Below, in pieces: positions 1-64,000 of a stretch of 64,000 nucleotides of DNA (the first letter of the stretch is position 1; each line of letters begins with the position of its first letter). Below the pieces are notes generated by a model. It searched no databases. It was not told the origin of the DNA and was given only the letters and a program-made list of their open reading frames with translations. The DNA is from Lactiplantibacillus garii (lineage in GTDB: Bacteria; Bacillota; Bacilli; Lactobacillales; Lactobacillaceae). The stretch lies in the NCBI RefSeq assembly GCF_003885105.1, contig NZ_QWZQ01000001.1, positions 1-64,000 on the forward strand. The letters run 5' to 3'. Position numbers and translations under genes: made by a program.

Positions 1-135
1 CTTTACCCATCGGTTTACTTGACTATGTTCAACTCCATATTTTCTTTGAACGGCATTAGGAGCCATTCCCTGAGTAACTAGACCAATGTAAAACAACTTC
101 TCTTTAATCGTATAGCGAGAACCTTTTTTGCCCAT
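1..135 (-). CDS. IS transposase OrfA-like N-terminus, partial (runs off left edge)
   Basis: The minus strand from 135 down reads an open frame of 45 codons to the window edge, beginning MGKKGSRYTIKEKL and continuing with a short helix-turn-helix-like stretch (GMAPNAVQRKYGV, then QVNRWVK). This is the pattern of the OrfA/HTH_Tnp_1 protein of IS3-type elements, which recognises the transposon ends. A strong Shine-Dalgarno (AGGAGGAG) lies just upstream at about 142-150. Only the first part of the gene is visible, so the family cannot be fixed and the second ORF is not seen. It points away from the oppA-like gene. A non-IS regulator with a similar HTH is the alternative. Confidence 0.7.
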   Translation of the reverse strand, partial: MGKKGSRYTIKEKLFYIGLVTQGMAPNAVQRKYGVEHSQVNRWVK

Positions 136-152
136 AGAAAAACTCCTCCTTA

Positions 153-187
153 GGTAGGCAAGCTTTGATTATTTGCTTGTCTACCCA
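153..187. repeat. Imperfect inverted repeat near probable IS end
   Basis: GGTAGGCAAGC and GCTTGTCTACC face each other across a short AT-rich loop with one mismatch. It sits between the transposase start and the oppA-like stop. It may be part of the IS terminus or its 5' leader hairpin, or it may act as the terminator of the oppA-like transcript. The exact IS boundary cannot be set without a second copy. Confidence 0.45.
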
Positions 188-235
188 AAGAGGAGTATAT
201 CCCGCTATTTAAAGCGAACCGTGTTTTTTAACCCA

Positions 236-1888
236 CTATTTAGCAATGTACGCGTACTTGTAGTTCCACTGAGTACCAGCAGTGTTGTGAATGATCCCCT
301 TGACCTTCGGATTTTGCAAGTAGGAGTAAACCGTTTGGTAAAGCGGCGTAATCCCCTGATCCTGCATAATGGTCCGTTCAGCTTGCAACATGTCTTGCCA
401 GCGGGCGTTAACGTTGTTGGCATCCTTATTTTGAGCCTTGTCAACTAACCCGTTATAAGTACTACTACTGTATTTTCCGTAGTTATAACCACTGTTACTG
501 GTCATGATCTGCAAGTGTGAAATCGGATCGTTAAAGTCCGCGCCCCAACCACTAAGGTAAAGGTCGAAGTTACCAGCTTGAGCCCGACTCTGCGCAACCT
601 TAGACGGAATGTTCGATAAATCCACCGTTAGCCCGCTAAGGTTCTTTTCGAGCGCTGATTTCAAATATTGTGAAATTGGCTTGTTTGGCTCATCGTTGGA
701 CGTTAGCAAATGCAGTGTCAACTTCTTTAATCCGGTTTCCTTTAAACCTTGTTGCCAGAGCTTTTTAGCTAACGCGGTATCATACGACGTGGAGTTTTTC
801 ACCGTTGATTCGTCCGCAAAGTCCTTACCCGTTTTCGGGTCGTTAGCCAAGTCTTGCGGAACAAACGTTTTAGACGTTGTCGACGCATCACCAATCACGT
901 TTTTAACCAACGTTTTCCGGTTGATTGATAAGGAAATCGCCTGCCGAATCTTTTGGTTGTTCAACGCCTTTTTTACGGTCGCATTACTGTCCTTAAAGTT
1001 GTAGACCAAAAATGCGGTAATGGAGTACGGGTACGTCGTGTAATCGCTGTTGGACTTCATGTTTTTTACCTGTTCACTCGCTAACTGAGTCAGGTCCAGC
1101 TTCTTTTCCTGGAATAGGTTTAACGTCGTCGTGGTGCTTTCGTTAACCGTATAATTGATCTTTTGTAAATGCACGGCCTGCTTATCCCAGTACTGGTTGT
1201 TTTTAACAAACTGCCAACTGTTGTTGGTCCCAGTCCAACCCGTTAACTTAAACGGCCCGCTGTAAAGCATGTACTGGGCCTTAGTTGCGTACTTGCTCCC
1301 CCACTTTTTAACGGCCTTTTCACTAATCGGTCCGAAGAGTGGGTACGTCATTAATTTTTTGAAGTAACTGATGGGTTTATCCAGCGTCACAATAAAGGTG
1401 TGCTGACCAACCGCTTTAACCCCCAACGTACTTGGCGACTTTTTACCAGCAACGATGGCATCCGCGTTTTTAACGCCGGAAAATAGGTAGGCATACTGCG
1501 ACTTAGTGGCTGGCGTCACCGTTCGTTTCCAAGAATAAACAAAGTCCTGGGCCGTGATTTTAGACCCGTCACTCCACTTGGCATCCCGAATCGTAAAGGT
1601 ATAAGTTTTACCATCCTTGGAAACCTTAGTTGCCTTAGCTAATCCGGGTGTAATACTCCCGTTTTTACCCAACCGGTACAAACTTTCGAAGACGTTCCCG
1701 GTACTGCCGTAACCGGACATGTTGGAAATGTCAATGGAATCTAACGTGCTTGGGTAAGATAAATTCAAGACCTGATTGCTAGCGTACTTGCCGTTACCGG
1801 AATTTTGACTAGTTTGTTTTCCACAAGCCGCCAACACCGTTACTAACATTAAACTAAAAATAACCGTTAATACTGATCGCTTTTTCAA
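236..1888 (-). CDS. OppA-type peptide ABC transporter substrate-binding lipoprotein
   Basis: A 550-residue solute-binding protein of family 5 (OppA/DppA). It has a lipoprotein signal with lipobox LAAC (Cys22), then the family pattern with the long two-lobed binding region (LAKATKVSKDGKTYTFTIRDAKWSDG near residue 85, the segment that typically follows strand 3). It should sit on the outer face of the membrane and deliver oligopeptides to an Opp permease. No permease or ATPase genes adjoin it, so it is an orphan binding protein; such extra OppA copies are common in lactobacilli. The start is TTG. Upstream lie a Cys-rich leader ORF and a terminator (separate entries), which suggests control by cysteine supply and a role in taking up Cys-containing peptides. 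That ligand is inference only. Confidence 0.88.
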   Translation of the reverse strand: MKKRSVLTVIFSLMLVTVLAACGKQTSQNSGNGKYASNQVLNLSYPSTLDSIDISNMSGYGSTGNVFESLYRLGKNGSITPGLAKATKVSKDGKTYTFTIRDAKWSDGSKITAQDFVYSWKRTVTPATKSQYAYLFSGVKNADAIVAGKKSPSTLGVKAVGQHTFIVTLDKPISYFKKLMTYPLFGPISEKAVKKWGSKYATKAQYMLYSGPFKLTGWTGTNNSWQFVKNNQYWDKQAVHLQKINYTVNESTTTTLNLFQEKKLDLTQLASEQVKNMKSNSDYTTYPYSITAFLVYNFKDSNATVKKALNNQKIRQAISLSINRKTLVKNVIGDASTTSKTFVPQDLANDPKTGKDFADESTVKNSTSYDTALAKKLWQQGLKETGLKKLTLHLLTSNDEPNKPISQYLKSALEKNLSGLTVDLSNIPSKVAQSRAQAGNFDLYLSGWGADFNDPISHLQIMTSNSGYNYGKYSSSTYNGLVDKAQNKDANNVNARWQDMLQAERTIMQDQGITPLYQTVYSYLQNPKVKGIIHNTAGTQWNYKYAYIAK

Positions 1889-1942
1889 TCTTCTTCGCCC
1901 CTTTTTTAACCTTTAAAATCATTACTTACCCCCACCGGAAAC

Positions 1943-1987
1943 AAAAAACGCCTGCTTAGAATCTCGTCAGATTCCAAGCAGGCGTTT
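1943..1987 (-). terminator. Strong terminator hairpin between leader ORF and oppA-like gene
   Basis: A stem of about 18 pairs (AAACGCCTGCTT on one arm, AAGCAGGCGTTT on the other, with one G-U wobble) and a 4-nt loop is followed on the minus strand by a run of six T. It lies between the promoter/leader ORF and the oppA-like start, so full expression needs readthrough or antitermination. Confidence 0.85.
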
Positions 1988-2015
1988 CAAAAATAACGTT
2001 TTGAGCTCAATGCCG

Positions 2016-2123
2016 TTAGATTTGATGCACTAGAGACGCTTGTAATTCAACGCAAATAACCATGTTGTTAGTTTCACAACATGGGCAGCACATCATCATT
2101 TGTTGGTTAGCTGACTTTTGCAT
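2016..2123 (-). CDS. Cys-rich leader peptide (putative attenuator ORF)
   Basis: A 35-codon ORF beginning MQKSANQQMMMCCPCC and ending at TAA. It has a good Shine-Dalgarno (GGAGAGA, 7 nt before ATG) and a consensus promoter just upstream. Five of its 35 codons are Cys, four of them in the cluster Met-Met-Met-Cys-Cys-Pro-Cys-Cys. A perfect 9-bp stem (CCATGTTGT with ACAACATGG, about 2060-2083) overlaps the Cys codons, and a strong terminator follows about 30 nt after the stop codon. This is the layout of amino-acid attenuators, where ribosome stalling at scarce-charge codons changes RNA folding. A small Cys-rich metal- or thiol-binding protein is the alternative. I do not recognise a named family. 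Confidence 0.65.
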   Translation of the reverse strand: MQKSANQQMMMCCPCCETNNMVICVELQASLVHQI

Positions 2124-2156
2124 GATTACGTCTCTCCGATTTCATAAGATGTGTTC

Positions 2157-2186
2157 AGTATAGATTTAGCTGCTTACTTTTGTCAA
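2157..2186 (-). promoter_or_regulatory. Consensus promoter of the leader/oppA-like unit
   Basis: On the minus strand TTGACA (2186-2181) and TATACT (2162-2157) are separated by 18 bp. This is close to the ideal housekeeping promoter, so basal initiation should be strong and control is more likely after initiation. Confidence 0.85.
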
Positions 2187-2226
2187 GTAAATTTACTACC
2201 TAAAATTTATTTAGTGCGTTTTGGCT

Positions 2227-2258
2227 AAAAAAATTGGTCACCCCATTTGGATGACCAA
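2227..2258 (-). terminator. Terminator after whiA
   Basis: The 7-bp stem TTGGTCA/TGACCAA is followed on the minus strand by seven T, directly after the whiA stop. It closes the rapZ-yvcK-whiA unit. Confidence 0.8.
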
Positions 2259-2262
2259 CTTG

Positions 2263-3195
2263 TTAAGCGTCTTTTTGCAATTGTTCCGCAAACTGGTTAA
2301 TTTTACGTAACCGGTGGTTGATACCGGACTTGGAAATGGGGCCACCCGGAACCAGGGTTCCCAGTTCCTTCAAGCTCACTTCACGGTGTTCTAAACGGGT
2401 GACCGCGACCTCCTGTAACTTCGGCGGCAGCTGCTTTAACCCCACCGTTGCGTCGATCAGCAAAATGTTTTCAATTTGTTTACTGGACGCGTTGGCGACT
2501 TTGTCCATGTTGGCATTTTCACAGTTCACCAGCCGGTTGACCGAATTACGCATATCGCGCATGATCCGAACGTCTTCAAACTTTAACATTCCGTTCGTCG
2601 CACCAATTAACGACAAGAAATCCGCAATTTTTTCGGCTTCCTTGATGTAGGTAATAAAGCCTCCGCGCCGGTCGGTTGTTCGGGAATTCAACCCGTACTT
2701 GTTCATCATTTCCGAAATCATCCGGTTATGCTCTTCGTACAGCGAATAAATTTCCAAATGGTACCGGGACGTCTCCGGGTTATTGACGGAACCACCGGCT
2801 AGAAAGGCCCCCCGTAAATACGAGCGAACCGCCGCGTCGTCCGTCAACACTTCGGTGGGTGCGACCTCCACAATCTGGTAATCCTTTAAAATCCCTAAAT
2901 CGGCTAATACCATGTCCGTCCCGGTTTTTAACCGAACGATGTACAGGTTATTTTTATTCAACTTCATTTTTCGCCGGACGATCAGTTCACTCGCCACGTC
3001 GTAAAACTGTTTGAGTAACCGGTAGATACGCCGCGCGATGGCCGGGTTTTCGGTTTGAATATTCAAAATAAAATGGTGATTAGCCAGGCTAATCGTCCCA
3101 TTCATTCGAATTAGTGCCATTAGTTCGGCCTTGGCATTCTCGCGATGGACAGTAAGGTTGGTCAGTTCTTTTTTAACTTCACTGGCGTATGACAT
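2263..3195 (-). CDS. whiA: Sporulation/division regulator WhiA
   Basis: A 310-residue protein that begins [15 protein letters not shown], as WhiA proteins do. The N-terminal two thirds has the LAGLIDADG-like fold segments (for example [27 protein letters not shown] near residue 130). The C-terminal part holds the helix-turn-helix ([25 protein letters not shown] near 278-300). In Firmicutes that do not sporulate, WhiA is linked to cell division and chromosome segregation. It is the last gene of rapZ-yvcK-whiA, 11 nt after yvcK, with a good AGGAGG ribosome site. Confidence 0.95.
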
Positions 3196-3206
3196 TCGCG
3201 GTCCTC

Positions 3207-4208
3207 CTATCTTAAAATGTCGGAATGACCCACTAAATTCATCAGTTCCGCGACAACTTGATCACCATCGTGAAAGGCACCGTTATCCCGTAACTTTAAA
3301 AAGTTTGAGGAGATCACCTTACACTGCTGGTCCCGTAAGCCCCGAAAATCGTGGCTTACTTGGCGGGAAACTTCGTTAAATTTATGGAAATCCATGTAGT
3401 CTTCAGGGACCTTTTCAGTATTTACTAACACGGTGTTAATAAAGTTTTCCCCGAGGTGCCGGTTTAAGACCCGCACGTGGTCGGCGTCCGAAAAGTTATC
3501 CGTTTCGCCCTTTTGCGTCATGATATTGCAAATGTAAACGACCTCGGCGTCCGTTTGGCAGACCGCCTGGCCAATATTGTTGATCATCAGGTTCGGTAAA
3601 ATACTGGTAAACAGACTCCCAGGGCCCAAAACGATTTGGTCCGCGTCCATAATGGCATCGATCACCGGTTGCACGGCGGTCGGTTCCTTACCATCGCGGT
3701 CGGTGACCCACACCTTGTCCAAGGATTTATGGGCTGCCGTAATTTCGGCTTCACCCACGAGTTCGGCTCCGTCCTTGAACTTGCCGTGTAACGTCAAGGC
3801 TTCGTTAGCCGCCGGGTAAACGTGACCATCGACTTGCATCATCTTCGACAGTTCTTGGACCGCGTCAAACACCCCGGACTTCATTTCCGTGAGGGCCGCA
3901 ATGATCAGGTTACCAATCGCGTGACCGGCAAAGAACTGGTCATCCCCCTGAAAACGGTACTGGAAGATGTCCTTGTAAAGGTCTGGTAAATTCGACAACG
4001 CCACCATGACGTTCCGAATATCACCAGGCGGGACCACGTTGACGTAGTTGCGAATGATGCCGGACGAACCGCCATCGTCAGCGACCGTCACGATGGCGGT
4101 GATGTCAACGGCCTGCTTGCGCAACCCGTTCAGGACAACTGGTAAACCAGTTCCCCCGCCAATCACCACGATCTTTGGCCGCTGAGTTTTAAAGGTGTAT
4201 TTTCTCAT
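3207..4208 (-). CDS. yvcK: YvcK/CofD-family gluconeogenesis factor
   Basis: A 333-residue protein with the N-terminal Rossmann-like motif [16 protein letters not shown] (about residues 14-29) and [15 protein letters not shown], the CofD/YvcK signature. In Bacillus and Listeria the family binds UDP-sugars and is needed for normal cell shape and growth on gluconeogenic carbon; the biochemical activity is not settled. Its ATG overlaps the rapZ stop by 4 nt (ATGA), showing translational coupling. It lies in the usual rapZ-yvcK-whiA order. Confidence 0.94.
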
Positions 4209-5089
4209 GAGCGATTAACCGTTTCCTTTCGTTTATCAATGTCGCGGTGGCTAATGTGGACCTTGTAATTCTTAGCCAGGGCTTTGCCAATGCGCTCCGC
4301 CAGTGCGACCGAACGGTGTTGACCGCCAGTACAACCAATGGCAATCGTCAGGCTCGTCTTACCCTCAGCTTCGTACCCGGGCATAATGCTCTCCAACATG
4401 CCTAAGAACTGCTGGTAAAATTGCTCGGTTGCGGGTTGCTGCATCACGTAATCAGCGACCGGTTTTTCCAAGCCGGTGTGCTTCTTCAACTCCGGCACGT
4501 AGTACGGGTTCGGTAAGAACCGGACGTCCATTACGATGTCGGCATCAATTGGTAAACCGTATTTAAACCCGAACGACAACACTTCAATGTGGAAGGTCTC
4601 GTCGGGGCTCGTTTCAAACTTATCAAAAATGGATTCGCGAAGTTCCCGCGGGGTCAACGTTGACGTGTTGATTACGAACGAAGCCCGGTCCTTTAAAGGT
4701 GCGAGTAGTTCGCGTTCTTTACGGACACCGTCCATGATCCGACCTTCCATCGCTAACGGATGGGAACGCCGGGTCTCCTTATAACGGGACACGAGTTCTT
4801 CGTTGGAAGCGTCTAGGAATAAGATCTTCGTCGAAACGAAGTCGGTATTATCCAAGTTAGCCAGCATATCCATAATTTCATCGTAAAAGGCCCGTGACCG
4901 TAAGTCGATCACCAGGGCGACCTTTTTGATTTTTCCGGATTCTTCAACCAATTCCGAAAATTTAGGCAATAAAGCCGGCGGCATGTTATCAATGCAAAAA
5001 TAGCCGAGATCTTCAAAGCTCTGGACAGCAACGGTCTTTCCGGCCCCGCTCATCCCCGAGATAATCACTAATTGTAATGAATCTGCCAT
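4205..5089 (-). CDS. rapZ: RapZ/YvcJ nucleotide-binding RNase adapter
   Basis: A 294-residue P-loop protein. The Walker A motif [10 protein letters not shown] lies at about residues 10-19, and the conserved C-terminal motif [16 protein letters not shown] is near 252-267. RapZ in enterobacteria presents small RNAs to RNase E; in Firmicutes YvcJ binds nucleotides and affects competence, and its RNA role is less clear. First gene of rapZ-yvcK-whiA, with AGAGGGAG before ATG. An extended TATACT -10 lies at about 5121-5126 without a convincing -35. Confidence 0.94.
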
Positions 5090-5247
5090 GTTTTTGCTCC
5101 CTCTAATCCATATTGTTGGTAGTATAGCATACCGGGCGTGTCATTTCTACTTTTCACCGCCGGTACGCCGAAAACAATGGGCCTAACCCGTACCTTTACG
5201 TACCGGCCGACCCACGTTTAAAAACATTAATTCAGTTAAGTAACGTT

Positions 5248-5784
5248 TTAGTTACGACGGGCAAAGGCAATCAAAATCGCGTTGATCCCGAACACGGCGA
5301 AGTAGAAGCTAACTAAGACGTTAAAGGTAAAGGCGGCGACAACGGGACTGAAAAGTAACATGAGACCCAGCACTAAACTGATAATGTCAAAAATCAGTGA
5401 TAGCACGAAATAGCCGGTTCCAAAGACCCGCAAGTGGGAAACGACCGTCAAACGCTCGATCGAATCAATCAAGAACCAGAAGGCAAAGACGTAACCCAGG
5501 ACTAAAATTCCGGTCGGTGCGTGGAATAGGAACAACAGCCCTACTAAAATATCGATAATGGCAAAAACGAGGGCAAAGTTCGCACGTAAACCGGTCTCCC
5601 GTCGCAGTTTGGTATACCCCGCAATCGTCGTCACCCCACTAATAATGGCCGCAATGGCAAAGAGAAAGACTAAGCTCAGTAACGCGGCCTTCGGTTGTTT
5701 CATCACAAAGTAGGCGGCAATCAGGAACACGATCCCAGTCATAAATTCGGTCCAATCAAATCCCCAACGATGATCGTCAAACAT
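5248..5784 (-). CDS. HdeD/DUF308-family membrane protein
   Basis: A 178-residue protein with six hydrophobic helices arranged as three pairs, typical of DUF308/HdeD (FMTGIVFLIAAYFVMKQP, then AIAAIISGVTTIAGY, then FAFWFLIDSIERL). HdeD takes part in acid resistance in Escherichia coli; in lactobacilli no precise role is known. It is a single-gene unit with its own promoter at 5817-5845. The 150 bases between its stop and rapZ hold only a short GC-rich palindrome around GTACC/GGTAC, not a clear terminator. Confidence 0.82.
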   Translation of the reverse strand: MFDDHRWGFDWTEFMTGIVFLIAAYFVMKQPKAALLSLVFLFAIAAIISGVTTIAGYTKLRRETGLRANFALVFAIIDILVGLLFLFHAPTGILVLGYVFAFWFLIDSIERLTVVSHLRVFGTGYFVLSLIFDIISLVLGLMLLFSPVVAAFTFNVLVSFYFAVFGINAILIAFARRN

Positions 5785-5816
5785 TAAGCAACATCTTCAA
5801 TATACTATTTGACTCC

Positions 5817-5845
5817 ATCATACCAGTTGATGAAAGAGTTTCCAA
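5817..5845 (-). promoter_or_regulatory. Promoter of the HdeD-like gene
   Basis: TTGGAA (5845-5840) and TATGAT (5822-5817) with a 17-bp spacer on the minus strand, about 30 nt before the ATG. Confidence 0.7.
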
Positions 5846-5902
5846 TTTTTACCACATATTTAACCAGGCTTTAAAGATTCATCTTAATTTTTTCAGAAAA
5901 GA

Positions 5903-5931
5903 AAGGAGTGTCCCAACCGGAACACTCCTTG
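5903..5931 (-). terminator. Terminator after argH
   Basis: The stem AAGGAGTGT/ACACTCCTT is followed by a T-rich tract (TTTCTTTTC) on the minus strand, 34 nt after the argH stop. Confidence 0.75.
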
Positions 5932-5964
5932 TATGCCTATCAATGGTCAAATTGATAACTTAAT

Positions 5965-7368
5965 TTAGTCGTTCGTTACCGTTTGGTAAGTCGCAAGTTG
6001 TTGCTGGGCCCGCTTGAGCTCCAGCTTGATCTGGTCAAAACCAGTACCGCCCAGCGAGTGCCGCCGTTCTACGGCCACCTTAGCGTCCAAGTCATGGTAC
6101 ACGTCTTCTTGGATCAACGGCGAAATTTCTTGGTATTCACTTAACGGAATATCTTGTAACGGCCGGTTTTTCTTTAATCCGTCTAGGACCAGCTTGCCCA
6201 CGATCGCATGGGCCTGACGGAACGGAATCCCCTTGTTGGCTAAGTAATCGGCTAACTCGGTGGCGTTTGAGAAATCGTTGGTGGTGGCGTGCGCCATTCG
6301 GTCTTCATTAACGGTCAGGGTCGCCAGCATGCCGGTAAACACGTGCAAACTCGTTAACACGGTCGTAACGGTATCAAAGGCGCCCTCCTTATCTTCTTGC
6401 AAGTCTTTATTGTAGGCTAGCGGGATGGCCTTCATCACGGTCAGTAGTCCCATGAGGTTCCCGTAGACCCGACCAGACTTTCCCCGAATCAACTCAGCCA
6501 TGTCCGGATTCTTCTTCTGGGGCATGATTGAACTTCCAGTTGAGAACTGGTCGCTTAAACTAATGTACTTAAATTCATAACTACTCCAACTAACAATTTC
6601 CTCACAAAAACGCGATAGGTGCATCATTAAAATCGAAGCGTTACTCAAAAATTCTAATACGAAGTCCCGGTCCGACACGGCGTCCAGGCTATTGTGATAA
6701 ACCTGGCTAAAACCCAGCAGCTTAGCACTGTACTCCCGGTCAATTGGGAAAGTCGTTCCGGCCAAGGCCGCGGCTCCCAACGGCGAGATGTCGGTGTGCT
6801 GCATGTTGAATTCAAACCGTTCCATGTCCCGCTTGAACATCTGGTAATAGGCCAGCAAATAGTGCGCGTAAGAAATCGGTTGGGCGTGTTGTAAGTGCGT
6901 GTAACCCGGCATCACCGTTTCCACGTTTTCACTGGCCTTGTCAACTAGCACCTCTTCGAGAGCGTGCAGCCGGTCTAAAATTTTTGGTAACTGGTGCTTC
7001 ATGTACAAATGAAAATCCGTTGCGACTTGGTCGTTCCGTGAACGGGCGGTGTGCAATTTACCAGCCACCGGCCCAATTTCTTCCGTTAACAACGATTCAA
7101 TGTTCATGTGAATATCTTCATTGACGGTTGAAAATTCGAGTTCGCCCTTCTTTAGCCGCGCGTCCAACGTTTCCAAACCGGCCACGATCTTATCCACGTC
7201 TTCGGCGGGTAAAATACCGGTCTTTTTTAACATCTTAACGTGCGCTAACGAACCGGCAATGTCTTCGGCGGCCAGCAACTGGTCAAAGCCGATTGACGCC
7301 CCAAAATCATCCACGTACTTGGCGCCGGTTTCCGTGAACCGGCCACCCCATAACTTTTTCGTACTCAT
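5965..7368 (-). CDS. argH: Argininosuccinate lyase
   Basis: A 467-residue enzyme of the fumarase/aspartase superfamily that splits argininosuccinate to arginine and fumarate, the last step of arginine synthesis. The signature loop [12 protein letters not shown] near residue 280 carries the catalytic Ser. Other family blocks are [13 protein letters not shown] near 110 and [12 protein letters not shown] (here [12 protein letters not shown]) near 154. Its ATG shares one base with the argG stop, so the two are translationally coupled. The N-terminus [13 protein letters not shown] is typical. Confidence 0.97.
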
Positions 7369-8603
7369 TAGGCGTGTTCCTTATTGGCCTTCGCTTCGGC
7401 CTGAACCTTCGCTTGCACCTGCGCGTTAACCTGGGTTGGTAAGCCCCATAGTTTGATAAAACCAACGGCGGCCTGTTGATCAAACGAATCGGCAGCCGTG
7501 TACGTTGCTAAGTCCTTATCGTACAAGGAGTTTGGTGATTTCCGACCTTCAGTGATAACGTTTCCTTTGAAGAGTTGTACCCGCACTACGCCGTTCACGA
7601 CTTGCTGGGTCTGCTTCAAAAAGGCAACCATGGCTTCCATTAACGGTGAGAACCAAAGGCCGTTATAAATCGTATCGGATAACTTTTGTTCAATGATTGG
7701 CTTAAAGTGCGCTAATTCACGCTCAAAAGTCAAATCTTCAAGGTCCTTGTGCGCCTTCAGCAAAACGGTAGCCGCCGGTGCTTCGTAAACTTCCCGGGAT
7801 TTGATCCCGACTAACCGGTTTTCGATGTGGTCGATCCGGCCAATACCGTGTTGACCCGCAATTTTATCCAACTTAATAATTAGGTCGGCCAAGTTCATGG
7901 TTTCACCGTCCAAAGCTACCGGTACCCCGGCTTCGAAGGTGATTTCTAAAGTCGTTGGGGTGTCGGGCGTATCGGCTAAGGCGTTTGTCCGGTCAAACGC
8001 GTCGGCTGGTGCACCTTCCCAAGGGTCTTCCAAAATTCCACATTCGTTGGCCCGGCCCCACAGGTTTTCATCAATTGAATACGGGCTGTCCAAGTTAATG
8101 GGAACCGGAATGTTATGGTCCTTAGCGTAGTCGATTTCCTCTTCCCGTGACCAGTGCCAGTCACGAACGGGCGCTTCAATCTTGATGTCCGGTGCCAACG
8201 CGTGAATGGCAACTTCAAACCGAACTTGGTCGTTCCCCTTACCGGTACAACCGTGCGCGATTGCTACGGCGTGTTCCTTTTTAGCGAGGGTAACCAGCTT
8301 TTTAGCAATCAATGGTCGCGACAACGCGGAAACTAACGGGTATTCCCCTTCGTATAATGTGTGGCCTTGTAACGCAATTAAGGCGTATTCTTCGGCAAAT
8401 TCCTGCTTGGCATCGATCATGTATGACGCCACGGCACCGAGTTTAAGGGCCTTAGCTTTAATGGCATCCATGTCTTTACCTTCGCCAACGTCGATTCCGC
8501 AAGCTACAACGTCGTAGCCCTTATCTTTTAACCAGCTAATGGCAACGGACGTGTCCAAACCACCAGAATAGGCGAGAATAATTTTATCATTTTGTTTGAC
8601 CAT
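7368..8603 (-). CDS. argG: Argininosuccinate synthase
   Basis: A 411-residue enzyme joining citrulline and aspartate with ATP. The ATP pyrophosphatase loop [11 protein letters not shown] begins near residue 10, and [12 protein letters not shown] lies near 118. The longest frame starts at 8618, but that ATG forms part of the ribosome site: GGAGGT falls 8 nt before the ATG at 8603 ([10 protein letters not shown]), which I take as the true start. It is the first gene of argGH. The promoter at 8651-8679 and the AT-rich palindromic DNA upstream suggest ArgR control. With argH alone the cell could complete arginine synthesis from citrulline. Confidence 0.96.
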
Positions 8604-8650
8604 TGATAGGACCTCCATAAAATTTTGCTTTCGTATTTCTCAATGACAGT

Positions 8651-8679
8651 ATCGTACCACCGGTTTTAATATTATGCAA
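8651..8679 (-). promoter_or_regulatory. argGH promoter
   Basis: TTGCAT (8679-8674) and TACGAT (8656-8651) with a 17-bp spacer on the minus strand, about 50 nt upstream of the chosen argG start. Confidence 0.65.
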
Positions 8680-8790
8680 CGAATTATCAAAAATATTCGA
8701 TATTTACGGAATATTCACGTTTAACACGAATTTTTATGCATTTATTCAGTAAATTATGTATTTTGTGCCTATTTTCATTTTCAATAATGC
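8680..8790. promoter_or_regulatory. AT-rich region with ARG-box-like palindromes
   Basis: The DNA just upstream of the argGH promoter is very AT-rich and carries repeated half-sites resembling ARG boxes: GAATATTC at about 8709-8716, TGCATTTATTCA at about 8737-8748, TGCATAAAAATTCG on the minus strand, and TATTCGATATTTACGGAATATTC. ArgR/AhrC binding is inferred from this pattern and the gene function; boundaries are approximate. Confidence 0.45.
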
Positions 8791-8830
8791 AAAAAACCGT
8801 TCACCCCGTCTTACTACGGATGAACGGTTT
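8791..8830 (-). terminator. Terminator after small membrane protein gene
   Basis: AACCGTTCA/TGAACGGTT stem followed by six T on the minus strand, starting inside the last bases before the stop codon of the 8834-9031 gene. Confidence 0.75.
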
Positions 8831-8833
8831 GCG

Positions 8834-9031
8834 TTAAACGTGACGATTGTGATCCTTAATCACCAATCGCAACCAGTAAATAAATAACCCCAGGGTCAAT
8901 GCAATTGAAATTAGGGCGTACCCTCCCAACGGTGCGTGGAGTACCTTTTGCCAGATGAAAAATAAGCTAACGGCAAACATTATTAGCGTTAAATCTAACA
9001 CAATCAACCGCCGTGCCGGCACGTTTCTCAC
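8834..9031 (-). CDS. Small two-helix membrane protein, function unknown
   Basis: A 65-residue protein with two hydrophobic helices (LIVLDLTLIMFAVSLFFIW and YALISIALTLGLFIYWL) and a basic C-terminus. The start is GTG with AAAGGGCG upstream; a second in-frame GTG lies three codons later. It has its own terminator and sits between argG and luxS. I do not recognise a family. Its status as a gene rests on the terminator placement and the membrane-protein composition. Confidence 0.6.
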   Translation of the reverse strand: MRNVPARRLIVLDLTLIMFAVSLFFIWQKVLHAPLGGYALISIALTLGLFIYWLRLVIKDHNRHV

Positions 9032-9076
9032 CGCCCTTTCATCACCTATCTAACCCAATGATAACCGGCACCACGC

Positions 9077-9112
9077 AAAAAGCCAACCACCTTCAAACGG
9101 GTAGTTGGCTTA
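9077..9112 (-). terminator. Terminator after luxS
   Basis: AAGCCAACTACC pairs with GGTGGTTGGCTT, followed by a T run on the minus strand, 20 nt after the luxS stop. Confidence 0.8.
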
Positions 9113-9132
9113 ATTTAAAGTTTATGAACGGA

Positions 9133-9609
9133 TTATTCAACGACCTTACGGACAAACGGATCGGATGAAATACCTTGTGAAAGGATCAATTTTGCCCATT
9201 CCTTAGCGGAAAACAGGGAGTGATCCTTGTAGTTCCCACAACTGTCGATCGTTGTTCCTTGAACGTCTTCCCACTTAGCGGGACCCGCGATAAATTCTAA
9301 CGAGGACTTCAAAGCCTTAGCAACTTCGACGGTGTCGTGTTCACCCCAAGTAATCAAATGAAAACCAGTCCGGCAACCAAACGGTGAACAGTCGATTACG
9401 CCGTCCATCCGGTCACGCAATAAACCGGCCAACATGTGTTCAATCGTATGCAAACCCGCCGTATCGATGGCGGACTTGTTAGGTTGAACTAACCGTAAAT
9501 CAAAATTCGTGATGGCATCGCCCTTAGGACCATGTTCCACCGTAATTTTACGAACGTAAGGTGCTAAAACTTTGGTATGATCTAACGTAAAACTTTCTAC
9601 TTTAGCCAT
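9133..9609 (-). CDS. luxS: S-ribosylhomocysteine lyase
   Basis: A 158-residue enzyme of the activated methyl cycle. It converts S-ribosylhomocysteine to homocysteine and the precursor of autoinducer 2. Zinc ligands His54 and His58 are in HTIEH, the catalytic Cys79 is in FGCRTGFH, and a further Cys (DSCGNY) completes the metal site. The length matches the family. It is a single-gene unit with GAGGAGTG before ATG. A weak TTGACG lies immediately after the uvrA stop at 9663-9668, with no good -10. Confidence 0.97.
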
Positions 9610-9668
9610 TAAAAAACACTCCTCTAGTTAAAATTACATTACATGCTAAGTGTAGCACACTCCGTCAA

Positions 9669-12524
9669 TTATTTGGCAGTTGCCTTGGCTTCCCGGGCCC
9701 GGTCCCGTTCCAAGACTGGTTTCAAATACTGGCCCGTATAACTAGCCGCCACGTTAGCGACTTCCTCCGGCGTACCGGTCGCAACGATGGTCCCACCACC
9801 GTCCCCGCCTTCGGGTCCGAGGTCGATCAAATAGTCGGCGGACTTCACAACGTCGAGGTTGTGTTCAATAATCAACACGGTGTTACCTGCGTCTACTAAC
9901 CGGTTTAAGACACCGATCAAGCGCCGGATATCCTCACTATGCAACCCGGTTGTCGGTTCGTCCAGAATGTAAAAGTTCTTACCCGACTGCTGCTTATGCA
10001 GTTCGGACGCTAACTTCATCCGCTGCGCTTCCCCACCAGATAAGGTCGTTGCGGACTGACCAAGTTTTACGTAGCCGAGGCCCACGTCAACCAGCGTTTG
10101 CAACTTGCGCCGAATCTTAGGAATCGGTTCAAAGAACGCTAGCGCTTCGGAGGCCGTCATTTGTAAAACGTCGGCAATGTTCTTACCCTTGTATTCAACT
10201 TCCAAGGTTTCAGAATTATACTGCTTGCCGTGACAAACTTCGCAGGGCACGAATACGTCCGGCAAAAAGTTCATTTCAATCTTCAAAATCCCGTCACCGT
10301 GGCAGGCCTCACAACGGCCACCCTTGATGTTGAAACTAAAGCGGCCCTTTTGGTAACCCCGTAGTTTGGCCTCGTTCGTTTGGGCGAAGAGGTCACGAAT
10401 GTTATCGAAGACCCCCGTGTAGGTCGCCGGGTTACTTCGCGGTGTCCGGCCAATCGGACTTTGATCAATGTTCACCAGTCGTTCAATGTTTTTAACCCCA
10501 CTGATGCTCTTGTACTTACCAGGTTTTTCGGAATTGTGATTCAACTTTTGTGCTAACGCCCGTTTCAATACGTCGTTAACGAGTGTGGACTTCCCGGAAC
10601 CGGAAACCCCGGTCACCACGACAAACTTGCCAAGCGGAAAATCAACGTCAATGTTCTTTAAATTATTTTCAGCGGCACCGGTCACCCGGATTTTTTTACC
10701 GTTACCCGTGCGCCGTTTATCGGGCACCGGAATAAACCGTTTACCAGATAAATACTGGCCGGTCAGCGATTTACGGGAACGGGCGACCTGTTTAGGTGTT
10801 CCGGCGGCCATTACTTCCCCACCGTTTTCACCGGCACCCGGGCCGATGTCAATAATGTAGTCGGCGGCTCGCATGGTATCTTCGTCGTGTTCAACCACGA
10901 TGAGGGTGTTCCCCAGGTCACGCATCTTTTTCAAAGAACTGATCAAACGGTCGTTATCCCGTTGATGTAACCCAATCGACGGTTCGTCCAGAATGTAGAG
11001 CACACCGGATAAATTCGAACCAATTTGAGTTGCCAACCGAATTCGCTGGGCTTCCCCACCGGATAACGTCCGGGCCGACCGACTAAGCGTCAGGTAAGCT
11101 AAGCCCACGTTACGCAGGAAGGACAGCCGGTCCTTGATCTCCTTTAAAATCGGTTGGGCAATAACGAGGTCCTTTTCCGATAATTGCAGATCCTTGAAAA
11201 AGTCGATTTCCTTACCGATTGCCAAGTCCGAAACGGTCCCGATGTGTTCACCACCGACCTTTACTGAGAGGGCCTTGCGGTTCAAACGGAAGCCGTGACA
11301 GGTTTGGCAAGTCAGTTCGGTCATGTACTTGCGCATCACGTCGCGGGTAAAATCACTACTCGTTTCGTGGTAACGCCGGTCCACGTTGTTAATGACCCCT
11401 TCAAAAACGGCATCCACGTCCCGAACTCCGCCAAAATCGTTCTGGTAGTGGAAGTGGAACGTTTTGCCATTAGAACCGTATAAAACAGTCTGTTGGTCGG
11501 CCTTCGACAAGTTTTCGTACGGTACGTCTAGGGGAATGTCGAGTTGTTCACAAGCCTGCTTCAACATCTCCGGGTAGTACTGGGAACTGATGGGGTTCCA
11601 AGGTGCCAGCGCCCCTTCCGCCAACGTCAACGTTTTATCGGGAACGACCAAATCTTCGTCAACTTCCAGCTTAACACCCAAACCTTCACAGTCCGGGCAG
11701 GCCCCTTGGGGTGCGTTGAATGAGAACAACCGCGGTTCCAGTTCTCCCACCGTAAAGCCACAAATTGGGCAGGCGTAATGTTCAGAAAACAAAATGGGGT
11801 CCCCGCCAATCACGTCGGCAATCGCGTAACCACCACTTAACCGTAAAGCGGCTTCAAACGAATCAAATAAGCGGGACCGGTCCCCCGGTTTGACCACGAT
11901 GCGGTCGATAACGATTTCAATCGTATGCTGTTTATTTTTATTTAGTTCAAATTCTTCACTAATATCGTGAATTTCACCGTCGACCCGGACCCGCACAAAG
12001 CCTTCCCGTTTGATCTTCTCGAAGACTTTTTTGTGTTCGCCCTTCTTCTGACGGACGATTGGCGACAAAATTTGAAGTTTGGTCCGTTCTGGTAGCTTCT
12101 GAACCCGGTCCACCATTTGTTCAACGGTTTGACTCGCAATTGGGGTGCCGTCGTTGGGACAGATGGGTTGCCCGACTCGCGCCCACAGTAGTCGTAAGTA
12201 GTCGTTGATTTCCGTCACGGTTCCAACCGTTGACCGCGGGTTCTTGGAAGTCGTCTTTTGGTCAATGGAAATCGCCGGGCTCAACCCGTCGATCGAGTCC
12301 ACGTCGGGCTTTTGCATCTGCCCTAAAAATTGCCGGGCGTACGCCGACAGACTTTCCACGTACCGCCGCTGGCCTTCAGCGTACAACGTATCAAACGCTA
12401 ACGAACTCTTACCAGACCCGGATAACCCGGTGATCACGACTAATTTATTACGGGGAATCGTGACGTCAATGTTCTTTAAGTTATGGGCACGGGCACCGTG
12501 AATGACAATCTTATCATTTGCCAA
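9669..12524 (-). CDS. uvrA: Excinuclease ABC subunit A
   Basis: A 951-residue damage-recognition ATPase of nucleotide excision repair. It has two ABC modules: Walker [11 protein letters not shown] near residue 33 with signature [12 protein letters not shown] near 490, and Walker [11 protein letters not shown] near 640 with [12 protein letters not shown] near 830. Zinc-finger Cys pairs occur in CPICGF and CPDCEG, and again in CEACHGDG and CEVCHGKQ. The start is TTG with a perfect AGGAGG, 11 nt after uvrB. It forms the uvrB-uvrA operon. Confidence 0.97.
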
Positions 12525-12535
12525 AAAAAGACCTC

Positions 12536-14539
12536 CTAGCTGATCTGTGCTTTCAATTCCATGACCGTATCACGCAGGGTTGCGGCTTGTTCAAAGTCGA
12601 GTTTCTTAGCGGCGGTCTTCATCTGTTCTTCAAGTTTGCTGATCATATCAAGTTGTTGTTCGTGGGTCATATCGTCAAAGTCGGTTTCCAAGAAATCGTC
12701 CTTCTTGCCAGTGTCTTCCGCTTGTTTCGTGGAAGCAATCAGTTCTGGGATGGCCTTCTTAATGGTCTTTGGCGTGATATGATGATCCTCATTATACTGC
12801 ATTTGAATCTTCCGCCGGCGCGCGGTTTCGTCAATCGCCGCCTGCATTGAATCGGTCGTGGTATCCGCGTACATGATCACCGCCCCGTGTTCGTTACGGG
12901 CCGCCCGACCAATGGTTTGGATTAACGACCGTTCGTTACGGAGGAAGCCTTCCTTGTCGGCATCCAAAATGGCTACCAGTGAAACTTCGGGAACGTCAAT
13001 TCCTTCCCGTAGGAGGTTGATGCCGACCAACACGTCGAATTTACCTAGCCGTAAATCCCGAATGATCTTGGTCCGTTCCAAAGTTTTAATATCACTATGC
13101 AAGTACCGAACTTTAATTCCCAAATCCTTCATGTAATCGGTCAAATCTTCCGCCATCTTCTTGGTCAGCGTCGTGACAAAGACCCGTTCGTTACGCTCAA
13201 TCCGTTTATTAATTTCCCCCACAAGGTCATCAATTTGTCCCATGATTGGCCGGACCTCAATGGTTGGATCCAATAACCCGGTCGGTCGGATAATTTGTTG
13301 CACAACGTGCTTCGTCCGGTCCATTTCGTAAGGCCCAGGCGTTGCCGACATGTAAACGACCTGATTAATGTGCTGTTCAACCTCTTCCAGTTTCAGTGGC
13401 CGGTTATCCAGGGCACTCGGCAACCGGAACCCGTAATCGACTAACATTTGTTTCCGCGCCCGGTCACCGTTATACATCCCGCGGACCTGGGGCATCGTGA
13501 CGTGGGATTCATCAACGACCATCAGGAAATCTTTCGGGAAGAAGTCGAGTAAGGTGTACGGCGGTTCCCCCGGTTTACGACCATCCATGAACCGTGAGTA
13601 GTTTTCAATTCCGCTGGTGTACCCCATTTCCTTTAACATTTCAATGTCGTAAGTCGTCCGCTGCTTTAACCGTTGAGCTTCCAACAACTTACCGTCCGCC
13701 GTTAATTCTTTCAACCGGTCGTCCAACTCATTTTGAATACCGTTAATGGCGTGTTCCATAATGTCATCGTTGGTCATAAAGTGGGTCGCCGGGAAAATCG
13801 CCACGTGATCGCGGTCACCAACGACTTCTCCGGTCAACGCATCAATCTCACGAATCCGGTCAATTTCGTCTCCAAAAAATTCGACCCGGAGCGCGTGGTC
13901 GTCCCGTGACGCTGGGAAAATTTCCACGACGTCCCCGTGTACCCGGAAACGGCCCCGTTGAAAGTCAATGTCGTTGCGATCGAACTGAATATCCACCAAC
14001 TTACGTAATAAGTCGTTACGGTCGATCTGCATCCCGACCCGCAGCGAAACCACGTGGTCCTTGTACTCGTGCGGATCCCCTAAACCAAAGATACTCGAAA
14101 CGGACGCCACCACGATAACGTCGTTGCGTTCAAGTAACGAACTGGTAGCGGAGTGCCGCAACTTATCAATTTCATCATTGATAGCAGAATCCTTCTCAAT
14201 GTACGTGTCACTCGACGGGACGTAGGCTTCCGGCTGATAATAATCATAATAACTGACAAAGTATTCCACCGCGTTATTCGGGAAAAACTTCTTAAATTCA
14301 CCGTATAACTGCCCCGCCAACGTCTTGTTGTGGGAAAGGATCAACGTGGGCTTATTCACTTGGGCAATGACGTTAGAAATGGTAAACGTCTTCCCAGTCC
14401 CGGTCGCCCCCATCAAAATCTGTTCCTTTTCCCCCGCTTCGATACCAGCCGTCAATTTTTGAATGGCCTGGGGTTGATCACCAGTTGGTTGATAGTCAGA
14501 AACTAGGTCAAACTTATTGTTATCTACGCGATCAATCAA
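12536..14539 (-). CDS. uvrB: Excinuclease ABC subunit B
   Basis: A 667-residue helicase-like subunit that opens DNA at lesions and recruits UvrC. Walker A GATGTGKT lies near residue 45; the beta-hairpin region [12 protein letters not shown], used to test the damaged strand, is near 97; helicase motif QTIGRAARN is near 545. The C-terminal UVR domain ([26 protein letters not shown]) contacts UvrC. The start is TTG with GGAGGAG 7 nt upstream. An SOS-box promoter lies about 200 bp upstream, separated by two hairpins. Confidence 0.97.
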
Positions 14540-14589
14540 ACGTGACTCCTCCTTTGAATTGTTGCTTATTTTTTATTTACCGACTCGTT

Positions 14590-14623
14590 TAACGGCCACC
14601 ACCCATTTTGATGGTGCCCGTTA
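14590..14623 (-). other. Hairpin in the uvrB leader
   Basis: TAACGG...CCGTTA closes a stem whose inner arms CACCATC and GGGTGGTG also pair. There is no T run after it on the minus strand, so it is an RNA structure rather than a terminator. It lies between the SOS promoter and the uvrB ribosome site. Confidence 0.5.
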
Positions 14624-14682
14624 ATCCTTCAAGAACGGGGTACTAACGCTGCTGATAGCCCCCGTCTAAACTTGACAACTCT

Positions 14683-14714
14683 AAAAAAGATAGGTCGCTC
14701 GAAGCTCCCTATCT
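14683..14714 (-). terminator. Terminator-like hairpin between SOS promoter and uvrB
   Basis: AGATAGG/CCTATCT stem with inner GAGC/GCGA pairing and six T following on the minus strand. It can end the HD-domain gene transcript, but it lies downstream of the SOS-box promoter that reads toward uvrB. Confidence 0.65.
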
Positions 14715-14731
14715 CTTCAAAACCGCTATTA

Positions 14732-14760
14732 ATTCTAGCACATCGAACATACTTTCGCCA
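14732..14760 (-). promoter_or_regulatory. SOS (LexA/DinR) box over a promoter for uvrBA
   Basis: The plus-strand sequence CGAACATACTTTCG at 14744-14757 matches the Gram-positive SOS box (CGAAC-N4-GTTCG) with one mismatch. It overlaps the spacer of a minus-strand promoter, TGGCGA (14760-14755) and extended TGCTAGAAT with -10 at 14737-14732, spacer 17 bp. LexA repression of uvrBA is inferred; it fits known SOS control of uvrB. Confidence 0.7.
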
Positions 14761-15408
14761 TTAATCGGATTGCTGAGTTGGCCGCAAAATTTGCTTCGTC
14801 AGCGCCTGTAAATGATCCTGATTAGTGAACGGCTCCGCCAACATTTCCGGTAAAACGGCCTTCAAAAAGTATTGCACACTGGCCATCCTTTTAAAGGACA
14901 CGATCGTCTTTAAGCTTTCCCGGTAAATGTCGGTAAAAACCACTTCCGGATTGCCCTTTTGAATTTCGCCAAACGACTCGTACAACAAGTCAATTTTATC
15001 CGCGACCGATAAAATTTGGCCTTCCAACGTATCGTCCTTTCCTTCGGATAACCGGCGCGAATAGGCCGCTTGAAACTCCGCGGGAATCTCGTTATGAACA
15101 AAGTTCTGCGATAACTCGTGTTCCACGTCCGCCAGCATGGTTCGCAACGTCGGGGTGGCGTACTTGACCGGGGTCTTGATGTCCCCGATAAAGCGCTCGT
15201 TATAGTCGTGGTTAAGGGCCTTCTCGTACAGGGCCCGCCAATTGACCGTTTGACCGGCATTTTCTTCCACGTCACCTAGGAATTGGGCGGTCTCCGCCAC
15301 TTTAAACGAGTGGGCCGCCACGGAATGGTTCTGATATTTAAAGAACCCCGGTGCCCGCTGAATCGTCTCCAAGTTGCTTAAACTTTGTAAATACTGATGC
15401 ATTCCCAT
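14761..15408 (-). CDS. YfbR-like HD-domain 5'-nucleotidase
   Basis: A 215-residue HD-superfamily protein. Metal ligands are visible as His in HSVAAHSF (near residue 28-33), the HD pair in ALNHDYNERFIGDIKTPVKY (near 65), and Asp in ILSVADKIDLL (near 138). The GDIKTPVKY stretch matches the GDLPTPVKY block of YfbR, an enzyme removing phosphate from 5'-deoxynucleotides. The two-codon alternative start (MGMHQ) leaves the first residues uncertain. It precedes uvrBA on the same strand, and the SOS promoter begins immediately after its stop. Confidence 0.82.
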   Translation of the reverse strand: MGMHQYLQSLSNLETIQRAPGFFKYQNHSVAAHSFKVAETAQFLGDVEENAGQTVNWRALYEKALNHDYNERFIGDIKTPVKYATPTLRTMLADVEHELSQNFVHNEIPAEFQAAYSRRLSEGKDDTLEGQILSVADKIDLLYESFGEIQKGNPEVVFTDIYRESLKTIVSFKRMASVQYFLKAVLPEMLAEPFTNQDHLQALTKQILRPTQQSD

Positions 15409-15474
15409 CGTCAGCCACCATCCTTTAACCGTTAGTTTGGCCTAAGTGTAACAAAGCCGATTTACCGAAGCAAA

Positions 15475-15506
15475 TAAAAAACGGGCCGTTTCAACAACGC
15501 ACCCGC
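15475..15506 (-). terminator. Probable terminator after the MFS gene
   Basis: Imperfect stem with GCGGGTGCGTT on one side and AACGGCCCG on the other, followed by six T on the minus strand, close to the MFS stop. Confidence 0.5.
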
Positions 15507-15515
15507 AATAACTTT

Positions 15516-16712
15516 TTAAACTGATTTAATTTTAGTTTTCCGACCCGGCAAACGCAGCGCAAACGCCATGACGTAGGACACGATCAAAAAGACGGCCACC
15601 ACTAGGTACGGGTAATGGTAATTCATATCTAATAACATCCCCGACATAATCGGCCCCACGATGTTGCCCACACTCGTGAGCGACATGTTTAACCCGTTGA
15701 TCAGCCCCTGGTTCGACTCGCTGGCCTTAGTCAGTAACGTGGTAATTGCCGGACGCAACAAGTCAAAGGCGGAAAAGATAACTAGCGTCGCGACCATCAC
15801 TTCTAATTTGGAGTGGGCCTGCGTGATCCAGATGGTACATAACGCTGCGGCCGCAAAGCAGACCCGAATGACCCGCTGTTCGCCAAAGCGTTGCACGAAG
15901 GTGTCAAACAACGCCACTTGTAAAAACAGGGAGATCAGACCGTTTAACGTCAACACCAGCGCAATGTTGTTTAAACTAAAATGGAAAACTTCGTTGACGT
16001 AAATACTATAAATACTTTCAAACCCCTGTAGTCCAAACGAGGAAACCAGGATCATGGTAAACAGGATAATAATCGGTAGGGTCCAAAATGCCCGTGACAT
16101 TGGGTGGTGCTGGGTTGCCGTAGACTCAGCACTCGTCCCCCGGTCGGGATCAATTTCTTTATCCGCCGGTAACAGGATAACCAGCACAATTGCGCTCAGC
16201 AAGCCCAAACTCCCGGCCACCCAGAACGGGGTCTTGTAGCTAATACCGGCGAGAATGCCCCCAATACCGGGGCCTAAAATCAGGCCCCCACTAAAGGCGG
16301 CTGATAACCACCCGATTACCCGGGCCCGCTGGCGCTTAGTCGTAATATCCGACGCCAACGCCATGGCGGTGGGAACCACCATGGCGGCCGATAAGCCCCC
16401 AACGATCCGCGAAACGTTAAAGACCCACAGCTGATTAGTCAGTGCAAACAAGAATTCCGAGACCATGTATAAAATTAAGCCCACCGTTAAAACCGGCTTG
16501 CGACCGATGCGGTCCGAGACTCGTCCGATAATTGGTGAAGCCACGAACTGGGCCAGCGCGAACAGTGCGTTCATCACACCCATGTCGGTTGCCGTTAAGT
16601 GGAGCTCATTTTTAATAAACGGCATGACGGGAATCACCAAACTAATTCCCAAACAGACTAAAAATTCACTGAAGACTAAGATAAAAATGGCACGTTTCGT
16701 TTGCCGATTCAT
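15516..16712 (-). CDS. MFS drug-type exporter (DHA1 family)
   Basis: A 398-residue, 12-helix major facilitator. Motif A is seen between helices 2 and 3 (GRVSDRIGRKPVL near residue 62), and the drug-antiporter motif C region (GLILGPGIGGILAG) is near 142. It therefore resembles TetA/NorA-like proton antiporters exporting small hydrophobic drugs. The substrate cannot be told from sequence. Single gene with GAGGTG ribosome site; it diverges from the VanX-like dipeptidase gene across 165 bases. Confidence 0.85.
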   Translation of the reverse strand: MNRQTKRAIFILVFSEFLVCLGISLVIPVMPFIKNELHLTATDMGVMNALFALAQFVASPIIGRVSDRIGRKPVLTVGLILYMVSEFLFALTNQLWVFNVSRIVGGLSAAMVVPTAMALASDITTKRQRARVIGWLSAAFSGGLILGPGIGGILAGISYKTPFWVAGSLGLLSAIVLVILLPADKEIDPDRGTSAESTATQHHPMSRAFWTLPIIILFTMILVSSFGLQGFESIYSIYVNEVFHFSLNNIALVLTLNGLISLFLQVALFDTFVQRFGEQRVIRVCFAAAALCTIWITQAHSKLEVMVATLVIFSAFDLLRPAITTLLTKASESNQGLINGLNMSLTSVGNIVGPIMSGMLLDMNYHYPYLVVAVFLIVSYVMAFALRLPGRKTKIKSV

Positions 16713-16840
16713 GGCTTCACCTCGTTATAATTTTATTTATGCAACGCTCTCCATCATATCAAGGGCGGTTGCCAAAAGCTAGTTTAATGTTTGGCGCTGA
16801 TAGCGGATTCGTTTTGTCAGCAAACTAACACTAAATTGGT

Positions 16841-16869
16841 TACAATGAAGGCACTACAGCGCTAGGGAG
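16841..16869 (+). promoter_or_regulatory. -10 element and ribosome site of the dipeptidase gene
   Basis: TACAAT at 16841-16846 lies ahead of AGGGAGG at 16863-16869 and ATG at 16878. No good -35 is at 17 bp (TTTGTCA lies 21 bp upstream). Confidence 0.45.
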
Positions 16870-16877
16870 GCCGCACA

Positions 16878-17435
16878 ATGCAAACTGAATTAATGGGTTT
16901 TACCAACGTTCAAAAACTCGATCCGACAATTATCGTGGATTTACGCTACGCAACGACTAATAACTTCACCCACCAAGTAGTTTACGATTTTACAACTGCC
17001 ATCGTTCGGACTGGTACTGCTCAAAAACTCGCCCGCGCGAGTGAACTCGTTCGTTCACACGGCTACCGGTTAAAAATTTGGGACGCTTACCGACCAGTCA
17101 GTGCCCAAAAACGGTTGTTCGAGGTATACCCCGACCCCGAATTCGTGGCCAAACCCGACCCTAACTTTAGTCATCAAAAAGGGGTGACCCTTGACCTGAC
17201 GCTAACCGACATGGCGGGTAAGGAATGTCCCATGCCAACCGCCTTTGATGATTTTAGCGCGGCAGCGCACCGTGACGCACCCCGCAAGTCGTTAGCAGAC
17301 CACTACTATCAAATCTTGGATGACGCCATGACGGCAGCCGGCTTTGTCGGCTACGAAAACGAATGGTGGGATTACCGTGACGCGGCGATGGACCAGTACG
17401 GGCCGCTGGCGGCTGATCCCAACGATTATGCTTAA
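16878..17435 (+). CDS. VanX/Aad-family D-Ala-D-Ala dipeptidase (peptidase M15D)
   Basis: A 185-residue zinc peptidase of the VanX/DdpX family that splits D-Ala-D-Ala. Family landmarks are Arg72 in WDAYRPVSAQ, His99 and Asp106 in SHQKGVTLDLTL, and Glu162 in NEWWDYRD. The third zinc ligand of VanX, a His three residues after the catalytic Glu, is Asp165 here (EWWD instead of EWWH). Asp can bind zinc, so the enzyme may still be active or may differ in substrate. No signal peptide, so it is cytoplasmic and could recycle D-Ala or act on D-dipeptides. It is alone in its unit and is not part of a van resistance cluster. Confidence 0.85.
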   Translation: MQTELMGFTNVQKLDPTIIVDLRYATTNNFTHQVVYDFTTAIVRTGTAQKLARASELVRSHGYRLKIWDAYRPVSAQKRLFEVYPDPEFVAKPDPNFSHQKGVTLDLTLTDMAGKECPMPTAFDDFSAAAHRDAPRKSLADHYYQILDDAMTAAGFVGYENEWWDYRDAAMDQYGPLAADPNDYA

Positions 17436-17441
17436 AATGAC

Positions 17442-17486
17442 AAAAGTGGTGCTGCCGAGATGATTATCCCGGCAGCACCACTTTTT
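17442..17486. terminator. Bidirectional terminator between dipeptidase gene and pgm
   Basis: A 15-bp stem (AAAGTGGTGCTGCCG with CGGCAGCACCACTTT) with T run to the right and A run to the left, serving both convergent genes. Confidence 0.88.
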
Positions 17487-17506
17487 AGTTGGGAGTTCAA
17501 TGACCC

Positions 17507-19249
17507 CTATTCTTTAATGAAGGCTTGGATGGCCGCTTCAAACTTCGCTAATTTATCGTTAGCTTCATCCAAGGTTTGACCGAGCGTCCCAATGTAGAAC
17601 TTGATCTTAGGTTCGGTCCCGGATGGTCGAATCGCAATCCAGGTACCATCGGTCAGCTTGTACTTCAACACGTTGGCTTCTGGCAACGCGATTGGGGCGG
17701 TGTGACCGTCCGCAAAGGTTTCCGTTTGACTCTGGAAGTCTTCGGTTGACGCAACGGCGTAACCAGCAAAGTCACTCGGCGCTTCTTCACGGAACTTCGT
17801 CATCAAGTCCGCAATCTTTTCACTACCACCGACACCGTCAAATTCTTCGGAAGTCGTCTTTTCACGGAAATAACCGTATTCAGCGAAGAGTTCTTGTAAC
17901 CCGTCGTAGAGGTTCTTTCCTTTTTGTTTGTAGTAAGCCGCAACTTCGGCTAACAGTACCGTGGTTTGAATGGCATCCTTATCATGCACGAACGGCTTGA
18001 TCAGGTAACCGTAACTTTCTTCAAAACCAAACATGTAGGTGTGTTCACCGGTAGCTTCGAAGTGTTCGATTTGTTCCGCAATGTACTTGAACCCGGTCAA
18101 GACGTTGACCATCGTCACTCCGTAAGATTCCGCAATCTTCGTTGCAAACTCGGACGAAACGATTGATTTAACCGCCGCCGCGTTTGCTGGTAAGGTCCCG
18201 GCGTCCTTATTGGCTTGTAAAATGTAGTGTAATAAGACGGCCGCAATTTGGTTCCCCGTTAACAGAACGTATTCACCATTCGGTTGGCGGACCGCCGTTC
18301 CTAACCGGTCGGCGTCGGGATCAACCGCGATCAAGACGTCGGCGTCTTCCTTTTTCCCTAAGTCGATCGCCATTTTAAAAGCTTCAGGGAATTCAGGGTT
18401 CGGGAACTTCACCGTTGAAAATTCAGGATCGGCAACGGCCTGTTCTTTAACTACGCTGAAGTTCTTAAAACCGGCGTTCTTTAAGGCCTTTTCGCCTAAC
18501 ATCCGACCGGTCCCGTGTAACGGCGTGAAGACCAGTTTCATGTCCTTACCAACTTCATCGACTAATTTTTGATTGATCGTTACTTCTTTGACCTTAGCTA
18601 AGTAGGCTTGATCCACGTCATCACCAATAATGGTTTCGGTGTGATCCGCCAATAACTGGTCTTCATCCGCAACGCCAATGGCAAACAAGTCGGCCGCTTT
18701 ACGGATGTACGACGTGATTAAATCTGATTCCTTTGGTGGCATTTGACCGCCATCTTCACCGTAGATCTTATAACCGTTATACTGCTTCGGGTTATGACTA
18801 GCGGTAATCATGATACCGGCGTAGGTGTGCAAGTGGCGCACCGTAAAGGATAATTCTGGGGTTGGCCGGAGACTTTCAAAAACGAACGACTTGATACCGT
18901 GCAACCCTAAGACCCGGGCCGATTCGTGGGCAAAATCCTTCGAATGGTGCCGGGAATCAAAACTAATCGCCACGCCGCGTTCCTTGGCATCGGCGGGCAG
19001 GGTATCCATAAACCGTGCCAACCCTTCCGTTGCTTGCCGAACCGTGTAAATATTCATCCGGTTAATACCGGGGCCCAGAACCCCGCGCATCCCGGCCGTA
19101 CCGAATTCCATTGGTTGATAAAAAGCATCTTCCAAGGTCGCGTCATCGCCGGCCATGGCCGTCAATTCTTGTTTTAAACTTGATTCGAGTGTCGCTTGGT
19201 TTTTCCAGGTGTTATAAGTATCTTGCCAACTCAAAGAGACCATCCCCAA
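17507..19249 (-). CDS. pgcA: Phosphoglucomutase / phosphomannomutase (PgcA type)
   Basis: A member of the alpha-phosphohexomutase family interconverting glucose 6-phosphate and glucose 1-phosphate. The active-site phosphoserine loop TASHNPKQYNGYK is near residue 145, the metal loop DPDADRLG near 308, the sugar-binding loop GFEESYGY near 405 and the phosphate-binding RPSGTEPK near 540. Start is uncertain: 19249 (TTG, 580 aa), 19243 (ATG, 578 aa) or 19234 (TTG, 575 aa; gives MSWQDTYNTW, like relatives). With galU at 32.5 kb it supplies UDP-glucose. A cre-like site lies between promoter and start. Confidence 0.93.
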   Translation of the reverse strand: MGMVSLSWQDTYNTWKNQATLESSLKQELTAMAGDDATLEDAFYQPMEFGTAGMRGVLGPGINRMNIYTVRQATEGLARFMDTLPADAKERGVAISFDSRHHSKDFAHESARVLGLHGIKSFVFESLRPTPELSFTVRHLHTYAGIMITASHNPKQYNGYKIYGEDGGQMPPKESDLITSYIRKAADLFAIGVADEDQLLADHTETIIGDDVDQAYLAKVKEVTINQKLVDEVGKDMKLVFTPLHGTGRMLGEKALKNAGFKNFSVVKEQAVADPEFSTVKFPNPEFPEAFKMAIDLGKKEDADVLIAVDPDADRLGTAVRQPNGEYVLLTGNQIAAVLLHYILQANKDAGTLPANAAAVKSIVSSEFATKIAESYGVTMVNVLTGFKYIAEQIEHFEATGEHTYMFGFEESYGYLIKPFVHDKDAIQTTVLLAEVAAYYKQKGKNLYDGLQELFAEYGYFREKTTSEEFDGVGGSEKIADLMTKFREEAPSDFAGYAVASTEDFQSQTETFADGHTAPIALPEANVLKYKLTDGTWIAIRPSGTEPKIKFYIGTLGQTLDEANDKLAKFEAAIQAFIKE

Positions 19250-19259
19250 TTCTAATAAT

Positions 19260-19285
19260 TGTTAGTGCTTACAAACACCAGTATA
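19260..19285 (-). promoter_or_regulatory. pgcA promoter -10 with cre-like site
   Basis: TATACT (19285-19280) precedes the palindrome TGTTAGTGCTTACA (19260-19273), one base from the CcpA cre core (CG replaced by CA/TG). Its place between -10 and start would suit a roadblock. Catabolite control is inferred. Confidence 0.5.
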
Positions 19286-19425
19286 CAACATTGCACCCCC
19301 TAACAAAGTAAAATTTACTAAGAATATTGCCTAGACGGGCTTTTCTTAATAAAAATCTGCTGAAGATAACGTTACTATCCCCACTTTTATAAGGTTCAAT
19401 TCGTTCGGTCACCATCTTAACTTGG

Positions 19426-19446
19426 TATAATTATGTTTATAAGGAG
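19426..19446 (+). promoter_or_regulatory. Extended -10 and ribosome site of the DUF3290-DUF421 unit
   Basis: TGGTATAAT (-10 TATAAT at 19426-19431) is an extended -10 with a poor -35, followed by AAGGAGG just before the ATG at 19453. Confidence 0.6.
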
Positions 19447-19452
19447 GCTACT

Positions 19453-19905
19453 ATGACTTTTTACTCATACGGGTATTTAACCCACCAAAATAGCAATCAT
19501 ATCCTAATTCAGTTGGCAGTAATCAGTATCATTATTGTCATCATTGCGTTCTTAAGCTGGCTCTGGTACCGCCACAAAACCGATTTAAAGTACCGCGATT
19601 TGTTTATCATCATGGTACTCGTACTTTTATTATTAATTGGTGTTCAGTTTAACGAGTGGCAGACCCTGCAATCCAGTTTCACCCAAAAATCACAGGTGAC
19701 CCAAATCATGCAACGGGTCGCTAAGGAAAAGGGGGTCGCTAAAACGGCCGTCTGGTCCAATACTAGTACCGTCAGCAGCGGGATGTTGATCAAGGTCCAG
19801 CGGCAAATTTATAACGTGACCGTCAACACCGACGGCAACAGTTACACGTTAACGCCAGCTACCCCAATTCAACAACCCCTTAATTACGTGAAAGAAGGCC
19901 AATAA
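19453..19905 (+). CDS. DUF3290 family membrane protein
   Basis: A 150-residue protein with two N-terminal helices (LAVISIIIVIIAFLSWLWY and LFIIMVLVLLLLIGV) and a soluble C-terminal domain of about 80 residues. The domain pattern (VTQIMQRVAKEKGV...VQRQIYNVTVNTDGNSYTLTPA) matches DUF3290, which in lactobacilli nearly always precedes a DUF421 gene. The stop overlaps the next ATG (TAATG), so the two are coupled and the products probably form a complex. Biochemical role unknown. Confidence 0.82.
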   Translation: MTFYSYGYLTHQNSNHILIQLAVISIIIVIIAFLSWLWYRHKTDLKYRDLFIIMVLVLLLLIGVQFNEWQTLQSSFTQKSQVTQIMQRVAKEKGVAKTAVWSNTSTVSSGMLIKVQRQIYNVTVNTDGNSYTLTPATPIQQPLNYVKEGQ

Positions 19906-20537
19906 TGTTTTCTTACTGGGACGTTACCATTAAACTTGCTTTAGGTTTATTAACCATTATTTTACAAATTAACTTATCCGGTAAAAGTAACCTTGCACCG
20001 ATCAGCGCCCTCGACCAGGTTCAAAACTACGTGCTTGGGGCGATCGTTGGTGGCATGATTTACAGTACGAGCGTCACCGTTTTGCAATACATTTTAGTTC
20101 TCCTGATCTGGACGATCCTCGTACTCGTGTTACGGTTCTTGACCCACCATAACCGTTACGTTAAAAGCTTGATTGACGGTAAACCACAGCTATTGATCAA
20201 GAATGGTGAATTGATGGTCACCACCGCCCTGCGCAACGGCATGAGTGCTAACGACCTCGCATTTCGGTTACGGACGGAAGGCATTACCGATATTCGCTAC
20301 GTTAAGCGGGCTTTTCTGGAACAAAACGGCCAACTAACGATCACCCAGGTGGGCGATGACACCATTAAGTACCCACTCATCGTCGACGGCCAAGTCAACT
20401 TAGACGCCCTCGAAACGAGCGAACACGACCGCCAGTGGTTGGACGACCAGTTAGCTGCCCAACACTACCAGGTCAGCGATATTTACTTGGCGACCTACAC
20501 GAACCGCCAGTTGATGTTATTCCCATACCAGCGTTAG
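19905..20537 (+). CDS. DUF421 (YetF/YrbG-like) membrane protein
   Basis: A 210-residue protein with three N-terminal helices (to about residue 85) followed by a DUF421 cytoplasmic region, seen in GKPQLLIKNGELMVTTALRNGMSANDLAFRLRTEGITDIRYVKRAFLEQNGQLTI. YetF-type proteins in Bacillus have been linked to the spore or envelope; no function is established in lactobacilli. Overlaps the DUF3290 gene by one base and ends at a strong shared terminator. Confidence 0.83.
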   Translation: MFSYWDVTIKLALGLLTIILQINLSGKSNLAPISALDQVQNYVLGAIVGGMIYSTSVTVLQYILVLLIWTILVLVLRFLTHHNRYVKSLIDGKPQLLIKNGELMVTTALRNGMSANDLAFRLRTEGITDIRYVKRAFLEQNGQLTITQVGDDTIKYPLIVDGQVNLDALETSEHDRQWLDDQLAAQHYQVSDIYLATYTNRQLMLFPYQR

Positions 20538-20542
20538 TTCGT

Positions 20543-20582
20543 AAAAAAGCGTTCAGAATGTGAAAATTCTGAACGCTTTTTT
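20543..20582. terminator. Bidirectional terminator between DUF421 gene and trxB
   Basis: AAAAAAGCGTTCAGAAT pairs with ATTCTGAACGCTTTTTT around a 6-nt loop; T runs on both strands. Confidence 0.9.
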
Positions 20583-20592
20583 ATAGTTTAAT

Positions 20593-21531
20593 TTAGTTTT
20601 TAACTTGATCGCCTAACGCGGTGATGTAGTTGTAGACGCCCTGACCAGCCGTCCCACCTTCACCAACGGCGGTTGCCACTTGACGCAAGTCCTTCTTACG
20701 AACGTCACCCACCGCGAAGATCCCGGGAACCTTGGTTTCCATGTGATCGTTCGTGATGATCCAGCCGTTTTCGTCAGTAATGCCGAGGTTACCAAACGGT
20801 TTGGTGATTGGGTTGATTCCCACGTAAATGAAGACCCCGTCAACGGCAATTTCACTGTCTTCGCCGGTCTTATTATTGTTTACCTTAACCGCAGTGACCT
20901 TCTTGTCGTCACCAACAATTTCAGTGACGTTGCTGTTCCAAACAAATTCCATTTTCGGGTTAGCAAACGCCCGGTCTTGTAAAATCTGTTGGGCCCGTAG
21001 TTGGTCCCGCCGGTGAATCACCGTTACTTTTGAAGCAAGCTGTGTTAAATAACTTCCCTCTTCAATGGCAGAGTCACCACCACCGATCACGACCACGTGC
21101 TTGTTCTTAAAGAACGCCCCGTCGCAGACCGCGCAGTACGAAACTCCGCGACCACCGTACGTGTCTTCGCCGGGCACCCCGAGTTTACGGTATTCAGAAC
21201 CGGTCCCAATGACAATTGCCTTAGTTTCAAAAGTATCGCTATCAGTCTTAACGACCTTGACAGCGCCCTGGTCTTCAACCGATTCAACACTCCCATACGC
21301 GTACTCGGCCCCAAACTGGGTCGCCGAGTCGTACATGTCCTTAGCAAGGTCCGGCCCCAAAACTGATTTGAAGCCCGGATAATTTTCAATTGCGGCGGTA
21401 TTATTCATTTGGCCGCCATAGATCCCACGATCTAACAGCAGTACGGATAAATTGGCCCGTGAAGCGTAGAGGGCGGCGGTCATCCCGGCCGGCCCCGCAC
21501 CAATAATAATCACGTCGTAACTTTTTGCCAT
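20593..21531 (-). CDS. trxB: Thioredoxin reductase
   Basis: A 312-residue flavoenzyme moving electrons from NADPH to thioredoxin. FAD-binding GAGPAGMTAA is near residue 11, the redox pair Cys133-Cys136 lies in CAVCDGAFF, the NADPH-binding GGGDSAIEEG is near 152, and the second FAD motif FAVGDVRKK is near 275. Length is typical. Single-gene unit with promoter at 21570-21598 and a shared terminator. It follows the polysaccharide cluster on the same strand, but 99 bases and its own promoter separate them. Confidence 0.97.
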   Translation of the reverse strand: MAKSYDVIIIGAGPAGMTAALYASRANLSVLLLDRGIYGGQMNNTAAIENYPGFKSVLGPDLAKDMYDSATQFGAEYAYGSVESVEDQGAVKVVKTDSDTFETKAIVIGTGSEYRKLGVPGEDTYGGRGVSYCAVCDGAFFKNKHVVVIGGGDSAIEEGSYLTQLASKVTVIHRRDQLRAQQILQDRAFANPKMEFVWNSNVTEIVGDDKKVTAVKVNNNKTGEDSEIAVDGVFIYVGINPITKPFGNLGITDENGWIITNDHMETKVPGIFAVGDVRKKDLRQVATAVGEGGTAGQGVYNYITALGDQVKN

Positions 21532-21569
21532 TTTTAAAGACCCCTTCCACTTAAAATACTATGTGGCTT

Positions 21570-21598
21570 AATATACCCCCAAAAATTACATTTGTCGA
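21570..21598 (-). promoter_or_regulatory. trxB promoter
   Basis: TCGACA (21598-21593) and TATATT (21575-21570) with a 17-bp spacer on the minus strand. Confidence 0.65.
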
Positions 21599-21630
21599 CT
21601 ATGTTGTTTGTACACACCCGAAAAGTTAGT

Positions 21631-22488
21631 TTAGCGGGCTACGTCGTATTCCGTTTCCTTGATGCCCTTATTCATAAAATCATAAGGACTCTTCATTTTA
21701 TCAGGATCCCAGCCAGCAATCCCGACCACTAACAAAATTTCTAAAGAATTCAAACTGACAGACTGTTTTAAGTTTTTATCAAAACTCGTTTTAATGCGGT
21801 CGGCGGCAATTTGCGCACCCGGGGTATCGGAAAACAATAGGATCGCCCAGGTCGGATTTTCCTGATTGAGCGAATACGTAATGTCATTATCCCGGGTCGC
21901 CGCGGTAATGGTATCCGACGTTAACCGCAGTAAATCCCGGTACTGTTGCTCGCTCATCATCCGCCGAATTTCATTATAGTAACGGATTCGAATAATGACG
22001 GTCGTCACCGGTAATTGGAAACGCCGGTTAGTTTCAATAAACACCCGGGCGTCCTGAATGTAAGCCACGGTCGTCCGTAAACTGGTTTGTTCGTCGAAGG
22101 CGCCCCGTTTCATAATATCTGCACGCAACTTGGCGTTTGACGACTGTAACGCGGTTTGGCGGCGGGTCATTCCGTAAAACGTGGCCGAAAGGAGTAGTGG
22201 CATGATGAGCCAAAACACCATGATCATTGGGATGTTTGCGTGGTGGGTGGTATTGATGTAGATCATCACAACCGCTTGAATAAACGTAAAGGCCAAGTTA
22301 GCCGTTAAGCCCGCCACCGCGCCAAAAAAATACGTCATCAAAATTAAAATAATGGTTACACCTAAATAGATCGTGTTTAACGTTAAGTTAGGTGTCAACG
22401 CCATTAAGACGGCGGTCACACTAAATAATCCCAGAAAAAGAAGTAAATAAACGTCCGCAAAAATCGAGGTGCGCTGATCATCATTCAC
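21631..22488 (-). CDS. Membrane protein with degenerate GGDEF domain
   Basis: A 285-residue protein with four to five membrane helices in residues 10-110 and a soluble domain from about 125. The domain follows the GGDEF fold block by block: DEQTSL for D-LTGL near 132, VIIRIRYYNEI for the DIDxFKxIND strand near 164, RDNDITYSLNQENPTWAILL for RxxDxxxRxGGDEFxxLL near 200-218. The metal-binding Asp residues and the GGDEF signature itself are lost (ENPTW at 210-214), so it cannot be a working diguanylate cyclase. It may sense GTP or c-di-GMP or act as a scaffold for the synthase. The start is GTG and overlaps the BcsB-like stop by 8 nt. Last gene of the polysaccharide cluster; no clear terminator follows. 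Confidence 0.72.
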   Translation of the reverse strand: MNDDQRTSIFADVYLLLFLGLFSVTAVLMALTPNLTLNTIYLGVTIILILMTYFFGAVAGLTANLAFTFIQAVVMIYINTTHHANIPMIMVFWLIMPLLLSATFYGMTRRQTALQSSNAKLRADIMKRGAFDEQTSLRTTVAYIQDARVFIETNRRFQLPVTTVIIRIRYYNEIRRMMSEQQYRDLLRLTSDTITAATRDNDITYSLNQENPTWAILLFSDTPGAQIAADRIKTSFDKNLKQSVSLNSLEILLVVGIAGWDPDKMKSPYDFMNKGIKETEYDVAR

Positions 22489-24667
22489 GATGCTTCTTCC
22501 CCCCTTGTTCCGTTAAACCACTCTTTCGTAAAATCAAAAAGCCGGCTAGTGCAATAATAATGATAACTAAAACGGCGATGCCTAAATAGATGACTAACTT
22601 AGAATTACGTTGAACGGCCGTTTTAACACTGACCCCGTCATCCACCGTCTTATGTTTTTTAAACCGGTAATCGTAATGATTGTTATCATGGTCCACAACG
22701 ATGGCGTCGCCCTTATACTGCGCAATATTGCGCTGAAAATTAATTTGGGTGGACGCCCGGTACACGTCACTACTTTTAGCAGCCGTCACGACCAGTAACC
22801 CTGAACGTTCATTATAGGGTGACCGCAGTAACTGTGCCGTACCAATATTTTGGCCGTACTGCTTTTCAATGCTCAGCTTTTCGTTTGAAACAAATCCCCG
22901 AAACGCTTGATCGTATTTAAAATACAACTTGGGGTTAAGCTGGCGAATAAAGGCGTTCTGCGCGGGCGTCCCGAAGACGATCACGTTACTATTTTTAAGA
23001 ACGTTTGCGCCCGGCTTTTGTGTATAAAATTTAATCTGGCCCGTATTGCTCTGAGCATAACTCCCCACCAGGTTAAAAATATTCGTTAACGTCTTAAAAT
23101 CATCGTTAGTCAACGTGCGTGGCCGGACCACCGCAATTTGGTTAAACGTCGCGTTCTTTAAAAACAAATTGGGATAATTCGTAAATAGCAGGTCCGCCAC
23201 CGGCTTAGACTTGATGTAAGCTTTTGAAGTTGATTCAACGACCGCCCACGGGGTCTGCGCGTTGTCCGAACTACTCTGATCAAACGTTTCCAGGTCAAAG
23301 GCGACCCGAATCGTGAAACTGTGCCCGAGTGCCTTGCCCTTCGGTAAACTAACGGTCAGACTATCACCGTCCGCATTTGCTGCTTGGAGGCGCTTGCTGC
23401 CTAAGGGGGTCCCGTTGACGGCGACCGTTACCAGCGACCGCTTAAAATTCAAATTTTTAGCGTACCGAAAATGGATCCGAATTTGGGAACCGTCCGCATT
23501 AGTCCGGTCTACCGGTAAGCTAACAAAATACGTGCTAGATTGATGTTTGGCACCGGTTAAATAATCATCCTTAGTCGTTAACTGGGTACTGCCGTCGTAC
23601 TGTAACTCCGACGTGAACGTCCGGGTTTGAGCCGTGACGTACTTCGTAGCCGCCGTCGTTTCCTGCATTAATTCTTGGTTTGCAAGAAAGCGACTCGCTT
23701 TTTGCAGTAACTTTCCTGACAACGCGGTCACGATCAAGTAGTGTTTTTGGCCCTTACGGTACGTTTTGAGCACCGCCCGGTTATGTAATTTCGACCGGTT
23801 TACCTGCCGCTTAAACTGGGCGGGCAAGTGCGCGTAACGTCCCAGTACGACTTGGTACGCGGCTGATTTAGTCACCGCTTGGTTAAACGTCGTTACCGGG
23901 ATTTGGGAACTTTCCGTCGTAATCGTCCGGGACTCACCCGCTAACGCGTACATGCCCGCTGTTAGCTCATCGTTAGCCGCGGCTTGCGGTAACGTGATGA
24001 TTGAATTCTGGTAAGCAATCGTGTCCGTTCCCGAAAAGTGCGCGTAAAACGATTTAATGGCCGTTGTCGGTGGTTGTAACTGGTACTCAAAGTTGGCATT
24101 AGCGCCACTGTAAATGGTCAGCCAATTGGCGGGCGTTTGGGCCAACTGATAACTCGTTTTATTTTTACGGTTTAAGATTTGCCCACTAACGGTTAACTGG
24201 TTTTCCCCCTGCAACAACCGTAAGGGAACTTTAACGGCCTTCGTTTGTAGCCCGGTTTTAGATTCAGGCCGAAACGAATAGAACTTCGTCCCGTTCAGCG
24301 ATAACGTGATGTCCGAGGTCGCCCGGTTGGCTAATTGTGAAATTTGAAAGTTAAAATTAATGGTGACCTTTTTGACCCGCCAATAGTCCATCTTGATAAA
24401 GTACATGTTAGCTTCGACCGAATTTCCCGACAAAGTTGTGGTCGTGTTCTGAAACGGTTGCGTGTACGTTTTTAAGTTTTGGACGGCCCGCTTAGACTTT
24501 TGCTTTGTCGTCCGCGTTGTTTTTACTTTTTTGGCCTGAACAACGGTTGGCTGATTAACGAAGCCAGCGCCCAACATTAATAAACTCCCCAGTGTTAGGC
24601 CGAGTAGCCACTTACTGATACCGTTTCGTTTTGTACCATTTTGCTTGTTGATGAAAAACCTGCTCAC
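22481..24667 (-). CDS. BcsB-like polysaccharide synthase accessory subunit
   Basis: A protein of about 728 residues with an N-terminal signal segment (WLLGLTLGSLLMLGAGFV), a long extracytoplasmic region, a C-terminal membrane helix (LVIYLGIAVLVIIIIALAGFLIL) and a basic tail. Two carbohydrate-binding-like blocks (ITLSLNGTKFYSFRPES...LLQGENQLTVSG near 110-150 and VAVNGTPLGSKRLQAANADGDSLTVSLP near 415-440) fit BcsB of cellulose synthases. It should guide the polymer leaving the glycosyltransferase. The longest frame begins at TTG 24703; I prefer GTG 24667 with GGTGGGG upstream (ATG 24688 is possible). Any of these overlaps the glycosyltransferase gene by 56 nt or more, an unusually long overlap. 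Confidence 0.75.
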   Translation of the reverse strand: MSRFFINKQNGTKRNGISKWLLGLTLGSLLMLGAGFVNQPTVVQAKKVKTTRTTKQKSKRAVQNLKTYTQPFQNTTTTLSGNSVEANMYFIKMDYWRVKKVTINFNFQISQLANRATSDITLSLNGTKFYSFRPESKTGLQTKAVKVPLRLLQGENQLTVSGQILNRKNKTSYQLAQTPANWLTIYSGANANFEYQLQPPTTAIKSFYAHFSGTDTIAYQNSIITLPQAAANDELTAGMYALAGESRTITTESSQIPVTTFNQAVTKSAAYQVVLGRYAHLPAQFKRQVNRSKLHNRAVLKTYRKGQKHYLIVTALSGKLLQKASRFLANQELMQETTAATKYVTAQTRTFTSELQYDGSTQLTTKDDYLTGAKHQSSTYFVSLPVDRTNADGSQIRIHFRYAKNLNFKRSLVTVAVNGTPLGSKRLQAANADGDSLTVSLPKGKALGHSFTIRVAFDLETFDQSSSDNAQTPWAVVESTSKAYIKSKPVADLLFTNYPNLFLKNATFNQIAVVRPRTLTNDDFKTLTNIFNLVGSYAQSNTGQIKFYTQKPGANVLKNSNVIVFGTPAQNAFIRQLNPKLYFKYDQAFRGFVSNEKLSIEKQYGQNIGTAQLLRSPYNERSGLLVVTAAKSSDVYRASTQINFQRNIAQYKGDAIVVDHDNNHYDYRFKKHKTVDDGVSVKTAVQRNSKLVIYLGIAVLVIIIIALAGFLILRKSGLTEQGGKKHRE

Positions 24668-25865
24668 GAATATACCCCACCATTCCATGCGTCGCCACTG
24701 CAAGCCACATTTGACTATAAACTAAATACATAAAGATAATGATCATTAGATTTGCAAATGTCATCTCGCCCTTCTCCGTTGTAATGGTCACAAACGTGCT
24801 GATCACGAAGGCCAGGATGGCCATCACCCATAAAGTATTACTAAATCCAACTAGGTCGGAGTGGGCAATTCCCGCAACCGACAAAACAAACATGGTGTCG
24901 GATAAGATCAACGACGTCATTAACAAAAAATAAATGGACAGAAAATACAATAAATCAAAACGAATCGGCCGGCCTGATTTAGTAAACAACAGGCGGGCGT
25001 TTTTTAGGATGACGTAAATATTGCCTTTAACCCAGCGGGTCCGCTGGTGGAACCATACGTCCAGCGTTTGGGGTTCCTGTTCCCAAGTCACCGCTAGCGG
25101 TTGAAAGCGAATCCGGTACCCCATGCGGTAGACCCGAAAACTAATCTCCGTATCCTCCGCCAACGCCTTAACGTCCCAGCCGCCGATCTGTTCCAAAATG
25201 TCTCTGCGAATGACGTAATTAGTCCCCGGAATCGTACACAATTTAAACAACTTTTCCCGACCAGCCTGCGCCATCCACTGAAAAGACAACGTTTCGATGT
25301 TAATAAAGCGCGTCAGCAGGGTCGCGTTTTTATTCCGGGTACGAAACTTACCAATCACCGCCGCCAGCTGCTTATCACTCAGTAGTTCGGCAACCAGGTA
25401 ACGCAGGGCACTCCGCTGGGGGGTGTTATCCGCGTCGTAAATTGAGATCAATGAACCCCGCGCCCGCTTTAAACCAATGTTTAACGCGTTAGATTTTCCC
25501 TTGCCACCCGTCACCTTATCGGTATTGATAACTTCCAGGTTCCGGTGTGGGTAAAGTTGTTGAACCTCCGCTAATAATTCCGCGGAATTATCATCCGAAT
25601 TATCGTTGATTACAATAATTTCATAACGATCGTGCGGATAATCAAAATTTAATAACGACTGTAACGTTTTAACGATCACCACGCCCTCGTTATGCGCGGG
25701 CACCATGATTGAAACAAACGGGACTTTGGCCGGTAATTGTGGTTTGGGACGCTTCACTTTTTGTAAATAGTTGACGTAGCCCGCAATCGTTAGCACGATG
25801 TTTACGACCAAAATGCCCCAAATTGAAAGGACCGCCAAAAACAAAAAATAATCTAACACTGTCAT
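24612..25865 (-). CDS. Processive family-2 glycosyltransferase (BcsA-like, no PilZ domain)
   Basis: A 417-residue membrane glycosyltransferase. One helix at about 8-30 precedes the GT2 catalytic domain: nucleotide-binding VPAHNE and VINDNSDD (near 55-92), DAD at 144-146 for metal and UDP, AED at 236-238 for the catalytic base and QRTRW at 274-278, the Q-x-x-R-W mark of processive enzymes. Three to four helices follow (about 300-400). This is the architecture of cellulose, PNAG and hyaluronan synthases. The C-terminal PilZ domain found in c-di-GMP-controlled BcsA is absent. The polymer made is not known; UDP-glucose and UDP-GlcNAc are both possible donors. Confidence 0.85.
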   Translation of the reverse strand: MTVLDYFLFLAVLSIWGILVVNIVLTIAGYVNYLQKVKRPKPQLPAKVPFVSIMVPAHNEGVVIVKTLQSLLNFDYPHDRYEIIVINDNSDDNSAELLAEVQQLYPHRNLEVINTDKVTGGKGKSNALNIGLKRARGSLISIYDADNTPQRSALRYLVAELLSDKQLAAVIGKFRTRNKNATLLTRFINIETLSFQWMAQAGREKLFKLCTIPGTNYVIRRDILEQIGGWDVKALAEDTEISFRVYRMGYRIRFQPLAVTWEQEPQTLDVWFHQRTRWVKGNIYVILKNARLLFTKSGRPIRFDLLYFLSIYFLLMTSLILSDTMFVLSVAGIAHSDLVGFSNTLWVMAILAFVISTFVTITTEKGEMTFANLMIIIFMYLVYSQMWLAVATHGMVGYIREQVFHQQAKWYKTKRYQ

Positions 25866-25880
25866 AATCGGGTTTCCCCC

Positions 25881-27464
25881 TCATCCCTTACGTTTAAACA
25901 TATTCAAATAAACTTTACGACCTACAAAAATAAATAATCCAAACACGGCAAACGTCCCCAAGAAAAAGATCAGTAGGACGTTCCCCTGAACTTTAAAGAA
26001 GCGGTTCATCCAACTCTCCTCAGGTTTAACCGCCGCCAAGGTCTTTTCTTGTACCGGCTGATCCGGAACCTGCGTCCGCGCACCGTTCAAAAAATACGTT
26101 CCGTACTGGTAGCCAATCGTTGCCGTTCCACTAACAATGTTGGTTGACTTCATTTGAGTGGCGGGATTTAACCACTGATAATGCATGCGGTTCACCCGGT
26201 GCTCAAAGTCTTTTAAGCTCGTTTCACTATTGGGCATCGTGAACGTTAGGGCGGTTGGAATAGCGAACCGGCGGCCCATTTTCGAAAGGTCAGTTCCCGA
26301 ACTAACGGTGCCAAACGAGCTCGCCGCAACGCCGTAAATACTATTTTTAAAAACGGTCGCTTCGTTATCCTGCTTGGCGTAAGTCAGGGTTGCGGGATTG
26401 GGTAACCATAAAATTTGATTAGCCTTTTTTAACGCGTAGTTTCGGTAAACGCGGTCCTGGTTCCAAAAAGCCGGGGTGCTAATTCCCACCGGATACACTT
26501 GGTTTTGAGCAAATTGAATCAAATAATTATTCATTAAATCATCCAGGGTATGGCCACTACTTGCCGTAACACCACCGACAACTGGCGTCTTAAGAAAAAT
26601 AACGCCGCCCCGATTTTCAATTAGCCTCAGGACCTTGGCAAAGCGTTGATACGCCTTAAAATTAGCGTTGGTTCCCACCGTCGTCGTACTAACGGCGAAC
26701 GGAATCCCCCGCCGATAAAGTGTCAAACTTAGCTTGTTTAATAACACTAAATTCGAATACGGCGTGACCTTCGTGATCGTCAGTAGCGGGTCGTAAGTTT
26801 TGGTGTGACCAAAAAGGGTGGCCATCGTCTGCATTGCCAGCGTTAAACTGTATCCCCCAGTGGAGAAGTAGGGTAAGTACCCCTGACGACCAACAACGGT
26901 GCCGTACGGGTACGCCCGTTTTTGCGCGGTCTGTGGTTGTAAATAGCCCACCGTACGAGCCTTAGTAGGTAACTTAGTCAGGGCCGTCATCGTTTCACTA
27001 AAGGGTAATAACTGGTGAACCGTACGTTGCTTGTTGCGCAGCGTCAACTGCTGATGGTACAGTTTCACCGGCGTGACCCCCATACTTTGGGCCTCCTGCT
27101 TAGTTAAATTGGGACCAATGTGGAGTTTAATGCCCTTAAAGCGCGCCCGGTCACGACTAAAAGCCCGGTTATTTAAAGCCGTTTGGGGCCAATTGATCAG
27201 CGTGACCACGCCCTGATACTTGGCCAGCTGTCCCGAACGGTAATTCTCAGCTGCTTCGGTTTTAACCTGCACGTGTAACCCCGTTAGGATCCGTTGTACC
27301 GCCGCAACCTTAGTTTGGTCGTTATTAGCAACGTTTTGGGAATCGTAAACTAGAAGCACCCGCTCAACTGGTTGCGCTGCTTGAACTCGCCCCGGTACGG
27401 CCAGTCCCATCAACAAGACTAATCCCACAAATAGCCATCTGAATAAAGCGCGATGATTTTTCAT
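25881..27464 (-). CDS. Exported DUF2334-like protein of the polysaccharide cluster
   Basis: A 527-residue protein with an N-terminal signal segment (WLFVGLVLLMGLAVPGRVQA), a large extracytoplasmic part and a C-terminal helix (VLLIFFLGTFAVFGLFIFV). The middle (LLTITKVTPYSNLVLLNKLSLTLYRRGIPFAVSTTTVG, near 237-275) resembles DUF2334, a polysaccharide-deacetylase-like barrel that starts with T-D-V-P/Y-type strands. The usual metal-binding Asp is not clearly kept (TKVTPYSN), so activity is doubtful. Its ATG overlaps the preceding stop by 4 nt. A role in modifying or exporting the polymer is inferred from context. Confidence 0.68.
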   Translation of the reverse strand: MKNHRALFRWLFVGLVLLMGLAVPGRVQAAQPVERVLLVYDSQNVANNDQTKVAAVQRILTGLHVQVKTEAAENYRSGQLAKYQGVVTLINWPQTALNNRAFSRDRARFKGIKLHIGPNLTKQEAQSMGVTPVKLYHQQLTLRNKQRTVHQLLPFSETMTALTKLPTKARTVGYLQPQTAQKRAYPYGTVVGRQGYLPYFSTGGYSLTLAMQTMATLFGHTKTYDPLLTITKVTPYSNLVLLNKLSLTLYRRGIPFAVSTTTVGTNANFKAYQRFAKVLRLIENRGGVIFLKTPVVGGVTASSGHTLDDLMNNYLIQFAQNQVYPVGISTPAFWNQDRVYRNYALKKANQILWLPNPATLTYAKQDNEATVFKNSIYGVAASSFGTVSSGTDLSKMGRRFAIPTALTFTMPNSETSLKDFEHRVNRMHYQWLNPATQMKSTNIVSGTATIGYQYGTYFLNGARTQVPDQPVQEKTLAAVKPEESWMNRFFKVQGNVLLIFFLGTFAVFGLFIFVGRKVYLNMFKRKG

Positions 27465-28957
27465 GACGCATCAGCTCCTTGACGGTACGCGTGCCATAAC
27501 CGGTGGTTCAAGACGTCCGAAATAAACAGTAAAAAAATCAAATCAATGCTGACCGGTACCATGAATAGGTGTTTAGCAAGGTCCGCGTCACCGTCACCAA
27601 TGATTGAAATAACCGGTACAAAAATAAAAATAGTTAAGTAACCCGCAACTAAAAAGAAGCGGAGGATCCCTTCAAACTCGTGATTCTTTAAATCGTTGTA
27701 AAAGCCCACGGCGTAGGTCATCAACAGGGCCATCGCCAATAAGCAGTTAAACGCAAACTTTTGCGGGAAAAAGGCCCCCGCCACTTGACTATAAAGCGTG
27801 AAAAACGTGACCTGCTTACCCGGCGGTGCGCCGGAGGCCTTGGTGTAATCGCCCACCGCTTTAACCTGGGTGATCATGACGTCGGCTGCCGCTAGATCTA
27901 ATAAGCGTCCGAACTGTTTTAAGTGTGTCGCGTAGTACTTAACGACCCACGCGAACCCTAACTTAGTAAGCAAATTCTTTTTGACGTAGGGCCCCGAAGC
28001 CTGAATCGTGGCGAACTGTTTGGCGTAATAGTCTTGATTTTGCATTAAGGCGTACTGCTCATCAACGCCGCCCTCAGCCAGCGCTTTACTGGGATCGTCA
28101 GTCTGAGTTAACACCCCGTGCGAAAAGGTTTGGTAAGAGTTGATGTCCACGAATTCCTTACCAATCAGCTTATAGGTCAGGCCCCCCGTGATTAAAACTA
28201 CCGCCATGCCAACGAACAAGTACGGCCGCTGCGCTTTAAAGTTAGGGAGAAATAGTAGCCCCAGCGTGACCACCACAAAACTGAGGGCCAGCGGGGCGTT
28301 TTGGGATTTATTGGCAATTAACAACAGCGTGCTCACTAAGTATATTAAGATCAACGGCCAGCGTCGTTGGTAGCGTTGCCGTGCCAATAAAAGAATTGAC
28401 GAAAACGAATATAACGTCAGGCCCAACATTTGGGGCTCCGCAAAGAATGAGTTGAAATATAAGGTAAACGACGCGTCCCCAAATACCAAAACGACTAATC
28501 CGGCAATCACGTAGTTCCGGAACCGTTTAGCCGGGTACGTTAACGCGTCGGTCAACATGTAGATACCGCCTAAGTACAACCCGTAGTTAACGACACCCAT
28601 AAACCGAATATCAAAAACCGAACGACTGTAAAATAACTTGTTTAATCCAATGGCTAATTTGACGAAAAGGGGTTGTGACGAAAAGTTGACGGAGTGGTAC
28701 TCGTTAAAATATTTCATCAACCCAAACTTCTGGGTCACGTAACCGAAGTAGTTATAGTCCGTACCTAGTAATTTATAGATCCCGTTGCTGTACATCGCCC
28801 GGTAATAATCGCCGTTATCCGCTAACCCGTTAATTGGCGGCACAAAGATCAGGTAGCCTGCCAATCCCGCGCAAATTAAAACGGCTAACAACGGGGGCGG
28901 CATTAATTTTTGAAAAATTTGTCCGGCCCTTCGTAATCGCCGTTTCCAGATAATCAC
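27461..28957 (-). CDS. Polytopic membrane protein of the polysaccharide cluster (GT-C-like)
   Basis: A 498-residue protein with about ten to twelve hydrophobic segments. After the first helix comes PPINGLADNGDYYRAMYSNGIYKLL, an acidic extracytoplasmic loop like the NADNGDF-type motif of membrane hexose transferases (GT-C fold). A long loop lies between residues 265 and 350. It might transfer a sugar or phosphate group onto the polymer from a lipid-linked donor. I do not recognise it as a specific named protein. The start is GTG, and the stop overlaps the next ATG. Confidence 0.6.
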   Translation of the reverse strand: MIIWKRRLRRAGQIFQKLMPPPLLAVLICAGLAGYLIFVPPINGLADNGDYYRAMYSNGIYKLLGTDYNYFGYVTQKFGLMKYFNEYHSVNFSSQPLFVKLAIGLNKLFYSRSVFDIRFMGVVNYGLYLGGIYMLTDALTYPAKRFRNYVIAGLVVLVFGDASFTLYFNSFFAEPQMLGLTLYSFSSILLLARQRYQRRWPLILIYLVSTLLLIANKSQNAPLALSFVVVTLGLLFLPNFKAQRPYLFVGMAVVLITGGLTYKLIGKEFVDINSYQTFSHGVLTQTDDPSKALAEGGVDEQYALMQNQDYYAKQFATIQASGPYVKKNLLTKLGFAWVVKYYATHLKQFGRLLDLAAADVMITQVKAVGDYTKASGAPPGKQVTFFTLYSQVAGAFFPQKFAFNCLLAMALLMTYAVGFYNDLKNHEFEGILRFFLVAGYLTIFIFVPVISIIGDGDADLAKHLFMVPVSIDLIFLLFISDVLNHRLWHAYRQGADAS

Positions 28958-28970
28958 ATCAATGCCCCCA

Positions 28971-30098
28971 TCAATTTAACGCTGCGTTTAACGCCGTCAA
29001 GTTGTCATACGAATAAACCTGTTTGGTCTTGGCACTCCCAATACCACCATCAATCACCGAATCCGCCTGGTTAACTTGTAACCGCCAAACGTTTTGCATT
29101 GCTTGGTGATAATGTTGCCGATCACGGAGCGTCGCAAAGATTGCCGCCGCTAACGCGTAATTAGCCGCCGATTCGCCCTGAACACTGACCGTCCCCGTTG
29201 TGGTATAACCATTTTCTAAATTATGTTGTTGCAGGCGTTGCACCAACCACCGACGGCTAGTCGTCCTCAATTGCCCCACCTCTGCTAAATGCAGTAGCGT
29301 TTCTAACGCTTCGGAGGTGTTCAAGTCGTGGTCGCTGTACTGACTCGTCGTCCACTGATAGCTCACGGCGTATAGGGGGAAAACGTCGCCTAAGTAGCCC
29401 CCCTTAACGGCAATCAGCTGTTTACGGTAAGCCGCGCGGCCCTTGGCAGTTTCGCATTCAAAGTACTTTAACGTCCGTAGATCAAAGTACGCTAAGTTGC
29501 CCGTCGTCGGTGCTTTATGGGCTTGCATGTCGTAATAATTGACTAAGTGCCCATCTTTGATACTGGTATTAACTAACGTTTGGTACCGTAACGTGGCCTC
29601 CTTACGGTAATAAGCCGTATGGTGGGCTTGATCATAAGCTAACAGGGCCCGAATGATCCGCAGATCATCCAGCGTTGCGTTGACCCGGGACCGTTTGCGG
29701 GTACGCGGGTCGTACCGGTAACTAAACTGGCCGTGATCGTCAAACGTCTTTTTAGTTGCGGCGTAAAAGCTCCGAAAGGCCGCCCACTGGTGAGTCGTCG
29801 CGAGGTACTGTAACCACATCCCCGCTGATTCGCTGAGCATTTCGTGCCCCGTTGCGTTCGCCTGTGTCCGTTTCTCAGTGTCTAAGTAGTTGGTATATAA
29901 GCCCTGCTTAGTCAGTAAGCCCCGCCGAATAAATTTAACTAAGTGCCGCGTTTTTTGCTGGTCCGCCGACGTTGCGTACGTCGTGGTCGCGATAAAATCA
30001 CGTGGTGCCTTGGTTGGCGCTTTGACCTGGACCTGTTTTTGGCACCCCGCTAAAAAAAGCACCGGCAACAACCATAAAAGCCACCATTTCCGTTGCAT
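28971..30098 (-). CDS. Glycoside hydrolase family 8-like lipoprotein
   Basis: A 375-residue lipoprotein (lipobox LAGC, Cys19) with the fold signs of GH8: HEMLSESAGMWLQYLA near 85-97 holds the expected general acid Glu (about Glu90), and NATLDDLRIIRALLAYD near 140-156 holds an Asp of the active site. GH8 enzymes such as BcsZ trim beta-1,4 glucans and commonly accompany cellulose-type synthases. Start: the longest frame begins at GTG 30107, but AGGTGA places initiation at ATG 30098 (MQRKWWLLW). It starts only 13 nt after the NADH oxidase stop, so both are probably on one transcript. Confidence 0.75.
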   Translation of the reverse strand: MQRKWWLLWLLPVLFLAGCQKQVQVKAPTKAPRDFIATTTYATSADQQKTRHLVKFIRRGLLTKQGLYTNYLDTEKRTQANATGHEMLSESAGMWLQYLATTHQWAAFRSFYAATKKTFDDHGQFSYRYDPRTRKRSRVNATLDDLRIIRALLAYDQAHHTAYYRKEATLRYQTLVNTSIKDGHLVNYYDMQAHKAPTTGNLAYFDLRTLKYFECETAKGRAAYRKQLIAVKGGYLGDVFPLYAVSYQWTTSQYSDHDLNTSEALETLLHLAEVGQLRTTSRRWLVQRLQQHNLENGYTTTGTVSVQGESAANYALAAAIFATLRDRQHYHQAMQNVWRLQVNQADSVIDGGIGSAKTKQVYSYDNLTALNAALN

Positions 30099-30111
30099 GC
30101 TTATCACCTAA

Positions 30112-31524
30112 TTACTGTAAACTCTGATCATTTTGCTTGGCCCAGTCCCCGAAGGCCGTGATGCGGGTCTTGGTGTTACCGGCTTGCCGTTCCTGCTCAA
30201 TTGCCTGTTGGGCAACTAAATTTAAATAATTAAACGGGTCGTCAAAGTTCGGTGAAAAGAGCATGTCCACGAACGCCAAATCATCAATCGTGTTACCGTT
30301 TTGGATTGCGATTGAGACCGCGTTCGCCGACTGCGAAATCTCGTGTTTACTCCAGAACTGAGCCCCCAAGATTTTACGATTTTCGGGATTATAAATCAGT
30401 TCAATCGTCAACGCGGCCGTTGTCGGCATGTAAGCCGGACGCCAAGTCCCGTCAAACGTTACCCGTTTGGCCGGGATATGGTTATTCTTAGCCTCTTCAA
30501 GGGTCAACCCCGTCGTTGCCATCGTGTGGTTAAATAACTGCATGGCCGACGTTGCTTGGGTTCCCATGTACCGCTGGTGATTGCCAAAAACGTTCACGCC
30601 GGCAATCGCACCCTGACGAACCGCGTTCGTTGCCAACGGGGTGTAGGCCGAACGACCAGTCGGGTTAAAGTTGACCACGCAAGAATCACCGGCCGCGTAG
30701 ATGTCTGGATCAGACGTTTGAACGTAATCGTTGATCACAATAGCGCCGTGTTTGTCCGTCTTGACCTGACCGCGCAATAATTCTGTATTCGGAACAAACC
30801 CGGTCCCGACGATCGCCAAATCGGCCGTAAAGTCGCCCTGGTTCGTTTCAATGACCAATTCACCGTCTTCGTTACTAGTAAAGGCGCTGACCCGGTGATT
30901 CAACAGCACGTTGACACCATGATCTTTTAGCACGTCCACGACCCGCTCAGACATATCGTGACTGATGTAGTGGTTCAAGATTTGATCATGCGCTTGAAAC
31001 AGGGTGACTTCGTGCTCCGTATTAGCATAACTTTCCGACAGTTCGGTCCCAATGTACCCAGCCCCAATGATGGCGATGCGGCGGTTATCTTTAGCCGTCT
31101 TATAAATTTCCTGGGCCTGACTATAGGTTTTGCACAGGAGGACTTTCGACTCATCAATCCCAAAAATGGGCGGAACCGCCACGCTAGAACCGGTCGTCAT
31201 GATCAGCTTGTCGTACGTATCGTGAAAAACTTTCCCCGTTTGCATATCAACAACTTGCATACTCTTCTGCTTCGCATCAATGCTTAGGACGTTGTGTTTC
31301 GTCTTGACGGTGGCCCCTAACGCTTGCAGATCCGCTGGGGAAGAGTAAAACATGTCCTCCAACCGGTTGACCTTGCCGCCTAAGTACAAATAAATCCCAC
31401 AGGATAAAAATGAAATATTATCATCGCGTTCGTAAATCGTCACGTCCGCTTCAGGATGATCTTTCAGAATTTGAGCAGCCGCGGCCGTCCCCGCGTGCGT
31501 ACAACCTACAATAATAATTTTCAA
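30112..31524 (-). CDS. nox: NADH oxidase (Nox/CoA-disulfide reductase family)
   Basis: A 470-residue flavoprotein. It has N-terminal FAD-binding IIIVGCTHAGTAAA, redox-active Cys42 in SFLSCGIYLYLGG, the NAD-binding IAIIGAGYIGTELSESY near 150, and the second FAD motif DIYAAGDSC near 275. Single Cys42 and length fit water-forming NADH oxidases, which regenerate NAD+ and remove oxygen. The start is TTG with GGGGA upstream. A promoter with a Rex-like operator lies at 31569-31609. It is the first gene of the unit leading into the polysaccharide cluster, an unexpected partner. Confidence 0.9.
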   Translation of the reverse strand: MKIIIVGCTHAGTAAAAQILKDHPEADVTIYERDDNISFLSCGIYLYLGGKVNRLEDMFYSSPADLQALGATVKTKHNVLSIDAKQKSMQVVDMQTGKVFHDTYDKLIMTTGSSVAVPPIFGIDESKVLLCKTYSQAQEIYKTAKDNRRIAIIGAGYIGTELSESYANTEHEVTLFQAHDQILNHYISHDMSERVVDVLKDHGVNVLLNHRVSAFTSNEDGELVIETNQGDFTADLAIVGTGFVPNTELLRGQVKTDKHGAIVINDYVQTSDPDIYAAGDSCVVNFNPTGRSAYTPLATNAVRQGAIAGVNVFGNHQRYMGTQATSAMQLFNHTMATTGLTLEEAKNNHIPAKRVTFDGTWRPAYMPTTAALTIELIYNPENRKILGAQFWSKHEISQSANAVSIAIQNGNTIDDLAFVDMLFSPNFDDPFNYLNLVAQQAIEQERQAGNTKTRITAFGDWAKQNDQSLQ

Positions 31525-31568
31525 AATTCATTTCCCCAATCACGCTATATTTTAATTTGTATAAACTC

Positions 31569-31609
31569 ATTATAAACATTTTCCCGGGTTATTGATACCT
31601 TTGTCACAA
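31569..31609 (-). promoter_or_regulatory. nox promoter overlapped by a Rex-like operator
   Basis: TATAAT (31574-31569) and a weak -35 TATCAA (31597-31592) are spaced by 17 bp. The 18-bp sequence TTGATACCTTTGTCACAA at 31592-31609 matches the Rex consensus TTGTGA-N6-TCACAA in all six bases of one half-site and four of the other, and covers the -35. Rex would release it when NADH is high. Confidence 0.55.
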
Positions 31610-31680
31610 TTACGTCCCCCGTTCATTGTTAACGATTACCAAGTTTGAAGTTCATATCATTCCCCTCCCCCGTTTTTTGG

Positions 31681-31686
31681 TATACT
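31681..31686 (+). promoter_or_regulatory. Extended -10 of the EAL gene
   Basis: TGGTATACT is an extended -10 (TATACT at 31681-31686), 53 nt before the ATG; the -35 region is poor. The short palindrome GTGTATTAACAC lies in the 5' leader. Confidence 0.55.
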
Positions 31687-31739
31687 ATGGGCTTTGGGTG
31701 TATTAACACTTTCTAGTCATAATTAAAGGAGTTGGCCCT

Positions 31740-32420
31740 ATGTACCGCTATTTTATTCAGCCCCAATTAGATAAATTCAATAATTCATTGATTGGCTATG
31801 AAATGTTGATTCGCTACCGGGAAACGCCCCAAGACCGTTGGACGTTACCCGCTAGCTTTGAGAACATTCCCATCGACGTTCAGGTCAACCTGCTTAAAGC
31901 CACGGCGAGTGAACTGGCTTTAAAAATTGGTTCGGTCTCAATCAATTTTAACCGCAAGCAGTTTTTAAACGACTGCATTGCGAGCGCCGTCATCGACGCG
32001 CAAAAGAAGCTCTTCCCCGTTAAGGTGGTCGTGGAAGTCACCGAGGAAGCCGGTGAAGACCAGTATTCATTAGCGGCTATCGAACAGCAAATTGCTAAGT
32101 ACAAGGCTAACGGTCTGCAATTTAGCTTGGATGACGTTGGCACGGGGATCAACGTTTACGACCACATTCAACCGTTGCTCGATTCCGCTGAGGAAATCAA
32201 GTTCGCGATGCAAAACTTCCGGGCCGAGAAACGGGAAGCCGAAATTCCAAAAGAGTTGGCGTTTTGGTGGCAAGTGGCGCAGGAACACGACATGCGCTTA
32301 ATTCTCGAAGGCGTTGAAAATGAGCAGGAAGACCAAATGGCCGACGAACTCAACATTCCACTTCGCCAGGGCTACTATTACGGTAAACCGCACCTTTTTA
32401 AGCTCAACGCGGACCGTTAA
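31740..32420 (+). CDS. EAL-domain c-di-GMP phosphodiesterase (stand-alone)
   Basis: A 226-residue protein that is all EAL domain. Key residues are kept: Glu21 in GYEML (the EAL position), Asn69 in SINFN, Glu99 in VVVEVTE, Asp131-Asp132 in LDDVGTG, Lys154 in EIKFA, Glu190 in LEGVEN and Gln210 in QGYYYGKP. It should therefore hydrolyse c-di-GMP to pGpG in the cytoplasm. It diverges from nox and the polysaccharide cluster, where a degenerate GGDEF protein is encoded. No active cyclase is visible in this window. AAAGGAG precedes the ATG. Confidence 0.87.
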   Translation: MYRYFIQPQLDKFNNSLIGYEMLIRYRETPQDRWTLPASFENIPIDVQVNLLKATASELALKIGSVSINFNRKQFLNDCIASAVIDAQKKLFPVKVVVEVTEEAGEDQYSLAAIEQQIAKYKANGLQFSLDDVGTGINVYDHIQPLLDSAEEIKFAMQNFRAEKREAEIPKELAFWWQVAQEHDMRLILEGVENEQEDQMADELNIPLRQGYYYGKPHLFKLNADR

Positions 32421-32434
32421 GCACCACCATGCAA

Positions 32435-32480
32435 CGCAAAAAACGGTACCCGGAAAATAACCCGGGTACCGTTTTTTGCG
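32435..32480. terminator. Bidirectional terminator between EAL gene and galU
   Basis: A long stem (AAAAAACGGTACCCGG with CCGGGTACCGTTTTTT) serves both convergent genes. Confidence 0.9.
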
Positions 32481-32506
32481 TCCACCATTTATTGGCAGAG
32501 CACGTA

Positions 32507-33433
32507 TTACTTAGTATTCTTTTTAGTTGTTTTTGGAGCGGCCGCACTGCCATCTTCCTTGGCCAACTGTGCGCCTAAATCTTTGATGTAGGCCCGTAAA
32601 TCATCCTTAACATCGGGATGGGTCAACCCGTATTCAATGGTGGTCTTCAAGTAACCAAACTTGTAACCAACGTCGTGCCGGGTTCCCTTGAATTCGTGCG
32701 CAAACACCCGCTGCGTCTTGTTCAAGGTATCGATGGCGTCCGTTAATTGGATTTCATCGCCCTTACCAGGTTTTTGATGTTCCAGCACATCAAAAATTTC
32801 TGGTGTTAATAAGTACCGACCAATGATTGCTAAATCACTTGGTGCGTCTTCGGGACTTGGCTTTTCAACGAAGTTATTCACGTTGTATAAACCGGGTTCC
32901 TTTTCACTTTCAGGATTAATTACCCCGTACTTCGAAACGTCTTCGTGAGGAACCTTCATAACGGCCAACGTTGAAGCGTGGGTCTTATCATAGCTGTTCA
33001 TTAACTGCTTCGTTAACGGAACTTTATCTTCCATCAAGTCATCACCAAGCATAACAACGAATGGTTCGTCCCCAACGAAGGCCTTCGCTGTTAAAACGGC
33101 ATCCCCGAGGCCGCGTGGGTGTGATTGACGGATAAAGTACAAGTTGATGTCAGTCGTTTCTTGAACGAGTTTTAACATTTCTTCCTTGTGCTTAGCACGT
33201 AAGTTATCTTCGAGTTCGGGATTTGAATCGTAGTAATCTTCAATACTCCGCTTGCTCTTACCAGTTACAATAACAATATCTTCAATTCCGGATTTGCGTG
33301 CTTCGTCGACGATGAACTGAATCGTTGGCTTGTCGACGATTGGTAACATTTCCTTCGGCATTGCTTTCGTAGCTGGCAAGAAACGGGTTCCCAAACCAGC
33401 CGCAGGAATAACGGCTTTTCTAACTTTTGACAT
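32507..33433 (-). CDS. galU: UTP-glucose-1-phosphate uridylyltransferase
   Basis: A 308-residue nucleotidyltransferase making UDP-glucose from glucose 1-phosphate and UTP. The N-terminal signature [28 protein letters not shown] (residues 9-36) binds the nucleotide; [10 protein letters not shown] near 130 holds the metal Asp. The Ala/Lys-rich tail is not part of the fold. Last gene of hprK-lgt-gpsA-galU. UDP-glucose feeds wall teichoic acid, glycolipids and probably the nearby polysaccharide synthase. Confidence 0.96.
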
Positions 33434-33480
33434 GTGATAATCCTCCTAAAATAGTGAAATATTTACCTGAAAGACCTACT

Positions 33481-34497
33481 CTACTGGAGCTCAGGTTTCC
33501 CCTCGCGCCGCATTAATTGTGGAATGACCTGCTTAATGTCGGCACCATTATATAATACATCATAAATGGCTTCAGTAATCGGCATTTCAATATTTTGTTG
33601 CTGAGCTAATTCGTAAGCGGCCTTCGTAGACGGAATTCCTTCGATAACCATACCCATAGTATCGATAACCGTCTTCAAATCTTGACCAGCTCCTAGTTCG
33701 TTACCCGCGCGCCAATTCCGTGAGTGGACACTCGTCGCCGTAACGATCAAGTCGCCGACTCCGGACAAACCGATAAAGGTCAGTGGTTGGGCACCTAAGG
33801 CCACCCCTAAGCGACTAATTTCAGCGAGCCCCCGGGTCATTAAAGCGGCCTTAGCGTCATCACCGTAGCCTAAACCGTGCAACGCACCGGCACCTAGCGC
33901 AATGATGTTTTTCAAAGCGGCACCCAGTTCAACCCCGATAACGTCATTATTCGTGTAAATCCGGAAGTAGTCGTTCATGAATAACTGTTGAACAAACTTA
34001 GCCGCTTGTTCACTTTCACTAGCCGCGGTGATTAACGTAATATCCCGTTTTGCGACTTCTTCAGCGTGACTCGGCCCGGACAAGACCACGATGGCCTGGC
34101 GTAAATCGGCTGGAATTTCTTCGGCTAAGACTTGTGACAACCGTTTGTGGGTGTCCAGTTCCAGCCCCTTGCTGGCGTGGATAATAATTGGCTTTTGGTG
34201 GGTCTGTTCCAACACCGCGGCCACCTGTTGGGCCACGCTGCGAATGGCCTTAGTTGGGACTACGAACAGAATGGCAGCGACGCCGTCTAGGGCTGCTGCC
34301 AAATCAGTATACGCCGTGAGTGATTCTGAATAGTGAAAATCCGGAACGTAGTGTTGATTCGTATGGTGGTCGTTTAATTCCGCAACCTGTGCCGCGGAGT
34401 TTGACCATAGCCGTACGTCGTTTCCGTTTTCGTCCAATAAGTTTGCTAAGATACTGCCCCAAGAGCCCGCACCTAAAACCGCAATTTTTTCTGTCAT
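33481..34497 (-). CDS. gpsA: Glycerol-3-phosphate dehydrogenase, NAD(P)+
   Basis: A 338-residue enzyme reducing dihydroxyacetone phosphate to sn-glycerol 3-phosphate for phospholipids and teichoic acids. The Rossmann motif [13 protein letters not shown] is at residues 6-18, and the catalytic Lys lies in [17 protein letters not shown] near 190-206. The order hprK-lgt-gpsA-galU is conserved in lactobacilli. Spacing to lgt is 20 nt. Confidence 0.96.
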
Positions 34498-34517
34498 TCG
34501 AATAACCCTCTAATCTA

Positions 34518-35363
34518 CTATTTTTCTGTAACGATTTTTTGCCCAGAACCGTCTAAGTACCAGCGGTTGTTGCTTAAATGACGTCGCCGCCAAATAATCA
34601 GACCAATACTACCAATAAACAGAACAACTGATAACGCTTGTGAAACCCGAATTACATTGAATAACATCAACGAATCCGTGCGCATACCTTCGGTGAAAAA
34701 CCGGCCAAACGAGTACCAAGCAACGTAGGTCAAGAATACTTCACCCTGCTTATACCAACCGGTGTGGTGCCGGGTCGCCATTAATACGACAAACCCCAAT
34801 AGGTCCCAAACGGATTCGTATAAGAAGGTCGGTTGCCGGTACGCGCCGTTAATGTTCATCTGCTGAATCAACCAGCCGGGTAGGTGTAAACTTTGCAAAA
34901 AGCTCAGGCTGGTTACCCGGCCAAAGGCTTCCTGGTTCATAAAGTTCCCCCACCGACCAATCCCTTGGCCCATGATCACGGTCGGTGCCGCGACGTCTAA
35001 CATTAGCCAAACCGGGACGAACCGGGACCGACAGAATAAGACGACCACGATACCGGCCCCAATGAGGCCCCCGTAAATGGCAATTCCGCCGTCCCAAATA
35101 CGAATAATTTCGCCGGGATTTTGACTGTAGTACGACCACTGAAACGCAACGTAGTAAAGTCGTGCGGCAATCAAGGTAAATGGTAAGGCCCACAAAATCA
35201 TGTCATAAATATCGTCGGGACGGATCCCGCGTTTTTGACCTTCACGTACTGCTAACGCAACCGCAATCACTACGGCACTCGCAATAATTACCCCATACCA
35301 GTGAACTTCAATGGGCCCCAATCTTAAAGCAATTGGGTTGAGCGCCCCTAAAACGGTTTTCAC
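34518..35363 (-). CDS. lgt: Prolipoprotein diacylglyceryl transferase
   Basis: A 281-residue enzyme with about seven membrane helices that attaches diacylglycerol to the lipobox Cys of prelipoproteins. The family signature [13 protein letters not shown] is near 136-148, and the phosphatidylglycerol-binding block [11 protein letters not shown] is near 21. Substrates in this window include the OppA-like protein, the GH8-like protein and the second PstS. Second gene of the hprK operon, 15 nt after hprK. Confidence 0.96.
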
Positions 35364-35378
35364 GCTATTGCCATCTCC

Positions 35379-36329
35379 TTATTGCTTGTGAGAATCGTGC
35401 GCGGAATTTTCTTTGATCAGTGAGTTTAAGTTATCGTCAAAGACTTTAGTGGCATCGTAGCCCATACTCTCGGCCCGGAAGTTCATCGCAGCCGCTTCAA
35501 TAATAATGGCTAAGTTCCGCCCAGTCTTAACCGGAATGGAAATTTCGGGAACTTCCACGTCAAAGAATTTCCGGGACTGTTCTCCATTCCCTAGTCTATC
35601 AAATTGCTTATCGGGCGTCCAATTCTCTAAGTGAACAATTAAGTCGATGTCGGTGTCCTGCCGAACCGCGCCGGCTCCAAACAGGTTCATCACGTCAATG
35701 ATACCGATTCCCCGAATTTCTAATAAGTGGTTCAAGATCTTCGGCGCTTCCCCAACTAAGGTTTGTTCGTCTTGTTGATAAACGTCGACCCGGTCATCAG
35801 CAATCAAGCGGTGCCCCCGTTTAACCAGTTCCAGCGCCGTTTCACTCTTACCCACACCGGAGTCCCCGGTAATCAGGACCCCCAAGCCGTAAATATCAAC
35901 TAAAACACCGTGAACCGACTGGCGTTCCGCCAGTTTACCTTCCAAGTAGTTCGTCATGTTACTTAAAATCCGTGACGACGTCATCTTAGTACCAAGAATC
36001 GGTACCCCGTTTTCTTTCCCCGCCTGTACCAGTTCATTAGGAACCGGTAGGCCGGTCGAAATGACGAACGCCGGCGTCGTTAATTGACACATCTTACGAA
36101 AAATCATTAGCCGCTCATCGTGACTCATGTTTTTCGAATAAGCGGTTTCAGTTTTACCTAATAATTGAACCCGTTCGCGCGGGTAGTAATTGAAGTAGCC
36201 GGTTAACGCCAGACCCGGCCGTGAAATATCACTAGTGGTAATGTCCTTATCAGCCAATAATTCGGCTCCGTGATAGACGTCTAAGCGCGTATTCTTCACC
36301 AAATCAGCAACGGTTACACTTCCTGCCAA
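35379..36329 (-). CDS. hprK: HPr kinase/phosphorylase
   Basis: A 316-residue bifunctional enzyme that phosphorylates HPr at Ser46 and removes the phosphate, setting CcpA-dependent catabolite control. The P-loop GDSGVGKS is at 155-162 with the conserved His140 before it, and the HprK signature LEIRGIGIIDVMNLFG is near 203-218. The start is TTG with AGGAGGG. First gene of hprK-lgt-gpsA-galU, insulated from upstream genes by a terminator at 36362-36410. Confidence 0.97.
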   Translation of the reverse strand: MAGSVTVADLVKNTRLDVYHGAELLADKDITTSDISRPGLALTGYFNYYPRERVQLLGKTETAYSKNMSHDERLMIFRKMCQLTTPAFVISTGLPVPNELVQAGKENGVPILGTKMTSSRILSNMTNYLEGKLAERQSVHGVLVDIYGLGVLITGDSGVGKSETALELVKRGHRLIADDRVDVYQQDEQTLVGEAPKILNHLLEIRGIGIIDVMNLFGAGAVRQDTDIDLIVHLENWTPDKQFDRLGNGEQSRKFFDVEVPEISIPVKTGRNLAIIIEAAAMNFRAESMGYDATKVFDDNLNSLIKENSAHDSHKQ

Positions 36330-36361
36330 GTTAATCCCTCCTAAGTCATCGTTCAGTCATT

Positions 36362-36410
36362 AAAAAAAGTGCGGTCGGCATTGTCCAGTAATGCTATTGC
36401 ACTACTTTTT
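36362..36410 (-). terminator. Terminator between the phage-holin-like gene and hprK
   Basis: Outer stem AGTGC/GCACT and inner CATT/AATG, followed by seven T on the minus strand. Confidence 0.7.
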
Positions 36411-36477
36411 CAAGCCTCCACACTTTTGACTGAAAACGGATCATTCCTATCTTCTAATCTTAGCACTTTAAAGCGCT

Positions 36478-36843
36478 TTAATCACCATTGACTCCACTGT
36501 TCGCGAAAAAATTCGAGACGATCACGTTAGCGAGTGACATCAAAATTGAAACTAACACGGCCATCCCGAAACTCGAGAAACCAAAGTTAGCCTTGCCAAC
36601 CACGTACGACGTCATCTGTAACATGAACCCGTTAATTACAATACTAAACAACCCCAACGTAATCAGGGTAATTGGCAGTGACAGCAACACGAGTACTGGC
36701 TTGACCGCCGCGTTTAGTATGGCCAGTACGAAACTAGCCAACAGGGCGATCCAAACGTTAGCCACGTGAAAGCTCGACTGGAAAAATCCCGCGATGGCGA
36801 TAAATAAGACCGTATTAATTAAAATTCGTTTCCAAAAACCCAC
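36478..36843 (-). CDS. Four-helix membrane protein (PF04020 / phage holin family 4-like)
   Basis: A 121-residue protein with four hydrophobic helices (ILINTVLFIAIAGFF, WIALLASFVLAILNA, PITLITLGLFSIVINGFML, GMAVLVSILMSLANVI). The stretch NAAVKPVLVLLSLPITLITLGLFSIVINGFML is characteristic of the PF04020 family (YvlD in Bacillus). YvlD lies in the yvlABCD operon with the PspC-like YvlC, part of a LiaRS/sigma W envelope-stress response in Bacillus; here too it follows a PspC gene. Function is not established. Confidence 0.8.
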   Translation of the reverse strand: MGFWKRILINTVLFIAIAGFFQSSFHVANVWIALLASFVLAILNAAVKPVLVLLSLPITLITLGLFSIVINGFMLQMTSYVVGKANFGFSSFGMAVLVSILMSLANVIVSNFFANSGVNGD

Positions 36844-36858
36844 TTTACTATCACTCCA

Positions 36859-37182
36859 TTAATCGTGGTGCCGCGGTTCATCTTCCTCGTGGACGTTATG
36901 AATTTCTTTCCGCCCCTGTGGTTGTGGCCGCGCGGTACCGTTCCCCTGACTAGTCCGACGCATCTGTTCAAAGAAGCCGCCATTTTCTGGCCTACTTGGC
37001 ATGATGGTCATTAACACTAAGTAGAGTAAGATACCAAAACCGTGTGAAGCTAAGGTCAATAGGACAAATAGAACCCGCAAAACGTTGGCGTTCCAATTTA
37101 GATATTCCGCAATGCCACCGAGTACCCCGGCCACGACGCGGTTATTTGATTTAGTTAATTTCCGATTAGTATTAGATTTCAT
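36859..37182 (-). CDS. PspC-domain envelope-stress protein
   Basis: A 107-residue protein. The N-terminal PspC domain (KLTKSNNRVVAGVLGGIAEYLNWNANVLRVLFVLLTL) contains one short and one full hydrophobic helix; the C-terminus is polar and His/Glu-rich. PspC proteins sense or respond to membrane damage. The longest frame starts at GTG 37191, but GAGGTG precedes ATG 37182 by 6 nt, which I chose. Paired with the PF04020 gene as in yvlC-yvlD. A TATAAT -10 at 37210-37215 lies directly before it. Confidence 0.82.
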   Translation of the reverse strand: MKSNTNRKLTKSNNRVVAGVLGGIAEYLNWNANVLRVLFVLLTLASHGFGILLYLVLMTIMPSRPENGGFFEQMRRTSQGNGTARPQPQGRKEIHNVHEEDEPRHHD

Positions 37183-37228
37183 TTTAGACACCTCAATAAC
37201 TTTAGTCTAATTATATCTTACTAATACT

Positions 37229-37262
37229 AAAAGCCGGTTGCAAACTAGATGAACCGGCTTTA
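37229..37262 (-). terminator. Terminator after phoU
   Basis: AAAGCCGGTT pairs with AACCGGCTTT, with a T run on the minus strand; it closes the pst operon just ahead of the PspC promoter. Confidence 0.82.
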
Positions 37263-37280
37263 GAGATTATTTATGATTAA

Positions 37281-37955
37281 CTAAACTAAATTTGAACTCT
37301 CGGGATTTAATTCAATGATCTCGCCGGTATTCAAGTAGACGATCCATTCCCCAATGTTAGTCACTAACGCCCCAATCCGCATCAGGGAGCTGGCAACCTT
37401 CAAATAATCAGTCGAACCACTGACCGTTTCGGGGTGGCGTTCCATTTTAGAAATTCCCTTGGCATTGATCTTATCGTACATTTCACCGACCTTAGCATCC
37501 CGCGCAGCGACCTTGCGAGCAGCTAAGTCATCGCTTTTAACATAGGCCGATAACATTTCTTCGACCATTGAACGCACCCGGTTCCCCATTTCGGAAAGTG
37601 CGGCTTCAATTTCGGGCACCCGCACGTGGCCCTTGACCCGGATAGTCGCGTGCGCAATGTTACGTGCGTGGTCCGCCATGCGTTCCAGCTCCGAAACGGC
37701 CTTCAAAATCGTCACAATTTCACGTAAATCAGACGTAACGGGTTGGTAAAGTGCAATCATTTCAAATGATTTTTGTTCCAATTCCACTTCGCGCTGATTA
37801 ATTTTAGCATCGTTATCGATAATTTCTTGAGCCAATTCCCGGTCATGATCGATAAAAGCTTTGACCGCTTTTTCAATCGTTTCGCTAACCATCATTCCCA
37901 TTTCGGTGAAGTTAGCATCAATATCATTTAACTCGTCGTCAAATAGTCGTCGCAT
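37281..37955 (-). CDS. phoU: Phosphate-signalling protein PhoU
   Basis: A 224-residue, all-helical protein with the repeated PhoU pattern (about 20-105 and 120-210), with acidic metal-binding helices around LERMADHARNIAHATIR (near 90). PhoU couples the Pst transporter state to the sensor kinase and limits phosphate uptake. Last gene of the pst operon, 11 nt after pstB, closed by a terminator. Confidence 0.95.
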   Translation of the reverse strand: MRRLFDDELNDIDANFTEMGMMVSETIEKAVKAFIDHDRELAQEIIDNDAKINQREVELEQKSFEMIALYQPVTSDLREIVTILKAVSELERMADHARNIAHATIRVKGHVRVPEIEAALSEMGNRVRSMVEEMLSAYVKSDDLAARKVAARDAKVGEMYDKINAKGISKMERHPETVSGSTDYLKVASSLMRIGALVTNIGEWIVYLNTGEIIELNPESSNLV

Positions 37956-37966
37956 GGTTTTTCCTC

Positions 37967-38722
37967 CTAACCAAATCGTCCTGAAATATAGTCATTGGTT
38001 TCTTGTTTAACCGGATTCATGAAAATCTGCTTCGTATCGTTAACTTCAATCAATTCACCATTTAAGAAGAACGCGGTCCGATCAGAGATTCGTGAAGCCT
38101 GCTGCATATTATGCGTAACAGTTATGATAGTGTAATCGTGACGTAAATTCAATAGCGTCGTTTCAATCATGTGACTAGAAACCGGGTCCAGGGCGCTGGT
38201 TGCTTCATCCAGTAGAATGATATCTGGTTCGACCGCTAATACCCGCGCGATGCAGACCCGTTGCTGTTGGCCACCGGACAGGGCGAGCGCGTTCACGTGT
38301 AGGCGATCTTTCACTTCGTCCCAAATTGCAGCCTGCTTTAAGCTCTTTTCAACCGCTGCGTCCAGTTTTTCTTTATCGCGGACCCCGGCCAAGCGCAGCC
38401 CGTAGACCACGTTTTCATAAATTGAAAACGGAAACGGGTTGGGCTGTTGAAACACCATGCCGATTTCTTTACGTAATTGAACGGTATCCGTCGTGGGCGC
38501 ATAAATGTTAGTGTTGTTAAATTCAACGTCCCCGGTAATCGTTACGCCGGGAATTAAATCGTTCATTCGGTTCAAACACCTTAGGAACGTCGACTTACCA
38601 CAACCAGAGGGCCCAATTAACGCGGTAATTCCCTTTTCTTGAAAATCAATGTTAATTCCCTTAAGGGCTTCCTTTTTACCGTAAAACAAGTGTAAATTTT
38701 CTGCTTTTAAAATTGTGCTCAT
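37967..38722 (-). CDS. pstB: Phosphate ABC transporter ATPase (second copy)
   Basis: A 251-residue ATPase. Walker [10 protein letters not shown] is near residue 36, signature [13 protein letters not shown] near 150 and Walker [14 protein letters not shown] near 168. The longest frame starts at TTG 38740, but AGGAGG six bases before ATG 38722 ([10 protein letters not shown]) fixes the start, avoiding overlap with the first copy. Lactobacilli usually have two tandem pstB genes; this copy has DEATSALDP whereas the other has DEPASALDP, so they may form a heterodimer. Confidence 0.94.
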
Positions 38723-38732
38723 GGCGGCCCTC

Positions 38733-39542
38733 CTATCCAAAGTTCCCCGAAATGTAATCGTTCGTTAAATCAACCTGCGGATTCGTAAAGATATCGCCGG
38801 TTTCCGCATATTCAAGTACTTTACCTAAGTTGAAAAACGCGGTGTAGTCACTGATTCGAGAAGCCTGTTGCATGTTGTGCGTCACGATGATAATCGTATA
38901 GTTTTGCTTCAGTTCCAGTAACGTATCCTCAATTTGACTCGTTGATACGGGGTCAAGCGCACTCGCGGGTTCGTCCAACAATAAAATATCGGGTTTAATG
39001 GCAATGGCCCGGGCAATGCATAACCGCTGCTGCTGACCACCCGACAAAGCTAAGGCACTCTTGTTTAAATCGTCCTTAACTTGGTCCCACATGGCGGCTT
39101 GGCGTAACGACCGTTCGACGATCTCATCCAAATCCTGTTTTTTATTCACACCCCGTTGCCGTAACGCGAACGCAATGTTTTCGTAGATCGACTTTGCAAA
39201 CGGATTGGGACGTTGAAACACCATGCCAATGTGCCGGCGCATTTCGTAAACGTCGATATCGTTACTATTGATATCCAGCCCCCGGTACATAATTTTTCCT
39301 TTAACGGTTGCAATCCGGTCATTCATCCGGTTTAGGGACCGTAAGTAGGTCGACTTACCAGAGCCGGACGGACCAATTAACGCGCTAATTTTGTAGCGTT
39401 CAAACTGTAAATCACCTTCCGAAATAGCTTCCGACTTACCGTAAAAAACGTGTAAATCTTCCGTTGAAAGCGCAATTTCATGGTCTTTAGGATCAAATTT
39501 TAAAATATTGCGTTGATCCGTTGTCATTGAATTATCTGCCAT
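38733..39542 (-). CDS. pstB: Phosphate ABC transporter ATPase (first copy)
   Basis: A 269-residue ATPase with an N-terminal extension of about 25 residues compared with the second copy. Walker [10 protein letters not shown] is near 54, signature [13 protein letters not shown] near 168, Walker [14 protein letters not shown] near 185. Start at ATG 39542 (GGAGG 8 nt upstream), one codon inside the longest frame. It drives phosphate import through PstC-PstA. Confidence 0.94.
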
Positions 39543-39556
39543 CAAAAAGGCCTCCT

Positions 39557-40441
39557 TTATTCAGCGGTTAAATGTTTATACAGACGCTTGCCAAGCCAGC
39601 GAGCTAAGAAGTTAAAGAGCAATACCGCAATGATCAGTACGGCGGACGCCCCGGCAGACACGTCCTTGGCATCCGGCATGATGCCTTCGGAATTAATCTT
39701 CCAAATATGCACGGCCAGCGTTTCGGCGGGACGCATTGGACTTAACGGACTGCTAATATCAAACGGGTTCCAGTCGCTGAAGTTCAGGGCCGGCGCACTT
39801 TGACCCGCAGTGTAGATCAACGCCGCGGCTTCCCCAAAGATTCGCCCGGCACTTAAAACGACACCGGTAATGATACTTGGTAACGCGGCTGGTACCACGA
39901 TTTTTGTGACCGTTTCCCAGCGTGATAGTCCTAACGCGTAGCCAGCTTCACGCTGGTTATCTGAAATATTAGCTAAGGCTTCTTCAATACTCCGGGTTAG
40001 GATCGGCAAGTTAAAGACCGTTAACGCGAAGGCCCCGGAAATAATCGAGAACCCCAATTTAAATTGGACTACGAAGAACAGGTAACCAAATAAGCCAACT
40101 ACCACGGAGGGCAATGAACTTAAAATTTCAATGGTCGTCCGAATTAGACCGGTCACCGTATTTTGCGGCGCGTACTCGTTCAAGTAAATTCCGGCGCCTA
40201 GTGAAATCGGTAAAGAGATCAATAGGGCTAAAAACAACAGGTAGAAGGAGTTAAATAACTGGATACCGATCCCCCCACCCGCTTCAAAGGCTAAGGCCGG
40301 GGACGTTAAGAAGTGCCAAGAAATTTGCGGTACCCCTTCAATGAGAATGAACCCCAGTAATGCTACCAAGATGATAACCACTAAGGCCGCGACTCCGTAC
40401 AGGACCCCGGTCGCGATTTTATCAATGCGTTTAGCGTTCAT
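39557..40441 (-). CDS. pstA: Phosphate ABC transporter permease PstA
   Basis: A 294-residue permease with six membrane helices. The ABC-permease coupling loop EAGYALGLSRWETVTKIVVPAALPSIITG lies near 190-218. It pairs with PstC to form the channel. Its start overlaps the pstC stop by 11 nt, typical for the operon. Confidence 0.95.
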   Translation of the reverse strand: MNAKRIDKIATGVLYGVAALVVIILVALLGFILIEGVPQISWHFLTSPALAFEAGGGIGIQLFNSFYLLFLALLISLPISLGAGIYLNEYAPQNTVTGLIRTTIEILSSLPSVVVGLFGYLFFVVQFKLGFSIISGAFALTVFNLPILTRSIEEALANISDNQREAGYALGLSRWETVTKIVVPAALPSIITGVVLSAGRIFGEAAALIYTAGQSAPALNFSDWNPFDISSPLSPMRPAETLAVHIWKINSEGIMPDAKDVSAGASAVLIIAVLLFNFLARWLGKRLYKHLTAE

Positions 40442-41360
40442 TGCTTAATTTCCCCTTTCGTCCAATATACCGGATAGCTAAGTTGAAGACCAAGGACATT
40501 AGCAACAGAATCATCGCTAGTGACCAGAGGGCGTTATTTTGTAACGAGCCCATAACCGTGTTCCCAATCCCCATGGTCAAAATACTGGTCAACGTGGAAG
40601 CCGGAGAAACTAGATTTTGTGGTAAGAGGGTGGCATTCCCAATCACCATTTGAACGGCTAAGGCTTCCCCAAAAGCCCGGGCCATCCCAAACACAATGGC
40701 GGTTAGCATTCCCGGAATCGCCGCCCGTAAAACAACTTTATAAATCGTCTGCCAGCGGGTCGCACCTAACGCTAAGGACGCTTCCCGATAATAACGGGGC
40801 ACGGCGTTTAACGCGTCGGCACTCATTGAAGTCACGGTCGGTAAGATCATTACGAACAGGACAAACGTCCCGGATAAGATGCCGTAACCACTACCCCCAA
40901 ACGTATGCCGCACAAATGGGACCACGACTTGTAAACCGATAAAACCATAGACAACTGACGGAATCCCAACTAATAATTCCGTTACGGGCCGTAAAATCTT
41001 AGCTCCGCGTCGGGGTGAGATTTCGGTCATGAAGACCGCGGTTCCAATGGCAAACGGTGTCGCAATCAAAGCGGACAAGATCGTAATTAAAAACGACCCG
41101 ACGATCATCGGCAGCGCCCCCACGGCTGGTTGACCATTGGTACCGGTCGTTCCCGGGTTCCACTGCGTTCCGCTTAAGAACTGCCATAAATTGACGTGAT
41201 TTTGAAAGAAGGTTGCCAGCCCCCGTGACGCCACAAAGTAAAAAATCAAAAAGACGACCCCAACAATTAACGCGAGACAAATCAGGCTAATGATTTTACC
41301 CCGGCGCTCAATTTTACTGGCAATTGACTTTTTTAATAAGCTTTCTCGAATTTTATCCAT
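40431..41360 (-). CDS. pstC: Phosphate ABC transporter permease PstC
   Basis: A 309-residue permease with six membrane helices and the coupling loop EASLALGATRWQTIYKVVLRAAIPGMLTA near 197-225. The N-terminal block GLATFFQNHVNLWQFLSGTQWNP is typical for PstC. It follows pstS by 10 nt. Confidence 0.95.
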   Translation of the reverse strand: MDKIRESLLKKSIASKIERRGKIISLICLALIVGVVFLIFYFVASRGLATFFQNHVNLWQFLSGTQWNPGTTGTNGQPAVGALPMIVGSFLITILSALIATPFAIGTAVFMTEISPRRGAKILRPVTELLVGIPSVVYGFIGLQVVVPFVRHTFGGSGYGILSGTFVLFVMILPTVTSMSADALNAVPRYYREASLALGATRWQTIYKVVLRAAIPGMLTAIVFGMARAFGEALAVQMVIGNATLLPQNLVSPASTLTSILTMGIGNTVMGSLQNNALWSLAMILLLMSLVFNLAIRYIGRKGKLSNER

Positions 41361-41370
41361 GCGCTCCCCC

Positions 41371-42246
41371 TCATTTCATTGGCGAAATTTTACCGGTCGC
41401 ACTCCGCTGTACTTGCATATCATGGACCGAAATATAACCTAACTGTTTGACTAATTTTTTTTGAACAGCGGTTGATAAAATGTAATTGATAAATTGTTCC
41501 GTTAACTGGTTGGGCTTTTTACCCGTGTACAAATGTTCATAAGACCAGATGCGCCAGCGGTTATTACGAACGTTGGCTTTGGTAGGCCGAACACCGTCAA
41601 CGTTAACGGCTTGAACGGTCTTATCGAAGTATGAAAACGCAACGTAACTGATGGCGCCCGGAGTACTAGCAACGATTGACCGTGCTAGGCCCGATGAATC
41701 TTGTTCCTGTGAATCCGCACTCTGGTGGCCCTTTAACGCGTAACTTTCAAACGTCTTGCGCGTTCCGGAGCCCTGAGCCCGATTAATTAGTGTGATTGGG
41801 AGGTTTTTACCCCCAACTTCACGCCAATTAGTGACTTTACCCGTAAAAATCTGAATGAGTTGTTGTTGTGTCAGGTTAGTTACCCCAACGTTTTTGTTGA
41901 CGATGGGGGCAATGCCGACCACCGCAACCCGGTGGTCCCTGAGTTTGCTCGCATCGATTCCCGACTGTTCTTCTGCAAAAATGTCCGAGTTACCAATGGC
42001 TACCGCGCCCGATTGAATTTGACTGAGGCCGGTACCCGACCCACCGCCTTGCACATTAATAAAAATACCCGTCCGTGTGGAACTGTACTGTTCACCCGCA
42101 GCTTCGACTAATGGCTGTAAAGCGGTGGAACCAACTGCGGTGATTGACTCGCCGGCGTCCGTCCGTACTCGGTGGGTGTAACCGAACCCGACGAGGACAC
42201 CAATCAAGATCAGTCCTAGTAATTGGATGACCCGACTTTTTTTCAT
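41371..42246 (-). CDS. pstS: Phosphate-binding protein PstS, membrane-anchored form
   Basis: A 291-residue phosphate-binding protein. The phosphate-contacting motifs are GSTALQPLVEAAGEQY, VQGGGSGTGLSQIQSG, IGNSDIF and NRAQGSGTRKTFE. The longest frame starts at 42267, but that ATG lies before AGGAGG; the ribosome site fixes ATG 42246. The signal segment (VIQLLGLILIGVLVGFGY) has no lipobox Cys, so unlike the second PstS it is probably held by an uncleaved N-terminal helix or released. First gene of pstSCABB-phoU, with a Pho box at 42295-42339. Confidence 0.94.
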   Translation of the reverse strand: MKKSRVIQLLGLILIGVLVGFGYTHRVRTDAGESITAVGSTALQPLVEAAGEQYSSTRTGIFINVQGGGSGTGLSQIQSGAVAIGNSDIFAEEQSGIDASKLRDHRVAVVGIAPIVNKNVGVTNLTQQQLIQIFTGKVTNWREVGGKNLPITLINRAQGSGTRKTFESYALKGHQSADSQEQDSSGLARSIVASTPGAISYVAFSYFDKTVQAVNVDGVRPTKANVRNNRWRIWSYEHLYTGKKPNQLTEQFINYILSTAVQKKLVKQLGYISVHDMQVQRSATGKISPMK

Positions 42247-42279
42247 AACAAAATACCTCCTACCCATTGCTCAAAATCT

Positions 42280-42339
42280 ATAATACAAAGTTTGTGTAAA
42301 TGCTTGATATGCGTTTTGTAAAGATTGTGTAAATGTCAA
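42280..42339 (-). promoter_or_regulatory. Pho box and -10 of the pst operon
   Basis: Minus-strand TTTACA repeats start from plus positions 42295-42300, 42317-42322 and 42328-42333, plus an adjacent TTGACA (42334-42339). Offsets of 22 and 33 bp follow the 11-bp period of Firmicute Pho boxes, with the repeat at +11 degenerate. The -10 TATTAT (42285-42280) follows after 9 bp. PhoP binding is inferred. Confidence 0.8.
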
Positions 42340-42371
42340 AATATTTTGATTTATTCACTTGCCAAACGTAT

Positions 42372-42417
42372 AAAAATAGCCGTTTATGGGGAAAATTTCA
42401 CCTCCATAAACGGCTAT
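42372..42417 (-). terminator. Terminator after phoR
   Basis: ATAGCCGTTTATGG pairs with CCATAAACGGCTAT; TTTTTAT follows on the minus strand. Confidence 0.87.
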
Positions 42418-42425
42418 CATCAAGC

Positions 42426-43814
42426 TTATTCAATTATTGGTAGGGTCACGGTCATGGTTGTCCCGACGCCACGTTGACTAGCCACAGTAACGTCGCCGTG
42501 CATGGCCGTTACTAGTTCCTTAACAATGGCTAGTCCCAACCCCGTACCGCTCACGACTTGCTGTGAGCGTGACGGACTGGCCCGGTAAAAGCGTTCAAAA
42601 ATTCGTTGTTGGTCCTCAGCACTGATGCCGATCCCCGTATCCGCGACGATCAACGACCAGTGTTTTTCAGTTGACTTGACCGTGACCGTGATGCGACCAC
42701 CCTCGCGGTTATACTTAATGGCATTCGTTAACAAGTTTTTAATTACCTGGCTCAACTTGCGCGCATCAACGACGGCCTTAAAATCCGCGGCAACTTGGTT
42801 AACAACCGTCAGCCGCTGGCGCGCAACGGCTTGTTGGTCGACGGCTAATTCCTGTTCGATCAGCGGTCGGATCGTCACCGTCGTTTGCGCCAACTTAGTC
42901 GTACTTTGTGCCCGGATCCGGGATAACGACAACACGTCCTGAATTAGGTCGATCAACCGCTGGCTTTCATCCGCGATAATTTTTAAAAATTGATCCAGCG
43001 TGGCCGGATCATCCTTAGCCCCGCTTAATAACGTCTCCGTAAAACCCGCAATCGCGGTAATCGGCGTTTTAAGCTCGTGACTGGCATTACTAACAAAGTC
43101 ATCCTGCATCTGTTCGATCATGTAAACTTCAGTAATGTCGTACAGCATCAGTACAATCTGGTAATGAGAACGACTATTCTGAATATAAACCGTAGTTGCT
43201 TCCACGACTTGGGTATTAGGGGCCGGCGTCAGGGTGATTGACGCCCGTTGATTCTTGCGGGTCGTAATCGTGTCCTCAATTAGTTTCGTCAGAGCGTACA
43301 ACTGAATATCTTTCGTGTACGCGTGGGCGACCGTATTAATTGATTCTTGCAAAAGCTCACTCATTGCTGGATTTGAAAGCTGGACCTGCCGGTGATGATC
43401 GATCACCATTACCCCCACGGGCAAGTAACGCATGATCATCATCAGTTCCTTTTCTTGCAATTCCGCGCGGCGAGTCTGGTTCCGCTGGTAACTTTCCAGC
43501 TGATTGACCGCCTGTGACAAGCTATACAACGGGTCTGACTGGGGCAATAAAATGTGGGGTGGAAACTGCTGACTACTCATCTGCCGCAACTTGGCTTCCA
43601 TCCGGTCAATCGTTTTTTGCCGCTCACGTTGCTGGAACCACACAATACTAGTCTCAACCACCGCGATAAGCACTAATACCAAAATAAGCCCACCGACAAG
43701 GCCGGTCGACCAATTAATTGGTGAAAAATGTTGTACCACCAAGAGGACCATTAACAATATCAAAACGTTTTCTAACGTTAACAGGCGGACCGACTGTTGC
43801 CACCGGTTATGCAT
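42426..43814 (-). CDS. phoR: Phosphate sensor histidine kinase PhoR
   Basis: A 462-residue membrane kinase. Two helices (about 15-60) enclose a very short outer loop, followed by a PAS domain, the H-box SHELKTPITAIAGF near 240, N-box NLLTNAIKYN near 350, and ATP-lid motifs DTGIGI and GTGLGLAIVKEL. The short loop means it probably reads the Pst/PhoU complex and not outside phosphate. Start is uncertain: the longest frame begins at 43835; ATG 43814 (MHNRWQQSV) leaves an 8-nt overlap with phoP and is preferred. Operon: PDZ gene-phoP-phoR. Confidence 0.92.
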   Translation of the reverse strand: MHNRWQQSVRLLTLENVLILLMVLLVVQHFSPINWSTGLVGGLILVLVLIAVVETSIVWFQQRERQKTIDRMEAKLRQMSSQQFPPHILLPQSDPLYSLSQAVNQLESYQRNQTRRAELQEKELMMIMRYLPVGVMVIDHHRQVQLSNPAMSELLQESINTVAHAYTKDIQLYALTKLIEDTITTRKNQRASITLTPAPNTQVVEATTVYIQNSRSHYQIVLMLYDITEVYMIEQMQDDFVSNASHELKTPITAIAGFTETLLSGAKDDPATLDQFLKIIADESQRLIDLIQDVLSLSRIRAQSTTKLAQTTVTIRPLIEQELAVDQQAVARQRLTVVNQVAADFKAVVDARKLSQVIKNLLTNAIKYNREGGRITVTVKSTEKHWSLIVADTGIGISAEDQQRIFERFYRASPSRSQQVVSGTGLGLAIVKELVTAMHGDVTVASQRGVGTTMTVTLPIIE

Positions 43815-44532
43815 GCTCATCACCCACGAATTCATAACCGAATCCGCGGACCGTTCGAATTAAGCGGGGATTTTTGGGATCCAGTTCAATTTTTTCACGT
43901 AAATGGGAAATGTGAATATCCACAATCCGCGTTTCACTAGCATAATCGTAACCCCAAACGTGGTTCAAAATGGCATCACGACTGAGCACCCGTCCTTCCC
44001 GCTCAACAAAGTAAACTAATAGTTCAAATTCCTTAGGGGTTAGACTAATGCTTTTACCGTTGCGGGTGACCCGGTACTTATTCTGATCAATCTGTAAATT
44101 CCCCACCGTCATGATGGCCCGGTTGACCGGGGCCGTAGCGGAAACTGGGGCTGGTTCAGTTGGTACCGCCCGCCGAATCACGGCCTTGATCCGTGCCAAA
44201 ACTTCCCGGGGTGAAAATGGTTTGGTAATGTAATCGTCAGCTCCCAGTTCCAACCCAAAAACCTTATCAAATTCATCGCTTTTGGCCGTCACGATAATAA
44301 TCGGTGTGCGGACCTTTTCTTGCCGTAATCGTTTCGTGACTTCCATTCCATCTAATTTAGGTAACATTAAGTCTAATAAAATACAAGTAAATGATTGTTC
44401 CAATCCCAATGACAACGCGGCCGCACCATCCGTCGCCGTCACTACTTCATACCCAGCTTGTTTTAAGTTGTATGATAACAACGTTACGATGGCTGGTTCA
44501 TCGTCTACAACTAAAATCTTATCCATGGTCAT
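43807..44532 (-). CDS. phoP: Phosphate response regulator PhoP
   Basis: A 241-residue OmpR-family regulator. The receiver has Asp pair DDE near 10, phospho-acceptor Asp in ILLDLMLP near 55 and Lys in VTAKS near 105. The winged-helix domain (about 140-235) ends FGYEFVGDEHA. It should bind the TTTACA repeats upstream of both pstS genes. Its start overlaps the PDZ gene stop by one base; ATG 44526 (MDKILVVDDE) is an alternative start with equal ribosome-site spacing. Confidence 0.94.
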   Translation of the reverse strand: MTMDKILVVDDEPAIVTLLSYNLKQAGYEVVTATDGAAALSLGLEQSFTCILLDLMLPKLDGMEVTKRLRQEKVRTPIIIVTAKSDEFDKVFGLELGADDYITKPFSPREVLARIKAVIRRAVPTEPAPVSATAPVNRAIMTVGNLQIDQNKYRVTRNGKSISLTPKEFELLVYFVEREGRVLSRDAILNHVWGYDYASETRIVDIHISHLREKIELDPKNPRLIRTVRGFGYEFVGDEHA

Positions 44533-45707
44533 TAATCCTCCTGATCAGTGAATAATACTATCCCTAACTCGTGTGGGGCGCCGTTATAAATCGCCGTCTC
44601 AGTAATAATCAATTCTTGTTGTAAATTACGTACTTTTAAGTGAACATAGGTTGGACTATCCAACAGGGCCGCGTAAAACTGACTTTCAGTATGCACCGCT
44701 TTACGGTTACATTCCAAAATAACGTCACCCAACCCCAAATTCAATTTATCCGCCGGGGTATGACGACGTAATCCAATCACGCGCACCCCCTGATCCGTAT
44801 CGGAAAATCGGAAGCCCTGGTGCTGATCATGGTAGCGGTGCTGGATTAAAATTCCCCAAGTTAAAACCACCATTCCGCCCATCAAAATCAGCAACCACTG
44901 GGGACTTAACGCCGCCAAGCGTGCCCCAACGGCCAATACTAATGCCACCACAGCTACGACACCATAGCGTTTTGCCAACCGGTGCCAAGCCGTTTTAGGT
45001 AATTGTTTATAAACTTGTACACTGGCTCCCAATAGTAACGGCAATAATATGATACTAAAGGAGCGCTGACCCACCATAAAGACTGGCCACCAACTAAAGG
45101 TTGCGTGCAACCAGTCTCCTGGAACTAACACGGCCACGGGTAAGACCAAAAACTGTTGCCAACGGTACCGTACGATCCGTTTACCACGCTGATCCGGTCG
45201 CAGTTGGGGAGAATCCCCCTGGTGATCATGCCAGCGCAATAGCGCGGCGGTCACGGCCAAAATCATGGCAACCAGCACTAACGCGTTAATTAGTAGCCCA
45301 CCGCTCATACTAGTCGTCGTTACCCCGTATCGCTGCAACGCTCCCCCAACCATGGTCAACTGGGGACTGTACAGCCAATAAATCAACCAGCTTAGCCCGA
45401 AGACCGTCACGGGTAGTACGGCAAACGGAACGATGATCAAACTGATTACCGCGATCAATTCATAAATCACGACCCAGACGGGAGCCACGACGATGCCAAG
45501 TCCCAAACTAATCACGCTAGTCACCAGTCCGAACAACACCCCGTCAATTAAAAAGTGGCGCACCTCGACAAACTGCGCGTTGATCGCACTACGAAAATGA
45601 TGGCGTTCGTAGTTGACCCGATTGCGCGCGGTCATATAGCTGCGAAGCAGCCCCAGCCAAACTAACGGCTGCATAAAAAATAACTCTAAGACTTTCAATA
45701 CTTGCAT
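44532..45707 (-). CDS. Polytopic membrane protein with C-terminal PDZ domain (MinJ-like)
   Basis: A 391-residue protein with about seven or eight membrane helices and a C-terminal PDZ domain (about 300-385; GVRVIGLRRHTPADKLNLGLGDVILECNRKAVHTESQFYAALL). In Bacillus MinJ has the same design, bridges DivIVA to the Min system, and is encoded near prfB-ftsEX. Here the gene lies between prfB and phoPR, so a division-site role is a fair guess; identity with MinJ is not shown. First gene of the unit with phoP-phoR, with a strong promoter. Confidence 0.7.
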   Translation of the reverse strand: MQVLKVLELFFMQPLVWLGLLRSYMTARNRVNYERHHFRSAINAQFVEVRHFLIDGVLFGLVTSVISLGLGIVVAPVWVVIYELIAVISLIIVPFAVLPVTVFGLSWLIYWLYSPQLTMVGGALQRYGVTTTSMSGGLLINALVLVAMILAVTAALLRWHDHQGDSPQLRPDQRGKRIVRYRWQQFLVLPVAVLVPGDWLHATFSWWPVFMVGQRSFSIILLPLLLGASVQVYKQLPKTAWHRLAKRYGVVAVVALVLAVGARLAALSPQWLLILMGGMVVLTWGILIQHRYHDQHQGFRFSDTDQGVRVIGLRRHTPADKLNLGLGDVILECNRKAVHTESQFYAALLDSPTYVHLKVRNLQQELIITETAIYNGAPHELGIVLFTDQED

Positions 45708-45739
45708 GCGCGTGACTCCTAACGTTAAACTCTGAAATT

Positions 45740-45768
45740 AGTATAGCATTTTTAGCGGGCCAGACCAA
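45740..45768 (-). promoter_or_regulatory. Promoter of PDZ gene-phoP-phoR
   Basis: TTGGTC (45768-45763) and extended TGCTATACT (-10 at 45745-45740) with a 17-bp spacer on the minus strand. Confidence 0.75.
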
Positions 45769-45834
45769 TATTGTTTACACCGGCCAAAGCCCGATATCAA
45801 CGCATTAATAACAGTATATCATTTGTAAAATATT

Positions 45835-45880
45835 CAAAAAAAGACCGTTACGCTCGAACCAACGAGTGCAACGGTCTTTC
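45835..45880 (-). terminator. Terminator after prfB
   Basis: AAAGACCGTT pairs with AACGGTCTTT around an inner CACTCG/CGAGCG stem, followed by seven T on the minus strand. Confidence 0.87.
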
Positions 45881-45887
45881 ATCAAAA

Positions 45888-47004
45888 TTATTGAGGATTC
45901 TTTTGTGCCAATTTCCACTGCAAGTACGCGTCAATGAACGGGTCCAAATCACCGTCCATCACGGCCTGACCATCGTGACTTTCATAGTTCGTCCGGTGAT
46001 CTTTGACCATCGTATACGGATGAAAAACGTAGGAGCGAATTTGCGACCCCCAACCAATATCCATTTGTTCACCCTGAATGGCCGCGCGTTGTTTGGCCTT
46101 CTTCTCTTCTTCACGTTCGTAAAGTTTTGCGCGTAACATGTTCAACGCGGTTTGGCGGTTTTGTAATTGTGACCGTTGGGCCTGACTAGCGACCACAATC
46201 CCCGTTGGAACGTGGGTAATTCGAACAGCGGACGACGTTTTATTAACGTGTTGACCCCCGGCGCCACTCGCCCGGTAAACGTCAACTTTTAAGTCCTCCG
46301 GCCGAATATCCACGTCCACCGTATCATCTAGTTCGGGCATTACGTCCACACTTGCAAAGGACGTATGCCGCCGTCCCGCCGCGTCAAACGGTGAAATTCG
46401 GACTAACCGGTGAACACCCTTTTCTGAACGCAAATAACCGTACGCGTTATGACCACTGATCAGCAACGTGACGCTCTTGATTCCCGCCTCATCGCCAGCT
46501 TGGTAATCCACGGTTTCAACGCCAAAATGGTGACTGGCTGCCCAGCGAGTGTACATTCGTAAAAGCATTGCCCCCCAGTCTTGTGATTCGGTTCCACCAG
46601 CTCCGGGATGAATTTCTAAAATGGCGTTGTTTCGGTCATAGGGTCCGTCGAGTAGTAGGTTTAACCGGTAGCGCTGCAAGTCGTGTTCGGCCTTAGTAAA
46701 ATCCCGTTCAAACTCCGCTTGCATATCGGCATCCGGTTCCTCATTCAGCAACTCGTACGCCACCGCTAAGTCACCAACTTCATCGGCAAGCTGTTTGTAG
46801 GCGTCGTACTTACCCTTCAACACGTTATTATCATCAATGACTTTTTGTGCGGCGGCCTGATCATCCCAAAAACCGGGTTCGGCCATCCGTGCTTCATTTT
46901 CTTGGATGCTTTCGTTCAGGGCATCTAAGTCAAAGTGACCCCCTAAAGTCGGCGACAGCACTTTGCATTTCTTCAATTAGATGTTTATATTCACTTAATT
47001 CCAC
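45888..47004 (-). CDS. prfB: Peptide chain release factor 2, with programmed +1 frameshift
   Basis: RF2 releases peptides at UGA and UAA stops. The body (frame ending at 45888) has the anticodon-like SPF tripeptide in [10 protein letters not shown] and the catalytic GGQ in [12 protein letters not shown]. The N-terminus lies in another frame: GTG 47004 gives [24 protein letters not shown], ending at an in-frame UGA at 46932-46930. The slippery CTT-TGA-C is preceded by the internal Shine-Dalgarno AGGGGG, three bases away, as in classical prfB. Joined product is about 371 residues. The autoregulatory shift makes RF2 only when RF2 is scarce. It follows secA by about 96 nt with a weak hairpin between. 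Confidence 0.96.
46930..46946 (-). promoter_or_regulatory. prfB recoding site
   Basis: AGGGGG, spacer TCA, then CTTTGAC on the minus strand. The P-site CTT slips by +1 over TGA, so the next codon read is GAC. This matches the known element exactly. Confidence 0.95.
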
Positions 47005-47049
47005 AAAGAACCCTTCTTTCAACTTATTTAAATAATAGAATTTATTGGC

Positions 47050-47081
47050 AAAACGAGCCCGGGACCGCAGTCTCAGACTCG
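47050..47081 (-). terminator. Weak terminator-like hairpin between secA and prfB
   Basis: AACGAG/CTCGTT stem with a long interrupted middle, then TTTTGCC on the minus strand. It may reduce readthrough from secA to prfB; the T run is short. Confidence 0.4.
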
Positions 47082-47100
47082 TTAGGATTATCTGTATATA

Positions 47101-49461
47101 TTACCGCTGAATATTCTGACGAATTTCAGACTTCATAAAGAGCCGGGTCGTATCATAGTCGATATCGGCAACCATCTCTTCAAACATTTGGTAACCATCC
47201 CGTTGGTATTCAACTAACGGGTTCAACTGACCGTAACCCCGTAAACCAATTGACTGTCGCAATTGGTCCATAGCGTCGATGTGATCGGTCCAGTGAGAAT
47301 CAACCACCCGCAGCACAACCACTTTTTCGAATTCCAACATTTGACCAGCGTCATATAACTGTTTAGCCTTATCCGCATAAACTTTGTCGACCCGGTCCAT
47401 CAAGTATTTTTCAACTTCATCGGCAGACTTGCCTTTAATGTCAGCTTCCGTGATGGAGTCTTCCTTCACCATGGCCGCCTGTGCAAAGTCCACAATGGCC
47501 GCGTAGTCGTAATTCTTCGGGTCCTGCATATGCAGTTGAACGGTTCGTTCGACAGTCCGCTTAATCATCGGCATAATGACCGATTTCAGTGACTTGTCTT
47601 CCATGATGACTTGTTGGCGTTCGCCATAGATAACTTCCCGTTGTGCCCGCATAACGTCATCGTATTGCAAAACGTTCTTCCTAGAATCGTAGTTATTCCC
47701 TTCAACCCGCTTTTGTGCTGATTCAACTTGGCGCGTGATCATTCGGGATTGAATAACCGCGTCATCGTCTTCAACGTTCATCCGCTGCAAGAAGTTCTTG
47801 ATCCGTTCGGAACCGAACCGGAGCATCAAATCATCTTCAAGGGATAGGTAAAATTGGGACATACCAGGGTCACCTTGACGCCCCGAACGGCCCCGCAATT
47901 GATTATCGATCCGTCGTGATTCGTGTCGTTCCGTCCCAATTACGGCTAAACCGCCCAATTCTTTAACACCCGGTCCGAGCTTAATATCGGTCCCACGACC
48001 AGCCATGTTGGTGGCAATCGTCACGGCGCCCCGCTGACCAGCGTTGGCAACGATATCGGCTTCCTTGGCGTGATTTTTCGCGTTCAAAACCACGTGGGGT
48101 ACGCCGGCTTCGTCCAAACGGTGTGACAAGTATTCGGACGTTTCAACGGCAACCGTCCCAATCAACATCGGTTGGCCCTTTTCGTGTAACGCCTGAATCT
48201 CTTTAACGACCGCGTTAAATTTACTCCGCAAGGTTGGGTAAAGTAAGTCGGAACGGTCATCACGAATCATCGGCCGGTTAGTCGGAATCGTAATAACTTC
48301 CATGTTGTAAATTTCACGGAATTCTTCCTGTTCCGTCTTGGCCGTCCCAGTCATCCCGGAAAGTTTTTTATACATCCGGAATAGGTTTTGGTACGTGATG
48401 TTCGCCATCGTTTTGGTCTCTTCTTGGATCTCAACGTGTTCCTTAGCTTCAATCGCTTGGTGCAACCCATCGGAGAACCGCCGACCATCCATGATCCGTC
48501 CGGTAAAGGAGTCAACGATCAGTGCTTGACCATCCTGAATCACGTAATCCTTATCCTTGAGCATGATGTAGTTAGCCCGTAAAGCTTCGTCTAAGTAGTG
48601 GTTCAACGCGGTATTATCCGTATCATAAAGGTTATCTAAGCCAAAATACTTTTCGGCCTTACGAATCCCTTCGTCCAATAACGCAACCGTTTTAGATTCT
48701 AGGTCAACTTTGTAATCTTCATCCTTAGTTAACGTTTTAGCAAAGCGGTCCGCCCGTTTATACATCCCGGTCGTCCCCTCGGATTGACCAGAAATAATCA
48801 ACGGCGTCCGCGCTTCATCAATTAAAATGGAGTCAACTTCATCAATGATGGCAAAGTTCAGTGGTCGTTGAACCATGTCCTCACGGTAAACCACCATGTT
48901 GTCCCGCAAGTAATCAAACCCAATTTCACCGTTGGTTGAATAAGTAATGTCGGCGTTGTAGGCCGCCCGCTTTTCTTCCGGTGACTTTTCAGCGCCGTTG
49001 ATCCCAACGCTCATGCCTAGCCAGTTGTAAAGCTCGCCCATTTCAGTCGCATCACGGGCTGATAAGTATTCGTTGACGGTAACCACGTGAACCCCTTTAC
49101 CAGAAATGGCGTTCAGGTAAACCGGCATCGTGGCCGTTAAGGTTTTCCCTTCACCGGTTTTCATTTCAGCAATGTCGCCTTGGTGTAACACGATCCCCCC
49201 GAGGATCTGAACGTGGAATGGGTAGAGCCCCAGCACCCGTTTAGCACCTTCACGCGCCGTCGCAAATGCTTCCGGTAACAAATCGTCTAGCGATTCGCCC
49301 TCCTTATACCGTTCCCGAAATTCCGGGGTCTTAGCTTGTAAGTCAGCATCGCTTAATTTGGCGTATTCGTCAGCATAAGCTTCAACTTTATTGGCAATCT
49401 TATCGAGACGCCGAATAATCCGCTTGTCACTTTCGACCCAGCGTTTTAAAATGTTGGCCAT
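47101..49461 (-). CDS. secA: Preprotein translocase ATPase SecA
   Basis: A 786-residue motor of the Sec pathway. Walker [12 protein letters not shown] lies near residue 102, DEAD-like [20 protein letters not shown] near 208 and motif [13 protein letters not shown] near 495. The C-terminal zinc-finger extension of many SecA proteins is missing (it ends [10 protein letters not shown]), as is usual in lactobacilli. It precedes prfB and follows hpf on the same strand. A possible promoter TTGAAA-N16-GATACT lies upstream. Confidence 0.97.
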
Positions 49462-49562
49462 TTACGTATCCTCTCCAAATAATCATGATTAAGTATCGTT
49501 CTTAGTTAGTCTATTTCAAAATAAAATACCATCTGTCATTTTAACATTTTTTACGGGTAATG

Positions 49563-49647
49563 AAAACCGCACGCTACCGATGTAACCGATAACGCGCGGT
49601 TTATTTAAAAAAGAAGGAACCGGCCACCTTCATGACCCGTTCCTTCG
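49563..49647 (-). terminator. Tandem terminator hairpins after hpf
   Basis: First stem GAAGGAAC/GTTCCTTC with six T (about 49607-49647); second stem AACCGC/GCGGTT enclosing ATCGGT/ACCGAT-like pairing with TTTTC (about 49563-49602), both read on the minus strand before secA. Confidence 0.75.
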
Positions 49648-49661
49648 TTAATAATCTTAAA

Positions 49662-50231
49662 TTATTGTTCGTCGCCGGTTTCAATCAAACCGTAACGACC
49701 ATCGTTACGCCGATAGACGATGTTGATCGCATCCGTTTCCGCGTCTTCATAGATAAAGAAATCATGGCCCAGCATATCCATTTGTAGGATTGCTTCTTCA
49801 TTATCCATTGGCTTTAAGGCCAAACGCTTCGTACGTACAACGTCTAACTTATCGTCCTGATCATTGTCTGCTGCTGCAGCAACGGTTTCATCGGTTGCCG
49901 CAAAATCAATCGCTTTATAGCCCTTTTCACGGGACTTGCGGTTAACTTTGGTCTTATACTTGCGGATCTGGCGTTCCAACTTGTCAGTAACCAAATCAAC
50001 ACTAGCATACATATCAGGAGAAGTTTCTTCTGCCCGGAGAACTAAATATGGAAGTGGAATCGTAACTTCGACTTTAGCAGTCTTGTCTGGGTGGATCTTC
50101 AAGTTGACATGGGCAATTGAGTCAACACTGTTGTCAAAGTACTTTTGTAACTTGCCCACCCGTTTTTGAACATAGTCCCGAATTGCTTGGGTCACTTCGA
50201 TATTTTCACCGCGAATATTAAAATTTAGCAT
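49662..50231 (-). CDS. hpf: Ribosome hibernation promoting factor, long form
   Basis: A 189-residue protein. The N-terminal S30AE domain (1-105: MLNFNIRGENIEVTQAIRDYVQKRVGKL...LPYLVLRAEETSPDMYASVDLVTDKLERQIRKYKTK) binds the 30S subunit; the C-terminal domain (130-185: KPMDNEEAILQMDMLGHDFFIYEDAETDAINIVYRRNDGRYGLI) dimerises two ribosomes into inactive 100S particles. It has its own promoter, a stable 5' hairpin and tandem terminators, so it is a separate unit between comFC and secA. Confidence 0.95.
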   Translation of the reverse strand: MLNFNIRGENIEVTQAIRDYVQKRVGKLQKYFDNSVDSIAHVNLKIHPDKTAKVEVTIPLPYLVLRAEETSPDMYASVDLVTDKLERQIRKYKTKVNRKSREKGYKAIDFAATDETVAAAADNDQDDKLDVVRTKRLALKPMDNEEAILQMDMLGHDFFIYEDAETDAINIVYRRNDGRYGLIETGDEQ

Positions 50232-50267
50232 AGATCTTCTCTCCCTTCACACACATTGCTGTGTACC

Positions 50268-50302
50268 CAAAGGGGTCAAAGGACCACTCTTTAACCCCTT
50301 TG
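50268..50302 (-). other. Hairpin in the hpf 5' leader
   Basis: A perfect 9-bp stem (CAAAGGGGT with ACCCCTTTG) around a 17-nt loop lies just after the transcription start and before the ribosome site. No T run follows, so it is a leader structure rather than a terminator. Confidence 0.6.
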
Positions 50303-50311
50303 CTTAGTTTC

Positions 50312-50340
50312 ATTATAATAGAAAGCGCTATAATAAACAA
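50312..50340 (-). promoter_or_regulatory. hpf promoter with cre-like sequence in the spacer
   Basis: TTGTTT (50340-50335) and TATAAT (50317-50312), spacer 17 bp. The spacer holds AGAAAGCGCTATAA (50320-50333), which matches the cre consensus except at two positions; CcpA control would suit a starvation factor but is unproven. Confidence 0.65.
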
Positions 50341-50364
50341 TCCAAATGCCATTTTTCATCAGAA

Positions 50365-51045
50365 TTAGCGGGCTAAGGTCAGCCCCGTCACGGACTTGGC
50401 ACCGCTTTCTAAAAGCAGGTCGGCCGCGTGGCGAATCGTGCGGCCGGTTGTATAAATATCATCGATCACCACGACCCGTTTTCCCTGAATTTGTTCCGCC
50501 GCAAGTGCCAGCATAAACGGCTGCGGGGTCCGTAACCGGTCTTGACGAACCTTTTTTGACTGGGGAACGCCCTTTTCCCGCGCTAGGGTTTGTAGCCCGC
50601 GCGGTTGATTTAAACCGTCGCTCAGCCAACCGCTCACCTGATTGAATCCCCGTGATAACAGCGTACTCGGCGTGACCGGAATTATCAGTACGAGGTCACC
50701 ATTTAATTGGTGTAAGGCCGTTTGCATGGTCCCTTCAAAGACCCGCCGTAACCGGTAATCCCCGTGAAACTTATATTGCTGAAAGTAGGCACGCATGGCA
50801 TCATTGTAAGTAAATAACGCAACGTTGTGAAACGGTCGTTCCGCTGGCCAACGCTGGCAGTCAGGACAAAGTCTGGGAACGGTCTGATCCCGACCACAGC
50901 CGGGGCAAGCCGTTCGCCGCTCAATGCGTTTAAACCGTTGCCAGCAAACCGCACAAACGACCGGACGGGTAAATGGTCGCCAACTCAATAACCACGGCAG
51001 GCTAAATTTACTTTGAATCAATCGTTGACACAACAGGCATTGCAT
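50365..51045 (-). CDS. comFC: Competence phosphoribosyltransferase-like protein ComFC
   Basis: A 226-residue protein. Two N-terminal zinc-type Cys pairs are visible (CLLCQRL and CAVCWQRF...CPGCGRDQ...CPDCQR). The C-terminal PRTase domain has the PRPP-loop VVVIDDIYTTGRTIRHAADLL near 195-215. It works with ComFA in DNA uptake during transformation. It overlaps comFA by 38 nt, so the two are coupled. Confidence 0.93.
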   Translation of the reverse strand: MQCLLCQRLIQSKFSLPWLLSWRPFTRPVVCAVCWQRFKRIERRTACPGCGRDQTVPRLCPDCQRWPAERPFHNVALFTYNDAMRAYFQQYKFHGDYRLRRVFEGTMQTALHQLNGDLVLIIPVTPSTLLSRGFNQVSGWLSDGLNQPRGLQTLAREKGVPQSKKVRQDRLRTPQPFMLALAAEQIQGKRVVVIDDIYTTGRTIRHAADLLLESGAKSVTGLTLAR

Positions 51046-52360
51046 CCCGTAACCGCCGTCCCTTCCGGTTGACTAAACGAATTTGACGTTGCGCGCGTTT
51101 AATTGTACGTGCGTGACTAGCAGCTAAGAACCAAACGAGGCCGGTCGGACGTTCACGACTCCGACCGACCCGCCCAGCGATTTGAACTAACGCCGCCGTT
51201 GAAAACAGCGGGTCGTCCGCACCTAAAACGATCACGTCAATTCCCGGGAACGTTACTCCCCGTTCCAAAATCGTCGTCGTAATTAAAAACTGGACCCGCT
51301 GATCACGCATTTGTTGCACTTTCGCCAACCGGTCGGGGTCCGTCGCGTGTACGGTCAGGCCTCGTAAGGCTGGCAATGCCCGCTGAATGGCGGCCTGAAC
51401 TGCCGCTAACTGGGCAACCTGTGGGACAAATAACAAAAACCGTTGCTGAGTCTGCTGATAACGAGCGAGCTGCCGGCGTAACCGGTTCGGCAGTTGCCCC
51501 CGTTTAATCACCTGCCACCAGTGGGGCTGGAGGGTCACTTTGATCATTGGTAGTAGGTGTTGGTGAAAGCGTAGGGGTAAGTAACTGATCTCCAAATCTC
51601 CCCGGCGAACCTGCCGTAATAACTCTTGACTAGGCGTCGCGGTTAAGTACAATAACGCACCGTGCGGTTTAACGGCCTGATTAACGGCGTAGTATAGCCG
51701 CGGGTTGGCCGCAAATGGGAAGGCGTCCACCTCATCAATGATCAAAACGTCAAACGCGTGCCGAAACCGTAACAACTGGTGGGTCGTGCAAATTGTCAAC
51801 TGACAGTACCGGTACGGTGCGGGATTGCGGCCGTGTAACAAAGCAATCTCGGCATCCACAAACGCGGCTTGTAAGCGCGGTGCGAGTTCTAGGCAGACGT
51901 CCACTCTGGGAGACGCCAACGCACACCGCAGCCCCCGTTGCAACGCCCAGGTTAATCCCGGAAATAGCATTTCCGTTTTACCCGCGCCGGTCACGGCCCA
52001 CAGTAGGTGTCGGTGCCGGTGTTCAAAATTTTCTCGGACCCGTTGCGCACAGGTCCGTTGCTGGACCGTTAATTGTCCCTGCCAACTACACGTTGGACGC
52101 TGTGGAAAGTCATTGGGTTCTGGAATATGATAAAGTGAAGTTAGCGTACTGTTGCGCCCTAAATTCAAACAGGCGTAACAGTAATACTGGTTGTTAGGGA
52201 GTTGGGCTTCCCGTGGATTCAAGAATTCCCCACACCGCATACATTGGATACGCGTCCCGCTGACTTGAATCCCGGTAATTTTTTGCACATCAGCGGGTAA
52301 CGTCGCGGCTTCGCGCGGCGTTAAACACAACTGGCGACCATATAATTCTGATTTTTTCAT
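51008..52360 (-). CDS. comFA: Competence DNA helicase ComFA
   Basis: A 450-residue superfamily-2 helicase that drives DNA through the uptake channel. The zinc motif CMRCGEF...CYACLN is near residues 40-65, Walker A WAVTGAGKTEM near 123, DEVD in VLIIDEVDAFPFAANP near 210, and motif VI QIAGRVGRS near 400. The longest frame begins at 52585, but AAGGGGGGTG precedes ATG 52360 (MKKSELYGRQLCLTP), the clear start. It diverges from the yigZ-family gene across 69 bases. Transformation genes elsewhere are not visible. Confidence 0.94.
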   Translation of the reverse strand: MKKSELYGRQLCLTPREAATLPADVQKITGIQVSGTRIQCMRCGEFLNPREAQLPNNQYYCYACLNLGRNSTLTSLYHIPEPNDFPQRPTCSWQGQLTVQQRTCAQRVRENFEHRHRHLLWAVTGAGKTEMLFPGLTWALQRGLRCALASPRVDVCLELAPRLQAAFVDAEIALLHGRNPAPYRYCQLTICTTHQLLRFRHAFDVLIIDEVDAFPFAANPRLYYAVNQAVKPHGALLYLTATPSQELLRQVRRGDLEISYLPLRFHQHLLPMIKVTLQPHWWQVIKRGQLPNRLRRQLARYQQTQQRFLLFVPQVAQLAAVQAAIQRALPALRGLTVHATDPDRLAKVQQMRDQRVQFLITTTILERGVTFPGIDVIVLGADDPLFSTAALVQIAGRVGRSRERPTGLVWFLAASHARTIKRAQRQIRLVNRKGRRLRDAMPVVSTIDSK

Positions 52361-52429
52361 ACTCGTAACACCCCCCTTACTCACTAAGTTCGTATAAAAA
52401 TAATTGGGGCTTGAAAGGAAACGATAATT

Positions 52430-53080
52430 TTGACAAAAACTTATTACACGATTCCCCGTGACGTGACCAGTGAACAAACCATCAAAAAATCCCGGTTTAT
52501 TGCCCACCTTTTTCGCATCAGCGATGAGGCCGATGCCCAGGCCAAAATCAACCAAGTTCGGGCTGAAAATCCGAAGGCTAATCACAACTGCTTTGCCTAC
52601 GTATTAGGTGCCGACGATCACGTCCAACGGATGAGTGACGACGGCGAGCCCGTTGGGACCGCCGGCTCACCCATCCTTGAAGTTTTGAAAACCAATGAGA
52701 TCCACGACGTCCTAGCTGTCGTAACACGCTACTTTGGTGGTATCAAGTTAGGGGCCGGTGGACTTATTCGGGCTTACAGCGGCTCACCGGCGCAGGCCAT
52801 CGAAACCGTGGGCAAAGTGCAACGGATCAAACAAACCCGGTTAGCCGTCACCATTGACTACCATAACGTTGACGCGCTGACTTACTACTTGAACCAACAA
52901 CACTTAACTATTCTCAACACTGAATACGGTGTCAACGTCACGGTGACGATTGCCGTTGACACTGCTAGCCTAACAAGTACTAAAACCGCTCTGACAAACT
53001 TACTAAGTGGCCAAGCCAGTTTCAAAAATCAGGGGGAACAGTTCAATGAAGTTCCCATTACTCCCCAGCACAATGCTTAA
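52430..53080 (+). CDS. yigZ: YigZ/IMPACT-family protein (UPF0029)
   Basis: A 216-residue protein with the N-terminal IMPACT domain (SRFIAHLFRISDEADAQAKINQVRAENPKANHNCFAYVLG...DDGEPVGTAGSPILEVL, near 20-90, then TRYFGGIKLGAGGLIRAYS near 100) and a C-terminal DUF1949 domain. In bacteria the family is linked to translation and ribosome-associated stress, without a defined reaction. The gene is commonly found next to comF and tagO in Firmicutes. The start is TTG with AAAGGAA. Confidence 0.9.
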   Translation: MTKTYYTIPRDVTSEQTIKKSRFIAHLFRISDEADAQAKINQVRAENPKANHNCFAYVLGADDHVQRMSDDGEPVGTAGSPILEVLKTNEIHDVLAVVTRYFGGIKLGAGGLIRAYSGSPAQAIETVGKVQRIKQTRLAVTIDYHNVDALTYYLNQQHLTILNTEYGVNVTVTIAVDTASLTSTKTALTNLLSGQASFKNQGEQFNEVPITPQHNA

Positions 53081-53084
53081 ACGC

Positions 53085-53117
53085 CAAAAAGCGGCCGGAA
53101 ATTTCCGACCGCTTTTT
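53085..53117. terminator. Bidirectional terminator between yigZ and second pstS
   Basis: AAAAAGCGG and CCGCTTTTT enclose CGGAAATTTCCG; T runs on both strands. Confidence 0.88.
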
Positions 53118-53128
53118 CAGCTAACACG

Positions 53129-54034
53129 TTATTTTAAGTTAGTAATGGCGCCTGATTGACCCCGATCAACTTTCATTGAAGTTAATGGAATATAGCCTAA
53201 TTTCTTGACTAAACTTCCTTGAACGCCCTTAGAAGTCATGTAAGTTAAGAAGTCCTTAACGGCCCCGGTTGGTTGACCCTTGGTATACATGTGTTCGTAT
53301 GCCCAGATCTTCCACTTGTTGTTAGCCACGTTACTTTCAGTTGGTTTCACGTTATCAATTGAGAGTGCTTGTAAGTTGCTCTTAATGTACGAGAACGCTA
53401 AATAACTAATGGCGCCGGGTGTCGTGCCAACAATTTTTTGCACGGTCCCGTTAGAATCTTGTTCCTGACTGGTTGCAACCTTAGCGTTACCAAGGCCCCA
53501 CTTTTCAAAGGTTGCCCGGGTCCCACTACCTTGTGCCCGGTTAACGACGGTGATTTTTTCGTTCTTCCCACCGACTTCTTTCCAGTTCGTAATTTTACCT
53601 TGGAAAATTTTAACGAGTTGATCCTTAGAGATATTGGTTACACCAGCGTCCTTATTGACCACTGGTGCCATCCCGACAACGGCCACCTTATGATCAACGA
53701 GCCCCTTAGCGTCCAAGCCCTTTTGCTCCTGAGCAAATAAGTCGGAGTTACCAATGTTAACAGAGCCCTTGGCGACTTGACTAAGTCCAGCACCAGAACC
53801 ACCACCTTGAACGTTAATCGTTACCTTGGCGTGTTCGTTTTGATAAGCTTGACCAGCCTGTTCTACTAATGGTTGTAACGCGGTTGAACCGGTGGCCACG
53901 ATCTTAGTCGTTTTCGAAGCATCACTACTACTGCTACTAGTATTCTTGGTACTCGTTGCGGAACTGTTCCCACAACCGGCTAATAACATGGTCATCGTTA
54001 CGGCCAACGCCCCAAGTGTCACTGCTTTTCTCAT
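53129..54034 (-). CDS. pstS: Phosphate-binding lipoprotein PstS (second copy)
   Basis: A 301-residue phosphate-binding protein, closely similar along its length to the copy at 41.4 kb (GSTALQPLVEQAGQAY, VQGGGSGAGLSQVAKG, IGNSDLF, NRAQGSGTRATFEKW). It has a lipobox (LAGC, Cys21) and a Ser/Thr-rich linker. The open frame continues upstream to 54184, but GGGGAG precedes ATG 54034, and the signal peptide begins there. No permease adjoins it, so it must deliver to the pstCAB products encoded 11 kb away. A Pho box lies about 160 bp upstream. Confidence 0.93.
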   Translation of the reverse strand: MRKAVTLGALAVTMTMLLAGCGNSSATSTKNTSSSSSDASKTTKIVATGSTALQPLVEQAGQAYQNEHAKVTINVQGGGSGAGLSQVAKGSVNIGNSDLFAQEQKGLDAKGLVDHKVAVVGMAPVVNKDAGVTNISKDQLVKIFQGKITNWKEVGGKNEKITVVNRAQGSGTRATFEKWGLGNAKVATSQEQDSNGTVQKIVGTTPGAISYLAFSYIKSNLQALSIDNVKPTESNVANNKWKIWAYEHMYTKGQPTGAVKDFLTYMTSKGVQGSLVKKLGYIPLTSMKVDRGQSGAITNLK

Positions 54035-54189
54035 AATCGAAACTCCCCTTCTCCATTTAACTATCATCATGAAACAATCAACGCCGTCCAAACAAGTTAG
54101 CAGGTCTGGGTAGGAAGTGCTGGTTAGTGATGCGAGCATGATCACCACTTGTTCAGAAACATTCATTGATTGCTTTTGGAACATTCTTT

Positions 54190-54243
54190 ATACTACCGAC
54201 CGTGTGTAAATTAAGAATGATGATTATGTAAATCCCTTGTATA
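54190..54243 (-). promoter_or_regulatory. Pho box and -10 of the second pstS
   Basis: Minus-strand TTTACA repeats arise from TGTAAA at 54205-54210 and 54227-54232, and TGTATA at 54238-54243. The offsets (22 and 33 bp) and the 9-bp gap to TAGTAT (54195-54190) are the same as at the pst operon. The leader from here to the ATG is about 150 nt and shows no other clear element. Confidence 0.75.
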
Positions 54244-54287
54244 TTTTCAGTAAAGGCTAACTTTTTAAACCGAACGATTCACCAACT

Positions 54288-54324
54288 AAAAAGGGGCCCG
54301 CCAACCTTTGATGGTCAGCGGGCC
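54288..54324 (-). terminator. Terminator after tagO
   Basis: GGCCCGC pairs with GCGGGCC, with inner ACC/GGT pairing and TTTTT following on the minus strand. Confidence 0.82.
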
Positions 54325-54346
54325 TGTAACAATTCATTTAACTATT

Positions 54347-55444
54347 TTAGTGACTCGTTTTGGAGGTAAAACGCGCAACCGTGCGTTTGATCCAATCTAA
54401 CAACGGCTGGCGGTTGTCTCCCGCTAACCCGATGGCCTCCACGAACAGTTCTAGTCCAAATAGCAACCCAATGGTTAGCAGGACCGAACCCCAAATGGAA
54501 GAAATTGGGTATAGTAACGAAATAAACGAAAAAATTAACGCGATGCCGTAAATAACCATGACCGTTTGGCGGTGGGTCAACCCTAACTGCATCAAGCGGT
54601 GGTGTAAATGGTGTTTATCCGCCTGTGAAATGGGTTTTTTGTTTAAGATCCGGCGAATCATGGCGTACACCGTGTCGGTAATTGGCACACCCAAAATCAT
54701 TACCGGAATTCCAACGGAAATCAACGTCACGTTTTTAAGACCAAACAGGGAAAAGACCGCGGTCATAAAACCAATAAACAGCGACCCCGTATCACCCAAA
54801 TAAATGCGGGCGGGAAAAAAGTTATACGGTAAAAAGCCGAGCATGGCCGCCACTAACGTAAAGATTAGTAAGGAAACAAACGTATTGGCATTTAGGAAGA
54901 ACAACCCAATGATCCCCATCGTACTGAGCGCAATGATGGAAACCCCGGTCGCCAGCCCGTCTAACCCGTCGATCAAGTTGACCGCGTTGGTAATTGCTAA
55001 GATCCAAATCAACGTAACGGGTAAGCTTAACCATTGGAAATGAACTAAGCCAATGAACGGAAACGTAAAGGTGGTCATTCGAATCCCACCGATGAAGTAA
55101 ACTTCTAGCGCTGCGAGCGTAATGCCTAAGATTTTTTGCCGGGGTTTTAATTCGTAAATATCATCAATGATCCCGGTGCTTAAAATAATCAGCTCACCAC
55201 CAAGCAACGCGAAAAATAGTCGACTTGGGAACTGGTGCATCAGGTACAACACGGTCGTGCCAAGCGTATAGGCGAGAAAAATCGCCATCCCCCCCATAGT
55301 CGGCATGGGCACTTTATTGACCCGTCGCCGATTGGGCTTATCGACCGCTCCAATTCTAAACGCAAGTTTCCGCACAAACGGGGTCAAGATCGCGGAGAAC
55401 ATCATGGTCGCCATGAGGCAAACTAAGATTTCAAATCTAATCAT
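54347..55444 (-). CDS. tagO: Undecaprenyl-phosphate GlcNAc-1-phosphate transferase (TagO/WecA)
   Basis: A 365-residue enzyme of the MraY/WecA family with about eleven membrane helices. DDIYELKPRQK near 95 holds the Asp pair, NAVNLIDGLDGLATG near 152 the catalytic Asn-Asp block, and HHLHHRLMQLG near 280 the His motif of GlcNAc transferases. It starts wall teichoic acid or another lipid-linked polymer by adding GlcNAc-1-phosphate to undecaprenyl phosphate. Single-gene unit. Confidence 0.93.
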   Translation of the reverse strand: MIRFEILVCLMATMMFSAILTPFVRKLAFRIGAVDKPNRRRVNKVPMPTMGGMAIFLAYTLGTTVLYLMHQFPSRLFFALLGGELIILSTGIIDDIYELKPRQKILGITLAALEVYFIGGIRMTTFTFPFIGLVHFQWLSLPVTLIWILAITNAVNLIDGLDGLATGVSIIALSTMGIIGLFFLNANTFVSLLIFTLVAAMLGFLPYNFFPARIYLGDTGSLFIGFMTAVFSLFGLKNVTLISVGIPVMILGVPITDTVYAMIRRILNKKPISQADKHHLHHRLMQLGLTHRQTVMVIYGIALIFSFISLLYPISSIWGSVLLTIGLLFGLELFVEAIGLAGDNRQPLLDWIKRTVARFTSKTSH

Positions 55445-55557
55445 TTGTGCGCAACTCCCTTCTCATCTATTACGATAATTATACAAATCTCAGTCCCCAT
55501 TGACAACTCGGTTCAAGGAAACTTAGCAAAGGCAACACATTTCAGTCACACTTTTTT

Positions 55558-55593
55558 GTAAAAAAGCGTGCCACCGTCCATGGTGACACGCCT
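55558..55593 (-). terminator. Terminator after kimA
   Basis: GCGTGTCACC pairs with GGTGGCACGC; TTTTTT follows on the minus strand. Confidence 0.85.
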
Positions 55594-55601
55594 TAATTTA
55601 A

Positions 55602-57437
55602 CTATTCTTTTAAATGGTAATTATAAGTTGAAACGATAATATTTTCCCGTGAATTTAATACCGCCCGTAAACGCAGACTCGTCTGGTTATGCAGAATGTT
55701 CTGCCAAGGTTTCTTCGGCACAAATTGTGGAACTAGCACGGTCGTTGAGAAGTTACGTTCCGCGGCCCGCTTAGCAATCACGTCACAAAAACGCAAGGTT
55801 GGCGTTGCAATTGACCGGTATGATGAATGAATATCCACGAAACGCACGTCCGGGAAGGTCGATTTAAATTCAGCCGCCGTTTTATGCTCTTTTTCGGGAT
55901 TTTCGTCAAAGGAAACGTGCATGGCAATCACGTAGTCCCCAATGGAGCGGGCATAGTTGACCGCCTGGGCCGTCACCCGCGTCACGTTTGAAACCAAGAC
56001 GATCACCGTCGCACCATCGTAGTCGTGGAGTTCCGCCTTTTCTTTCGCAATCACCCGCAGCTGTGCGGCCACCCGAATGTAGTGGACGTGAATACGGTAG
56101 AACATGTAAAGCAAAAGCGGCATCACAACTAAGTAAGGCCAAACGTTGCCAAAGTGGAGTGCAAACAAGGAAACCACTAGGCCAAGTGAAATTAGCGCGC
56201 CAAGTAAGTTAACGGTCGCCTTCATCCACCACCAAGCGCCCCGCTCGCGGAACCAGTGAATGATCATCCCGGACTGGGATAACGTAAACGGCACAAACAC
56301 CCCAACCGCGTATAACGGAATCAACAGCGTCGTTTTTCCGTGGAAAATAAAGATCAGCGCAATGGCGCCAACGGCCAGCGAGATGATCCCGTTCGAGTAG
56401 CCCAGCCGGTCCCCACGATCCATGTAAGCGTGGGGTAAAAACTTATCCTTAGCGAGGTTATACGCCAAGATTGGAAACGCTGAGAACCCGGTATTGGCTG
56501 CCACCGCTAAGATTAACGCCGTAGCGAGTTGCAGCAAGTAATAGAACAAACCGTGGCCAAAGACGGCGGTCGCAATTTGTGATAACACCGTGTTGTCAGC
56601 CTGGGGCTTAATGCCCAAGTAATAACTTAAATAGGTGATTCCTGCAAAGAACGCGGCTAACACAATCGACATAATTGCCAGCGTATTAGCGGCGTTTTTA
56701 CGTTTAGGCCGTTTAAAGTTTGGCACCGCGTTACTAATGGCTTCAACCCCGGTCAGTGAAGACGACCCGGAAGAAAAGGCCCGTAAAAACAGTACCAACG
56801 TCATCCCCTGCACCGGTGCACCAACTGCCGCCGACGCGTGGTACGTCAAATTACCACTGGCAATGTTAACGACTCCCCATAGGATCATTCCGATAATCAT
56901 GATAATGAAGAAATAAACCGGAAAAGTTAAAAATGAAGCGGATTCCCGCATTCCCCGTAAATTTAACGCCATGATGGCAATCACGATCAGTACGGCAATC
57001 AACACTTGGTAGTTAGTCAACGCCGGAACGGCCGAAGTAATCGCTTCGGTCCCGGAAGTCACGGAAACCGCCACGGTCAACATGTAGTCAACGAGTAGTG
57101 AGCCACCAGCAACTAACCCCGCCGGCCGACCCCAGTTCGTACTGGCAACCACGTAGGCCCCGCCACCAGACGGGTACGCCTTGATAATTTGGCGGTACGA
57201 CATGGTAATGGCAAATAAGAGCACCAACACTAACGCCGCAGCGTAGAGTTGATACATCAAGGCGGCCGCTGAAAGTGTAATTAAGACGGTCGTGATTTGT
57301 TCAGTACCATAGGCAACTGATGACAACGCATCCGAAGACAGCAGCGCCAGGGCCTTGAACTTAGTGAGCGCCTGCCCACCCTCATCCATGGTTTTTAACG
57401 GTTTCCCGATTAACAACCGTTTTAAATAACGCCACAT
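55602..57437 (-). CDS. kimA: KimA/YdaO-type potassium transporter (APC superfamily)
   Basis: A 611-residue protein with twelve membrane helices in about 1-455 and a soluble C-terminal domain. The start (LLIGKPLKTMDEGGQALTKFKALALLSSDALSSVAYGTEQI), the internal YPSGGGAYVV and LTGVEAISNAVPNF blocks and the end (VPKKPWQNILHNQ...IIVSTYNYHLKE) resemble Bacillus KimA, a high-affinity K+/H+ symporter inhibited by c-di-AMP. General annotation would call it an amino acid permease. I see no c-di-AMP riboswitch in its leader; two palindromes there may be operators. Confidence 0.85.
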   Translation of the reverse strand: MWRYLKRLLIGKPLKTMDEGGQALTKFKALALLSSDALSSVAYGTEQITTVLITLSAAALMYQLYAAALVLVLLFAITMSYRQIIKAYPSGGGAYVVASTNWGRPAGLVAGGSLLVDYMLTVAVSVTSGTEAITSAVPALTNYQVLIAVLIVIAIMALNLRGMRESASFLTFPVYFFIIMIIGMILWGVVNIASGNLTYHASAAVGAPVQGMTLVLFLRAFSSGSSSLTGVEAISNAVPNFKRPKRKNAANTLAIMSIVLAAFFAGITYLSYYLGIKPQADNTVLSQIATAVFGHGLFYYLLQLATALILAVAANTGFSAFPILAYNLAKDKFLPHAYMDRGDRLGYSNGIISLAVGAIALIFIFHGKTTLLIPLYAVGVFVPFTLSQSGMIIHWFRERGAWWWMKATVNLLGALISLGLVVSLFALHFGNVWPYLVVMPLLLYMFYRIHVHYIRVAAQLRVIAKEKAELHDYDGATVIVLVSNVTRVTAQAVNYARSIGDYVIAMHVSFDENPEKEHKTAAEFKSTFPDVRFVDIHSSYRSIATPTLRFCDVIAKRAAERNFSTTVLVPQFVPKKPWQNILHNQTSLRLRAVLNSRENIIVSTYNYHLKE

Positions 57438-57483
57438 GATAATAACTCCTTTATTTCAAAAATAATTATTCCCAAGTAAGCTA

Positions 57484-57523
57484 AGTCAAAGTAGATTTTA
57501 CTACTTTAAATTAGTAAATACTA
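57484..57523 (-). promoter_or_regulatory. Paired palindromes at the kimA promoter
   Basis: AAAGTAG-ATTTTA-CTACTTT at 57488-57507 and TAGTA-AA-TACTA at 57512-57523 lie next to and just upstream of the minus-strand -35 TTGACT (57489-57484). The placement suits a repressor or activator site. The protein is unknown. Confidence 0.5.
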
Positions 57524-57642
57524 CACGTTAAAATGGCATTCAATTAAATTCTCAACCAATTTTTTCGTCAACGATTGATTCTAACGCTCAGTGTCCCGCA
57601 AATCAACACCTCATTTTAAATTAATCTAGGGTGCTTGGCACA

Positions 57643-57672
57643 AAAAAACACCCACTCAATCGAGTGGGTGTT
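57643..57672 (-). terminator. Terminator after groEL
   Basis: AACACCCACTC/GAGTGGGTGTT stem with a run of T on the minus strand. Confidence 0.88.
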
Positions 57673-57690
57673 AACCGGCTTAATAACGGT

Positions 57691-59319
<1,629 letters not shown>

Positions 59320-59372
59320 TTAATTTCACCTCATGAATAGTTTTTGTTTAGAATAAAATAATTTTAAATGGA

Positions 59373-59657
59373 TTAGTCTTCGACTGCGACAATGTCCTTT
59401 TCATGTAAAACGAGGTACTTGGTTCCTTCGTACTTAACTTCAGTACCGGCGTACTTGTCGAACAATACTTGATCGCCGACTTTCACGCTTGGGGTAACCT
59501 TCGTCCCGTTATCTAAAACACGACCGTCGTTAACGGCAACAACTTTACCGCTTTGGGGCTTTTCCTTAGCGTTGTTGGCAATAACGATACCGCCAATCGT
59601 TTGTTCTTCTTCTTCTTGTTGTTGCAAGATAACGCGATCACCTAATGGTTTTAACAC
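59373..59657 (-). CDS. groES: Co-chaperonin GroES
   Basis: A 94-residue lid subunit. It begins [35 protein letters not shown], where the mobile loop (about 17-34) that contacts GroEL is seen, and ends [11 protein letters not shown]. First gene of the operon, preceded by CIRCE and AGGGA. Confidence 0.97.
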
Positions 59658-59684
59658 GTGAATCCCTCCATTTATTTTTCTTTT

Positions 59685-59723
59685 TTAGCACTCTTAATAC
59701 TCAAGTGCTAATCACAAAGTCAA
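59685..59723 (-). promoter_or_regulatory. CIRCE operator and groES-groEL promoter
   Basis: TTAGCACTC-N9-AAGTGCTAA (59685-59711) is the CIRCE repeat with one mismatch. The minus-strand promoter TTGACT (59723-59718), spacer 18, TATTAA (59699-59694) overlaps it, so HrcA would block transcription. A second possible promoter (TTGCAT-N16-TATAGT) lies just upstream. Confidence 0.9.
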
Positions 59724-59849
59724 CTATATCATTTTGATTTGAGAATGCAAGTGATTTGTCAATTATTAGTCAAAGAATGTCAAATCGACTATAATGGGAA
59801 TACTTAAGTTGAACGACTTCTAAAATCAACCAATTAAGGACGTGAGTTA

Positions 59850-60488
59850 ATGGCTAATCGCCGCCAATCGCTGATCATTTTGATCCTCTACTTTATTATT
59901 TACGCATTACCAAGCTTACTGGTCGCTTTTTTTCACCAGTTAGGTTCACAAGTTTTCATCATTCAAACGGTCGACTACTTAGTTGGGGCCGTCCTGCTGA
60001 TCTGGGCCGCCTCCCGGATGCGCGAACGCAACCCGCTGGAACAGCACCCGCGTAACTGGCTAATCACCATTATTTGGGGGCTGGCCGGCACCATTTTGGT
60101 CATCGCGGGTCAGGCCGTGATCCTTCAAATCACTCAATTACTCGGTCAGTCGACGGCGTCTACTAATACGACGACCCTCCTAACCGTCGGGCAGCAGTAC
60201 CCGTTCTTTTTCGCGGCAATCATGGTGGGCGCGCCAATCATGGAAGAAATCGTCTTTCGGAAAGTCATTTTTGGAAACTTTGCGCCGGTAACTGGTCAAA
60301 TCGGGGCCGCGCTGATCTCCAGTGTGTTCTTCAGCTTCGCCCACGCGGATGGTCATTTTATCCTGTACGCTTTCATTGGCCTGCTATTCTGTTGGTTATA
60401 CCGACAGACTGGTCGAATCCAAACGTCAATGATTGCCCACATTCTAATGAACACCGCCGTTATTTTACCAACTTTACTCGGAAAGTAA
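59850..60488 (+). CDS. CPBP-family intramembrane metalloprotease (Abi/CAAX-like)
   Basis: A 212-residue protein with about six to seven membrane helices. Catalytic motifs: Glu132-Glu133 with Arg137 in MEEIVFRKV, His165 in FSFAHADG, and His197 with Asn201 in HILMNT. CPBP proteases cleave within membranes; in lactobacilli some sit with bacteriocin immunity genes, but no bacteriocin gene is near here. Substrate unknown. Diverges from groES, converges on rex. Confidence 0.88.
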   Translation: MANRRQSLIILILYFIIYALPSLLVAFFHQLGSQVFIIQTVDYLVGAVLLIWAASRMRERNPLEQHPRNWLITIIWGLAGTILVIAGQAVILQITQLLGQSTASTNTTTLLTVGQQYPFFFAAIMVGAPIMEEIVFRKVIFGNFAPVTGQIGAALISSVFFSFAHADGHFILYAFIGLLFCWLYRQTGRIQTSMIAHILMNTAVILPTLLGK

Positions 60489-60500
60489 TTAATAGCCAAA

Positions 60501-60533
60501 TAAAAACGCCCGGATAAATTTCCGAGCGTTTTT
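60501..60533. terminator. Bidirectional terminator between CPBP gene and rex
   Basis: AAAAACGC and GCGTTTTT enclose CGGA/TCCG pairing; T runs on both strands. Confidence 0.85.
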
Positions 60534-60534
60534 G

Positions 60535-61200
60535 CTATTCGTCATCACTATCGCCGTGGTCACCTAATTGTTCACCGTAGTGTTCAATAAAGTAGATTAG
60601 CGTCTGTAATTCGTTGGTTAAATCAACGTTTTGAACCCGCACCGTATCTGGTACTGAGATGCGTAACGGTGTGAAGTTCATAATTCCCTTCACGTTAGCA
60701 TCGACCAGTTCGTCAGTAATATCCTGAACAACGGTCGTTGGCACCGTTAAAATGGCGATTTCAATTTGCTGTTCGATCAGTTGTTTTTTGAGTTCCGTCA
60801 TTGGGTAAACCGGCACACCGCTTTGTACCGTGTTAGCAATGGCTTCATTAACGTCGAAGGCCGCGGAGATCCGCACGTTACTATTTTTATGAAAGTTAAA
60901 GTTTAATAACGCGTGACCTAAGTTCCCAACCCCGATCAACGCCACGTTAGTTAGCGTGTCCTGATTCAAAATCTTCTTGAAAAAGGCCAACAACTTCTCA
61001 ACGTCGTACCCGTAACCCCGTTTACCTAAAGCCCCAAAATACGAAAAGTCCCGCCGAATCGTTGCTGAATCGACCTTGACCGCCTCGGATAATTCCGTAG
61101 ATGAAACCCGCTTTTTATCGGCATCCAAAAGGATATTAAGATAACGGTAATAAATCGGTAACCGTTTCGCCGTTGCCCGGGGAATTTTTGTTTCTGCCAT
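60535..61200 (-). CDS. rex: Redox-sensing repressor Rex
   Basis: A 221-residue repressor. The N-terminal winged helix (about 1-75: [48 protein letters not shown]) binds TTGTGA-type operators; the Rossmann domain ([12 protein letters not shown] near 90-101) senses the NADH/NAD+ ratio; the C-terminal helix swaps between subunits. A Rex-like site lies on the nox promoter in this window. TTGTGAA half-sites near its own start hint at self-control, but no full site is present. Confidence 0.96.
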
Positions 61201-61368
61201 TCGGACAATCCCTCCTTACCAAAAGTTTGTGAATTTGCTGACACTATTCTAGCATAATGCGTCACTTTGTGAAATAATAATTACCTATTATTCCGTATTA
61301 CTAGGGCGCGCCGTTACAATATGCTACAATTATGTGACGAATCAAATGTGAAAGGAGCTTAAAAAAGC

Positions 61369-63348
61369 GTGATTTTACTACAAGTACAGCAAGTCATGCG
61401 GCGTTTTGGCGCCGATGTCTTGTTCGATAACGTACAAATGGACATCCAAGAACACGCCCGGGTTGCCTTAGTTGGTCGTAACGGGGCGGGGAAATCGACC
61501 CTGCTGAAAATGATTGCGGGCGAAACCGTGCCCGACGAAGGTCAGATCTCCATGCGCAAGGACTTGACGATTGGCTACTTAGCCCAAGACCAAGGTCTCG
61601 ATAGTCACAATACGATCTGGGAAGAAATGAGCAGCGTATTTGCCGAGGTCCACGCCTTAGAGGATCAGATGCACCGCTTAGAAAACCAACTCAGCGACCC
61701 AGCCGTCATCGCGGATGAGCAGGCTTACCAACAAACCTTAAAAACCTACGACCAGGTCCAAACCACCTTTCAACAAAAAAATGGGTACGGCTACCGTGCC
61801 GAAATTCGGGGGGTGTTACACGGATTCCAATTCGGTGCCGACGTGTATGATAAATCAGTCACCGAACTTTCCGGTGGGCAAAAAACCCAGTTGGCGCTCG
61901 CTAAACTATTACTCGAAAAACGCGACCTCTTGATCCTGGACGAACCGACCAACCACTTGGACGTCGAAACGTTGACCTGGCTAGAAGGTTACCTCCAGTC
62001 TTATACCGGTGCGCTGTTAATCGTTTCCCATGACCGTTACTTCTTAGACCGGGTCGTTAACGAAGTCTACGACCTGTCCCACCACGAAATGGTCCACTAC
62101 ACCGGTAACTACGACCAGTACGTCCAAGAAAAGGCGGCCCGGATTCAGGCCCAGTGGAAACACTACGAAAAACAGCAGGCCGAAATTAGTAAGCTTGAAG
62201 ACTTTGTCAATAAAAACATCGTCCGCGCATCCACCACGAAACGGGCCCAGTCCCGGCGCAAACAGCTCGCTAAGATGGACCGGCTCGAACGTCCTGACAG
62301 CGATGACAAGACTGCCCATTTTGGCTTTCACGCCGCTAAGCAGAGTGGTAACATCGTGCTGACCGTCAAGGACGCCGCCGTGGGTTATCAAGGTAAAGTC
62401 TTATCCGAACCGGACAACCTCAACGTGAAAAAGCACGAGGCGATTGCCATCGTTGGCCCGAACGGAATCGGTAAATCGACCCTGTTAAAAAGTATTTTAG
62501 GCCAAATTCCTTTCATTAAAGGGCAGGCCGTCTTCGGGACTAACGTGGTAACTGGTTATTACGACCAAGAGCAACGCAACTTACACGATAACAAGACCGT
62601 TTTAAGTGAACTATGGGACGAACACCCGACGACTCCCGAAAAAGATATTCGGACGATCCTCGGCAGTTTCCTATTTACTGGTGAAGACGTTGATAAACCG
62701 ATTCACGCCCTCTCCGGTGGTGAACGGGCCCGCTTGCTGCTCACTAAACTAGCCATGCAAAACAACAATTTCTTAATTTTAGATGAACCGACCAACCACT
62801 TGGACATTGATAGTCGGGAAGTCTTGGAAGTGGCCCTTAACGATTTTGACGGGACCCTGTTATTCGTTTCCCACGACCGTTACTTTATTAACCAGGTCGC
62901 AACCAGCGTCGTCGAAGTTTCACCCACGGGGACCGAACTGTTCCTGGGTGATTACGACTACTACGTGGATAAAAAGCAGGAACAAGAAGAATTAGCTGCC
63001 GCGGCGGCCAGTTCAGCGGCAGAGCAGGAAGCAGCCGCAAACCCGGAGGCAACTCCCGTTTCAGCAGCCGCCCCGCTTTCCAAGGGTCAGCAGGACTACC
63101 AGGCCAGCAAGCAACAGCAACGTGACAAACGGAAGCTGGAGCGCTCAGTCGCGGCCCTCGAAGAAAAAATGAACGACTTGGAATCACAGGCCAACGCCAT
63201 TCAAGAAGAAATGGCCCAGCCCGAAAACTTTTCCGACTCTGGTAAACTGGGTGACTTGCAAAAACAGTTAGACGCACTCAATGCCGAACAGGAACAAGCC
63301 GAAACGGAATGGACCGAACAGGCCGAGGAACTCGAAAATCTTGACTAA
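61369..63348 (+). CDS. ABC-F family ATPase with C-terminal coiled coil (YdiF/Uup type)
   Basis: A 659-residue cytoplasmic protein with two ATPase modules and no membrane part. First Walker A VGRNGAGKSTLL near 35, signature LSGGQKTQLALA near 167; second Walker A VGPNGIGKSTLL near 363, signature LSGGERARLLLT near 447. A linker of about 80 residues separates them. A Lys/Glu-rich coiled coil follows (570-659). ABC-F proteins act on ribosomes; those with this tail are YdiF-like. The tail is preceded by an Ala-rich stretch. The start is GTG with AAAGGAG about 11 nt away, and it diverges from rex. Confidence 0.88.
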   Translation: MILLQVQQVMRRFGADVLFDNVQMDIQEHARVALVGRNGAGKSTLLKMIAGETVPDEGQISMRKDLTIGYLAQDQGLDSHNTIWEEMSSVFAEVHALEDQMHRLENQLSDPAVIADEQAYQQTLKTYDQVQTTFQQKNGYGYRAEIRGVLHGFQFGADVYDKSVTELSGGQKTQLALAKLLLEKRDLLILDEPTNHLDVETLTWLEGYLQSYTGALLIVSHDRYFLDRVVNEVYDLSHHEMVHYTGNYDQYVQEKAARIQAQWKHYEKQQAEISKLEDFVNKNIVRASTTKRAQSRRKQLAKMDRLERPDSDDKTAHFGFHAAKQSGNIVLTVKDAAVGYQGKVLSEPDNLNVKKHEAIAIVGPNGIGKSTLLKSILGQIPFIKGQAVFGTNVVTGYYDQEQRNLHDNKTVLSELWDEHPTTPEKDIRTILGSFLFTGEDVDKPIHALSGGERARLLLTKLAMQNNNFLILDEPTNHLDIDSREVLEVALNDFDGTLLFVSHDRYFINQVATSVVEVSPTGTELFLGDYDYYVDKKQEQEELAAAAASSAAEQEAAANPEATPVSAAAPLSKGQQDYQASKQQQRDKRKLERSVAALEEKMNDLESQANAIQEEMAQPENFSDSGKLGDLQKQLDALNAEQEQAETEWTEQAEELENLD

Positions 63349-63368
63349 CAAAAAATAACAGCGTGTGC

Positions 63369-63467
63369 CAAAAGTCGGTTAGCCGGTGAGCATTAACGGC
63401 GGATGGCGCATAATCCTGAGCTTGGATTGTTTGACATACGGGGTTAAGCGGAGCCCGTTGACTTTTG
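63369..63467. repeat. Short element bounded by inverted repeats
   Basis: CAAAAGTC (63369-63376) and GACTTTTG (63460-63467) bound a 99-bp GC-richer segment with no ORF of credible size, between the ABC-F stop and a terminator. It may be a small repeat or part of a structured RNA. No second copy is seen in the window. Confidence 0.35.
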
Positions 63468-63499
63468 AAACCCGTTTCGACAATAATTATTCGAAGATG

Positions 63500-63537
63500 A
63501 ATAAGAGGCTGTGACATAAGTCACAGCCTCTTATTTT
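63500..63537. terminator. Bidirectional terminator between ABC-F and AraC-type genes
   Basis: AATAAGAGGCTGTGAC pairs with GTCACAGCCTCTTATT; T runs on both strands. Confidence 0.9.
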
Positions 63538-64000
63538 TGGTTCCGGTTAGTCCCCTGACGCCGGTATTGCGTTGGCGATAGGCCGTAAATCTTTTCAAAC
63601 GCCGCGATAAAGCGCTGCGCACTACTAAAACCGTTATCCAGCGCAATATCAATAATTTTCATCGAAGTGGTGTTTAATTGGTTTTCCGCCATCTCGACCC
63701 TTAAGTTTAGTAAGTAGTCCCGAAATCCCAAGCCCACTTCCTGTCGAAATAGGTGGCTAAAATATGTGGGGGATAACTGGTAGTGGCGGGCAAATTGTCG
63801 CAAAGTTAGTTTGGAACGGTAGTCCGCGTGCAGGGTCGTCAGCGTCGACTTGATCCGGTAGTCACAATGAATGTGCTCTTCACCGCCCCGGATGAGCCGG
63901 GCCCGCGTGGTTATCAGGTACAAAATTTGGTAAAGCTGCGCACCGATCCGCAACTGGTACCCCGGTGTCCGTTGCCGATACCAGTGTCCAATCAACCGCA
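63531..64000 (-). CDS. AraC-family transcriptional regulator, 5' partial
   Basis: The open frame runs past the right edge of the window, giving at least 156 residues of the C-terminal part. The double helix-turn-helix is at about residues 60-145 of the visible part (LTLRQFARHYQLSPTYFSHLFRQEVGLGFRDYLLNLRVEMAENQLNTTSMKIIDIALDNGFSSAQRFIAAFEKIYGLSPTQYRR). The N-terminal effector (probably cupin) domain is only partly seen. Target genes probably lie outside the window. Confidence 0.85.
   Translation of the reverse strand, partial: RLIGHWYRQRTPGYQLRIGAQLYQILYLITTRARLIRGGEEHIHCDYRIKSTLTTLHADYRSKLTLRQFARHYQLSPTYFSHLFRQEVGLGFRDYLLNLRVEMAENQLNTTSMKIIDIALDNGFSSAQRFIAAFEKIYGLSPTQYRRQGTNRNQK

Follow-up and report, generated by a model that had tools for sequence, protein, structure and literature searches.

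A conserved cysteine-codon leader before an OppA-like gene of Lactiplantibacillus garii, a probable ribosome-mediated attenuator

The leader upstream of an OppA-like gene in Lactiplantibacillus garii in all probability works as a ribosome-mediated transcription attenuator, responding to cysteine supply and presumably controlling the import of cysteine-yielding peptides, judging from sequence comparison and RNA folding. It carries two of the parts by which such attenuators are recognised: a short ORF with a Shine-Dalgarno (SD) sequence and repeated codons for a single amino acid, and a terminator between ORF and gene. An earlier note on this DNA had described a promoter, an SD, a 35-codon Cys ORF and a terminator with six T, in order before the OppA-like gene, together with a 9-bp stem in the Cys codons; all of these are in place (Table 1). 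Its reading of the leader as a cysteine attenuator gains support from conserved Cys clusters, a candidate antiterminator that the note had missed by eye, a start-masking helix, and T-boxes for Cys or Met before orthologous genes.

We infer the following order of events, including the stalling on uncharged tRNA and the substrate of the transporter. Cysteine supply would be sensed through the charging of Cys-tRNA. Transcription would begin near 2150, and a ribosome would translate the 35-codon leader. With ample Cys-tRNA, this ribosome would clear both the four-Cys cluster and the distal leader segment (D); D would pair again with the leader start region (R), the terminator would fold and oppA would be off. 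With no ribosome loaded, R:D would also form and oppA would be off. When Cys-tRNA is scarce, the ribosome would stall at codons 12-16; a queued or re-initiating ribosome, or in part the stalled ribosome itself, would occupy R and bar it from D, and the freed D would pair with the terminator 5' arm (T5), so that RNA polymerase reads into oppA. How a stalled ribosome keeps R off D is the step held with least confidence. That a Cys-codon attenuator is real here and responds to cysteine is very likely.

Table 1. Features of the leader region. Coordinates are those of the window (the whole 64,000-nt stretch of DNA analysed); the last row refers to another genome
Feature	Position	Strand	Basis or remark
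-35 box TTGACA	2186-2181	-	sequence; 18-nt spacer to the -10 box
-10 box TATACT	2162-2157	-	sequence
SD of leader ORF, GGAG	2137-2134	-	sequence
R, 5' arm of sequestering helix, overlapping leader SD and start codon	2135-2117	-	MFE fold
Leader ORF, 35 codons, MQKSANQQMMMCCPCCETNNMVICVELQASLVHQI	2123-2016	-	ORF reading and conservation in the genus
Putative sensor codons TGC TGC CCA TGT TGT (Cys-Cys-Pro-Cys-Cys, codons 12-16)	2090-2076	-	
9-bp hairpin inside the Cys codons, CCATGTTGT/ACAACATGG	2084-2076 with 2068-2060	-	
D, distal leader segment, partner of R (start masked)	2056-2032	-	fold and alignment
Fifth Cys of leader peptide, codon 24	2054-2052	-	
Candidate antiterminator, left arm (part of D), CGTTGAATTACAAGCG	2052-2037	-	pairs with 1980-1965
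Middle hairpin over leader stop codon, TCAAA..TAACG..CGTTA..TTTGA	2025-1987	-	
Intrinsic terminator, 18-bp stem and six T	1986-1947 (stem), 1948-1943 (six T)	-	
Candidate antiterminator, right arm (terminator 5' arm and loop), TGCTTGGAATCTGACG	1980-1965	-	
OppA-like solute-binding lipoprotein gene (SBP_bac_5), TTG start	1888-236	-	
Second Cys leader copy, MSTQKQFMQMMCCPCCATNNMAICVKLQASLVSQN	L167 (G001:C1:1275400-1279400), near 997-1180		in one Lactiplantibacillus genome, G001

The leader and its conservation

All leader features lie on the minus strand of the window, between whiA (3195-2263) and the OppA-like gene. The OppA-like protein belongs to Pfam PF00496 (E 1e-79); its NCBIfam names all fall below their cut-offs, and among solved structures the nearest are peptide binders of a general kind (best 5kzt), uninformative on cysteine. 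Rfam at gathering score gives no match within the window, and a search of 1880-2262 with E up to 1 returned one chance-level snoRNA match only and no T-box (RF00230). The end of whiA lies upstream of the leader in 9 of 20 Lactiplantibacillus relatives and is absent in the other 11; a link between whiA and the leader was rejected because this neighbour is common to part of the genus only, and the leader is therefore independent of whiA. Directly after oppA, at the contig end, stands a reading frame (1-135) which we take from its sequence to be transposase-like; at the same place several relatives have what is, likewise by its sequence, presumably a ClpP-like gene.

Within the genus, promoter, SD, 35-codon CCPCC ORF and terminator occur together in all 21 Lactiplantibacillus genomes examined, the promoter in the form TTGACAAAAGTAAG-N8-12-TATACT, and CCPCC itself is kept in 21/21 leaders. 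The peptide is well conserved towards its C-terminus, and its start varies in sequence and length (128 of 414 letters off the majority, in columns corresponding to about codons 2-8). Alignment gaps in the genus are of 3 or 6 nt inside the leader ORF and of 1, 2 or 4 nt outside it, the pattern expected of a translated frame. All nine pairs of the Cys-codon hairpin are invariant across the 21 sequences, so there is no covariation there. Just past the -35 box, the stretch AAAGTAAG (window 2180-2173) is identical in the 21 genomes, which exceeds promoter needs; it is possibly an operator. A search of the window's genome for the bare CCxCC pattern was uninformative (19 matches against 26 in the reversed control; 10 of the matches were inspected, for reading frame only).

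Beyond the genus, a one-genome-per-species collection was searched for Cys clusters (at least three Cys in six residues) over 400 nt upstream and the first 30 nt of the gene, at the 80 best-ranked of 344 OppA relatives. A Cys-cluster ORF precedes the gene at 76 of these 80 Lactobacillaceae loci, against 2/80 on the reverse strand and a mean of 2.8/80 (maximum 7) in 20 rounds of dinucleotide shuffling; when a start and ribosome-binding-site score is added, the count becomes 73/80, against 0 on the reverse strand and a shuffled mean of 0.25. The earlier note had made its reading depend on the Cys codons and the ORF being kept in relatives; the clusters are indeed conserved, with flanks that drift between genera. 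Peptides have 24-47 residues, and both their flanks and the spacing of their Cys are genus-specific: CCPCC in Lactiplantibacillus, ACCxCN in Levilactobacillus, CCSMC in Lentilactobacillus, CACC and CCTACC in Pediococcus, CCCC in Ligilactobacillus, VCVCC and ECCC in Lactobacillus, CCNCC in Lapidilactobacillus, and TCCC in Secundilactobacillus. Among the four loci that do not pass, L078 fails the strict count and has a looser cluster (CMCMMPSCC); the remaining three, all Liquorilactobacillus, carry a Met-type T-box instead of a leader. The Agrilactobacillus leader is found with the correct gene start (L070) and not from the gene start of L026, and no leader was seen in a rough 400-nt window before the distant solute-binding proteins L029-L032.

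Adding the window and six more Lactiplantibacillus sequences to the 76 ortholog loci gives a set of 83 leaders. An intrinsic terminator is called downstream of 82 of them, its T-run lying 52-118 nt past the leader stop codon in 81 and 179 nt past it in one (L097, where the call may be wrong); L082 has a leader and no called terminator. In 75 of 82 leaders the first clustered Cys falls at codon 10-16, which leaves about the width of one initiating ribosome before the cluster. After the cluster, the reading frame is shifted in 7 of 23 Levilactobacillus leaders and yields a different C-terminus, while the D RNA is partly kept in those seven (core identity 0.47-0.80 to the first sequence). By this comparison the distal leader peptide does not seem to matter, and such shifts over a partly kept D RNA argue against a functional small protein.

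Alternative pairings and folding of the leader RNA

D can pair with R, at the SD and start codon, or with T5, two alternatives shown here computationally. The earlier note had pointed out that AGAGACG (2135-2129) is complementary to CGTCTCT (2038-2032) and that the leader start could thus be masked; this segment proves to be part of a conserved, covarying R:D helix. Pairing in the 21 Lactiplantibacillus sequences reaches 95% and 87% in the two helices of R:D and only 60% in a further helix of the MFE fold, which lies in the leader loop. One R:D pair reads A-U in 14 sequences, U-A in 3, C-G in 2, G-C in 1 and is unpaired in 1; a second reads C-G in 16, U-A in 3 and is unpaired in 2. Over the whole fold, 5 pairs show double changes against 2.8 in shuffles (31/500 shuffles reach 5), and 13 cells are double-changed against 3.8 (0/500 reach 13), the R:D covariation within this genus resting on few pairs. 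Among the 23 Levilactobacillus leaders, RNAalifold finds an equivalent 11-pair helix with no structure supplied, and six of its pairs are double-changed. Against shuffled D, the R:D duplex has a mean z of -2.9, with z below -2 in 64/82 leaders and in 12/21 from Lactiplantibacillus. The Cys codons sit in a hairpin of their own in both genera, the Levilactobacillus one being a different 9-pair hairpin at the same place. The middle hairpin has 98.1% and 99.0% of cells paired in its main helices and 87.3% in its inner helix.

The candidate antiterminator, D:T5, comprises 13 pairs in Lactiplantibacillus, with 99.3% of cells paired and no double changes in 21 sequences; since these pairs scarcely vary, the evidence in this genus is invariance, not covariation. 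None of 336 letters varies in the right arm of the antiterminator. The terminator arms differ: 2/357 letters vary in the 5' arm and 29/357 in the 3' arm, where the changes are mainly G-U drift. A 5' arm constrained by two pairing partners would be expected to show this. The Levilactobacillus equivalent has nine pairs at 81% pairing, and 8 of its cells are double-changed, where shuffles give a mean of 4.0 (2/500 reach 8); its two outermost pairs are unpaired in 16/23 and 14/23 sequences. The energy of the D:T5 duplex alone is weak, with a mean z of -1.5 and z < -2 in 25/82 leaders and in 1/21 Lactiplantibacillus leaders. The terminator hairpin (-32.9 kcal/mol in a scripted hairpin fold) far exceeds D:T5 in strength, which means that any antitermination would have to be kinetic.

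Folding tests used transcripts ending before the terminator 3' arm, with the fraction of T5 paired upstream as readout. This fraction was 0.34 in intact transcripts and 0.67 in transcripts shortened from the 5' end as far as a ribosome footprint at the first Cys; with D shuffled it was 0.51 intact and 0.45 after the same shortening, which takes away R and the Cys region. That freeing D has an effect is shown computationally: the difference beats the D-shuffled control in 82/82 leaders. Leaders of one genus are related, and P values for this comparison are therefore not to be taken literally. Upstream pairing of T5 rises by more than 0.1 in 74/82 leaders and the effect is reversed in 2.

An explicit model, with assumed ribosome footprint sizes, addressed single and paired ribosomes. 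One ribosome at the Cys cluster gave 0.40, against 0.36 without a ribosome and 0.45 at the stop codon, and exceeded both of these states by 0.1 in 11/82 leaders. It changes little because R still reaches D around the ribosome, and a lone stalled ribosome as sufficient release of D fails in this model. A single ribosome near the start codon, covering R, gave 0.55-0.59. A cluster ribosome together with an initiating ribosome on R gave 0.65, falling to 0.30-0.45 ten or more codons beyond; this two-ribosome state exceeded the no-ribosome and stop-codon states by 0.1 in 59/82 leaders. The model suggests that R has to be covered as well, possibly by a queued ribosome. A tentative extension, which we consider possible but doubtful, is that two ribosomes are required for antitermination, one stalled at the Cys cluster and another on the leader start. 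If true, the switch would read shortage of cysteine and capacity for initiation jointly, with the terminator arm acting as a decoy of the start region for the segment that they share.

Amino acid specificity and T-box elements

T-boxes with Cys or Met specifiers, at the same place before orthologous genes, lend indirect support to specificity for cysteine (or a sulfur amino acid). Rfam at gathering score finds nothing in 16 ortholog loci; the Liquorilactobacillus T-boxes appear only under an E-value threshold, two of them scoring 78 and 65.8 bits against a gathering score of 93 (E 3e-17 and 5e-14), and a third was recognised by eye from T-box sequence only. Specifier positions were calibrated on two T-boxes from a single Liquorilactobacillus genome, those of tyrS (GAAT-TAC-A) and metN (GAAG-ATG-A), tyrS being named above its cut-off and MetN as a best hit below cut-off. 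Read in this way, the specifier of the three oppA T-boxes is ATG, methionine, not Cys.

A second source of evidence is the additional leader copy of the Lactiplantibacillus genome G001 (Table 1), which stands before an amino-acid ABC operon of the order permease-permease-ATPase-binding protein. The first permease of this operon was found at 65 places in 64 of 301 genomes, and 30 of these places were inspected upstream. T-boxes, all below gathering score, precede 19 of these 30; their specifiers read TGC (Cys) in 15 and ATG (Met) in 4, three of the latter belonging to Lactiplantibacillus, and 7 of the 15 TGC readings are displaced by one nucleotide from the calibrated offset and less certain than the remaining eight. 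Cys-cluster leaders precede 3/30 operons (the G001 copy and two sharing one dissimilar peptide), leaders ending in Cys-Cys-stop precede 2/30, and 1/30 follows a cysteine synthase gene. No recognised element was found upstream of the remaining 5/30 (L185, L186, L187, L190 and L192). In this count L179, with a Cys-rich ORF plus a T-box, was entered as a T-box, and L192, with an 8-residue MCC ORF only, as nothing recognised. L196 and L198, of another genus, share the Cys-Cys-stop leader MLNNQFASRKISALVSMMACC, which lies some 190-220 nt ahead of the permease gene and whose stop codon comes immediately after the two Cys codons; a terminator-like hairpin follows it in L196.

In a published study, the L. 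paracasei FAM18149 operon glnP2-glnM2-artM2-glnH4 carries a Cys T-box, and its expression was higher in cysteine-deficient than in methionine-deficient medium, by log2 2.5 to 2.9 (PMC6004538). This operon is likened to that of G001 by its gene order. The exchanges between leader and Cys or Met T-box point to transporters that likely supply sulfur amino acids.

Other readings and known attenuators

Three other explanations were weighed. Cys clusters are natural metal ligands, and the nascent CCPCC peptide might itself be the sensor, with a bound metal or a thiol or oxidant stalling the ribosome and the transporter importing a metallophore or another thiol. The suitability of Cys clusters for metal binding speaks for this, as do matches of the OppA-like protein to NCBIfam nickel and staphylopine binders, which are of the same broad class and lie far below cut-off. 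However, Cys number and spacing vary freely between genera, which a binding site should not tolerate, and in other genomes these genes are preceded by T-boxes, elements that read tRNA; a peptide sensor is accordingly judged improbable. Most improbable is that the ORF encodes a small functional (e.g. metal-binding) protein whose transcript the terminator merely ends. The well-conserved C-terminal part of the Lactiplantibacillus peptide would suit such a protein, but R:D and D:T5 pairing can account for those conserved distal letters. The 35-residue peptide matches no Pfam or NCBIfam family up to E 1, and the range of lengths, the unlike flanks across genera and the Levilactobacillus frame shifts past the cluster also stand against it.

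A purely translational self-switch, in which R:D limits leader translation while oppA stays at a constant basal level determined by the terminator, with no control by cysteine, draws on the fact that R:D is the helix with the best covariation and that the terminator is far stronger than D:T5. Yet it leaves unexplained the Cys clusters in 76/80 leaders, the near-invariant terminator 5' arm and the exchange with T-boxes, and is judged very unlikely. Ribosome-mediated attenuation through Cys codons is preferred over each of these.

Among known systems, the E. coli trp attenuator is one of the closest: it has a leader peptide and mutually exclusive antiterminator and terminator, is off by default, and its leader ribosome-binding site is masked by a downstream segment. 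The window leader differs from it in amino acid and sequence, and in the proposed contest of the leader start and a terminator arm for one segment. The polycysteine leaderless short ORFs of mycobacteria, named in a 2020 title by Canestrari et al., are reportedly cysteine-responsive; they are leaderless by that title, whereas the window leader has an SD. Cys runs, as in the window leader, also characterise the actinobacterial Cys leader peptides, which lie before cysteine-related operons, but no conserved terminator hairpins are reported for the mycobacterial cases among them (PMC1262725), unlike the intrinsic terminator and candidate antiterminator here.

The uORFC-8-2 motif likewise combines an upstream ORF, tandem Cys codons in a stem and an intrinsic terminator, and ribosome-mediated attenuation has been proposed for it; it has two Cys codons and occurs in Rhodobacterales (Alphaproteobacteria) before cysS, for cysteinyl-tRNA synthetase (PMC8632094). 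The window leader was ruled out as an instance of that motif, since its gene is oppA-like and not cysS. A His leader peptide of bacilli, before hisS/hisZ, is similarly a Firmicutes leader attenuator that replaces a T-box, but it concerns histidine and genes of the tRNA-ligase type (PMC2965389). Cys and Met T-boxes are also known from lactobacilli (PMC6004538, PMC2494555). They bind tRNA directly, and in some genomes they take the position of the leader ahead of orthologous transporter genes; the window leader gives no T-box match.

Within the open PMC literature, a scope that most subscription papers fall outside, no published description of a leader of the window type was recognised. It is new as a widespread Firmicutes example and known in kind, as one of the ribosome-mediated attenuators. 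The job of cysteine sensor is usually done by T-boxes in Firmicutes; many lactobacilli now gain a probable cysteine sensor that Rfam misses, its design conserved between genera and its sequence not. These leaders offer a natural set of variants in which to study the rebuilding of one attenuator design from new sequence, and the transport of sulfur amino acids is a practical question in food and gut lactobacilli.

Some ortholog loci show further features around the gene. In Levilactobacillus, L063:5285-6085 and similar loci have a MetQ-like second gene after oppA (best NCBIfam hits, below cut-off), followed by what looks like an ATPase gene. In Ligilactobacillus salivarius, sufC follows oppA (L067:4398-5174); sufC serves iron-sulfur cluster assembly, a process that consumes cysteine. 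The contig JAEDAG010000001.1 (L087), titled Faecalicatena absiana, holds a Lactobacillus-like OppA with a Cys leader, and this record is possibly a mislabelled or mixed assembly.
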